From NCBI GenBank assembly GCA_937884605.1, contig CALGDM010000025.1, positions 1 to 37,664 of the forward strand: a DNA stretch of 37,664 nt, read 5' to 3'. A model generated the notes under the pieces. The model was not told the origin of the DNA and made no database searches. It saw only the letters and a program-made list of their open reading frames with translations. A program made the position numbers and the translations under genes. Below are positions 1 to 37,664 of the stretch, in pieces. Positions within the stretch are counted from its first letter, which is position 1; each line of letters opens with the position of its first letter. This stretch comes from an uncultured Spiribacter sp. (lineage in GTDB: Bacteria > Pseudomonadota > Gammaproteobacteria > Nitrococcales > Nitrococcaceae).

Positions 1-135
1 CGCATCAAGGAGCTGGAGCAGAAGATGCACCAGCACGCCCGCAACCTCGAGTTCGAGGAGGCGGGCAAGCTGCGCGACGAGGTCAAGCGGCTGCAGCGCC
101 ACGCCCTGGGTGAGCCGGACCGGGACAGCGCGTGA
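1..135 (+). CDS. uvrB: UvrABC system protein B, C-terminal end (partial)
   Basis: The window opens inside this reading frame, and only the last 44 residues and the TGA are visible. They have the pattern of the UVR motif at the end of UvrB: a charged helix beginning [13 protein letters not shown], then [14 protein letters not shown], then a second helix. In this family the motif contacts UvrC during nucleotide excision repair. The rest of the gene lies to the left of the window. It ends 9 bases from the convergent stop of the next gene. The motif also occurs in UvrC and in ClpA/B-like or McsA-like proteins, but a C-terminal position followed by a short polar tail fits UvrB best. Confidence 0.85.
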
Positions 136-144
136 TGACAGGGA

Positions 145-1191
145 TCAAGTCGCGCCGGTAAAGGCGTCCAGCATTGCCTCGATGTTTGCCGGGTCGATGC
201 CACGGGTGATGAAAACCAGCCGGGTGCGGTGATCCTCGCTCGGCCACTCATCAAGGACATCGATGGGGTGGAGGATATGCTGCACGCCATGGATGACCAC
301 TGGGCGAGCGTAGCCTTCGATATTGAGAATGCCCTTCACCCGCAGCAGGTCCTCGCCAAGCGTCGCCCGGAGGATATCGAGCCAGGTCTCGAGGACCATC
401 ACCGCGATGGGGGCATCGCGCACGATACTGAACGCGCGGATGTCGTCACTGTGACGGTTCACATCGTGGTGGTGATGATCGTGGGCGTGATGGGCGTGGT
501 CTATCGCCGCGTTCTGGTCCTGCAGCCAGCGCTGGACCTGCGCCGACTTGGTGTCCGGGTCGTACAGCCCCAGCGCCAGTACCGCAGCCGGATCGACATC
601 GCCATGCAGGGCAAGAACGCGCCGGGCGAGGGGATTGAGCGAGGCAAGGCGACCGCGCAGCGATTCCAGTGCGGCATCGTCGGCCAGGTCGGTCTTGCTG
701 ATCAGCAGGGTATCGGCCACCGCCGCCTGCTTGATTGATTCCTCGTGAGCCTCAAGGGTGGCTTCGCCATTCGCCGCATCGACCACGGTGACCACCCCCT
801 GCAGCTCGAAGCGCCGGGCGACGCTCGGCTCCGCCATCAGGGTGTGCAGAATCGGTGCCGGATCGGCGAGGCCGGTGGTTTCGATGACCACCCGGTCGAA
901 CCAGCACTGACCGTTACGCGCGAATCGACTGGGCGCATAGCGAAGTGTCTCCACCAGATCGCCGCGGATCGAGCAGCACAGGCAGCCGCTCGACAGCTCG
1001 ACATAGGTGGCATTCTCACCGCCTTGCGTGACGAGATCATGGTCGAGTCCGATTTCACCGAACTCGTTAACGAGCACCAGTGTTCGGTCCATGGCGGGGC
1101 GCTGCATCAGGGTATTGAGAACGGTGGTCTTGCCGCTCCCGAGAAAGCCGGTCACGACGGTTACCGGAAAGGCGTCGCGGGTTTCGCGCAT
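145..1191 (-). CDS. COG0523 (CobW/YjiA/ZigA-type) GTPase, putative zinc metallochaperone
   Basis: This 348-residue G3E-family P-loop GTPase has Walker A GFLGSGKT at residues 15-22, the family CxCC metal motif (GCLCC, Cys70, Cys72, Cys73), VIETTGLADP after the switch region, SKTD as the G4 motif, and a CobW C-terminal domain. A His-rich linker (AHHAHDHHHHDVNRH, about residues 232-246) is typical of zinc-linked members. Such proteins use GTP hydrolysis to hand zinc or another metal to client enzymes in the cytoplasm. The ATG at 1191 follows a CAGGA ribosome site. The gene diverges from the znu operon across a Zur-box-like palindrome, so zinc-responsive derepression is likely. The exact metal and client are unknown. 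Confidence 0.85.
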   Translation of the reverse strand: MRETRDAFPVTVVTGFLGSGKTTVLNTLMQRPAMDRTLVLVNEFGEIGLDHDLVTQGGENATYVELSSGCLCCSIRGDLVETLRYAPSRFARNGQCWFDRVVIETTGLADPAPILHTLMAEPSVARRFELQGVVTVVDAANGEATLEAHEESIKQAAVADTLLISKTDLADDAALESLRGRLASLNPLARRVLALHGDVDPAAVLALGLYDPDTKSAQVQRWLQDQNAAIDHAHHAHDHHHHDVNRHSDDIRAFSIVRDAPIAVMVLETWLDILRATLGEDLLRVKGILNIEGYARPVVIHGVQHILHPIDVLDEWPSEDHRTRLVFITRGIDPANIEAMLDAFTGAT

Positions 1192-1224
1192 GGGGCAATC
1201 CTGCCTTGACTGTCGAACGATGAG

Positions 1225-1239
1225 TGTTACGTTATAACA
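1225..1239. promoter_or_regulatory. Zur-box-like palindrome between the divergent zinc genes
   Basis: TGTTA-CGTTA-TAACA is a dyad with perfect 5-base arms and a 5-base spacer, set in the only AT-rich stretch of this intergenic region. The half-site and spacing match the core of the gammaproteobacterial Zur operator (TGTTA-N5-TAACA, from general knowledge of the family). It sits 34 bases before the leftward GTPase start and 28 bases before the microprotein start, so one repressor could control both arms. No zur gene lies in the window. Confidence 0.7.
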
Positions 1240-1266
1240 TAATTAATTCTTCGGACGGGAACGCGC

Positions 1267-1398
1267 ATGGCCCTCACACCCACCCGCTCAAGTCTGATCT
1301 GCCTGGGTGGCATGGCGCGCTCACTGTTCGCCATTGGCGCCGCGGCCCTGTTGTGGACGGGCTTTCTCTGGGCCACGGGACGGCTGGGCAGCCTGTGA
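1267..1398 (+). CDS. 43-residue single-span membrane microprotein leading the znu operon
   Basis: The ATG at 1267 follows a weak GGACGGGA ribosome site. It encodes a 43-residue protein with a short polar N-terminus (MALTPTRSS), a hydrophobic stretch from about residue 10 to 37 containing ARSLFAIGAAALLWTGFLWA, and a short basic tail. Its TGA (1396-1398) overlaps the GTG start of znuC in a GTGA arrangement, the coupling used throughout this operon; that is the main reason to accept it as a gene. It is the first gene after the Zur-like site. I recognise no family. It could be a ZnuB accessory peptide, or a leader whose translation opens the znuC start. Confidence 0.55.
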   Translation: MALTPTRSSLICLGGMARSLFAIGAAALLWTGFLWATGRLGSL

Positions 1399-2138
1399 GC
1401 GCGGCGGTGCAGTTCCGGAATCTGACCCTTGGGTATGACCGTCACCCCGTCGTCCATCACCTCGACACGGCCATCGACAGCGGCAGTCTGACCGCAATCG
1501 TGGGACCCAACGGGGCCGGAAAGTCGACCCTGCTCAAGGCGATGATGGGCACGCTTCGCCCGCTCGAGGGCAGCATTGGGGTCGATACGCTTGCGCCGGC
1601 GGACATTGCCTATCTCCCTCAGCAATCGGCGATCGATCGGGCATTCCCGATTGCGGTGGCCGATCTGGTGGCCATGGGGCTGTGGCGTGAGACTGGTGCG
1701 TTGGGTGGTCTGCGCAAAACGCAGCGGCACCGCCTGCATCACGCCATTGCCGCCGTGGGGTTATCGGGTTTTGAGCGACGGCCCATTGGGGCGCTGTCCG
1801 GCGGGCAGATGCAACGCGCGCTGTTTGCCCGATTGCTGTTGCAGGACGCGCGGCTTTTTCTGCTTGACGAGCCGTTCACCGCGATCGACGCCCGCACCAT
1901 GAATGATCTTCTGGGTGTGATCCGGCGCTGGCACGGCGAGGGGCGCACCATTCTGGCGGTCCTGCATGACTTTGAAACCGTTCGCGCGCATTTCCCCAAC
2001 ACGTTGATGATTGCGCGCGAGCTCATCGCCCATGGCAGCACCGAGGCGGTGTTGACGGCGGCCAACCACCTTCGGGCGCGCACGATGGCCGAGGCGCCCG
2101 ACCCGGGTGCCGCCGTGTGCGACCGGAGATCGGCATGA
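1395..2138 (+). CDS. znuC: Zinc ABC transporter ATP-binding protein ZnuC
   Basis: The 247-residue ATPase energises ZnuB-mediated zinc import. From the GTG at 1395 it shows Walker A GPNGAGKS at residues 37-44, Q-loop glutamines near 76-77, the signature LSGGQ at 134-138, Walker B LFLLDEP at 154-160 and the switch histidine His191. The frame is open upstream to 1224, but conserved ABC sequence (VQFRNLTLGYD) begins right after the GTG, and the GTG overlaps the stop of the upstream microprotein, so the shorter start is preferred. The stop overlaps the znuB start (ATGA). Mn/Fe importers share this fold; the ZnuA His-loop and Zur-like site point to zinc. Confidence 0.93.
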   Translation: MSAAVQFRNLTLGYDRHPVVHHLDTAIDSGSLTAIVGPNGAGKSTLLKAMMGTLRPLEGSIGVDTLAPADIAYLPQQSAIDRAFPIAVADLVAMGLWRETGALGGLRKTQRHRLHHAIAAVGLSGFERRPIGALSGGQMQRALFARLLLQDARLFLLDEPFTAIDARTMNDLLGVIRRWHGEGRTILAVLHDFETVRAHFPNTLMIARELIAHGSTEAVLTAANHLRARTMAEAPDPGAAVCDRRSA

Positions 2139-3004
2139 TCATCGAGGCGGTCATCCAGCCATTTGCCGAGTTCGGCTTCATGCGCCGCGCATTGGTGGGA
2201 TGCCTGGCCATCTCCCTGGGGGCAACGCCCGTGGGGGTCTTTCTTATGCTGCGGCGCATGAGCCTGACCGGCGATGCCATGTCGCATGCCATTCTGCCCG
2301 GCGCGGCCATTGGTTATCTCATCGCTGGACTGTCGCTGGGCGCCATGACCCTCGGCGGGCTGATTGCGGGGATGCTGGTTGCGCTGGTATCGGCGTTCAT
2401 TTCCCGAGCCACCGCGGCGGGTGAGGATGCCAGCCTGGCGGCGCTTTACCTCATCTCGCTCGCACTGGGGGTGCTGATCGTCTCCACGCGGGGGAGCAAC
2501 GTGGATCTCATGCATGTGCTGTTCGGCACCGTGCTTGCGCTGGACGATGGCGCGCTGGTCCTCCTGTGTTCGATTGCCAGCCTGTCGGTGATCACGGTGG
2601 CCGTGCTGTTCCGGCCCCTGGTGCTCGAATGTGCCGATCCACAGTTCCTGCGCTCGGTCAGCCGCCTGAGTGCACTCACGCATTTCACTTTTCTCACGCT
2701 CGTTGTCCTCAATCTCGTTGGCGGCTTTCACGCGCTCGGTACGCTCATGGCGGTGGGCATCATGATCCTGCCGGCGGCGGCCGGCCGCTTCTGGGTCAGC
2801 AGCCCCGGCGCGCTGGTGGGCATCGCCGTGCTCATCGCCATGCTCTCGAGCATGAGCGGTCTGCTGCTTTCCTATCACTACAGCTTCCCTTCCGGCCCGG
2901 CAATCATTCTGGTGGCGGGCCTTTTCTACACCCTGTCGCTGGTCATTGGGCCGTTTGGCGGGGTGTTGCCGCAAATGATCCCGCGCAAACATCTCAAAGC
3001 CTGA
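2135..3004 (+). CDS. znuB: Zinc ABC transporter permease ZnuB
   Basis: The 289-residue integral inner-membrane permease of the ABC-3 family has about eight hydrophobic segments. The conserved block around MSLTGDAMSHAILPGAAIGY corresponds to the region that contacts the ATPase in this family. The ATG at 2135 overlaps the znuC TGA and is preceded by GGAG. An in-frame codon at 2117 would lengthen the overlap without adding conserved sequence. It forms the membrane channel for zinc delivered by ZnuA. Its length is slightly above that of the E. coli protein. Confidence 0.93.
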   Translation: MIIEAVIQPFAEFGFMRRALVGCLAISLGATPVGVFLMLRRMSLTGDAMSHAILPGAAIGYLIAGLSLGAMTLGGLIAGMLVALVSAFISRATAAGEDASLAALYLISLALGVLIVSTRGSNVDLMHVLFGTVLALDDGALVLLCSIASLSVITVAVLFRPLVLECADPQFLRSVSRLSALTHFTFLTLVVLNLVGGFHALGTLMAVGIMILPAAAGRFWVSSPGALVGIAVLIAMLSSMSGLLLSYHYSFPSGPAIILVAGLFYTLSLVIGPFGGVLPQMIPRKHLKA

Positions 3005-3019
3005 AACAAGGAGCATTGC

Positions 3020-4003
3020 ATGCGTTACAGAAACCCACTCGCACTGGCCGCGACGGGCGTCGCCCTGTCGCTGCTCGGTTCGGCCGCTGTGCCGGCCCAG
3101 ACACCCACACCCGTGGTCGCGTCGTTTTCCATCCTCGGGGACATGGCCGAGCGCATTGGCGGCCCGCAGGTGGATGTCGTCACGCTCGTGGGGCCGGGCG
3201 GTGATGCCCACGTCTATCAGCCCACCCCGCAGGCGGCACAGGCGGTCTCCGACGCCGAGCTTTTCATCGTCAACGGCCTGCAGTTTGAGGGCTGGCTGGA
3301 TCGTCTGGTGGATGCCTCGGACTTTACCGGTCAGCGCGTAGTGGTCACCGACGGCATCGAGCCCATTGCCTTTGGCGAGGCCGCCGACGCACCGGCGGGG
3401 CATGGTGACCATGGCCATGACGATCATGGGCACGATCACGGGCACGATCATGGCGCTTCCGACCCGCACGCCTGGCAGAGTGTCCCCAACGCGGTCACCT
3501 ATGTGGAAAACATTACGGCCGCACTGGTCGCGGCCGACCCGGCGCATGCCGATCGCTTCGAGCAGCGGGCCCAGCGCTACATCGCCGAGCTGGAGGCGCT
3601 GGACGAGCGGATTCGGGCGACGATCGAGTCACTGCCAGCGGATCAGCGCACCGTTGTCACCTCCCATGACGCCTTCCAGTATTTCGCTGACGAATACGGG
3701 GTGAACTTCTTCTCGCCGCAGGGGGTGAGTACCGAGTCCGAGGCGTCGGCCGGGGACGTGGCCGCGCTCATCGAGACCATGCGTGAGCGCAATGTCTCGG
3801 CGGTGTTTTTCGAGAATATCACCGACACCCGCCTGCTCGAGCGTATCGCCGATGAAACCGGTGTCCGCATTGGCGGCACGCTCTACCCGGGCGCGCTCTC
3901 CGAGTCCGATGGCCCCGCCCCCAGTTATATCGAAATGATGGAACACAACGCCGAGACCCTTGAGCAGGCGCTCGGCGCTGATCACGAGGAGTCGCAGTCA
4001 TGA
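3020..4003 (+). CDS. znuA: Periplasmic zinc-binding protein ZnuA
   Basis: The 327-residue cluster A-I solute-binding protein has a signal peptide (basic MRYRN, hydrophobic core, cleavage probably after VPAQ near residue 27). Candidate zinc ligands of the fold are His64 ([11 protein letters not shown]), His150 (DPHAWQ), His216 (SHDAFQYF) and Asp297. Between the first and second ligand lies a His/Asp-rich loop (residues 128-144), the hallmark that separates zinc proteins from manganese proteins in this family. An AAGGAG ribosome site precedes the ATG. The protein is acidic, as expected of a halophile periplasm. The stop overlaps the start of the following GTPase (ATGA). Confidence 0.95.
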
Positions 4004-4965
4004 ACGGCAAGGTACCAGTCACGGTTCTGACAGGGTTTCTCGGTGCCGGGAAAACCACCCTGCTCAATCGCATTCTCACCGAGCAGCACGGCAGAAAGTA
4101 CGCCGTGGTGGTTAATGAGTTCGGGGAGACCGGCATTGATAACGACCTCGTTGTCGATGCCGACGAGGAAGTCTTCGAGATGAACAATGGTTGTATCTGC
4201 TGCACCGTGCGCGGCGATCTGATCCGCATTCTCGGCGGTCTGATGAAGCGCGCGGATTCGCTGGACGCCATCCTCGTCGAGACCACCGGGGTGGCCGATC
4301 CGGCACCGGTGGCGCAGACCTTTTTCGTCGATGACGATGTCGCCGAGAAGACCCGGCTCGATGCGGTGATTACGCTGGTCGATGCCGCGCACTGCGAGGA
4401 CCAGCTCGAGCACAGCCACGAGGCGCCGGAGCAGGTCGCCTTCGCCGATATCGTGCTGCTCAATAAAACCGACCGGGTGGACGCGGCGACGCTCGCCCGG
4501 ATCGAGGCGCGCCTCCGCGCGATGAATCCGTACTGCCGGATCATTCCCACCGATCGCTGCGATGTGCCTCTCGATCAGGTGATGGGCCAGAGTGCCTTCG
4601 ACCTCGAGCGGGTGCTCGAGATCGAGCCGGACTTTCTCGACAGCGATCATGACCACAGCCATGACGACGCGGTCACTAGCGTGACAGTCCAAGCGGATCG
4701 GCCGCTCGACCCCGATCGCTTCCAGCGCTGGTTCTCAGCGCTTTTGCAGGAGCACGGCCAGGATATCCTGCGCTCAAAGGGCATCCTCGATCTCAATGGC
4801 GAGTCCCAGCGCTACGTTGTGCAGGGGGTGCATATGCTCATGGAAAGCGATTTCATGGGGCCCTGGCCCGCCGGCGAGGCCCGTCGCTCGCGGTTGGTAT
4901 TCATTGGTCGCGGCCTGGAGCAGCTTGATCTGGAGAAAGGATTTGCGGCATGTCAGGCGGCGTAG
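4000..4965 (+). CDS. Second COG0523 GTPase, zinc metallochaperone candidate
   Basis: This 321-residue G3E GTPase is cotranscribed with znuCBA; its ATG overlaps the znuA stop. Walker A is GFLGAGKTT (residues 12-20), the CxCC motif is GCICC (Cys65, Cys67, Cys68), VETTGVADP follows, and NKTD is G4. A shorter His cluster (DHDHSHDD, near residue 218) lies before the C-terminal CobW domain. It is clearly a paralogue of the leftward GTPase, but it has a much shorter His linker and a different operon position, so the two may serve different clients or metal levels. It is probably cytoplasmic and linked to zinc allocation under starvation. Confidence 0.87.
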
Positions 4966-6002
4966 AGCGCGTGGATGGCCTCGACGGCGGATTTCCGAGC
5001 AGTCAGCTCGAGCACGACGGGGAGCTGATCCGTACCGGCGCGCCGGTGACCGGAGTGGTCGGGCTGGGCGAGGTGATCGTGACCGCCCATGGCGATGGCG
5101 GGTTGCGGTTCTTTGGTGCCGATCAGCCGCCGGTGATCGCGCCCGTCCATGACGGCGTCATTCTCTCCATGGCCCGTGCCGGCGCGGATCGCGTCGTCAC
5201 CGGCGGCGAGGATGGCGCGTTCCGCGAGACGGCGACCGACGGCACAACCACGCTGATCGCCCGGCTCGGCAGGCGCTGGGTGGATTGTGTGGCGGCGCAT
5301 CCGCGACGTGGTCATAAGGCCTGCTCCGTGGGTGGTCGGGTCTCGGTGTGGATCGGGGCAGCGCCCGAGCCTGTCGAGCTCGAGCATCCAAGCACGGTGG
5401 CCGGGCTGGCCTTTGATCCCACCGGTAAGCGGCTGGCGGTGGCCCACTACGGCGGGGTCACCCTCTGGACCCGAACGGGGACGGGCTGGCGACCGGATCG
5501 GCTGGAGTGGGCGGGCTCGCATGTCTCCGTGGCATGGAGTCCCGACGGCGCCTATGTCGTTAGCGCCATGCAGGAAAACGCCCTGCACGGTTGGCGGCTG
5601 CAGGACAGCCTGCATATGACAATGTCGGGCTATCCCGCCAAGCCACGGGCGAGCGCGTGGGTCGGCTCGCGGCCCTATCTGGCAACCAGCGGCGCCGATC
5701 AGATCGTGGCCTGGCCGTTCGACGGCGAGGAGGGGCCGATGGGTCGGGCGCCGCTTGCAGTCAATTACGCGGGCCCCGCACTGGTGTCGGCGGTGAATGG
5801 CCTGCCGGGGACAGCGGTGGTGTTCGCGGGGCTCGATGATGGGGCGGTGTTGATGAGTGACCTCGAGGCGAAACCCCAGGCCCTGGTGCTGCGCGGGACT
5901 ACCGGCGAGGCGGTGACCGGTGTGGCCGCTACGCCCAGTCTCTCGCATCTGCTGGTCGGTGATTCGGCCGGTACGGTATTGTGGGCACCGCTCAAGGCCT
6001 GA
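4950..6002 (+). CDS. WD40-like beta-propeller protein of the zinc operon
   Basis: This 350-residue protein has repeated units of about 40 residues such as [47 protein letters not shown] and [23 protein letters not shown]. These have the S/D-rich turn and closing Trp expected of WD40 blades. There is no signal peptide or membrane segment, so it should be a cytoplasmic propeller, probably a protein-binding scaffold. The start overlaps the GTPase by 16 bases and is preceded by AAGGA. Stable linkage to COG0523 and znu genes suggests it works with the GTPase, but its role is inferred from position only. Confidence 0.75.
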
Positions 6003-6043
6003 CATCAATCGCCCGGTGCGGTACAGACGAAAGGAAGACCGAA

Positions 6044-6355
6044 ATGGGAAACGACAACGACGCGCATGCCGAACACCTTCGCCAGCAGCAGGACCACTAT
6101 CGTTGGCGGCAGGAGCACCGCACGGCGCTTGCGCTATTAAAGCGCGCGGAGGCCAAGATCCTTGATCACGAGGCGGTGATCCTGGCCCATGAGGCCGAGA
6201 TTGCCCGCCACGAAGAGCAGATCGCCCATGGTGATGCCCACGCCGATGCGCCGCCGGCGGGCGAGCATGGCGATTACACCGCGCGGCACGACGGCGGTTC
6301 GGAAAACCACCAGGGCCTGCTGGATGCCATCCGGCGGATCGAAGCCTATCTTTAG
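6044..6355 (+). CDS. His-rich coiled-coil small protein
   Basis: The 103-residue soluble protein has 12 histidines and many Glu, Asp and Ala residues. The centre is predicted helical, with His42, His49 and His56 exactly seven residues apart in a repeating H-E-x-x-I-x-x pattern (DHEAVIL, AHEAEIA, RHEEQIA). This would put a ladder of histidines along one face of a coiled coil. The ATG at 6044 has a good AAAGGAAG ribosome site; an upstream in-frame start at 5981 would run into the previous gene and is less likely. It lies 41 bases after the propeller gene, the last gene of the zinc block. Zinc buffering or a partner role is possible; no family is recognised. Confidence 0.7.
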   Translation: MGNDNDAHAEHLRQQQDHYRWRQEHRTALALLKRAEAKILDHEAVILAHEAEIARHEEQIAHGDAHADAPPAGEHGDYTARHDGGSENHQGLLDAIRRIEAYL

Positions 6356-6364
6356 GCGCCGGGT

Positions 6365-7351
6365 TTGACGCTGAACTCCGGGGCGAGCCCGGCCACGGTC
6401 GATCTGACGGCGGTCATCGTCGCGATGATCGATGGCGAGCCCTGCATTCTGACGGTCCAGTCCGGGGCAAATGACCGGGATACCCTGCCGTGCGGGCCCC
6501 TGCAGCCTGATCACCGCACGCTCCAGGCCGGATTGCGCAGTTGGGTGGAGTATCAGACCGGGCTCAGGCTCGGTTACATGGAGCAGCTCTATACCTTCGC
6601 CGATCGCAATCGTGCTGGCGGCGATGACGGCCCGGCGGACCAGGATGTCCGCCCGGTCTCAGTGGCCTATCTGGCGCTCGTCCACGACGCCAATCCGCAG
6701 ACCGGCCGCGCGACGGCCTGGCAGCCCTGGTATGACTATCTGCCCTGGGAGGACTGGCGCACCGAGCGTCCGCCGGTGGTCGATCGCTTGCTGGCGGATC
6801 TCGGCGACTGGCGGGACCAGGCACCGAGCGCGGCCAAGCGCCGACGCCGGGCCGAGCGACTGCGCCTGACCTTTGCCAGTGGCTCGACGCCCTGGGACGA
6901 GGAGCGCTCGCTGGAGCGCTACGAATTGCTTTACGGCGCGGGGCAGGTGGCGGAGGCCTGGCACGATCAGGGCCGCGAGCCACCCGCCGGTATTCTAGGC
7001 CGCAGCGATCGCTCCATGGCGACGGACCATCGCCGTATTCTGGCAACCGCCATGGGCCGGCTGCGCGGCAAGATCAAATACCGTCCGCTGCTCTTTGAAC
7101 TGATGCCGCCGACTTTTACCCTGCTGCAGCTGCAGCGCACCGCCGAAGCCCTGTCCGGCACACGGCTGCACAAGCAGAACTTTCGGCGCCTGGTCGAGCG
7201 CCAGCAGCTGGTCGAGGCCACCGGCCAGCACGAGACCCGCACCGGCGGCCGGCCGGCACAGCTTATGCGCTTTCGCCCGGCGGTGACCCTCGAGCGTCCG
7301 GCACCGGGGCTGGGCATTAAGGCGGGGGGTCGCAGCACCCGTCGCGCTTGA
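6365..7351 (+). CDS. nrtR: NrtR-type Nudix-related transcriptional regulator of NAD synthesis
   Basis: This 328-residue protein has an N-terminal Nudix-like domain (VDLTAVIVAMIDGEPCILTV onward) and a C-terminal winged-helix domain (LLQLQRTAEALSGTRLHKQNFRRL, then GGRPAQLMRF), the NrtR architecture. The Nudix box is degenerate (GPLQPDHRTLQ...LRSWVEYQTG), lacking the REx2E2 glutamates, as expected for a sensor domain that binds ADP-ribose-type ligands without hydrolysing them. It lies directly upstream of nadABC, which is led by two palindromes. The start must be the TTG at 6365: the frame is closed by the TAG at 6353-6355, and the next ATG (6425) would cut into the domain. It is somewhat longer than typical NrtR. 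Confidence 0.82.
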   Translation: MTLNSGASPATVDLTAVIVAMIDGEPCILTVQSGANDRDTLPCGPLQPDHRTLQAGLRSWVEYQTGLRLGYMEQLYTFADRNRAGGDDGPADQDVRPVSVAYLALVHDANPQTGRATAWQPWYDYLPWEDWRTERPPVVDRLLADLGDWRDQAPSAAKRRRRAERLRLTFASGSTPWDEERSLERYELLYGAGQVAEAWHDQGREPPAGILGRSDRSMATDHRRILATAMGRLRGKIKYRPLLFELMPPTFTLLQLQRTAEALSGTRLHKQNFRRLVERQQLVEATGQHETRTGGRPAQLMRFRPAVTLERPAPGLGIKAGGRSTRRA

Positions 7352-7377
7352 TTGAACTTTGCCCGTGGGCTTATGCT
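7348..7377 (+). promoter_or_regulatory. Probable sigma-70 promoter of nadABC
   Basis: A candidate -35 TTGATT (7348-7353) is followed by an 18-base spacer and -10 TATGCT (7372-7377). The -35 overlaps the nrtR stop codon and the -10 lies inside the upstream palindrome, so repressor binding there would block polymerase. The -10 match is only four of six, so this is tentative. Confidence 0.4.
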
Positions 7378-7392
7378 CGAACTCAGCATAAG
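7370..7392. promoter_or_regulatory. Palindromic operator 1 before nadA (putative NrtR box)
   Basis: There are perfect 8-base arms, CTTATGCT and AGCATAAG, around a 7-base spacer. The same element recurs in inverted orientation 42 bases downstream (centres 7381 and 7423). Both lie between nrtR and nadA, so NrtR is the obvious ligand. Confidence 0.7.
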
Positions 7393-7411
7393 TGGAATTT
7401 TGTCGACGCCA

Positions 7412-7434
7412 TTAATGCTCAGTTCGAGCATAAG
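7412..7434. promoter_or_regulatory. Palindromic operator 2 overlapping the nadA ribosome site
   Basis: On the minus strand this repeats operator 1 almost letter for letter, including the asymmetric CTCGAACT centre, with arms ATGCT and AGCAT perfect and two outer mismatches. Its right arm runs into the AAGGAG ribosome site (7432-7437). The 42-base centre spacing is about four helical turns, which would put both dimers on the same DNA face. Confidence 0.7.
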
Positions 7435-7444
7435 GAGCGGATTC

Positions 7445-8422
7445 ATGGCAGGGGTAATGGAGCAGACGGCCGCCGCTGAACAGCGTTTAAAGGATGTCAT
7501 TCCGCCCATGGAGTGGCCGGCGCTGGAGCCCGACATCGACGCCATCCACCGCCTCAAGGCCGAGCGCAACGCGGTGATTCTGGCGCATAACTATCAGACG
7601 CCCGAGATCTTTCACGGCGTCGCGGATATCGTCGGCGATTCGCTGGCGCTGGCACGCAAGGCGGCGGAGAGCGAGGCCGATGTCATCGTCCAGGCCGGCG
7701 TGCATTTCATGGCGGAGACCTCGAAGCTGCTCTGCCCGGAGAAAACCGTCCTGATCCCGGACCTCGCCGCCGGCTGCTCGCTGGCCGAGTCGATTACCGC
7801 CGCCGACGTCCGCGCCCTGCGTGAACGCCACCCCGGGGTGCCGGTGGTGACCTATGTGAACACGTCAGCGGCGGTGAAGGCGGAATCCGATATCTGCGTG
7901 ACCTCGGGTAATGCCGTGGCGGTGGTGGAGTCGCTCGGCGTTGATCGCGTGATCTTTCTGCCGGATGAGTATCTCGCCCACTATGTCGCCCTGCAGACCG
8001 ATGTCGAGATCATTGCCTGGAAGGGTCACTGCGAGGTGCATGAGCGGTTCACCGGCGACGAGATCCGCGAGTACCGCCGGGCGCATGACGATCTGATGGT
8101 CATCGCCCATCCCGAGTGCCCGCCGGATGTGCTGGATGCCGCTGACGAGGTGGGCTCGACCGCGCAGATGATCCATGCCGTCACCACCCGTCAGCCGCGA
8201 CGGGTGCTCATGGTGACCGAATGCTCGATGAGCGATAACGTTGCCGCCGAAGTGCCCGAGGTGGAATTCGTGCGGCCCTGTAATCTGTGTCCGCACATGA
8301 AGCGCATTACCCTGCCAAAGATCCGCCATGCGCTCGAGCAGCTCGCCCCGCGGGTCGAGATTGATGCCGGCGTGGCTGATCGCGCCCGTCAGGCCGTGAC
8401 ACGGATGCTGGCGGTCCGATGA
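7445..8422 (+). CDS. nadA: Quinolinate synthase NadA
   Basis: The 325-residue enzyme condenses iminoaspartate with dihydroxyacetone phosphate to quinolinate, the first committed ring-forming step of NAD synthesis. Conserved segments include [32 protein letters not shown] and VIAHPECP. The three cysteines expected to hold the 4Fe-4S cluster are Cys111 (GCSLAES), Cys196 (KGHCEVHE) and Cys282 (CNLCPHMK). The ATG at 7445 has AAGGAG seven bases upstream; the frame is open back to 7352, but that stretch is the operator region. The stop overlaps the nadB start (ATGA). The start lies just behind operator 2, so repression probably acts on both transcription and ribosome access. Confidence 0.96.
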
Positions 8423-9969
8423 GCCGGGCCGCAACGACGACGCCCCCGGTGATTGTCGTGGGGGCGGGGATCGCCGGATTGGCGACGGCCCTGCGTCTCG
8501 CGCCGTTGCCGGTGCGGGTGCTGAGCGCGGGGCCCCTGCGCGAGAACACCGCCACGGCCTGGGCACAGGGGGGGATCGCCGCCGCGGTGGGCGACGACGA
8601 TGCCCCGGCGCTGCATCAGGCCGATACCGAGGCCGCCGGGGCTGGACTGGTGGACCCGGCGATCGCCCGGGCGGTCACGGCGGCGGCACCGGAGTGCCTT
8701 GAACAGCTCGAGCGGTGGGGCGCGCGGTTTGATCGCAACCCGCAGGGCGATTGGGCACTGGGTCTCGAGGGCGCGCATCAGCGTCGCCGGGTGGCGCATG
8801 TCGGGGGGGATGGCAGTGGGGTGGCCATTCTCAATGCGCTGATTCAGCGGGTTCGAGCGACGCCGTCGATTACCGTGTGCGAACACGCACCCGTCACCGG
8901 ACTGCTGAGCGGCGCGAATGGCGTACACGGCGTCCAACTACCGAGCGGCACGGTGCATGGACGCGCCGTGGTGCTGGCAACGGGTGGACTGGGCGGGCTT
9001 TACGCCGAGACCACCAACCCCCTCGGCGCCGTTGGTCAGGGGATCGCGATGGCCGCCCGGGCCGGTGCGAGCGTGACGGATGCCGAGTTTGTTCAGTTTC
9101 ATCCCACCGCGATGGCAGTGGGGCGCGATCCCATGCCGCTTGCCACCGAGGCCCTGCGCGGCGAGGGCGCGACCCTGGTCAATGCCGATGGCGAGCGGCT
9201 GATGGCCGACACGCCGGGCGGTGATCTGGCGGCGCGCGATGTGATTGCCCGGCAGATCCACGCCGCGCTCGATGCCGGCGGTCGGGTTTACCTCGATGGT
9301 CGCCGGTCCATTGGCAGTGCCTTCGCCGAGCGCTATCCATCGGTGCATGCAGCCTGCCGCGCGGCGGGCATCGACCCGGCCACCCAATTGATCCCGATCC
9401 GTCCAGCGGCGCACTACCACATGGGCGGCGTTGCCGTTGATGATCAGGGCCGAACCGGGCTTCCCGGCCTGTGGGCCTGCGGCGAAGTGGCATGCACCGG
9501 ACTGCACGGCGCCAATCGGCTGGCGAGCAATTCACTGCTTGAGGGACTGGTCTTTGCGCGCTGGATTGCCGAAGACATTGCCGCCTCGACCATCAGGCCC
9601 TCCACCGGTTCGCGCGAGGCGGCCAGGCCGATCGCACCCACGGCGCCACGGGTCGCGCCCTGGATCCGCGCGTTGATGAGTCGTTCGGTGGGGGTGGTCC
9701 GCGACAACGATGGCCTGGCGCGGGCAATCGATGCACTCTCGGCCGTGGCCTTTGATGCGCACGATCCCCAGGCCAACCACGCGCTCACGGCCCTGTTGGT
9801 CGCAACGGCCGCGCAGCGACGTTGCGAGAGCCGGGGTGGGCATCTGCGCCGGGACTACCCGCAAGCCCAATCACCCATTCCGTCGAGAACGACGCTGACG
9901 CTGGATGAACTCAAACCGCAATGGCCGGCGGCGTCTGAGCTGGTACGTGCGGCAGGAGGCAAGTCGTGA
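8419..9969 (+). CDS. nadB: L-aspartate oxidase NadB
   Basis: The 516-residue flavoprotein oxidises L-aspartate to iminoaspartate, the substrate of NadA. It has the Rossmann FAD motif GAGIAG at residues 15-20, [12 protein letters not shown], the QFHPTA active-site segment, [14 protein letters not shown] and the closing [23 protein letters not shown], all characteristic of the succinate dehydrogenase/aspartate oxidase superfamily. The size and operon separate it from SdhA. The start overlaps nadA by four bases and the stop overlaps nadC (GTGA), so the three enzymes are translationally coupled. Confidence 0.95.
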
Positions 9970-10829
9970 CCGAGCGCCCGGAAATGCCACGCCCGCAACT
10001 CGAGCCACTGATTCGATCGGCGCTGGCCGAGGATCTGGGCCGGGCCGGCGACATTACCAGCCACGCGGTGATCCCCGCCGGTACCTGGATGGAGGGCGTC
10101 GTGCGCAGTCGCGAGGCCGGGCGCATCGCCGGTGTCGACGCCGCGGCACTGGCATTCACGCTGATGGATGACGCGGTGGACGTGGCGATTGCCCATCCTG
10201 ATGGGGCGGTGGTCCAGGCCGGCACCACAGTGCTGTCGGTGAGCGGCCCGGCCCATGCAATCCTCGGCGCGGAGCGTGTCGCCCTTAATCTGCTCTGCCA
10301 TCTGAGCGGGATTGCCACCGCGACGGCCGCGCTGGTGGAGGCGGTGGCGGACTATCCCGCCCGCATTGCCTGCACCCGCAAGACCACGCCCGGGCTGCGG
10401 TCACTGGAAAAGCAGGCCGTGCGCGCCGGCGGCGGAGTCAATCATCGCTTTGGTCTGGATGATGCGATGCTCATCAAGGACAACCACATCGCGGTGGCCG
10501 GCGGCGTGAGACCGGCACTGGCGCGGGCCCGCGCCGCGGCCGGGCACCTGGTAAAAATCGAGATCGAGGTCGACACCCTGGATCAGCTCGATGAGGCGCT
10601 TGCTGGACAGGCCGATGCCTTGTTGCTGGATAACATGGATCCGGCCACGCTGGCTGCGGCGGTGGAGCGTGTCGCCGGTCGCGCTGTCACCGAGGCCTCG
10701 GGGCGGGTCAGCCGCGACACCGTGGCGGCGGTGGCCGCCAGCGGTGTCGACATTATCTCGGTGGGGGCCCTCACCCACAGTGCCCCGATCCTCGACCTGG
10801 GGCTCGATACCGAGCCGTCTGAGGCTTGA
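9966..10829 (+). CDS. nadC: Nicotinate-nucleotide pyrophosphorylase NadC
   Basis: The 287-residue enzyme converts quinolinate and PRPP to nicotinate mononucleotide, completing the de novo branch started by NadB and NadA. Visible family signatures are [14 protein letters not shown] near the N-terminus, [14 protein letters not shown], the phosphate-binding [31 protein letters not shown], and LLDNM with a C-terminal [16 protein letters not shown] loop. It uses a GTG start that overlaps the nadB stop. Its TGA (10827-10829) directly abuts the stop of the convergent dld gene with no intervening base. Confidence 0.95.
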
Positions 10830-10838
10830 TCAGGCCTC
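10821..10838. terminator. Palindrome spanning the abutting nadC and dld stop codons
   Basis: GAGGC (10821-10825) pairs with GCCTC (10834-10838), and the centre TGATCA is itself palindromic. The two stop codons form the dyad centre. It could act as a two-way transcription block between the converging nad and lactate operons, but no T-run follows on either strand. Confidence 0.35.
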
Positions 10839-12524
10839 GGCGGGCTTGCCGTAGTAGGGATCGCGCGGCAGTTTGCCGACCCCGGGGTTGAAGGTGTTGG
10901 TCGGATCGAGCTGGCGGTAGAACGCCGCCAGTGCCGGTTTTGCCGGGTACAGATGCCCGACATTGTGCTCCGCCGGATATTCCGCCCCACGCCGGTCGAG
11001 GATCTCGAGCATCGTTGCCTTGTGGGCCGCCACATCAGCGCCCTTGCGGAATACGTAGTCCTGGTGGAAGACGTTGCAGAAGAAATGCCCGTAGTAGAGC
11101 CGGTGCACCAGATCCCGGGTAATGGACTCGGGCAGTTCCTCGAACCAGTCGCGGTCATTGCGCTCAAGGGCGATATCCAGCGCCAGGATGTCCTCGACCT
11201 CGTCGTGGTGGATGGTCTGGTAGCGCACGCCGGCACCGGCTGCCGCAAAGCGGTGGAGCATCGCCCGCTCCGCCTCGTCCGCGGTGCAGCGGAACCAGGC
11301 ATCGGGAAAGCACTCGTCGAGGAAGGCCTCGGTTTCCTCGGCCATATCGCCGTTGACCCGCAGGATCAGGTGATGCTCGAAGCGCTCCCGCCATTCGACC
11401 ACTCGCTCGGGCAGGGGATCCGGGACCAGCCGGGCGAGCCGCTGAAGGACATGATCGGTGATCGGATCGGGCAGCAGCGGGATACGGCGAAAGAACCCGT
11501 CGATTCGGTTTTTCAGGGCAAAGGCCTTGGGCAGCCGGGCTGTGCCGAGTTTTTTGATGATCAGGAAGCTGTCCTTGCCATAGCGTCGCGCCACATCGAA
11601 CAGCTCGCGGTGGAGGTACTCGGCGGTAATCGGCAGCCGGCTTGCCTCGCGCAGAAAGCGCGCCCGGAACTGCGCGAGCCGATCGGTCTCGTTGCTGCCG
11701 ATGTAGTAGGTGCGCACGTCCGACTCCTGCTCGAAGGTATCCATGCGCACCGCAAAGACCATGACCTTGCCGGCGCTGCCCGAGACCCCGTGGAGCAGCC
11801 GCGGATCGTTGTTGAACCGCGCCGCGCCAGGCTCGTCGGCTCCGCGCATGATCGCGGGGTAGCCGTCGTCGCTGGCCTTGCCGGCCTGCCAGTCGATGTC
11901 CTCGCTGCCATAATCGCCCCGCTCGAGGCGATCGAGGATGGTCTCGGGCGTGTCGCCAAGGGCGATGCCCAGCTCGTTGATCAGCTCAAGCTCGCCGTGG
12001 GCATTGACGCGGGCATAGACCGCCAGCTCGGTGTAAGCGGGCCCGCGTCGGCACAGGGCGCCGCCCGAGTTGTTGCACACACCGCCCACGACGGTCGCGC
12101 CCAGCGACGTCGACCCAATCACCGAATGCGGCTCACGGCCGTAGGGCGCAAGAGTCTGGGTGAGCTCAAAGAGGGTCGCACCGGGCAGCGCGATGGCCTG
12201 CTCGGCATCGCCGAGTAGCTGCAGGCCCTTAATGCGCATGGCATTGATGGCAACCGCCGGGCGGTCGTAGGTGTCCTTGGGGGTTGAGCCCTCGGTCAGG
12301 CCGGTGTTGGCCGCCTGGGGGACGATCACGGCACCTGCCTCGACGGCGGCCTGCGTGCATTGCCAGAGCTCGACCAGCGAGCCGGGGTGCACCACTGCTA
12401 CGACATCCCCGGTGCCCGAGCGATAACCGGTGCGATAGGGACGGGTGGCGGTCTCGTCGGTCAGGACTTGATCGCTGCCGGCAATGCCGGTCAAGCGATC
12501 GATCAGCGCAGTTGGCTCGCTCAT
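10830..12524 (-). CDS. dld: Quinone-dependent D-lactate dehydrogenase
   Basis: The 564-residue FAD enzyme, peripheral on the inner membrane, oxidises D-lactate to pyruvate and passes electrons to quinone. It resembles E. coli Dld throughout: GYRSGTGDVVAVVHPGSLVELW, QAANTGLTEGSTP, the FAD-domain GREPHSVIGSTSLGATVVGG, CNNSGGALC, and a C-terminal HRFAAAGAGVRYQ and DEVEDILALDIALERND region. A GGAGGAG ribosome site fixes the ATG at 12524; an in-frame start at 12608 would overlap lldD. It is the last gene of the lactate operon, 22 bases after lldD. Confidence 0.94.
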   Translation of the reverse strand: MSEPTALIDRLTGIAGSDQVLTDETATRPYRTGYRSGTGDVVAVVHPGSLVELWQCTQAAVEAGAVIVPQAANTGLTEGSTPKDTYDRPAVAINAMRIKGLQLLGDAEQAIALPGATLFELTQTLAPYGREPHSVIGSTSLGATVVGGVCNNSGGALCRRGPAYTELAVYARVNAHGELELINELGIALGDTPETILDRLERGDYGSEDIDWQAGKASDDGYPAIMRGADEPGAARFNNDPRLLHGVSGSAGKVMVFAVRMDTFEQESDVRTYYIGSNETDRLAQFRARFLREASRLPITAEYLHRELFDVARRYGKDSFLIIKKLGTARLPKAFALKNRIDGFFRRIPLLPDPITDHVLQRLARLVPDPLPERVVEWRERFEHHLILRVNGDMAEETEAFLDECFPDAWFRCTADEAERAMLHRFAAAGAGVRYQTIHHDEVEDILALDIALERNDRDWFEELPESITRDLVHRLYYGHFFCNVFHQDYVFRKGADVAAHKATMLEILDRRGAEYPAEHNVGHLYPAKPALAAFYRQLDPTNTFNPGVGKLPRDPYYGKPAEA

Positions 12525-12546
12525 CAGTGACTCCTCCTCAGCGTGC

Positions 12547-13713
12547 TCAGTCGGCCCAGCGACCGGCAAAATCCTCGGGCACATGCAGAATATTGCGATC
12601 CACGGCATTGATGTCGCGATGGCCGCAGAGTGCCATGGTGGTATCCAGCTCCTTGTGCAGCACCTCGAGGGACCGGGTCACCCCTTCCTGGCCCATGGCA
12701 CCCAGGCCATAGACCCACGCCCGGCCGATCATGACGCCGTCTGCGCCCAGCGCCAGGGCCTTGAGAATGTCCTGACCCGAGCGCACGCCCGAGTCGAAGT
12801 ACACCTCCATGCGGTCGCCCACCGCGGCGATGATATCCGGCAGGACCCGAATGCTGCTGAGGGCACCATCGAGCTGGCGGCCACCATGGTTGGACACCAC
12901 GATGGCATCGGCACCCAGCTCGGCGGCGCGTTCGGCATCTTCCCGATTCATGATGCCCTTGAGCACCACCTTGCCGCCCCACATGTCCATGAGCTGCTTG
13001 ACGCGATCCCAGTCGAGCGAGTGATCGAACGCCTCGGCGGTCCACGATGACAGCGAACTCGAGTCGGTGACGCCCTGGGCGTGGCCGACCACGTTGCCGA
13101 AGGTCCGGCGTTTGGCGCCCAGCATTTCCAGGCCCCAGGACACCTTCGTGGCCAGATTGGCAATGGACTTGATGGTGAGCTTGGGAGGAGCGCTCAACCC
13201 GTTCTTGAGGTCCTTGTGGCGCTGGCCCTGAACCTGCAGATCAAGCGTAATGACGATGGCCGAGCAGTTCGCGGCCCGGGCCCGTTCCATGAGCCGACGC
13301 ATGAAGTCGTCATCGGACAGGGTATAGACCTGAAACCAGAACGGTCGGGTCGTCTCCGCGGCCACGTCCTCGATCGAGCAGATGGACAGGGTCGAGAGCG
13401 TGAACGGCACGCCGAAATCCTCGGCCGCCTTGGCGGCCAGGATCTCGCCGTCGGCGTGCTGCATGCCGGTCAGGCCCACCGGTGCGAGGGCCACCGGCAT
13501 GCTCACCTCCTCGCCCAGCATGCGGCTGGCGGTGGTCCGCCGGGTCATGTCGATCGCCACCCGCTGACGAAAATAGATCGAGCGGAAGTCGCTGCTGTTC
13601 TCCTCGAACGTCTGCTCCGTCCAGCTGCCGGTCTCGCAGTAGTCGTAGAACATCTTCGGCACTCGGCGCTTGTAAATGCGCTTTAGATCGTCAATGCAGG
13701 TGATAACCGCCAT
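12547..13713 (-). CDS. lldD: FMN-dependent L-lactate dehydrogenase
   Basis: The 388-residue member of the alpha-hydroxy-acid oxidase family oxidises L-lactate to pyruvate at the membrane. It shows PVALAPVGLTGMQHADGE near the flavin, VITLDLQVQGQRHKDLKNG, and the active-site SNHGGRQLDGA that carries the catalytic histidine and flavin-binding arginine, followed by GVRSGQDILKALALGADGVMIGRAW. The N-terminus MAVITCIDDLKRIYKRRVPK matches the family, so the ATG at 13713 is chosen over an in-frame start at 13755. One base separates it from the permease stop, implying translational coupling. Glycolate or mandelate oxidation is possible for the fold, but the operon points to lactate. Confidence 0.93.
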   Translation of the reverse strand: MAVITCIDDLKRIYKRRVPKMFYDYCETGSWTEQTFEENSSDFRSIYFRQRVAIDMTRRTTASRMLGEEVSMPVALAPVGLTGMQHADGEILAAKAAEDFGVPFTLSTLSICSIEDVAAETTRPFWFQVYTLSDDDFMRRLMERARAANCSAIVITLDLQVQGQRHKDLKNGLSAPPKLTIKSIANLATKVSWGLEMLGAKRRTFGNVVGHAQGVTDSSSLSSWTAEAFDHSLDWDRVKQLMDMWGGKVVLKGIMNREDAERAAELGADAIVVSNHGGRQLDGALSSIRVLPDIIAAVGDRMEVYFDSGVRSGQDILKALALGADGVMIGRAWVYGLGAMGQEGVTRSLEVLHKELDTTMALCGHRDINAVDRNILHVPEDFAGRWAD

Positions 13714-13714
13714 G

Positions 13715-15544
13715 TCATCGGCCTCCGCGGTTGGTGAGCATGAATGCCAACGCAATCCCCAGAAAGCCGAGCCATCCGGCGTACCAGCCGTTCGTGCCCC
13801 CGGTGATGATCGCCATCCCCAGCAGACCCGCGGCGATCATGTAATAGGCCATGGGGATCAGCGTCTTGCGGATCACATCGCCTTCCCGGCCGAGCAGGCC
13901 CACGGTGGCCGACGCGGCGACCACGTTGTGCACGGTGACCATGTTGCCACCGGCGCCGCCCACAGCCTGCAGCGACACGACCATCGACGCGCCGAACGAG
14001 CCCAGGCCGATCTGCTCGGCGGTGGAGATCTGGAAAAACGAGAACATCATGTTGCTGATGGTGTTGCTGCCCGCCAGAAAGGCGCCCAGGCCGCCCACCG
14101 TCGGCGCAAACAGCGGCCAGAGCTGCCCGGTCAGTGCCGCTACGCCCTGGGCAAGCATCTCGGGCATGCTGGCGACCTGATTGAGGGTGCCCAGCGGGAT
14201 ACCACTGGCGAGCGAGGCCTGAATGGCAGAGACGGTGTCGTGACCGTCGGGGGCGGAGTTGATGAACACCTGCACCATGGGCACGGCAAAGATCAGCGCC
14301 GAGCCGGCCGATACGATGGTCCGACCGGCGGTCTTCCAGGCACGCCCGTAATCACCATGGGTCCACATCTTGTGCAGAAAGTAGGTGATCAGCGAGGTGA
14401 CCAGCAGCACAAACCCCGGCAGGTAGAGCGGCTGCGAGGCGGCGGTAATGCCCGATCCGAAGACGTTGGGGATCGACAGTGTGACCGCATCGGCCCGCAG
14501 TGCCTCGGTGACCGGCGGGATCACCCGGGTGATCACCAGCAGGCCGGCGACGATGATGTAGGGCATCCACGCCTGCAGCTGCGAAAGGGGCTGGTTTTCA
14601 TCACGCGTGGGCTGGACCGAGTCCTGCAGCGAGCTGATCCACTCGGGCTGCCAATGCTCGCGGGGCTCGAAATCGAAGGTGTCCCTGGGCAGGAACCAGC
14701 CGCGGCGCGCTGCCGGAATCACAATGCCAAGCCCGATCAGCCCGCCGATCAGTGCCGGAAACTCCGGGCCCAGCAGCGCCGCAACAGCGTAGTAGGGCAC
14801 GACAAAGACAACGCCCGCGAACAGGGCGAACTTCCAGGCGCGCAGGCCTTCGACGAACGAGCGTTTCGCGCCGAAAAAGCGCGTCAGCATGCCCACCATG
14901 ATCAGCGGGATGAATACGCCCACCAGCGCGTGGAGCAGCGCGACCTGCATGCCGATCTGATCGAGGTATTGCGCGTAGGGAACCCCGGCGGCTTCGACCA
15001 TGCGGTCGGTCACCGACTGATCCGACAGTCCGGCGTTGACGCCGACGATGATCGGGGTACCGATCGCCCCGAATGACACCGGTGTCGACTGGATGATCAT
15101 CGCCGAGACGACTGCCGCCATGGCGGGAAACCCGAGGGCGACGAGCAGCGGTGCGGCGATGGCCGCGGGCGTGCCAAAGCCGGAGGCGCCCTCGATCAGC
15201 GCGCCGAACAGCCAGGCGACAATGATCGCCTGCACGCGCCGGTCCGGCGAAATATCCTCGAAGCCCTTCTGGATCACGCTGATCGCGCCACTCTCGCGCA
15301 ACGTGTAGAGCAGCAGAATGGCGCCGAAGACGATGAACAGGATATTCAGTGCCGTGACGACGCCATTGACTGACGCGCCGGCCACGATATTGAGGTCCGT
15401 GCCCCAAAAGCCGAGGGCCACGGCCACCGCCACCGCGTAAGCGAGCGGCATGGCGTATTTGGCCGGCCACCGCAGCATGACCAGGAAAACGGCAACGGTC
15501 ACCAGCGGCAACAGTGCCATGAGAACGATCAGTGCCAGATTCAT
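13715..15544 (-). CDS. lctP: L-lactate permease
   Basis: The 609-residue, roughly 12-14-span membrane protein of the lactate permease family (LctP/LldP) imports lactate with protons. Typical segments are the signal-less N-terminus [57 protein letters not shown], and the C-terminal [19 protein letters not shown] with [11 protein letters not shown]. The ATG at 15544 lies seven bases after GGAGGAG. It is about 60 residues longer than E. coli LldP. It is the first structural gene of the lactate block, 129 bases after the response-regulator gene. Confidence 0.93.
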
Positions 15545-15673
15545 GGCCAATCTCCTCCAGTCAAACGTTTGCTTTATTGTGCTTGGTTCGTGCTCGCGGG
15601 GCATGTCGCCGTGTCCCACGCGGCATAGTCTGCAGATCCTGTGCGGGGGCTGCAATTCCTGGCGATCGATCGC
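15545..15673 (-). promoter_or_regulatory. Spacer before lctP with two palindromes
   Basis: This 129-base gap separates the response-regulator stop from lctP. It holds a perfect 12-base palindrome GCGATCGATCGC directly after the stop (15662-15673) and a 10-base palindrome CAAACGTTTG just upstream of the lctP ribosome site (15562-15571). I looked on the lctP strand for GG-N10-GC sigma-54 elements and found none, so how the adjacent sigma-54 activator reaches the structural genes is unclear. Confidence 0.35.
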
Positions 15674-17053
15674 TCACATCGGCTTGTCATCATCCGGATC
15701 GAGCTTGCGATAGAGCGTTCGCCGGCCAATGCCCAGGATTTCCGCCGCCTGTCGGCGGTTGCCGCCCACAGCGTCCAGAACCCGCCGGATATGACGGGCC
15801 TCGACATCAGCAAGGGTTGCCAGTGCGGGTTCGTCGTGCGGTCCGCTGAGCGCCTCGGCGCCTGCCCCCTGACTGATCCGCCGGGGCAGGTCGGCCACCT
15901 CGATGCCATCGCCGCTGGCAAACGTCAGCGCGCGTTCCATGGCGTTGGCCAGCTCGCGCACATTGCCCGGCCAGTCATGGGCTGCCAACGCCATTGAGGC
16001 TTCCGGGGAAAGGGTCGGAGGCTGGCGGTTCTGGCGGGCGGCGGCGGTCGCGAGAAAACCCACCGCCAGACGCGGGATGTCTTCGCCGCGATGGCGCAGG
16101 GGTGGGACAGAGATCGTGAAGGTGTCGATGCGGTAGAACAAATCCTCGCGAAATGTGCCGTCCGCCACGCATTGCTCGAGATCCCGGTTGGTGGCGGCAA
16201 CCAGACGGACGCTGACCTGTCGCTCGGTATCGGCGCCCACCGGTCGCAGCGACCCGTCCTCGAGCACGCGCAGCAGCTTGGCCTGCAGGGCCAGTGGCAT
16301 GTCGCCGATCTCATCAAGAAAAAGGGTGCCGGTATCGGCCGCCTGGAGCAGACCCGAGCGGGCGGTTTCCGCGCCGGTGAATGCCCCGCGGACATGGCCA
16401 AAGAATTCACTTTCGAGCAGATCCGCCGGCACACCGGCGCAATTCACCGCCACAAAGGGTCGATCGGCGCGAGGGCTTTCGGCGTGTAATGCCCCGGCTA
16501 CCAGTTCTTTGCCCGTCCCGCTCTCACCCTGTATCAGTACTGGGCCGTCGGTGGCTGCGATGCGCTCGATACTGCGGTAGAGCTGCTGCATGACCGGGCT
16601 CTGGCCGAGCATGCCGTGAAAACTCTCGCGCCCATGCAGCGCCTCGAAACCGCGCAGTCGCCGGCGCAGTCGGATGTGCTCGAGGGCCCGCTCGACACTG
16701 ACCGCCAGGTGATCCAGGTCGAGGGGCTTGGTGAGAAAGTCATCCGCCGCCTTTTTCAGCGCCTCGACCGCCTGCTCGATCGAGCCGAATCCGGTGATGA
16801 CGATGAACCCAGTTTCTCGGCCATTCGGCCGCTGACGGACATGCTCGAGCAGCTGCATTCCGTCGCCGTCGGGCAGGCGCAGGTCGCTGACGACCACCAC
16901 TGGCGCGAACTGCTCGAGCGCCGCGCGGGCCTGAGTCTCACCGTCGGCCGTCACAACCCGATGGCCTAGACGCTCCAGCTCCTCCTGCAGCAAGGCGCGA
17001 AGGCTCGCGTCGTCTTCGACCACCAGAATGGTCGTGCTGGATGGATGGGTCAT
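15674..17053 (-). CDS. NtrC-family sigma-54-dependent response regulator
   Basis: The 459-residue activator has a receiver domain (acidic VVEDD at residues 11-15, phospho-acceptor Asp57 in VSDLRLPDGDG, Lys in LTKPLD), an AAA+ domain with Walker A GESGTGKE, the sigma-54-contacting GAFTGA loop and Walker B TLFLDEIGDM, and a Fis-type helix-turn-helix (VGGNRRQAAEILGIGRRTLYRKL). It activates sigma-54 promoters when phosphorylated. The ATG overlaps the kinase stop (ATGA). A sigma-54-like promoter lies just beyond the kinase gene. Position suggests control of lactate genes, but the only good sigma-54 site nearby faces the DUF4168 gene. Confidence 0.92.
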   Translation of the reverse strand: MTHPSSTTILVVEDDASLRALLQEELERLGHRVVTADGETQARAALEQFAPVVVVSDLRLPDGDGMQLLEHVRQRPNGRETGFIVITGFGSIEQAVEALKKAADDFLTKPLDLDHLAVSVERALEHIRLRRRLRGFEALHGRESFHGMLGQSPVMQQLYRSIERIAATDGPVLIQGESGTGKELVAGALHAESPRADRPFVAVNCAGVPADLLESEFFGHVRGAFTGAETARSGLLQAADTGTLFLDEIGDMPLALQAKLLRVLEDGSLRPVGADTERQVSVRLVAATNRDLEQCVADGTFREDLFYRIDTFTISVPPLRHRGEDIPRLAVGFLATAAARQNRQPPTLSPEASMALAAHDWPGNVRELANAMERALTFASGDGIEVADLPRRISQGAGAEALSGPHDEPALATLADVEARHIRRVLDAVGGNRRQAAEILGIGRRTLYRKLDPDDDKPM

Positions 17054-18594
17054 TGCGGTGCCTCCGTTTCGCGTCGCGGCAGCCGCAGCACAAAGCAGGC
17101 GCCGGGCAACTCGCCGGTCGCCAGCGCCAGGTCGCCGCCGTGGCTGCGCGCGATACCGTGGGCAACGGCCAGCCCAAGGCCGGTGCCCGAACCCACAGGT
17201 TTGGTGGTATGGAACGGCTCGAACAGCCGGGCGCGTTCAGCCTCCGGGATGCCCGGGCCATCGTCTTCGACCCGGATGCGGCAGAACGCATCATCGTCGA
17301 CCAGAGCCACCCGAATCAGCCCGTGGGGAGTCGCCTGGGCCGAATTGGTGATCAGGTTGCAGATCGCCTCCTCAAGACGGGGGCCATCGACGGCCAGAAT
17401 CGGCTCGTCGGCATCCTCGGCCGGTGGCGACCAGTCAATGCGAACGTCCCGGGCGAGGGGATCGGCACGGGTGCGCTCGACGGCACTGCTCACCAGTCGG
17501 GAGAGTCGGGTCTCGCGGCGCTGGACGGGCTGTTGGCGGGCAAAATCCATTAGTTGCCGCACGGTCTGGCTGATCCGCTCGACTTCACTGCGCATGGCCG
17601 TGACGCTGTCCCGGGTATCGGCATCAAGGTCGTCGCGGCGAAGCAGGCGCTGGGCGCGGCCGTCGATCACCGCGAGCGGTGTGCCCAGTTGGTGGGCGAT
17701 ACCGGCGGACAGCTCGCCGATCGCGGCGAGTTTGCGTGACGCCTGTAGATCGGCCTGCAACGAGGCCTGGGCGCTGCGGCGCTCGGCGATTTCCTCGCTG
17801 GCGTGTTCGATGCGATCCAGCATGGCGTTGAACCCCTGGCCCAGGGCTCGGGTCTCGTGGGGGCCGGTGGGCGTGATGCGATGCTCGAGCTGGCCGTTGG
17901 CGACTCGGCCCATCGCCTGTGACAGGGCGCCTAGCGGGGCACCGATGGCCCGGCGATGGCCCAGCACCACAATCAAGGACAGCAGCAATGCCAATCCCGC
18001 GAGGCTGACCACGCCGGTCACCCGAATGCGCGTGAGCATGTGTCGCAGGCTATCCGGCTGACGGGTGATCTGGAGGATGGCGGCAATTCGCCCGCCCTCG
18101 GTCGTCAATGGCATGAAATAGGCGTAGGTCGGCTCATCGGCCAGTGTGGCATAGCCTTCGCTGCGTGGTTCAAGGCTATCGAGGGCCTCGGCACGCTCGG
18201 TGCTGAAGCGGCGCTCCCCGACGCCGATGCCGGCAAGCAGATCGCCGCCGCGAGCATAGATATGGGCGCCGTAGACCCGCCCGAAGTCAAACGCCGAGCG
18301 CAGTGACTCCTCCAATAGTACCGGCTCGCCCTGTCGAATGGCCTGATTGAGCGGCTGCTGGAGGGCGCGGGCGATCAGCTCAATGTCCTCACGCATGCGC
18401 GCCTCCGCCTCGCGCTCCAGCCAGCTGATCCCCAGCCAGCCGATCGCGCCGACGGTCACGGTCACGGGCAGCACGATGAGCGCGATGATGGTGGTGCGCA
18501 GGCGCACCGCCCCGGCGCTGGGCCATCGTGGCCGTGTCAGCATGGCAGTAACTGAGTCATTCTGGCACCTCTCGATGGGCTGCGTTGGGCTCAT
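17050..18594 (-). CDS. Membrane sensor histidine kinase paired with the NtrC-type regulator
   Basis: The 514-residue protein has a first transmembrane helix at about residues 35-58, a periplasmic sensor domain of about 130 residues, a second helix at about 192-212, a HAMP-like linker, a HisKA domain with His301 in GIAHQLGTPL, and an HATPase domain (NLITNSAQATPHG, VEDDGPGIPEAER, GSGTGLGLAVAHGIARSHGG). It should phosphorylate the regulator encoded immediately downstream. Its ligand is unknown; the periplasmic domain has no recognisable fold here. The start is uncertain: ATG 18594 and ATG 18543 both lack a good ribosome site, and the shorter form still keeps helix 1. Confidence 0.88.
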   Translation of the reverse strand: MSPTQPIERCQNDSVTAMLTRPRWPSAGAVRLRTTIIALIVLPVTVTVGAIGWLGISWLEREAEARMREDIELIARALQQPLNQAIRQGEPVLLEESLRSAFDFGRVYGAHIYARGGDLLAGIGVGERRFSTERAEALDSLEPRSEGYATLADEPTYAYFMPLTTEGGRIAAILQITRQPDSLRHMLTRIRVTGVVSLAGLALLLSLIVVLGHRRAIGAPLGALSQAMGRVANGQLEHRITPTGPHETRALGQGFNAMLDRIEHASEEIAERRSAQASLQADLQASRKLAAIGELSAGIAHQLGTPLAVIDGRAQRLLRRDDLDADTRDSVTAMRSEVERISQTVRQLMDFARQQPVQRRETRLSRLVSSAVERTRADPLARDVRIDWSPPAEDADEPILAVDGPRLEEAICNLITNSAQATPHGLIRVALVDDDAFCRIRVEDDGPGIPEAERARLFEPFHTTKPVGSGTGLGLAVAHGIARSHGGDLALATGELPGACFVLRLPRRETEAPQ

Positions 18595-18621
18595 GCGGCG
18601 TTATTGCCGTCGCGGCCATGT

Positions 18622-18638
18622 TGGCAGGGTGTTTGCAA
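18622..18638 (+). promoter_or_regulatory. Sigma-54-like promoter driving the DUF4168 gene
   Basis: The sequence reads TGGCAG-G-GTGT-TTGCA, with the invariant GG (18623-18624) and GC (18635-18636) separated by exactly 10 bases; it differs from the consensus TGGCACG-N4-TTGCA mainly at one position. The expected start of transcription is near 18648, giving a leader of about 47 bases to the ATG at 18695. The adjacent sigma-54 activator makes this biologically plausible. Confidence 0.72.
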
Positions 18639-18650
18639 TGAATGGACCAC
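18634..18650 (-). promoter_or_regulatory. Opposing sigma-54-like element toward the kinase-regulator genes
   Basis: On the minus strand the sequence reads TGGTCCATTCATTGCA, again with GG and GC spaced by 10 bases and with a full TTGCA -12 box. The -12 overlaps that of the plus-strand promoter at the shared TTGCAA. The predicted start near 18623 lies 29 bases before the kinase ATG. The -24 box is weaker than on the plus strand. Confidence 0.45.
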
Positions 18651-18694
18651 CCGAATGATCGGGCCAACAATGACTGACAGCAAGGAGTCTCAAC

Positions 18695-19030
18695 ATGCAG
18701 ATCAAGACCCCGTTGATGAGCCTGAGCCTGGCCGCCCTTCTGATGGCGTCGATGGGCGCGAGCGCCCAGAGCACCGAATTCTCGGACGAGCAGCTTAATC
18801 AGTTCGTCGAGGCCCAGAGTGAGGTCATGGAAATCCGCAACGAGTATGTCCAGCAGATCGAGTCGACCGAGGATCGCGAAGAGGCGATGGCACTCGAGCA
18901 GGAGGGCAACGAGATGATGATCGAGGCCGTCGAGGACACTGGGCTCAGCGTGGATACCTATAGCGCTATTGCCCAGGCCGCGTCGGATAATCAGGATCTC
19001 GCCCAGCGGATCGAGTCGATGATGAATTGA
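18695..19030 (+). CDS. Exported DUF4168-domain protein
   Basis: The 111-residue protein has a signal peptide (MQIKTPLMSLSLAALLMASMGASAQ, cleavage likely after SAQ near residue 25). The highly acidic helical mature part contains FSDEQLNQFVEAQSEVMEI and a C-terminal LSVDTYSAIAQAASDNQDLAQRI, the DUF4168 pattern. The molecular role of this domain is unknown. The ATG follows CAAGGAGT. It lies downstream of the best sigma-54-like promoter in the window and diverges from the sensor kinase, so it is a candidate target of that two-component system. Confidence 0.82.
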   Translation: MQIKTPLMSLSLAALLMASMGASAQSTEFSDEQLNQFVEAQSEVMEIRNEYVQQIESTEDREEAMALEQEGNEMMIEAVEDTGLSVDTYSAIAQAASDNQDLAQRIESMMN

Positions 19031-19054
19031 TGTTGTTTGCTGTGGAGTGATCCC

Positions 19055-19393
19055 ATGCCTGAAAACCACCGTTTATCTGACACCCGCCACCATCGCTGGC
19101 TTGCGCCGGTGTTGCTGGCTGCAATGATCGGTCTGCCGTCGCTGGCAATGGCCCAGGAGGGGCTGGTCGAAGACTGCGAGATCGATGAATACGAGTACGA
19201 AGCCGTCCAGAACCGCATGTCGATCAGCGGCACGGCGACCTGCAGCGAGGCCCGTCTCGAACTCACCGTCTACGATGACGAGTCGGGCGACGAGCTTGCG
19301 AGCGATTTCACCTATATCGCCGATGGCGAGTTTCAGATTACGCTCAACGCCGAGCCTGCCGAGACGATTTACGTGGAGTACACCATCGAGTAG
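19055..19393 (+). CDS. Small exported acidic protein, unknown function
   Basis: The 112-residue protein has a signal peptide with a hydrophobic core WLAPVLLAAMIGLPSLAMAQ, cleavage likely after AMAQ. The mature part is about 78 residues, very rich in Glu and Asp, with alternating hydrophobic residues (LELTVYDDESG, YIADGEFQITLNAE, TIYVEYTIE) that suggest a small beta-sandwich. Two cysteines (DCEIDE and ATCSEA) may form a disulfide. The GGAG ribosome site favours the ATG at 19055. It follows the DUF4168 gene by 24 bases and is probably cotranscribed. I do not recognise the family. Confidence 0.68.
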   Translation: MPENHRLSDTRHHRWLAPVLLAAMIGLPSLAMAQEGLVEDCEIDEYEYEAVQNRMSISGTATCSEARLELTVYDDESGDELASDFTYIADGEFQITLNAEPAETIYVEYTIE

Positions 19394-19408
19394 CGGTCGG
19401 GCGGGTGA

Positions 19409-20155
19409 TCAGTGCGGGATGAGCGTCTGAAAGGCGAACATCCCCATGAACGCCAGCACGATGACAATCCCCACGCCGGAGGCCGTCAGGCCCTTGTTGG
19501 CATCGGGAATCATTTCGGCGAATACCATCCAGATCATCGCGCCGGCGGCGAGTCCCAGGCCGATGGGCAGAAACGGCTCGAACACCGAGACGAACAGATA
19601 GGCGGGGATGGCCATCAGCGGCTGGGGCAGGCTGGAGAACACCGACCAGGCGGCGGCCTTCCATACCGACACGCCGCGGGGGACCAGTACCAGCGCAATG
19701 GCAAGGCCTTCCGGGATGTTGTGAATGGCGATGGCGGTGGTAATGAAAGCGCCCAGCTGCTCGCCGCCGCCATAGGCAACGCCCACGCCAACCCCTTCGG
19801 CGAATGAGTGAATCGTCATAATGCCCACGATCATCAGCGCCTTGCGGGCGTTGGCGCCCTGCAGATCACCGATGTCGGGCGTATCGTGCTGATCCACCCA
19901 GCGGTCGGCCAGCACGACCAGCACCAGACCACTGCCAATGCCGATCAGCGTGCGCCAGGCATCAATCGCGTTGCCTTCGGAGACCAGACTATGACTGGCG
20001 GCGAGCATCAGTCCGCCGGCCAGGGCCGCGCCAATCGCCAGCCAGCGATCCCCCACCCGGGCCGCAAAGGCCAGCGGCAGGGCGCCAAATCCCGTGGTGA
20101 TGGCGGTAATCAGCGCGGCGATGAAAACCGTGAGCAGCGAAACCTCGACCGTCAT
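19409..20155 (-). CDS. ZIP-family metal transporter
   Basis: The 248-residue integral membrane protein has about eight helices and the ZIP metal-binding helix motifs TIHSFAEGVGVGV and AIHNIPEGLAIALVLVPRG, whose His and Glu residues line the transport site in this family. It probably moves zinc or another divalent cation into the cytoplasm. It lacks the long His-rich cytoplasmic loop of many eukaryotic ZIPs; a short DQHDTPDIGD segment sits there instead. No clear Zur-like site precedes it, unlike the znu locus. It converges on the preceding exported-protein gene with a 15-base gap. Confidence 0.85.
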   Translation of the reverse strand: MTVEVSLLTVFIAALITAITTGFGALPLAFAARVGDRWLAIGAALAGGLMLAASHSLVSEGNAIDAWRTLIGIGSGLVLVVLADRWVDQHDTPDIGDLQGANARKALMIVGIMTIHSFAEGVGVGVAYGGGEQLGAFITTAIAIHNIPEGLAIALVLVPRGVSVWKAAAWSVFSSLPQPLMAIPAYLFVSVFEPFLPIGLGLAAGAMIWMVFAEMIPDANKGLTASGVGIVIVLAFMGMFAFQTLIPH

Positions 20156-20229
20156 GAAGCCGGAACCCCTTCAGTCTGAAACAATTTCAAACATTGTAAC
20201 GACGGGGGCTGGATCGCTTCGTGATGAAG

Positions 20230-20877
20230 TCACAGAGCGATGAAAAATCCCGGTCCGGTCTGCTCGAACGCGCCGGCGGACTGACGCAATCGCAATGACC
20301 CATCGAGGCGCGCGCGGTAGATCAGATGGCTGTCGCCCTCAATCGTGGCCGCCGGTGCCATCAAACGTGATGCCCGGCCGCTGACCTCGGTGACCGTGGG
20401 GTGGATGGCCACCAGATCCACGGCAAAGTTGACCGCCGAGAGTTGCTGGCGAAGGGTCTCGAACTGCTCGCCGGTCTCGAGGGCGACGCGATGCAGGCCC
20501 TCGAAATCCCGTGATTCGGTCAGCGACAGGTAGTAGGCATCCCGAGCATTGCGGGTAGTCCGCACAGGGACTTCGCCCTCGATGACCACACGCAGCCCAC
20601 CATCCACCGTGTCGCGCGAAAAATCCGAAATCTCCACATACTCCTGAAGCACACTCCAGATGTCGTCGACCTGCGCACTCTGCCGCGTATTGAGGGGCTC
20701 GGGGTGAGTAAACACCGCCCGAAACGGCACCAGCACCTCGTTGCCCGCGGCCGCCGAGCGCAGGTCGGTGGTGGTGATCTGCAGCTCGACCTCGTCCGCC
20801 TTGCAGCCAGCGAGCAGGGCCACAAGGGCAGTCAGCAGGGCGAAGCGGGCGATGCGTCGATAAAAAGTCGTGAGCAC
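20230..20877 (-). CDS. Putative lipoprotein, unknown function
   Basis: The 215-residue protein has a lipoprotein signal: basic TFYRRIAR, a hydrophobic stretch, and lipobox LLAGC with the acylated Cys at residue 25. Lys and Ala follow the cysteine rather than Asp, so it is probably outer-membrane anchored. The mature part has mixed alpha/beta character with segments VPFRAVFTHPEPLN, VRTTRNARDAYYLSLTE and HLIYRARLDGSLRL. A strong AAGGAGG site seven bases upstream sets the GTG at 20877 as start. No family recognised. Confidence 0.68.
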   Translation of the reverse strand: MLTTFYRRIARFALLTALVALLAGCKADEVELQITTTDLRSAAAGNEVLVPFRAVFTHPEPLNTRQSAQVDDIWSVLQEYVEISDFSRDTVDGGLRVVIEGEVPVRTTRNARDAYYLSLTESRDFEGLHRVALETGEQFETLRQQLSAVNFAVDLVAIHPTVTEVSGRASRLMAPAATIEGDSHLIYRARLDGSLRLRQSAGAFEQTGPGFFIAL

Positions 20878-21006
20878 GGTTTGCCTCCTTGAGGGTCTGT
20901 CGCCCAATGGACCACACCCGCGCCATTGTGACTCATCGGTGCCGCTCTCGTACGCATGAAGGTCGCGGGGTTATGATGCCGGTTCGATTTGCCGAGGAAG
21001 CTGCCC

Positions 21007-21534
21007 GTGACTTCTACCGACCCTGCCCGCCGACTCGCCACCCATGAGCGCCAGGCGGTGCTCGAGGCAACCACTCGTCGCTTCATGCTGCCATCGCACA
21101 GCCCGCATGGACCCGATCACTGGCACCGCGTGCGCCATAACGGTCTGCTGCTTGCGGCAATCACTGGCGCCAACGTCCGGGTGATCGAGCTGTTTGCGTT
21201 CTTCCACGATAGCTGCCGCGAGACCGATGGCTGGGACACCACCCACGGCCCACGGGGCGCGGATCTGGCCCGCGAGACGTTTGCCCGCGGGGCGTTGCCC
21301 GCCAGCGAGGCGGAGCTCGATCTGCTCGTGATTGCCTGCCAGGGGCATACCACCGAGCGCACCCATGCCGATGCCACCATCGCGACCTGCTGGGACGCCG
21401 ACCGGCTGGATCTGCCGCGCGTGGGCATTACCGTGAATCCTGATTACTTGTGCACTCAGGCGGCCCGGCATCCGCAAGTGATCGCCGAGGCACACGAGCG
21501 CGCCTGCCGCCGCGAGATCCTGCCATCCGATTAG
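21007..21534 (+). CDS. HD-domain phosphohydrolase-like protein
   Basis: The 175-residue cytoplasmic protein has HD metal-site elements in order: HGPDHWHRVRHN, the FAFFHDSCRE HD dyad, THGPRGADLAR, then ACQGHTTERTHAD and CWDADRLDLPR, whose Asp would complete the site. Proteins of this superfamily hydrolyse phosphate bonds of nucleotides or related substrates; the substrate here cannot be told. The GTG at 21007 is preceded by GAGGAAG at suitable spacing and is preferred to an in-frame TTG at 20989. Confidence 0.75.
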   Translation: MTSTDPARRLATHERQAVLEATTRRFMLPSHSPHGPDHWHRVRHNGLLLAAITGANVRVIELFAFFHDSCRETDGWDTTHGPRGADLARETFARGALPASEAELDLLVIACQGHTTERTHADATIATCWDADRLDLPRVGITVNPDYLCTQAARHPQVIAEAHERACRREILPSD

Positions 21535-22592
21535 CTCTGCTCGCCGCCCTTTGCGGGTTGCTGGGCATCGGGGCGCTGGCCGGTGGCACTGCGGGCGCAA
21601 TGGGGCTTGCGCTTGATCGATCCGCCATTCGCGACGCACCCCGGGTGCCCGATCCCGCGCCGAGTGTGTACACGCCCACGCCGCATCGCCTTGTGACACC
21701 GGATGGTGCCGCCCTGCCATTGCGGCGCTGGGGGCCGGCGCCCGAGCGCGGCGAGCCCCCCGAGCGGGTCATGCTGGGACTGCATGGATTCAACGACCAC
21801 GCCGGGGCGTTTGTCAGTACCGCGGCGGCACTCGCCGGGGCGGGCATCGCCGTTTATGCCTATGATCAGCAGGGTTTTGGCGCCGCGCCCCGGCGGGGCG
21901 AATGGCCGGGCACCGGGGTGCTGGTATCGGATGCCCGCTGGGCGCTGGGGGAGCTGCGGCGACGTTATCCCGAAACGCCCATCGGCGTGATCGGTTTGAG
22001 CATGGGCGCGGCGGTGGCCATGCTGGCGCTGGATGACTACCCGGCGCTCGATCTCGATGCCGCGGTGCTGGTTGGCCCCGCGTTCTGGGGGGAGGCGTCG
22101 ATGCCCGTCTATCAGCGGCTTGCCCTTTGGACCGCCGAGCAGATCGCGCCATCGCTGAGCGTGAACAACGAGTGGATCGGCATCGAACCGAGCGATGATC
22201 CCGCGGTGCTGCGGGCCCTCGAGCGCGATCCACGCTGGATTGGCGCGCCGACGGTCAAGGCGATCGCCGGGGTGAGCGGGCTCATGGACCAGGCGCTGCG
22301 CCGTGCATCGAATTTTAACGGCCCGCGCACGCTGATCCAGTACGGTACCGCGGACGAAGTGATTCCGCCGACGGCGGTCTGTGATCTGCTCACAGCGCTG
22401 CCCGCCGACGCCCCGTGGCGGGCCGCCCTCTATCCCGATGGCTATCACATGCTCACCCGTTACACGGGGGCCGAGACCGTGCTCGAGGATCTGCGGCAGT
22501 TTATTGTCGCGCCGGGCAAGGCGTTGCCCTCGGGCCGGGCGCAGACCCCGGCCGAAGCCCGTGACACGGTCTGCGGGCTGGCGGGACGGTGA
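21450..22592 (+). CDS. Alpha/beta hydrolase (serine aminopeptidase/lysophospholipase-like), membrane-anchored
   Basis: The fold is clear: LGLHGFNDHAGAF as oxyanion loop, nucleophile Ser in IGLSMGAAVAM, GTADEVIPP for the acid and DGYHML for the histidine. An N-terminal hydrophobic segment (LALLAALCGLLGIGALAGG) would tether the enzyme to the inner membrane. The substrate may be a monoacylglycerol or lysophospholipid. The start is uncertain. The GTG at 21450 overlaps the HD gene by 85 bases and lacks a ribosome site; TTG 21558 or ATG 21600 would remove part or all of the anchor. Confidence 0.75.
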   Translation: MHSGGPASASDRRGTRARLPPRDPAIRLALLAALCGLLGIGALAGGTAGAMGLALDRSAIRDAPRVPDPAPSVYTPTPHRLVTPDGAALPLRRWGPAPERGEPPERVMLGLHGFNDHAGAFVSTAAALAGAGIAVYAYDQQGFGAAPRRGEWPGTGVLVSDARWALGELRRRYPETPIGVIGLSMGAAVAMLALDDYPALDLDAAVLVGPAFWGEASMPVYQRLALWTAEQIAPSLSVNNEWIGIEPSDDPAVLRALERDPRWIGAPTVKAIAGVSGLMDQALRRASNFNGPRTLIQYGTADEVIPPTAVCDLLTALPADAPWRAALYPDGYHMLTRYTGAETVLEDLRQFIVAPGKALPSGRAQTPAEARDTVCGLAGR

Positions 22593-22603
22593 CGGGCTGT
22601 CGG

Positions 22604-22915
22604 TCAGAATCGCTCGGCGCGCAGTACCTGGCAATCCGTCACACTGACCACCCCGATATGGCGGTCGACGACTTCGAAGGCGGCATCCAGCAGCGGATCC
22701 ACACGCTCGGGCCGGACGATGCAGACCACATTGACCATGCCGCCGATGCGGCTGACCTGGCCTTCGCCGCTCCAGTGCCCCGAGCGCCCCGATCCGCCCA
22801 GCACTGGCAACACGCTGAAGCCGGTGACGCCGGCTTTGATCAACGCCGCGCTCAGGCGCTCCTCCATGATCGATTCGATGATGATCTCGACGCGTTTTGC
22901 CTCATGGGTCTGCAT
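22604..22915 (-). CDS. PII-like signalling protein (SbtB-type)
   Basis: The 103-residue protein has PII-like alternation (RVEIIIESIMEERLSAALIKAGVTGFSVLPVLGG) and a short, Gly/Ser-rich T-loop (GGSGRSGHWSGEGQV) in place of the longer loop of GlnB/GlnK, and it lacks the uridylylated Tyr context. It lies four bases after the SbtA-type transporter gene, with GGAGG just upstream, so it should be the transporter's nucleotide-sensing partner. The C-terminal Cys-containing extension of cyanobacterial SbtB is absent. Confidence 0.78.
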   Translation of the reverse strand: MQTHEAKRVEIIIESIMEERLSAALIKAGVTGFSVLPVLGGSGRSGHWSGEGQVSRIGGMVNVVCIVRPERVDPLLDAAFEVVDRHIGVVSVTDCQVLRAERF

Positions 22916-22919
22916 GGCA

Positions 22920-23900
22920 TCAGCCTCCGGTCAGGGCCTGCGATAGCGCCAGGTAGATGGGGATCCCCAGCGTCAGATTAAACGGGAATGTCACCCCCAG
23001 CGAGAGGGTGAGATAGACGGAGGGGTTGGCCTCGGGCAGCGCCACGCGCATCGCCGCCGGCACCGCGATGTACGACGCGGAGGCCGCCAGCGTCATGAAC
23101 AGCAACACGCCGCCGGGACTCAGCCCCAGAGCCAGACCGGCCCCTAGCCCGAACAGCGAGCCCACCAGCGGCATCACCACGCCAAAAGCGAACAGCCCGG
23201 CCGTGAGCACGGATTTGGCCTCGCGAAGGCCGCGACCGGCGACCAGCCCCATATCCAGCAGGAACAGGCAGAGCACGCCCTGGAATGGTTCTTCGATGAA
23301 CGGCGCGATCATCTGCATGCCCTCATCGCCAGTGATCCCGCCGATCAGGAATGAACCGACGAGCAGCACGATGGAGCCGTTGAGCAGGATCTCGCGGACC
23401 AGACCTTCCTCCATCGCGCCGGCCTGCTGGCCCGAGCGCGCGATAATCCACAGCGCCGAGAGGATTGCCGGGGCTTCCATCACCGCGGCAACCGCCACCA
23501 TGTAGCCCTCCGGCGACAGGCCCGCCGACTCCGCCACCGAGGTGGCGGCGACAAAGGTCACAATCGAGATCGAGCCGTAATGCCCGGCTACGGCCGCCGC
23601 ATCGGTCACCGACAGCCGCGACATCACCCGCAATAGCCCAAAGGCAATCAGCGGGAGCACGAACGACAGGATGATCCCCGCGATCAGTGACAGCACCAGC
23701 GTGGCATCCACGCCGTGGGCGGCCACACTGGCCCCGCCCTTGAAGCCGATGGCAAAGAGCAGATAGATGGATAGCCCCTTGGCGATCGCCTCGGGGATCG
23801 AAAGATCCGATCGCGCAAATGCCGCGGCAACGCCGAGCACAAAGAATAGGATGATCGGTGATGTGAGATTGTCCGCCGCGAGCGCCAGTGTGCCTTCCAT
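22920..23900 (-). CDS. sbtA: SbtA-family sodium-dependent bicarbonate transporter
   Basis: The 326-residue membrane protein of the SbtA (DUF897) family has about ten helices. Characteristic stretches are LTSPIILFFVLGVAAAFARSDL, GLSIYLLFAIGFKGG, VAGHYGSISIVTFVAAT, EAPAILSALWI and CLFLLDMGLVAGRGL. The family imports bicarbonate with sodium; a sodium-driven carrier fits a saline habitat. The ATG at 23900 follows GGGGTGG; an in-frame start at 23951 is less likely. The next gene, a PII-like protein, is the known kind of regulator for this transporter. The window has no RuBisCO or carboxysome genes, so anaplerotic carbon supply is a reasonable guess. Confidence 0.85.
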   Translation of the reverse strand: MEGTLALAADNLTSPIILFFVLGVAAAFARSDLSIPEAIAKGLSIYLLFAIGFKGGASVAAHGVDATLVLSLIAGIILSFVLPLIAFGLLRVMSRLSVTDAAAVAGHYGSISIVTFVAATSVAESAGLSPEGYMVAVAAVMEAPAILSALWIIARSGQQAGAMEEGLVREILLNGSIVLLVGSFLIGGITGDEGMQMIAPFIEEPFQGVLCLFLLDMGLVAGRGLREAKSVLTAGLFAFGVVMPLVGSLFGLGAGLALGLSPGGVLLFMTLAASASYIAVPAAMRVALPEANPSVYLTLSLGVTFPFNLTLGIPIYLALSQALTGG

Positions 23901-24108
23901 TTCCACCCCGTTGATTCGTGACCCTGCAGTGCCTGATTCAAGACGTCGCAAAGACTACCCGAATCGCGGTGGCGCGCCTACACAGGAACGGGGTGTAGCG
24001 GCGGTCAAGTGATCGGTTGCCTCTGGCTTTGCTGGCTGCAATGCACCTGCTTTACGTACGCTGGGGACTATGGGGACTCGAATGGCTTGAGCGACCAGGG
24101 AGCAGATG
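23901..24108. other. Divergent intergenic region, no gene seen
   Basis: These 208 bases separate sbtA (leftward) from the methyltransferase (rightward) and must hold both promoters. A weak TTGCTG (24029-24034) and TTACGT (24052-24057) pair at 17 bases faces right. I see no strong palindrome or sigma-54 element. Confidence 0.3.
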
Positions 24109-24909
24109 ATGGATGAACCGCGTTACAGCAGGGCCGTGCAGACGGCGCGCGATTATTACGATAGCGAGGACGCCGATAATTTCTATGCCCGGGTATGGGG
24201 GGGTGAGGACATCCATGTCGGCCTGTATGACCATCCTCAGGAGCAGATCGACGCCGCAAGCCGTCGCAGCAATCGGGTGATGGCCGAGCAAACCCCGGGG
24301 CTTGCCGCCGAGACGCGGGTGATTGATCTGGGGTCAGGCTATGGCGGCGTCGGCCTCAACCTGAGCGTCCGGGAGAATGCCCGCGCGCGCCGGCTGAATG
24401 CCGAGCAGGGCCTTGCCGGACGCATCGAGATTGTCACTGGCAATTTCGAGGCGGTGCCCTACGACGATGCCAGTTTCGATGTGGTGCGCTCGCAGGAGGC
24501 GTTTCTGCACAGCGGTGACCGGCGCCGGGTCATGGAGGAGGCCGTGCGGCTCCTGCGCCCGGGCGGGACGTTGATCTTTACCGACCCGATGCAGGCCGAT
24601 AACGCCGCGAGTGAGGGGCTGCAGCCCATCCTTGACCGCCTGCATCTGGAATCGCTGGGGTCACCGGCCTTCTACCGCGAGACGCTGACCCGGCTCGGTC
24701 TCGAGGAGATCAGCTTCGATCAGCGTGGTGAGATGATCGCCACGCACTACCGACGAGTGCGCGAGGTCCTGGTGAGCGAGGAATCGCAGATCGCCCAGTG
24801 TGTCAGCCGTGAGTACATCGAGCGCATGAAGCGCGGGCTCCAGCACTGGGTCGACGGGGCGCGTCGTGGTGATCTGACCTGGGGGATTTTCGTCTTTCGC
24901 AAGCCGTGA
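24109..24909 (+). CDS. Sarcosine/dimethylglycine N-methyltransferase-like protein with apparent internal deletion
   Basis: The 266-residue protein matches the dimethylglycine methyltransferases that make glycine betaine in halophiles: ARDYYDSEDADNFYARVWGG, EDIHVGLYD, VPYDDASFDVVRSQEAFLHS, IFTDPMQAD, QPILDRLHLES, and EYIERMKRGLQHWVDG with LTWGIFVFRK. In motif I, however, DLGSGYGG runs straight into VGLNLSVREN. The helix of about 13-14 residues that normally follows GxGxG, up to the second strand, is missing, in frame. S-adenosylmethionine binding should be damaged. The second of two adjacent ATGs (24109) has the better ribosome-site spacing. No glycine/sarcosine methyltransferase partner is nearby. 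It may be a decaying gene, an unusual variant, or a sequence artefact. Confidence 0.8.
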   Translation: MDEPRYSRAVQTARDYYDSEDADNFYARVWGGEDIHVGLYDHPQEQIDAASRRSNRVMAEQTPGLAAETRVIDLGSGYGGVGLNLSVRENARARRLNAEQGLAGRIEIVTGNFEAVPYDDASFDVVRSQEAFLHSGDRRRVMEEAVRLLRPGGTLIFTDPMQADNAASEGLQPILDRLHLESLGSPAFYRETLTRLGLEEISFDQRGEMIATHYRRVREVLVSEESQIAQCVSREYIERMKRGLQHWVDGARRGDLTWGIFVFRKP

Positions 24910-24911
24910 GG

Positions 24912-24926
24912 GCCCGATGTTCGGGC
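24912..24926. terminator. Small hairpin between convergent genes
   Basis: GCCCGA-TGT-TCGGGC forms a six-pair stem with a three-base loop in the 25-base gap between the methyltransferase stop and the csaA stop. There is no T-run, so a termination role is only suggested by position. Confidence 0.3.
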
Positions 24927-24934
24927 TGGCTCCG

Positions 24935-25273
24935 TCAGACCAGGCGGCTGCCATTGGGGACGGGCGCATCCGGGGCGCATAACACGATGGCCCCGTCTTC
25001 GCGGTGAAAGCCCGTGACCAGGCATTCGGACATGAACGGGCCGATTTGTTTGGGCGGGAAATTGACCACGGCCATCACCTGTCGTCCAATCAGGCTGTCA
25101 GGGTTGTAGAGGTCGGTGATCTGAGCGCTGGACTTGCGCATCCCGATTGCCGGGCCAAAGTCGATGCGCAGGCGCCACGCCGGGCGGCGCGCCTCGGGAA
25201 ATGCCTCGACGTCCACGACAGTGCCGACACGCAGGTCGACCCGGGTGAAATCCTCGAATTCGATGGTTTCCAT
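24935..25273 (-). CDS. csaA: CsaA-type tRNA-binding domain protein
   Basis: The 112-residue stand-alone OB-fold protein is related to the C-terminal tRNA-binding domain of methionyl-tRNA synthetase. The sequence FTRVDLRVGTVVDVEAFPEARRPAWRLRIDFG, KSSAQITDLYNPDSLIGRQ, AVVNFPPKQIGPFMSECLVTG and PVPNGSRLV follows the CsaA pattern closely. CsaA proteins bind nucleic acid and have been proposed to be chaperones or secretion helpers. The ATG at 25273 is preceded by a weak AGGACCCC site. It is transcribed alone, divergent from a small membrane protein gene 54 bases away. Confidence 0.88.
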   Translation of the reverse strand: METIEFEDFTRVDLRVGTVVDVEAFPEARRPAWRLRIDFGPAIGMRKSSAQITDLYNPDSLIGRQVMAVVNFPPKQIGPFMSECLVTGFHREDGAIVLCAPDAPVPNGSRLV

Positions 25274-25327
25274 GGTGGGGTCCTGAAGTGTGGTGCTGTC
25301 ATTGAATACCGCAATACCAGAGCTGTT

Positions 25328-25558
25328 ATGTCACCCATGATCAACAATCGCAATGTCTGGCTGGGCCTTCTGCTGGGGGTGCTGGGGGCCGTTCGGGTCT
25401 GGGTAATGGCCACAACCGGGACTGCCGCGCTGCCTCACATCCTCGCGGCACTGACGTTGCTGATCCCGCTGGTCATCTTTGGCGTGCTCACCCGCAGTGT
25501 CTGGCCCGCGGCGGTCGGGTTGCTGGTCGTGGTGGTCATCGAGCTGTCGCTGTCGTGA
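25328..25558 (+). CDS. Small membrane protein, unknown function
   Basis: The 76-residue protein has two or three hydrophobic segments (WLGLLLGVLGAVRVWVMA, LPHILAALTLLIPLVIFGVL, AAVGLLVVVVIELSL) and short polar linkers, so it should be an inner-membrane protein. The frame is open much further upstream, but that sequence is antisense to csaA. ATG 25328 or 25337 are the sensible starts, neither with a strong ribosome site. Its TGA overlaps the GTG of the next gene, which supports it as real and coupled. Confidence 0.62.
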   Translation: MSPMINNRNVWLGLLLGVLGAVRVWVMATTGTAALPHILAALTLLIPLVIFGVLTRSVWPAAVGLLVVVVIELSLS

Positions 25559-25932
25559 AGCTCTTTGTCTATGGGCTCCTGCGGCCTGGCTTTGAGGGGG
25601 CGGAGCTGTTGGGCGACGCCCGCACGCTCGGTGCCGCAACCACCCGCGGTTGGCTCTATGAGCTGGGCGGCTACCCGGGGCTGATTGCCGGCGAGGGCAC
25701 CGTCCATGGCATTGTCTGCGAGATTGATGCGGCGCGTCTGCCGGCCATCGATGAGTTTGAAGGGTATGACCCGCGGGATCCGGCCGGTTCCCTCTATCTT
25801 CGCGAAACGCTCACCGCATGGTGCGTTGATACCGGAAAAGCCGTCATCGCCCAGGCCTATCGGTACAACCGGCAAGCGCCTCCCGCCGGATGGATTCCGG
25901 GCGGTGAATACTGCCGCCATTCATTCGCCTGA
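25555..25932 (+). CDS. Gamma-glutamylcyclotransferase-like (AIG2-type) protein
   Basis: The 125-residue protein starts with KLFVYGLLRPGFEGAELL, the YGxL signature of the cyclotransferase-like fold, with GWLYELGGYPGLI and VHGIVCEIDAARLPAIDEFEGYDP; Glu88 or Glu93 region residues could supply the catalytic acid. The family cyclises gamma-glutamyl amines or glutathione-derived peptides, but many members have unknown substrates. The start is the GTG at 25555, overlapping the previous stop in a GTGA arrangement. Confidence 0.78.
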   Translation: MKLFVYGLLRPGFEGAELLGDARTLGAATTRGWLYELGGYPGLIAGEGTVHGIVCEIDAARLPAIDEFEGYDPRDPAGSLYLRETLTAWCVDTGKAVIAQAYRYNRQAPPAGWIPGGEYCRHSFA

Positions 25933-25944
25933 CGGAACCAACCC

Positions 25945-26745
25945 GTGTCCGTGTATGAGCGCCTCAGTGCCGAGGCACAGTCCCTTCGCAGGCAACAGAC
26001 CCAGTGGCTGGCCATGGTGACGCTGCCCGTCGTGGTCGCGGCCTATGGTCTGGCGGACCGCGCCGGGCCGGGGCTGCTCTATGCCGCTCTGGCGATGCTG
26101 ATCACGCCTGCCATCGCGCATGGGGTCTTGCGGCGGGTATCTCAGCGGTATCAGGCGGCATGGCGGCGCGCATCGGTTGTCCGCGCCCGGGTCAAAAGAC
26201 TCGAGCGGGCACTGGCCGCGCGCTTCGACGCGTTCCGACCCCGCCGCAGGGGCGAGTCGTTCAAAAAGGCGTACGGGCTTGCCGGGCGCGATGTCGCGAG
26301 CCTGGAGGAGGCCCTGGCCGTGGGGATGCACCGCGAGGGCCGCGAGGTCTTTGTGACGGCGTTCATGCGCGCAGGCGTCGTCGTGCGGGCAACGGCGTCC
26401 ATCGGGTCGCTGTATCGCTGCCGGCCGGCCGATGATCCAGCCAAGTGGCGCGACCACATCAATCGGCTTGGCTGCGACGAGGTCCGTCAGTACCACAATC
26501 ATCCCGTCCATACCGGCGAGACCGCGCCCTCGGCGGGTGATCTTAAAAGCAGCCGGCAGCTCAGGCAGTTGCTCGGGCGCCACGCGCCGCTCATGCGCTC
26601 GTTCATTATCGTCTGGAACCGCCACGGGGAATGGCGGGTGATCGAGTATGACGATCGGGGCGGTTATTGGCGGCACTTCGCGTTTGATATCGCCCGCGCC
26701 GTTGCCGCCCGGGAGGCGGCCGGCGTCAGGGCGGAAAGGGGCTGA
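25945..26745 (+). CDS. Membrane-anchored JAMM/JAB-like metalloprotease candidate
   Basis: The 266-residue protein has two predicted transmembrane helices (about residues 21-37 and 43-62), a basic amphipathic helix (about 65-95), and a C-terminal domain with the segment EVRQYHNHPVHTGETAPSAGDL. His184, His186, Ser196 and Asp199 reproduce the H-x-H-P...S-x-x-D core of JAMM/JAB zinc isopeptidases and RadC. The loop between is about two residues longer than in RadC. Glu134 in a strand upstream could be the catalytic acid. It is probably anchored in the inner membrane with the domain in the cytoplasm. Substrate unknown. It follows the cyclotransferase-like gene by 12 bases and overlaps the convergent phosphatase by 20 bases. 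Confidence 0.6.
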   Translation: MSVYERLSAEAQSLRRQQTQWLAMVTLPVVVAAYGLADRAGPGLLYAALAMLITPAIAHGVLRRVSQRYQAAWRRASVVRARVKRLERALAARFDAFRPRRRGESFKKAYGLAGRDVASLEEALAVGMHREGREVFVTAFMRAGVVVRATASIGSLYRCRPADDPAKWRDHINRLGCDEVRQYHNHPVHTGETAPSAGDLKSSRQLRQLLGRHAPLMRSFIIVWNRHGEWRVIEYDDRGGYWRHFAFDIARAVAAREAAGVRAERG

Positions 26746-27277
26746 CCACGCTGACCGTGCCGTCGGCTTCGGGGCGCACGATCACCCCCTCGCCGGAGCG
26801 CACGCCCCGCCCGGTCACCGCGCGGACATTGACCTGGTGGGTGACAAGCACGGCGGCTGACCCATTGGCGAGCTCACCAAGCAGCTCCCGCAGATCGGCG
26901 ACAATCTCATCGCGCTGCTCGCGGTTCTGGAAAAAGCTGTTCAGACCGGGGTGGGGCTGCGGTGCGGTGAGGGCCATTTCCTCCGCCGTATGCCGGGACC
27001 GGCACCATTGGCTTGTGTAGACCTTGGCGTCGTCGAGGCCCTCGGCACGCAGGCGCGCGCCAATGGCACGGGCCTGTTCCCGGCCTTGTTCGGAGAGGTT
27101 GCGCTGGGTCGCGCAGTCACCCAGTTCAAAACCCGCGGGATCACCAAAGCCGGGCGCGATGGCATGCCGAAGCAGCAGGACGTGGCCGCCGTTACGCAGG
27201 GCGTCAAAGCCGTCGGCCTCGGCGAGGGCGGCGGTGCCGGGCAACAGCAGCACCAGCAGTGCGATCAGATATTTCAT
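26726..27277 (-). CDS. Exported histidine-phosphatase-family protein
   Basis: The 183-residue protein has a signal peptide (MKYLIALLVLLLPGTAALAEA) and the branch-2-like histidine phosphatase core: LLLRHA with the phospho-accepting His, the arginines of TSQWCRSRHTAEEM, and a second catalytic His in VTHQVNVRAVTG. It is probably periplasmic, acting on a phosphate ester that cannot be predicted. Its end overlaps the convergent JAMM-like gene by 20 bases. Confidence 0.82.
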   Translation of the reverse strand: MKYLIALLVLLLPGTAALAEADGFDALRNGGHVLLLRHAIAPGFGDPAGFELGDCATQRNLSEQGREQARAIGARLRAEGLDDAKVYTSQWCRSRHTAEEMALTAPQPHPGLNSFFQNREQRDEIVADLRELLGELANGSAAVLVTHQVNVRAVTGRGVRSGEGVIVRPEADGTVSVVSPFPP

Positions 27278-27325
27278 GGCCTGATCATGGGGGAGGGGCG
27301 AAACGGCGGCAAGCCGGGTTTGCGC

Positions 27326-27357
27326 AAAAAAAACCGCCGATCAGTGACCGGCGGTTT
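27326..27357 (-). terminator. Rho-independent terminator of the phasin gene
   Basis: Perfect 9-base arms AAACCGCCG and CGGCGGTTT enclose a 9-base loop (27331-27357). On the minus strand the stem is followed by a run of eight T residues (27333 down to 27326). It is the clearest intrinsic terminator in the window and ends the phasin transcript 33 bases after its stop. Confidence 0.88.
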
Positions 27358-27389
27358 CAGGCGCTCCGGACTGGGTCCGGTTGAGCGTT

Positions 27390-27785
27390 TTAGCTGGCCT
27401 TGGTGGCCTTCTTAGCAGCCGAAACAGTCTCCGTGGCGGCCTCCGAGGCGCTCTGGGCGCTGGACTCGACAAGCTTGCGGGCCTCGTTGGCAAAGTCCTG
27501 GTTCAGGGCAACCACCTTTTCGCCGTCGGCCTTGACGCGCTCGCCCAGATCCTTGGCAGCTTCCTGCTGCTTTTCGGCGTACTGCTGAAGCGCGCTGGGG
27601 TCCTTGATGTCCAGCGCGGCGCGGGCCTGCTGCATACCAAGATCAGTGTAGGTGCGCGCCGCTTCCATCTGCGCGTCAATCAGCTTCTGGGTGTAGTCCA
27701 TTGCCAGCTTGGCATAGCTGCGGGTGGGCGCCATGAAAAGGCTCTCGGCCTGCTCGGTGTACTTGGCAAACATATCGTTGTTCAT
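27390..27785 (-). CDS. Phasin family protein
   Basis: The 131-residue helical protein is rich in Ala, Glu, Lys and Gln and has no signal peptide: MNNDMFAKYTEQAESLFMAPTRSYAKLAMDYTQKLIDAQMEAARTY, DLGMQQARAALDIKD, and an Ala/Thr/Lys-rich tail. This is the phasin-2 pattern of proteins coating polyhydroxyalkanoate granules. The GAGGA site favours the ATG at 27785. It is a single-gene transcript with its own promoter and terminator. Two TGC-N3-GCA motifs frame the promoter. No PHA synthase lies in the window. Confidence 0.85.
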   Translation of the reverse strand: MNNDMFAKYTEQAESLFMAPTRSYAKLAMDYTQKLIDAQMEAARTYTDLGMQQARAALDIKDPSALQQYAEKQQEAAKDLGERVKADGEKVVALNQDFANEARKLVESSAQSASEAATETVSAAKKATKAS

Positions 27786-27837
27786 GATGTCGTCCTCATC
27801 GATTGGTTGATTCGGCAAGGCGGTTTGTCCGTCTTGT

Positions 27838-27846
27838 TGCGATGCA
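27838..27846. promoter_or_regulatory. TGC-N3-GCA motif downstream of the phasin -10 box
   Basis: On the minus strand it reads TTGCATCGCAACA. The core resembles the TGC-rich sites described for PhaR-type PHA regulators. It begins right at the -10 box, in a position that would block initiation. Confidence 0.45.
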
Positions 27847-27874
27847 ATATATCAACGTCTCTGATGCAGTGCAA
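27846..27874 (-). promoter_or_regulatory. Sigma-70-type promoter of the phasin gene
   Basis: The minus strand shows -35 TTGCAC (27874-27869), exactly 17 bases of spacer, and -10 TATATT (27851-27846), each near consensus. The leader to the phasin ATG is about 53 bases. Confidence 0.78.
27865..27873. promoter_or_regulatory. TGC-N3-GCA motif overlapping the phasin -35 box
   Basis: On the minus strand it reads TTGCACTGCATCA, sharing TGCA-N-YGCA-N-CA with the second motif 27 bases away. It covers the -35 hexamer, so a bound repressor would exclude polymerase. Confidence 0.45.
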
Positions 27875-27912
27875 CATCTGAATGATCATCCGCGTCGGCC
27901 GGGCCGTTGTCC

Positions 27913-29610
27913 CTATCGCTCGCGGCCGACAACGCCCTCCCGGCGCGGATCGGCCGCGCCCCGAATCGCGCCACTCGGCAGGCGCTCGATGCCATGCAGT
28001 CCGCTGGTCATGGATTCGACTTCGACGGCGTGACCCAACGCCCTGAGACCGGGCGCCAGTGCTTCGGCATCGGTATCGGCTTCCACCTGTGTCTTGCCAT
28101 TGCGGTTGACCCGATTGCCGGCCTGGATCGCCGCTTGAACGTCCTCACCGCGCATCAGCACATCGGCAACGCGCTGGGCCACATACCCAATGATGCGCGT
28201 CCCACCCGGCGAGCCAATGATCAGGCGCGGCTTGTCGTCCGCATCGAGCGCAATCACCGGAGACATGGAGGATAGCGGCCGTTTGCCGGGCTGAACCCGG
28301 TTGGGGTGGGGGCGTCCATCGGCCGCCGCGGGGTCAAATCGAAAGTCCGTCAGCTGATTATTAAGCACAAATCCGCCCACCATCAGCCGCGAGCCGAAGG
28401 GCATCTCAATCGAAGTGGTCATCGACACGGCATTGCCCTGGGCATCGCGCACACTGAAGTGACTGGTGGAATGATTGATGGGCTTTGCACCGCTCATGGC
28501 ACTGTCCGGATCGTCGAGGCCCGGGCGTGCCTGGCCCATGGATTGCGTTGGCGAGATCAATTGAGCTCGCCCGGTCAGATACGGCTCGCTGAGCAGCGTT
28601 TCCACAGGCACATCGACAAAGTCGGCATCGCCGAGGTATTCATTGCGATCCGCAAAGCCAAGGCGCGAGGCCTCGAGCAGTAAATGCGCCCAGGTGAGTG
28701 CGCTCGGATCGTTGACCTCGGTGCTCGCGATCTCCAGCAACCGCAGGATCTGTAAAACGGTCATGCCGCCGCTGCTTGGCAGGGGCATGCCGCAGACAGC
28801 GTGATCGGCGATGGGCCGGCAGATCGGCGTCCGCTCCACGGCCTCGTAAGCCGCCATGTCCTCGCGGGTGAGCGTGCCGCCGTGGGCCTGGACGGCGGTC
28901 ACGATCGAATCGGCAATGGGGCCTTCGTAGAACGCATCCGCGCCCTGATCTGCGATTTGGGTAAAGGTTGCCGCGAGCTCGGGATTGGTCAGTGCTTCGC
29001 CGGCGCTTACAGGCTCGCCATCCGGGAAGAAATACCCCGCCATGGGCTCGAAGGCATCCAGTGGCAGGTCAATGCGCAGCATCTCGGCAAGCCGCGGCGT
29101 CACCACAAAACCCCCTGCGGCCAGCCGGATCGCCGGCTGGAACAGGGTTTCCCAGGGCAGCTCGCCATGCGCCTGGTGGGCCATCTCGAGCATGCGCAGG
29201 GCCCCGGGTACGCCCACTGCCTGCCCGCCGGGGACGGCGTCGAGAAAGTCCATGGGCGTCCCGGCGTCGGTCAGGAAGTGGTCGGTCTCGATGGCCGCCG
29301 GGGCCGTCTCCCGCCCATCGTAGGCCTGGACGCTGGCCGATGCGCTGTCGTAGTGCAGCATGAACGCCCCGCCGCCGATCCCGCTCGACTGCGGTTCCAC
29401 CAGGGTGAGCACGGCCTGTATGGCGATCGCCGCATCCACGGCCGTCCCGCCGGCCTCGAGCATCTCGACCCCGGCCTCGGTGGCCAGCGGATGAGCCGCG
29501 ACAACCATCCCCGATGGCGGGCTTGCAGTGGCCGGTAGCGTTGCCAATCCAAGCAGCAACGCGCATAAGACAATAGAGTCACGGATCAGTGATAAGGGGT
29601 GTGAGGACAT
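27913..29610 (-). CDS. ggt: Gamma-glutamyltransferase
   Basis: The 565-residue exported precursor has a signal peptide (about residues 1-29, LLGLATLPATAS). It shows VVAAHPLATEAGVEMLEAGGTAVDAAIA, GIGGGAFML, the substrate-binding DGRETAP and, in the autoprocessing region, NHSTSHFSV with Thr382 as the nucleophile that becomes the N-terminus of the small subunit. PLPSSGGMT and GSPGGTRIIGYVAQ complete the active site. It hydrolyses or transfers the gamma-glutamyl group of glutathione in the periplasm. The frame is open upstream to 30054, but that part is antisense to the divergent hydrolase gene; ATG 29610 gives the signal peptide. Confidence 0.93.
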   Translation of the reverse strand: MSSHPLSLIRDSIVLCALLLGLATLPATASPPSGMVVAAHPLATEAGVEMLEAGGTAVDAAIAIQAVLTLVEPQSSGIGGGAFMLHYDSASASVQAYDGRETAPAAIETDHFLTDAGTPMDFLDAVPGGQAVGVPGALRMLEMAHQAHGELPWETLFQPAIRLAAGGFVVTPRLAEMLRIDLPLDAFEPMAGYFFPDGEPVSAGEALTNPELAATFTQIADQGADAFYEGPIADSIVTAVQAHGGTLTREDMAAYEAVERTPICRPIADHAVCGMPLPSSGGMTVLQILRLLEIASTEVNDPSALTWAHLLLEASRLGFADRNEYLGDADFVDVPVETLLSEPYLTGRAQLISPTQSMGQARPGLDDPDSAMSGAKPINHSTSHFSVRDAQGNAVSMTTSIEMPFGSRLMVGGFVLNNQLTDFRFDPAAADGRPHPNRVQPGKRPLSSMSPVIALDADDKPRLIIGSPGGTRIIGYVAQRVADVLMRGEDVQAAIQAGNRVNRNGKTQVEADTDAEALAPGLRALGHAVEVESMTSGLHGIERLPSGAIRGAADPRREGVVGRER

Positions 29611-29643
29611 AGGCCCACCATTCAGTCGCCGGATCACGCCACG

Positions 29644-29666
29644 GGGCGGCGCGGTGTGTGCCGCCC
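29644..29666. other. GC-rich hairpin in the ggt/hydrolase divergent region
   Basis: GGGCGGC and GCCGCCC arms enclose a 9-base loop between the divergent starts at 29610 and 29762. In DNA of this composition such hairpins can arise by chance, and no function is assigned. Confidence 0.3.
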
Positions 29667-29761
29667 ACACTCGCCGATCCGGCGGCACAGCGCAACGCGC
29701 GGGGCCCAGGCCCGGGGCATTGACGGGGGAACATGCACGGATCAAAGGCGGTCTTTTGAGC

Positions 29762-30751
29762 ATGGTTTTGCACAATGCGCTCAGGCTCAGGTCGCTGGCA
29801 CGCTCGGTGTCTCGGGCGGTGGTAGCCGTTTGCGGGGTGAGCGTGATTACCGCCTGCGCCGCGGGTCTGGAGGATCGCATGGCCGACGCCGACACGGCAC
29901 CGGAGGGCCGGTTCGTGACGCTGCCGCAGGGGCAGGTCCATGCCATCGTGCGCGGCGAGGGACCGGATCTTGTGATGATCCATGGGGCCAATACCAACGC
30001 GCGGGATTTCAGCTTTGACTTGATCGAGCGCATGGCCGACGAGTTTCGGGTCATCGCTTTTGACCGGCCGGGCTTTGGCTATTCGGATGACCTGGGTGAG
30101 CCGCTGAGTCCCATGGCTCAGGCCGACATTCTTCGCCGCGCGGCCGAGCAGCTTGATGTCGAGAATCCCATTGTGCTGGGTCATTCCTATGGTGGATCCG
30201 TTGCGCTGGCCTGGGCGCTGCAAGCGACGGACGCGGTGGCCGGGATGACGTTACTCGCGCCGGCCTCGCACCCGTGGCCGGGGGAGCTTGGACTCTGGTA
30301 TCAGTTATCGGCCTCCGCGTTTGGCCAGCAGGTGATCCTGCCCGTGGTTTCGCGCCTGGCACCGCGGGCGCTGCTCGATCAGTCACTCAAGCGGGTGTTT
30401 GCGCCCAATCCGGTGCCTGAGGGGTATCTCGATCACCTGGGCGTCGACCTGACGCTGCGCACCCGCCAGCTGCGCATCAACGCCCGGCAGGTGGACAGCC
30501 TCAAGGGCTATCTGAAAGGCATGGCGCCGGACTACTCCGCGCTGGGCATGCCAATCGAGGTCATCCATGGGCGCGAAGACCGCACCGTTGGGCTTGAGTA
30601 TCATGCCGAGCGTCTTGTCGACGACGTTGACTCGGTCAACCTGACCCGCGTCGATGGGATGGGGCATCTGCCGCATCATGCCGACCCCGAACTTGTTGCC
30701 GACACGATCCGCCGGACCGCGCAGCGCGCCGGTGTCCTCGAGCCCGACTAA
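29762..30751 (+). CDS. Alpha/beta hydrolase, exported or lipid-anchored
   Basis: The 329-residue protein has an N-terminal signal-like segment ending in VITAC, a possible lipobox with Cys32. The fold is evident: DLVMIHGANTNARDF (oxyanion), IAFDRPGFGYSD, nucleophile Ser in VLGHSYGGSVALAWAL, GREDRTVG for the acid and GMGHLPHHADPE for the base. It resembles haloalkane dehalogenase/epoxide hydrolase-like hydrolases, but the substrate is not predictable. ATG 29762 is preferred; the open frame upstream lacks conserved sequence. Its stop overlaps the convergent exonuclease stop by four bases. Confidence 0.82.
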   Translation: MVLHNALRLRSLARSVSRAVVAVCGVSVITACAAGLEDRMADADTAPEGRFVTLPQGQVHAIVRGEGPDLVMIHGANTNARDFSFDLIERMADEFRVIAFDRPGFGYSDDLGEPLSPMAQADILRRAAEQLDVENPIVLGHSYGGSVALAWALQATDAVAGMTLLAPASHPWPGELGLWYQLSASAFGQQVILPVVSRLAPRALLDQSLKRVFAPNPVPEGYLDHLGVDLTLRTRQLRINARQVDSLKGYLKGMAPDYSALGMPIEVIHGREDRTVGLEYHAERLVDDVDSVNLTRVDGMGHLPHHADPELVADTIRRTAQRAGVLEPD

Positions 30752-31314
30752 CCGGCCAACGCCGCTTTCAGGGCCGCATCGTGCTGCAGCAGGCGGGCAA
30801 TGTTCAGGGCATCATCAAGGCCGCGATGCAGCGTCCCCTCAAACGCCAGGTCCGCGTGGGCGACGGCGTCGCTCAGTGCCCAGCCGTGGCCGCCATGGAC
30901 GTTTGCAAAGGCGGTTTTGACGTTACGGTGCCGTAGCGGCAAAGGATTCGCTAATTGATGCCGCTCGCAATCGCGATTGAGCTGCTTGCGATCGTAATCA
31001 CCCCAGCTGACCCAGCGGGCGGGTGATACCGGCACATCCAAGCGCAACCAGTCCGAAAGCGCATGGGCCGCGGTGGGGAAGGGATCGGCGCTGTCAACGT
31101 CATGTTGCTCGATGCCGGTGAGCGCCGTGCAAAAGGGCGTCAGCACGGGGTTGAGAACTGGCTTCACAAAGCACTGGAACTGCCCGGCCACCTGATCGTC
31201 AGCGTCCAGCAGCACCGCGCCGATCTCGATAATCTCCATCTCGGCAGCGGGCAGGCGGCCGTGGCTGTCGCAGGTGGCTTCGAAGTCGATGATCAGCAAT
31301 GGGTGATGGGGCAT
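30748..31314 (-). CDS. DEDDh 3'-5' exonuclease (ERI-1/KapD-like)
   Basis: The 188-residue protein has the exonuclease motifs LIIDFEATC (Asp10, Glu12), EIIEIGAVLLD, an ALTGIEQHDVD Exo II-like segment and a terminal HRGLDDALNIARLL carrying the DEDDh His and Asp. It is closest to the stand-alone RNase T-like/ERI-1 group, which trims RNA or DNA 3' ends. The ATG at 31314 immediately precedes the conserved start PHHPLLIIDFEATC; upstream in-frame codons are not conserved. Confidence 0.84.
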   Translation of the reverse strand: MPHHPLLIIDFEATCDSHGRLPAAEMEIIEIGAVLLDADDQVAGQFQCFVKPVLNPVLTPFCTALTGIEQHDVDSADPFPTAAHALSDWLRLDVPVSPARWVSWGDYDRKQLNRDCERHQLANPLPLRHRNVKTAFANVHGGHGWALSDAVAHADLAFEGTLHRGLDDALNIARLLQHDAALKAALAG

Positions 31315-31623
31315 GAGAAAGGGCTTGAGGCTTTTCGATGGGCCCAGTCTATTGCCTGGCGGATGCTGGAGACACTCGCCGGACAAGGTGTCGATCAGTA
31401 CCGCCCTTAAAAACGAACCCGATACTCCTGTGGTGCAGCAGTTCGGCTTGGTCGTTGATGCCCGGTGCCCGGTCTAGGGAACCTGGCGATGCCAGCGACA
31501 CCATCTGACGTCTCCCGCCTGTAGTCTGCAGTCGCAAGGGAGTGCACCGGTGTGCAACGCCGGTCTCGGCCAGGGAAGGCCGCCTCTTTTAGCTGATGGC
31601 GAGGGCAATCGTCGGAGGATCTC
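31315..31623. other. 309-base intergenic region, no gene seen
   Basis: This stretch lies between the exonuclease start (leftward) and the 85-residue protein start (rightward), so it should carry both promoters. Short open frames in it have no ribosome site, family features or consistent neighbours. I found no strong promoter pair, hairpin with T-run or RNA-gene structure. Confidence 0.5.
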
Positions 31624-31881
31624 GTGGGTAACACTAAGCGACAGGGCAAAAGCAATCCGCTGCACTATATCCTCGCGTCGGATCGTATGACGAGGCAGGG
31701 CTACTCCCTGGAAGCGATAAATGCCTACTTGCGTGAGACTCCGTTCGAGGAAATGGTCCAGACCAATCTGGACGCGCTTGAGGCGCGCTTCGCCGCCGAG
31801 GAAGACGCGGAGAGTGAAGAGGCTCAGGATCGGCTGGAGCTCGCCAGGGCCATCATGCGCTCGGCAGCTGGGCTTAAGTAA
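31624..31881 (+). CDS. Small soluble protein, unknown function
   Basis: The 85-residue, largely helical protein starts with a basic, Lys/Asn-rich stretch (GNTKRQGKSNP) and continues with YILASDRMTRQGYSLEAINAYLRE and an acidic segment (AAEEDAESEEAQDRLELA). The GTG at 31624 has a good CGGAGGA ribosome site. No known domain is recognised. It lies 44 bases before the 5'-nucleotidase gene in the same direction. Confidence 0.6.
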   Translation: MGNTKRQGKSNPLHYILASDRMTRQGYSLEAINAYLRETPFEEMVQTNLDALEARFAAEEDAESEEAQDRLELARAIMRSAAGLK

Positions 31882-31925
31882 ACTGCCGCGGCATGCCGTC
31901 AGTCATCCAGAGAGGGTTATACATC

Positions 31926-32900
31926 ATGTCTAAGCCCGAGAAGAAAACGGCAGCGCCGGCCACCGTTGAGCCCATCGAAGACCGCCTTGTGGTGGCGATT
32001 GCTTCCAGTGCCCTGTTCGATCTGCGCGAATCCGACCGGGTCTTTCGCGAGCAGGGCCCGCAGGCCTATCGCGACTATCAGCAGGCGCATCTCCACACAC
32101 CGCTCGGCAAGGGCATTGCGTTCCCGTTTATCCGGCGCTTTCTGGGTTTCAACCAGCGCTTCCCGGCGCAACGCCCGGTCGAGGTGGTACTCCTTTCGCG
32201 TAATTCTGTGGAAACCGGCCAGCGTGTCTTTGAGTCGATTGACCACCATGGGCTCGATATCCGGCGGGCGGCGTTTCTGGAGGGGAATTCTCCATATCCT
32301 TACATTGGCGCGTTCCAGGCGGCGCTGTTCCTGACGGCCAATGAGGCGGATGTCCTGAGCGCTACGGGCGAGGGGTATCCCGCTGGTCTGGTCATGCATT
32401 CCAAGGTAGAGGATGACCTGGACGATGGTGCGCTGCGCGTGGCCTTCGACTTTGATGGCGTCATCGCCGATGACGAATCCGAGAGCATGTTTCAGCAGGG
32501 CCTGGCGGCTTTTGAACAGTACGAGGTGGACCGGGCGCATCAACCCCACCAACCCGGTCCAATGGCGCCGCTCTTTAGAAAGCTCGCGATGCTGCAGCAA
32601 CTCGAGGCTCAGGCCGAGGCGGATGATCCCGGCTATGAGCCCATGCTGCGGACCGCCATCGTTACAGCCAGGGGTGCTCCCACGCATAACCGCCTGGTCA
32701 CCACGCTCAAGAGCTGGGGTGTAAGCGCCAACGAGACCTTTCTGCTCGGCGGCATCGAAAAGCACCGCGTCCTCGAGACGCTGCGGCCGCATATCTTTTT
32801 TGACGACAACTCTCGGCATCTGCAGTCGCCCGCGGGAGATTTACCCATGGTGCATGTGCCGTTCGGGGTGGCGAACCGGGTTAGTCCCGCCGCAGACTAA
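31926..32900 (+). CDS. Cytosolic 5'-nucleotidase (PF06189-like)
   Basis: The 324-residue protein has a conserved N-terminal part (LVVAIASSALFDLRESDRVFREQG, VVLLSRNSVETGQRVFESIDHHGL) and a HAD-like active site, VAFDFDGVIADDESE (Asp175, Asp177), with AIVTARGAPTHNRLV and HIFFDDNSRHL as later motifs. This matches the bacterial relatives of cytosolic 5'-nucleotidase I, which dephosphorylate nucleoside monophosphates. The ATG at 31926 follows AGAGAGGG; a more upstream in-frame codon (31893) is unlikely. Confidence 0.85.
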   Translation: MSKPEKKTAAPATVEPIEDRLVVAIASSALFDLRESDRVFREQGPQAYRDYQQAHLHTPLGKGIAFPFIRRFLGFNQRFPAQRPVEVVLLSRNSVETGQRVFESIDHHGLDIRRAAFLEGNSPYPYIGAFQAALFLTANEADVLSATGEGYPAGLVMHSKVEDDLDDGALRVAFDFDGVIADDESESMFQQGLAAFEQYEVDRAHQPHQPGPMAPLFRKLAMLQQLEAQAEADDPGYEPMLRTAIVTARGAPTHNRLVTTLKSWGVSANETFLLGGIEKHRVLETLRPHIFFDDNSRHLQSPAGDLPMVHVPFGVANRVSPAAD

Positions 32901-32914
32901 AACCCAGTGCTGCG

Positions 32915-34576
32915 TTATTTCGCCGCCCGCCGCATCGCCCTCAGCCAGCCGCAATCGTCTTTGACCAGTAACTCACACGCCACGGTGGCGCGGGTCAGGC
33001 CGCACCAGAGCAGAGCAGTCTCGCGCTCGGTCTTATCGGTTTCGCCCGATAGCTCGATGTCGGTCAGGACGACGGCTGGCGCCTGCTGGCCCTTGAAGCG
33101 ATAGATCGTCTCGGCCTGGATCGGGCCCACGGTGTGCACGGGCTGCTCGTGCTCGTCGTGTCGGCCGGTGTAGCGACGGATATTCTCGCCGGCGACGTGG
33201 TTCAGATCGTTGTGAATGGCCGACTCCCGGCCGCGCAGGCTGACGATGGCGATCTGATCGGCGGCAAAGCCCTGGCGCATCAGGGCCTGTACGCGGTCAT
33301 CAAGTCGTTCGATCTGCTCGGCCGGCGTGCTGTAAGGGGTGAGGGTAGGCGTGTACCCATCCAGCGGGTTGACCCACTCGATGTTTTTATCGAGCAGCTT
33401 GTCGATGAAACGAGCAATCCGGGCCGGGGTACGGAAGTTGCGTTGATTGTTGTAGCGGACAAAGCCTTCCAGCGCGACGCCGGGATTGCCCTGTAGTGAC
33501 TGATCCTCATCCTCCAGCCACAGGCAGCGGTAGTCGGGTTTCATGGCCAGGCTGAGGACTTCGTGCCAGTCGGGTTTGAAGTCCTGGCCTTCATCGATGA
33601 TCAGCAAGTCATAGGGCCCCGCCTTGTCGGCGACATCGGCCATCTGGTCCACCAGCTCGTCCCAGAACACACCGCCATCGGCCTTACTGGCCTGCAGGCG
33701 GTCAGCATCGCCATACCACTCCAGCCAGTTATTGCAGTGGCCATGGAAGTTGTTGACGTGCTCCGTGTCGCCAAGTCGGTTCTGGAGTGAATCGGCGAGC
33801 GGTCGGTTGAAACAGGCCATTAAAGGCCTTTCCCCCCGGGCGATCGCGCGCTCATAGGCCTCAATGGCGACCAGGCTTTTGCCCGAGCCCGCGGCGGCCT
33901 GAATGCGCAGGCGCCACGGTGTGAACTCAAGCGCCGCGGGCAGCTCCTGAAGCGGGCTCGAGAGCCGGCGATACACCGCTTCATGTTGCTCGGCCGTCCG
34001 GGTCATGTCCTGCTCAAGTGACAGCGACTGCATGAGAAAATCCCGCATCAGCCCGGGGGTCTCGCCCTTGCTGATGCCCGCGGGCAGGAGTGCCTGAATC
34101 CGTTCGGGCAGGCGCGCATCGTCTGCTGCGTCAACAATGCCCTCAAGCGAAAGGCCGGCCGCCGTGACCGATTCGACCCGGTGATCGGGGCAATAGAGCA
34201 GTGACGAGACGGTTACCGGCGGCAAATCGGCGGCCTTGAGCGCTGCGAGAAAGATCTCGCGCGAACGGTGTATCTGCTCGATGACCGACTTTGATTGCGC
34301 CGCGCCGGAATAGCGCACCACCAAATCATCCAAGCGCTCGCCGAGCGGTCCGTTCTTTTGCTCGATCAACAGCACATCGCCGGATTGATTGGCGATGACA
34401 AAGTCGATCTCGCCGAATTGCTGGCGGCGATGGGTCAGTTCCGCCACATAGCGGCTATGGAAGACGGTGTAGTCATCCGGCAGATCCCGGCCCAGGCGTT
34501 CCAGCGTGGCCAGTTCCGCTTCAGATTCGCCGCCAAGCCGCCGCTCGGCGATGTTGGTTGGCATGATCCGCGCCAT
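32915..34576 (-). CDS. NERD-domain nuclease fused to an SF1 (UvrD-like) helicase
   Basis: The 553-residue protein begins with a NERD domain: GESEAELATLERLGRDLPDDYTVFH and the PD-(D/E)xK core FGEIDFV (Asp58) and LLIEQKNG (Glu72, Lys74). A UvrD-type helicase follows: Walker A AAAGSGKSLVA, motif II LLIIDEGQDF, NNQRNFRTP, IYRFKGQQAPAVVL and GLTRATV. Both nuclease and ATPase residues are present. This architecture occurs in DNA repair and in several anti-phage systems. GGAG nine bases upstream sets ATG 34576. It is the last gene of a three-gene leftward operon with two orphan proteins. Confidence 0.84.
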   Translation of the reverse strand: MARIMPTNIAERRLGGESEAELATLERLGRDLPDDYTVFHSRYVAELTHRRQQFGEIDFVIANQSGDVLLIEQKNGPLGERLDDLVVRYSGAAQSKSVIEQIHRSREIFLAALKAADLPPVTVSSLLYCPDHRVESVTAAGLSLEGIVDAADDARLPERIQALLPAGISKGETPGLMRDFLMQSLSLEQDMTRTAEQHEAVYRRLSSPLQELPAALEFTPWRLRIQAAAGSGKSLVAIEAYERAIARGERPLMACFNRPLADSLQNRLGDTEHVNNFHGHCNNWLEWYGDADRLQASKADGGVFWDELVDQMADVADKAGPYDLLIIDEGQDFKPDWHEVLSLAMKPDYRCLWLEDEDQSLQGNPGVALEGFVRYNNQRNFRTPARIARFIDKLLDKNIEWVNPLDGYTPTLTPYSTPAEQIERLDDRVQALMRQGFAADQIAIVSLRGRESAIHNDLNHVAGENIRRYTGRHDEHEQPVHTVGPIQAETIYRFKGQQAPAVVLTDIELSGETDKTERETALLWCGLTRATVACELLVKDDCGWLRAMRRAAK

Positions 34577-34632
34577 TCCGCTGGCTCCTGTTTGTCGAGC
34601 TGCCCGGCTCGATATCCAAGCCTGCGCAGTCG

Positions 34633-35205
34633 TCACACTCGGATCAAGGCAACGCCCACGCGTTTGGCACTGGCAAAGGTCTCCAGCGCCTGCCCGTCCA
34701 GGTCGTATTGCACGGCGTGGTCGGGCGTGTAGTTGATGATGAATCCGGTGACCGAGCCAAACAGCGGGACGCCCTCCGGCGCGTGTGCCAGGCAGTAGGC
34801 GATGTATTCGTCGCGCGGCAGATCCTCGGGGAACTGCAGTAGCCGCCGAGCCGGTGCACTGATGAACCCGGCGATGGCGATGGAGCTGGGCCGTGTCCGT
34901 TCGGTGGTCCAGATCGCATGGGGTTGAAAGCGGGCGCGGTACTCCGCCTCGGCCTGGGTCTCGATGGCATCGCGGGTTGCTTTGGCGGCCTCATTAATAG
35001 CGGAGATGGGTACGCCTAATGCACTGGCGAGACGCGCTGACAGGTCGCCGTCTCGCTGCCTGCCATCGCCCACAAACGCATCAAGCCGCCGCAGGGCCTT
35101 GCTGGGGTTGCGCGGGCTCAGCCGTTGTCCCAGTTGTCCGCGCGAGAGCTCCCGCGCGGTCATTCGGTCGTGGAGCAGCTGCTCCAGGGCGTTTCGATCA
35201 GGCAT
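34633..35205 (-). CDS. Orphan protein with helix-turn-helix-like N-terminus
   Basis: The 190-residue protein has an N-terminal segment (RELSRGQLGQRLSPRNPSKALRRLDAFVGDG and LASALGVPISAINEAAKATRDAI) that resembles an XRE-type helix-turn-helix with a Gly-Val turn. The C-terminal half contains an aromatic, beta-rich region (RLLQFPEDLPRDEYIAYCLA, FGSVTGFIINYTPDHAVQYD). No family is recognised. Its ATG overlaps the stop of the preceding 160-residue gene, and it lies 56 bases before the NERD-helicase start. A DNA-binding or regulatory role is only inferred. Confidence 0.6.
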   Translation of the reverse strand: MPDRNALEQLLHDRMTARELSRGQLGQRLSPRNPSKALRRLDAFVGDGRQRDGDLSARLASALGVPISAINEAAKATRDAIETQAEAEYRARFQPHAIWTTERTRPSSIAIAGFISAPARRLLQFPEDLPRDEYIAYCLAHAPEGVPLFGSVTGFIINYTPDHAVQYDLDGQALETFASAKRVGVALIRV

Positions 35206-35680
35206 TGGCATCGGCCTCGCGATCGGTGGCGGTATCCGGTGACTCGGCGGCGCCGTGGGCCAGCCGGAAGAAGTAGAACCTGGCGCCGATCTGCTGGCAC
35301 TGATAACCACGGAGGCGACGGGCGAGCAGGGCGCTGACGCGAGCGTAAACACCGGCCTTGCGTGGGGAGTTGGCCGCGATGATGAAGTAACTCGGCCGGG
35401 TGCGGTTGATCCAGCCGGTGAGGCGGCCGTGCACCTCGCGCATGAGCCGGAAGGCGTTGACGCCCGTGTCGATGTCATGGAATAGCTTGATGCCGGGCAC
35501 GTAATCCTCCCACTTCTCGAAAGGATCCCGTTCGCGGTAAAGACTATGCAGAGAGCCGCGGCCGGCGATGTACCCGCCGGTCAATGCGAGGGTGACGTGG
35601 TTGGCCTCGCGCAGGACAAGGACGTAGTCGAACCCGTCGACCGTGAATGCGTGGCGCTGAGTGGATGGCATACCGGGCAT
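35198..35680 (-). CDS. Orphan protein, first gene of the NERD-helicase operon
   Basis: The 160-residue protein is mainly mixed alpha/beta. It has aromatic-rich stretches (FTVDGFDYVLVLREANHVTLALTGG, KWEDYVPGIKLFHDIDTGVNAFRLM) and a closing segment, RPSYFIIAANSPRKAGVYARV then GYQCQQIGARFYFFRL, that has the look of a small acyl-transferase-like or phage-type domain but with no assignable family. GGAGG precedes the ATG at 35680. Its stop overlaps the next start by eight bases. Confidence 0.6.
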   Translation of the reverse strand: MPGMPSTQRHAFTVDGFDYVLVLREANHVTLALTGGYIAGRGSLHSLYRERDPFEKWEDYVPGIKLFHDIDTGVNAFRLMREVHGRLTGWINRTRPSYFIIAANSPRKAGVYARVSALLARRLRGYQCQQIGARFYFFRLAHGAAESPDTATDREADANA

Positions 35681-35857
35681 GGTGTTGCCTCCGTGGTTGC
35701 GAGGGAGGGTGCGAAGGGCGGTCCCTCGCCCAACGCAAGTGCAGGCTACGATAGACCCGCGACAGGGCATGTCGCACAGAAGGCAGTGGTAAAGCGACGT
35801 CGACTGTCGGTATGACGCGGTACGTTGTGCGTCACAGTCCCAACCGAGGCCATGATC

Positions 35858-36109
35858 ATGCGCTCACCCATCCAATGGTCTGAATCCCTCAAAGCCCAGA
35901 CGCACAAGGCGCTCGAGAGCCACGGCCTGGATATGCCGGGCCCCGCTTTCGAGTCCATGAGCTTCAAAAACGCGGATGGCGGATACGGGTTGATGCCCAT
36001 TGATGATCTCCTCGCCGGTCGGTTCGTGATTCACCGGCGGGGCTCAGATGGCACTGAATCCTTTGAGACGCCTGAGGCGGTCATCGAGGCCGGCTGGGTG
36101 CTGGACTGA
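35858..36109 (+). CDS. Small orphan protein
   Basis: The 83-residue acidic protein (PIQWSESLKAQTHKALESHGLDMPG, MSFKNADGGYGLMPIDDLLAGRF, ETPEAVIEAGWVLD) has no recognised family, signal peptide or membrane segment. GAGG lies eight bases before ATG 35858 and only two before ATG 35852, so the former is preferred. Confidence 0.55.
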   Translation: MRSPIQWSESLKAQTHKALESHGLDMPGPAFESMSFKNADGGYGLMPIDDLLAGRFVIHRRGSDGTESFETPEAVIEAGWVLD

Positions 36110-36137
36110 TGGGGGATTGGGATCGAGCCGGGGCTCT

Positions 36138-36563
36138 ATGACCCTTACGCCCGCGTACTGGATTGCGCCCGATGGCGAGCGCCTGGAGGTGGAGCGCTCG
36201 CATATCGCGGCCGTCATCGCTGACCCGGCCCGGTTTGGCGTGACCGAGGCCTGGCTCAGGGCCCGCTACGCCGAGCATGGCGAGGGCGATCGCTTTGGCT
36301 GCGAGGGCCGGGCCCGCGAGGCGATTATCCGCCGGATCGTGATGGCGGGCTGGATCCGCACCCGGCGCTACATCCGCCCTGCCACCTACTGGAGTGTGAC
36401 GGTGGATGAGCTGGATAACGCCACCTGGCGGAGCCTTGCCACTTGGGCGAGCGTTGGCCTGGAGGAAGGCTGGCTCAAGCCGACGACGGAGCTGCGTATT
36501 CATGAGTTTGCCGAGGGGCGTACAACAACGACGGAGGTCAGCGCGTTATCCGCCTCGGGATAG
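36138..36563 (+). CDS. Orphan protein of unknown function
   Basis: The 141-residue soluble protein is rich in Trp and Arg: YWIAPDGERLEVERSHIAAVI, FGVTEAWLRARYAEHGEGDRFG, EAIIRRIVMAGWIRTRRYIRPATYWSVTVDEL, WASVGLEEGWL. It may be a small nucleic-acid or protein-interaction module. No family recognised. It follows the 83-residue gene by 28 bases in the same direction. Confidence 0.58.
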   Translation: MTLTPAYWIAPDGERLEVERSHIAAVIADPARFGVTEAWLRARYAEHGEGDRFGCEGRAREAIIRRIVMAGWIRTRRYIRPATYWSVTVDELDNATWRSLATWASVGLEEGWLKPTTELRIHEFAEGRTTTTEVSALSASG

Positions 36564-36636
36564 CTCGCTGCTCGCTCACCATCACCGGTAGCGCATTGTC
36601 CGTTGATCTGCGTCCAGACCGTGGCCGGCGCTCCCG

Positions 36637-36660
36637 CCAGCCCCCCCATAAGGGGGGTGG
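36637..36660. other. C-rich/G-rich hairpin before the phosphatase gene
   Basis: A run of seven C (36641-36647), a short ATAA turn and six G (36652-36657) form a tight stem flanked by CCAG and TGG. There is no T-run. It lies 60 bases before the phosphatase start and might mark the end of the orphan gene pair. Confidence 0.35.
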
Positions 36661-36716
36661 TCGAGTAGGTCGACCGCGCGTACCGTAAAATCAGACGAAC
36701 GGCCAGGGAATCGGTC

Positions 36717-37640
36717 ATGTACGACATCATCGGCGACATCCATGGACACGCCAGCCGGCTGGAAGCCCTGCTCAGGCACATGGGGTATCAGCAGGACAGT
36801 GAGGGCTGGTCACACCCCGAGCGCCAGGCCATTTTTGTGGGCGACTTCGTCGACCGCGGGCCGGAACAGGTGGAGACCTACCGGTTGGTGCGTTCCATGA
36901 TCGACCGCGGCGCGGCACTCGCCGTCATGGGCAACCACGAGTTCAACGCCGTCGCCTTCAAAACGCCGCACCCGGAGCAGCCCGGCGAGCGCATGCGGCC
37001 TCACACGGATAAGAATCGCGACCAGCATTCTGCATTCCTGGATCAGGTTGGCGAAGACAGCGCCCTCCATGACGAGATCATCGCCTGGTGTAAGACCCTG
37101 CCGCTGTATCTGGATCTGGAGGGGCTGCGGGTGGTGCATGCCTGCTGGCATGATGAATCGCTCCAGGCCCTGCGTCCCTTGCTTGACCACCGGCAGTGCC
37201 TGATCGACGACGCCTGGGTTAACGCCGCGCGCAAGGGCACCGAGGCTTACAATGCCGTCGAGACGCTGCTTAAAGGCCTTGAGATACCGCTGCCTGACGG
37301 CGAGAGTTTTCTCGACAAAGAGCAGAACGAGCGCCATCACATCCGGACACGCTGGTGGGAGCAGGGCGGCGGCACGTATCGCTCACTGGCGATGATGGAT
37401 GACGCCGCTCGGGCCACGTTGTCCGATGAGCTAGTGCCCGGTGACGCGCTGCCAGGGTATTCGGACGACAAACCGGTGTTCGTGGGGCACTACTGGCTAC
37501 GTGGGACGCCCAACCCGATGAGCGACCGGGTTGCCTGTGTGGACTATACCGTTACGCAGCCAGCGCCCGAGGGGAAGTTGGTGGCGTATCGATGGGGCGC
37601 CGGCAGTACCGTTGACAATAGTGGCTTTGTTTGGGTCTGA
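36717..37640 (+). CDS. Calcineurin-like metallophosphatase
   Basis: The 307-residue protein has the full metallophosphoesterase motif set: GDIHGHASRLEALL (residues 6-19), VGDFVDRGPEQVETY, MGNHEFNAVAF, VVHACWHDE and VFVGHYWLRG, with the Asp, His and Asn ligands for a two-metal centre. It resembles the PrpA/ApaH-like PPP group but is longer than PrpE; the substrate could be protein phosphate or a nucleotide such as Ap4A. An AGGGAA site precedes the ATG at 36717. Confidence 0.87.
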   Translation: MYDIIGDIHGHASRLEALLRHMGYQQDSEGWSHPERQAIFVGDFVDRGPEQVETYRLVRSMIDRGAALAVMGNHEFNAVAFKTPHPEQPGERMRPHTDKNRDQHSAFLDQVGEDSALHDEIIAWCKTLPLYLDLEGLRVVHACWHDESLQALRPLLDHRQCLIDDAWVNAARKGTEAYNAVETLLKGLEIPLPDGESFLDKEQNERHHIRTRWWEQGGGTYRSLAMMDDAARATLSDELVPGDALPGYSDDKPVFVGHYWLRGTPNPMSDRVACVDYTVTQPAPEGKLVAYRWGAGSTVDNSGFVWV

Positions 37641-37664
37641 CGCCGCCCTTCGATCAATTCTGTT

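Follow-up and report, generated by a model that had tools for sequence, protein, structure and literature searches.

The closest described relative of the locus analysed here is the zraP/zraSR system of E. coli and Salmonella, in which, as in our sequence, a two-component system with an NtrC-type regulator is divergent from the gene of a small periplasmic protein. In the available parts of the sources, ZraR is said to govern the divergent sigma-54 promoters of zraSR and zraP (PMC4987338), and in E. coli the centres of the two sigma-54 motifs, 4199755 and 4199909, are separated by 154 bp (PMC4591121). As described there, the zra motifs are separate, whereas the pair reported here overlaps within one 28-bp element. 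The accessible excerpt of PMC4987338 also gives the GlrR sites at glmY/glmZ as TGTC(N)10GACA. Like the candidate palindromes considered below, the GlrR sites pair TGTC with an inverted GACA and belong to a sigma-54 response regulator, but the half sites here are 5 bp apart (TGTC-N5-GRCA) instead of 10. Azotobacter VnfA has targets whose sigma-54-dependent promoters diverge from a single intergenic region (PMC9542535, seen in part); the divergence is as here, the text available states no overlap, and neither the regulators nor the targets look related.

Bidirectional promoters with a symmetric -10 element also use a shared core. As far as the portion of that paper at hand goes, they are of the -10/-35 type, whereas the core here would be the -12 or -24 of sigma-54, with an activator needed; the words sigma54 and RpoN are absent from the paper. 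Among the papers listed on overlapping, opposing or bidirectional sigma-54 promoters, none reports a shared-core pair, as judged by titles or the start of abstracts.

The window, i.e. the whole stretch of 37,664 nucleotides analysed, comes from a salt-loving bacterium (genome G000). S. salilacus (G005), of the same genus, is a species of Ectothiorhodospiraceae.

Genes and proteins encoded at the locus

The features of the locus are listed in Table 1. The gene content agrees with the sequence-only reading from which this analysis started: DUF4168 and a further exported protein on one side, a sensor kinase and a regulator carrying GAFTGA on the other.

Table 1. Position of genes, predicted promoter elements and candidate regulator sites in the window.
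Feature	Position	Strand	Remarks
NtrC-type response regulator	15674..17053	-	GAFTGA, Fis-type HTH; Response_reg, Sigma54_activat, HTH_8
Sensor histidine kinase	17050..18543	-	Start taken as conserved ATG 18543; HAMP, HisKA, HATPase_c
Candidate regulator site 1 (UAS), CGTGTCAGCATGGCAGT	18533..18549		Overlaps kinase start codon; 3/14 mismatches to TGTGYCA-N3-TGRCACA
Candidate regulator site 2 (UAS), TGAGTCATTCTGGCACC	18553..18569		20 bp from site 1; 2/14 mismatches
Predicted transcription start toward kinase, if minus site works	18622	-	Inferred by symmetry with plus site
Predicted sigma-54 promoter (-24/-12) of DUF4168 gene (plus site), TGGCAGGGTGTTTGCA	18622..18637	+	11/12 consensus positions, GG-N10-GC
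Opposed sigma-54-like site (minus site), TGGTCCATTCATTGCA	18634..18649 (read 18649-18634)	-	10/12; -12 TGCA in common with plus site; faces kinase and regulator
Predicted transcription start toward DUF4168	18649	+	Inferred from pyrimidine-purine step at offset; Y 23/28, R 23/28 aligned loci
Hairpin at predicted 5' end of DUF4168 mRNA, CCCGAATGATCGGG	18650..18663	+	Similar hairpins in family loci
Likely ribosome-binding site of DUF4168 gene, AAGGAG	18682..18687	+	From sequence
DUF4168 protein, 111 aa	18695..19030	+	Acidic, predicted exported, all-helical; PF13767 E 1.5e-15
Small acidic protein, 112 aa	19055..19393	+	Predicted exported; searched as longer frame 19037-19393

The DUF4168 protein scores 58.4 bits against PF13767 (gathering cut-off 25.8). 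The only other Pfam hit on it was NOG1_N, below cut-off, and no metal-resistance family was matched. Its AlphaFold2 model (pLDDT 94.2) consists of four helices. A ZraP/Spy-like fold was assayed and dropped, as no PDB fold match reached E 0.001; the PDB sequence search gave nothing better than E 0.1. No mention of DUF4168 was found in the literature searched. The 112-aa small protein had no Pfam or NCBIfam match; its gene follows that of DUF4168 in the five kinase-bearing genomes of the genus (G000, G001, G013, G007, G005). The acidic, exported character proposed for these proteins holds for both: they are predicted to be exported (the signal peptide of DUF4168 was judged by eye), and the part after the assumed signal peptide has a pI of 4.05 in each.

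The two-component system was compared with named families. Against NCBIfam, the kinase scores 131.2 bits (ZraS cut-off 479) and the regulator 355.5 bits against ZraR (cut-off 760) and 351.9 bits against GlrR (cut-off 763). A ZraPSR identity was thus rejected: kinase and regulator are far below the ZraS and ZraR cut-offs, and the exported protein is a DUF4168 protein, not ZraP-like. The genome encodes RpoN (PF04552 over cut-off, E 1.5e-65).

Downstream of the regulator lie genes for a lactate permease and a lactate dehydrogenase. Their membership in the circuit was considered and dropped after comparison of seven regions, in which the permease was matched beside G001 and G013 alone and the dehydrogenase nowhere (these regions may end too early). 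At 22604-23951, a PII-like protein gene adjoins a membrane symporter gene, a pair that we take to be SbtB/SbtA-like; it also adjoins the DUF4168 locus in G007. An inverted duplication was seen in G001 (L123:561-3149), with one ORF translation at both 561-1226 (+) and 2484-3149 (-).

The predicted sigma-54 promoter of DUF4168

In the plus site, GG (18623-24) and GC (18635-36) are separated by N10. It is the sole exact match of TGGC-N7-TTGCW in the 37.7 kb window. With one mismatch allowed, 24 matches were found in the window against 18.7 expected, so the loose motif has little meaning by itself. Across the whole genome (1.8 Mb), the exact pattern has 44 matches, compared with 23 for its reversed control.

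The site was then compared across genomes. Of the 23 family genomes, eight, the window's included, encode a homolog of the kinase with an E value of at most 1e-60. In all eight, DUF4168 lies divergently beside the kinase and a sigma-54 site of 11/12 is found on the DUF4168 side. The survey of the order gave 54 DUF4168 matches in 37 of 54 genomes, namely 24 kinase-linked loci, 29 unlinked ones and L162 of G028, which lies at a contig end and was excluded from the count (site 11/12). A locus was called unlinked if a kinase was matched neither within 1.5 kb (first set) nor in the 1.5 kb upstream (second set, with less flank at a contig end for L228); L145 had only 98 bp upstream. Each plus site was the highest-scoring candidate that had both GG and GC; the invariance of these sites in alignments is therefore built in, and the comparison of linked with unlinked loci is the test. 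A site of at least 10/12 was present at 24/24 linked loci and at 7/29 unlinked ones (3/13 in the first set, 4/16 in the second). This strongly supports the proposal that a sigma-54 promoter fires toward DUF4168, and on sequence comparison the plus site is almost certainly that promoter.

Two further observations concern the distribution of such loci. In G008 (L141), DUF4168 and the small protein gene are kept, but there is neither a sigma-54 site nor, within 1.5 kb, a kinase; the genome is incomplete, and the locus has possibly decayed. At eight loci from other orders of the class (L186, L191, L192, L194, L195, L202, L203 and L206), the regulator gene precedes DUF4168 and runs the same way. 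These loci have sigma-54 sites that score 11/12 or 12/12, together with similar palindromes at 1 to 3 mismatches.

At the predicted 5' end of the mRNA, hairpins starting at +1 to +3 were found in 9/11 family loci, with bases differing between loci, which suggests that other constraints also bear on the start spot. Among the other 17 loci, weaker pairing at +1 to +3 was seen in only four (G026, G037, G038, G046). Pairing was read off printed structures, and the z-scores are mostly weak, falling below -2 in G021b only.

Candidate binding sites of the regulator

Two palindromes lie at the start codon of the kinase (Table 1), a feature absent from the sequence-only reading. Site 1 has a counterpart at equal distance (82 bp from its centre to the -24 GG) in G001 and G013 (2 mismatches each) and in G007 (4 mismatches). 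For site 2 this distance is 62 bp in G000, G001, G013 and G007. In its genome, site 2 is the only match of TGWGTCANNNTGRCACA at one mismatch and the best match of its pattern.

Across the order, the palindrome TGTGYCA-N3-TGRCACA lies upstream of the -24 element, at a centre distance of 55 to 206 bp where it is clear. Allowing at most 2 mismatches, it was found at 20/24 linked loci against 5/29 unlinked ones; the palindrome of G041 (1 mismatch) fell outside the range searched for the former count. Exact copies occur in G032, G033, G034, G039 and G040. The palindrome is thus likely to be the binding site of the regulator, as judged from its distribution. Since the two copies are so close to the kinase start, a feedback of the regulator on the kinase is also suggested.

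Second, unlinked copies of DUF4168 with a sigma-54 site were observed in G021 (L133, 12/12), G041 (L217, 10/12) and G039 (L229, 11/12). Their palindromes have 2, 2 and 1 mismatches, respectively, and no kinase was seen nearby; they are likely second targets of the same regulator in trans. Regarding other regulon members in the window's genome, no other palindrome match was found within 1 kb of an exact sigma-54 match when the two lists were compared by eye.

The opposed site and its two registers

Both motifs of the proposed pair are present where they had been described, each with GG-N10-GC. The minus site uses the same GC as the plus site, and the two overlap by TGCA within an element of 28 bp. 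The overlap described earlier as a shared TTGCAA is real, with the small correction that the common stretch is TGCA plus one base on each side. Overlapping opposed elements with a common core, by which a bidirectional promoter is recognized, are thus found in the window sequence. The symmetric double pattern TGG-N9-TGCA-N9-CCA occurs at nine places in the genome, and only the window copy has TGGC and TTGC on one strand.

Within the genus, the minus half is found in 2/5 kinase-bearing genomes, the window's and that of S. salilacus. G001 and G013, whose kinase is 75% identical, lack it, as does G007 (66%). Conservation of the minus -24, set beforehand as a test that could refute the bidirectional reading, therefore gave a divided answer, in part against that reading: the element is kept in S. 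salilacus and lacking in these three congeners.

Over the wider sample, an overlapping opposed site of at least 10/12 was found at 12/26 divergent loci (14/26 at a threshold of at least 9/12; in the remaining 12/26 no opposed site reached 9/12) and at 0/14 loci without a divergent kinase. The same-strand control gave extra sites at 0/26 divergent loci. Background density predicts 0.26 opposed overlapping sites against the 12 observed; with the plus site fixed and the flanks shuffled, the mean was 0.22 and 0/2000 shuffles reached 12 (shuffling kept base counts, not dinucleotides). Counted by groups, the opposed site is present in 5/16 against 0.10 expected, or in 4/15 without the window. A bidirectional overlapping site is thus supported as something recurrent in the order, while the window's own minus half is not kept in the three congeners named above.

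These sets require some precision. The 14-locus set comprises 8 loci where a co-directional regulator lies upstream and 6 whose fetched flank showed neither kinase nor regulator. L187, where a site of 10/12 but no system was seen, and L197, where the divergent gene is that of a regulator instead of a kinase and the minus GG is missing, were excluded from both sets, as was L162 of G028, which is included in the 28-locus counts. Divergent arrangement and clade are confounded, because 11 of the 14 non-divergent loci lie outside the order: opposed sites of at least 9/12 were found inside the order at 14/24 divergent and 0/3 other loci, and outside it at 0/2 and 0/11, respectively.

The opposed site occurs in two forms. 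In the first, as in the window, the -12 is shared (G000, G005, G027, G029, G030, G031 and G041, as well as G021a and G023 at 9/12). In the second, the -24 is shared (G032, G033, G034, G039 and G040); the common part is TGGCATGCC, or TGGCATACC in G034, and the minus -12, AGCAAA or AGCAAG, lies just upstream. The five loci with the shared -24 form clade g11+g13, in which the 8 bases holding the minus -12 include 6 invariant columns, against 1/37 further upstream and 0/30 downstream of the plus site. In clade g10 (4 kinase-linked loci, two of which, G030 and G031, are close), the minus -24 GGCCA is invariant at 5/5 columns, against 2/7 before and 3/18 after it. In both clades the blocks were chosen after the sequences had been seen. 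A fifth g10 locus, in G028, where the kinase is unknown at the contig end, lacks the minus GG. In the kinase tree, built with one short row (G030), the shared -24 form corresponds to one clade and g10 to another; the shared -12 state needs at least 6 changes and has therefore been repeatedly gained or lost.

Alternative explanations of the opposed site

The opposed match might not be a promoter at all. The plus promoter alone would then work, the kinase and regulator would be expressed from an ordinary weak promoter, and the minus match would be a by-product of the palindromic TGCA core together with a start-site GG and pyrimidine-purine (YR) step. We consider this possible, though rather doubtful. 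It agrees with the absence of the minus half in the three congeners, and with what chance gives for such a core: at background sites with a plus GG-N9-TGCA, a minus GG is found in 74/420 (17.6%). Given that chance rate, a minus GG at 9/28 loci is weak evidence (p 0.046; 8/27 without the window, p 0.088), and 9/41 with the class-level loci is unremarkable (p 0.29; these are 28 new loci, L186-L213, out of a larger number of matches). Moreover, a GG + YR signature is enriched near the plus start in the 28 aligned loci and could explain part of the shared -12 form (+12 register), and CC at that start-site spot is found in only 6/16 groups. When divergent loci are compared with the rest, a minus GG is present at 9/27 against 0/11 (Fisher p 0.038, on sets slightly unlike the 26/14 comparison); the 4 further unlinked sigma-54 sites of the second unlinked set have none in the +12 register.

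Several results speak against such a by-product. With the plus site fixed, opposed sites are far more numerous than the shuffles predict. The shared -24 form (-6 register) is present in 5/5 loci of clade g11+g13. Start-site sequence cannot account for this form, since its private half, which is conserved, is found on the upstream side of the plus -24. A crude scan of 18400-19450 revealed no sigma-70-like promoter for the kinase. Non-overlapping minus-strand sigma-54 sites of at least 10/12 were also sought upstream of the kinase; the single match is in G023, 139 bp to the left of the plus site.

Next to the plus site, one clade has conserved GCAGCAAA upstream and another has conserved GGCCA at the start. 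It is improbable that these bases have their role in binding another protein or at the 5' end of the RNA and look like reverse sigma-54 halves by accident: the 5' hairpins of the family loci would fit such a role, but two registers in two clades both complete an opposite-strand GG-N10-GC site, and the loci of clade g10 have no predicted pairing starting within 3 bases of the start.

Altogether, we consider it about an even bet that the window's own minus site is a functional promoter.

A proposed sigma-54 circuit

The reading we favour, as somewhat more likely than not, is that of a dedicated sigma-54 circuit in which two overlapping promoters at one locus exclude each other. The kinase would detect an envelope signal and phosphorylate the NtrC-type regulator, which would then bind the paired palindromes TGTGYCA-N3-TGRCACA at the kinase start. 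By looping, the bound regulator could activate RpoN polymerase at 18622-18637, and the activated plus promoter would drive expression of DUF4168 and the small protein that follows. The polymerase may also sit in reverse on the same DNA, through the shared -12 core, giving a low, regulator-dependent expression of kinase and regulator. The palindromes are located downstream of this predicted minus start. As the sites overlap, use of the plus and minus promoters would be mutually exclusive, so that reverse occupancy would shut out the plus promoter for that time. Where a lineage lacks the minus half, its kinase must be expressed in some other way. Of this scheme, the plus promoter, the palindromes, the link to the kinase and the excess of opposed overlapping sites in the order come from the comparison of genomes, whereas the identity of the binding regulator, looping, the choice of direction, self-activation and a working minus half in the window are inferred.

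A broader possibility, to which we give a little less than an even chance, is that part of the order uses true bidirectional sigma-54 promoters, with one footprint and a shared -12 or -24, at which the activated regulator picks either its own system or the exported output. Each firing direction would exclude the other, and the circuit would therefore be self-limiting without a repressor.

Bidirectional promoters have been described for -10 elements that are symmetric. Their sigma-54 counterpart would depend fully on an activator, and the way in which the silent closed complex is oriented would determine the gene that this activator switches on. Such a promoter would be a simple self-limiting device for a sensor system. 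For the organisms of this order, the comparison names the target, DUF4168, and the likely binding site of an unnamed two-component system at 24 loci, and it provides a first functional context for DUF4168.
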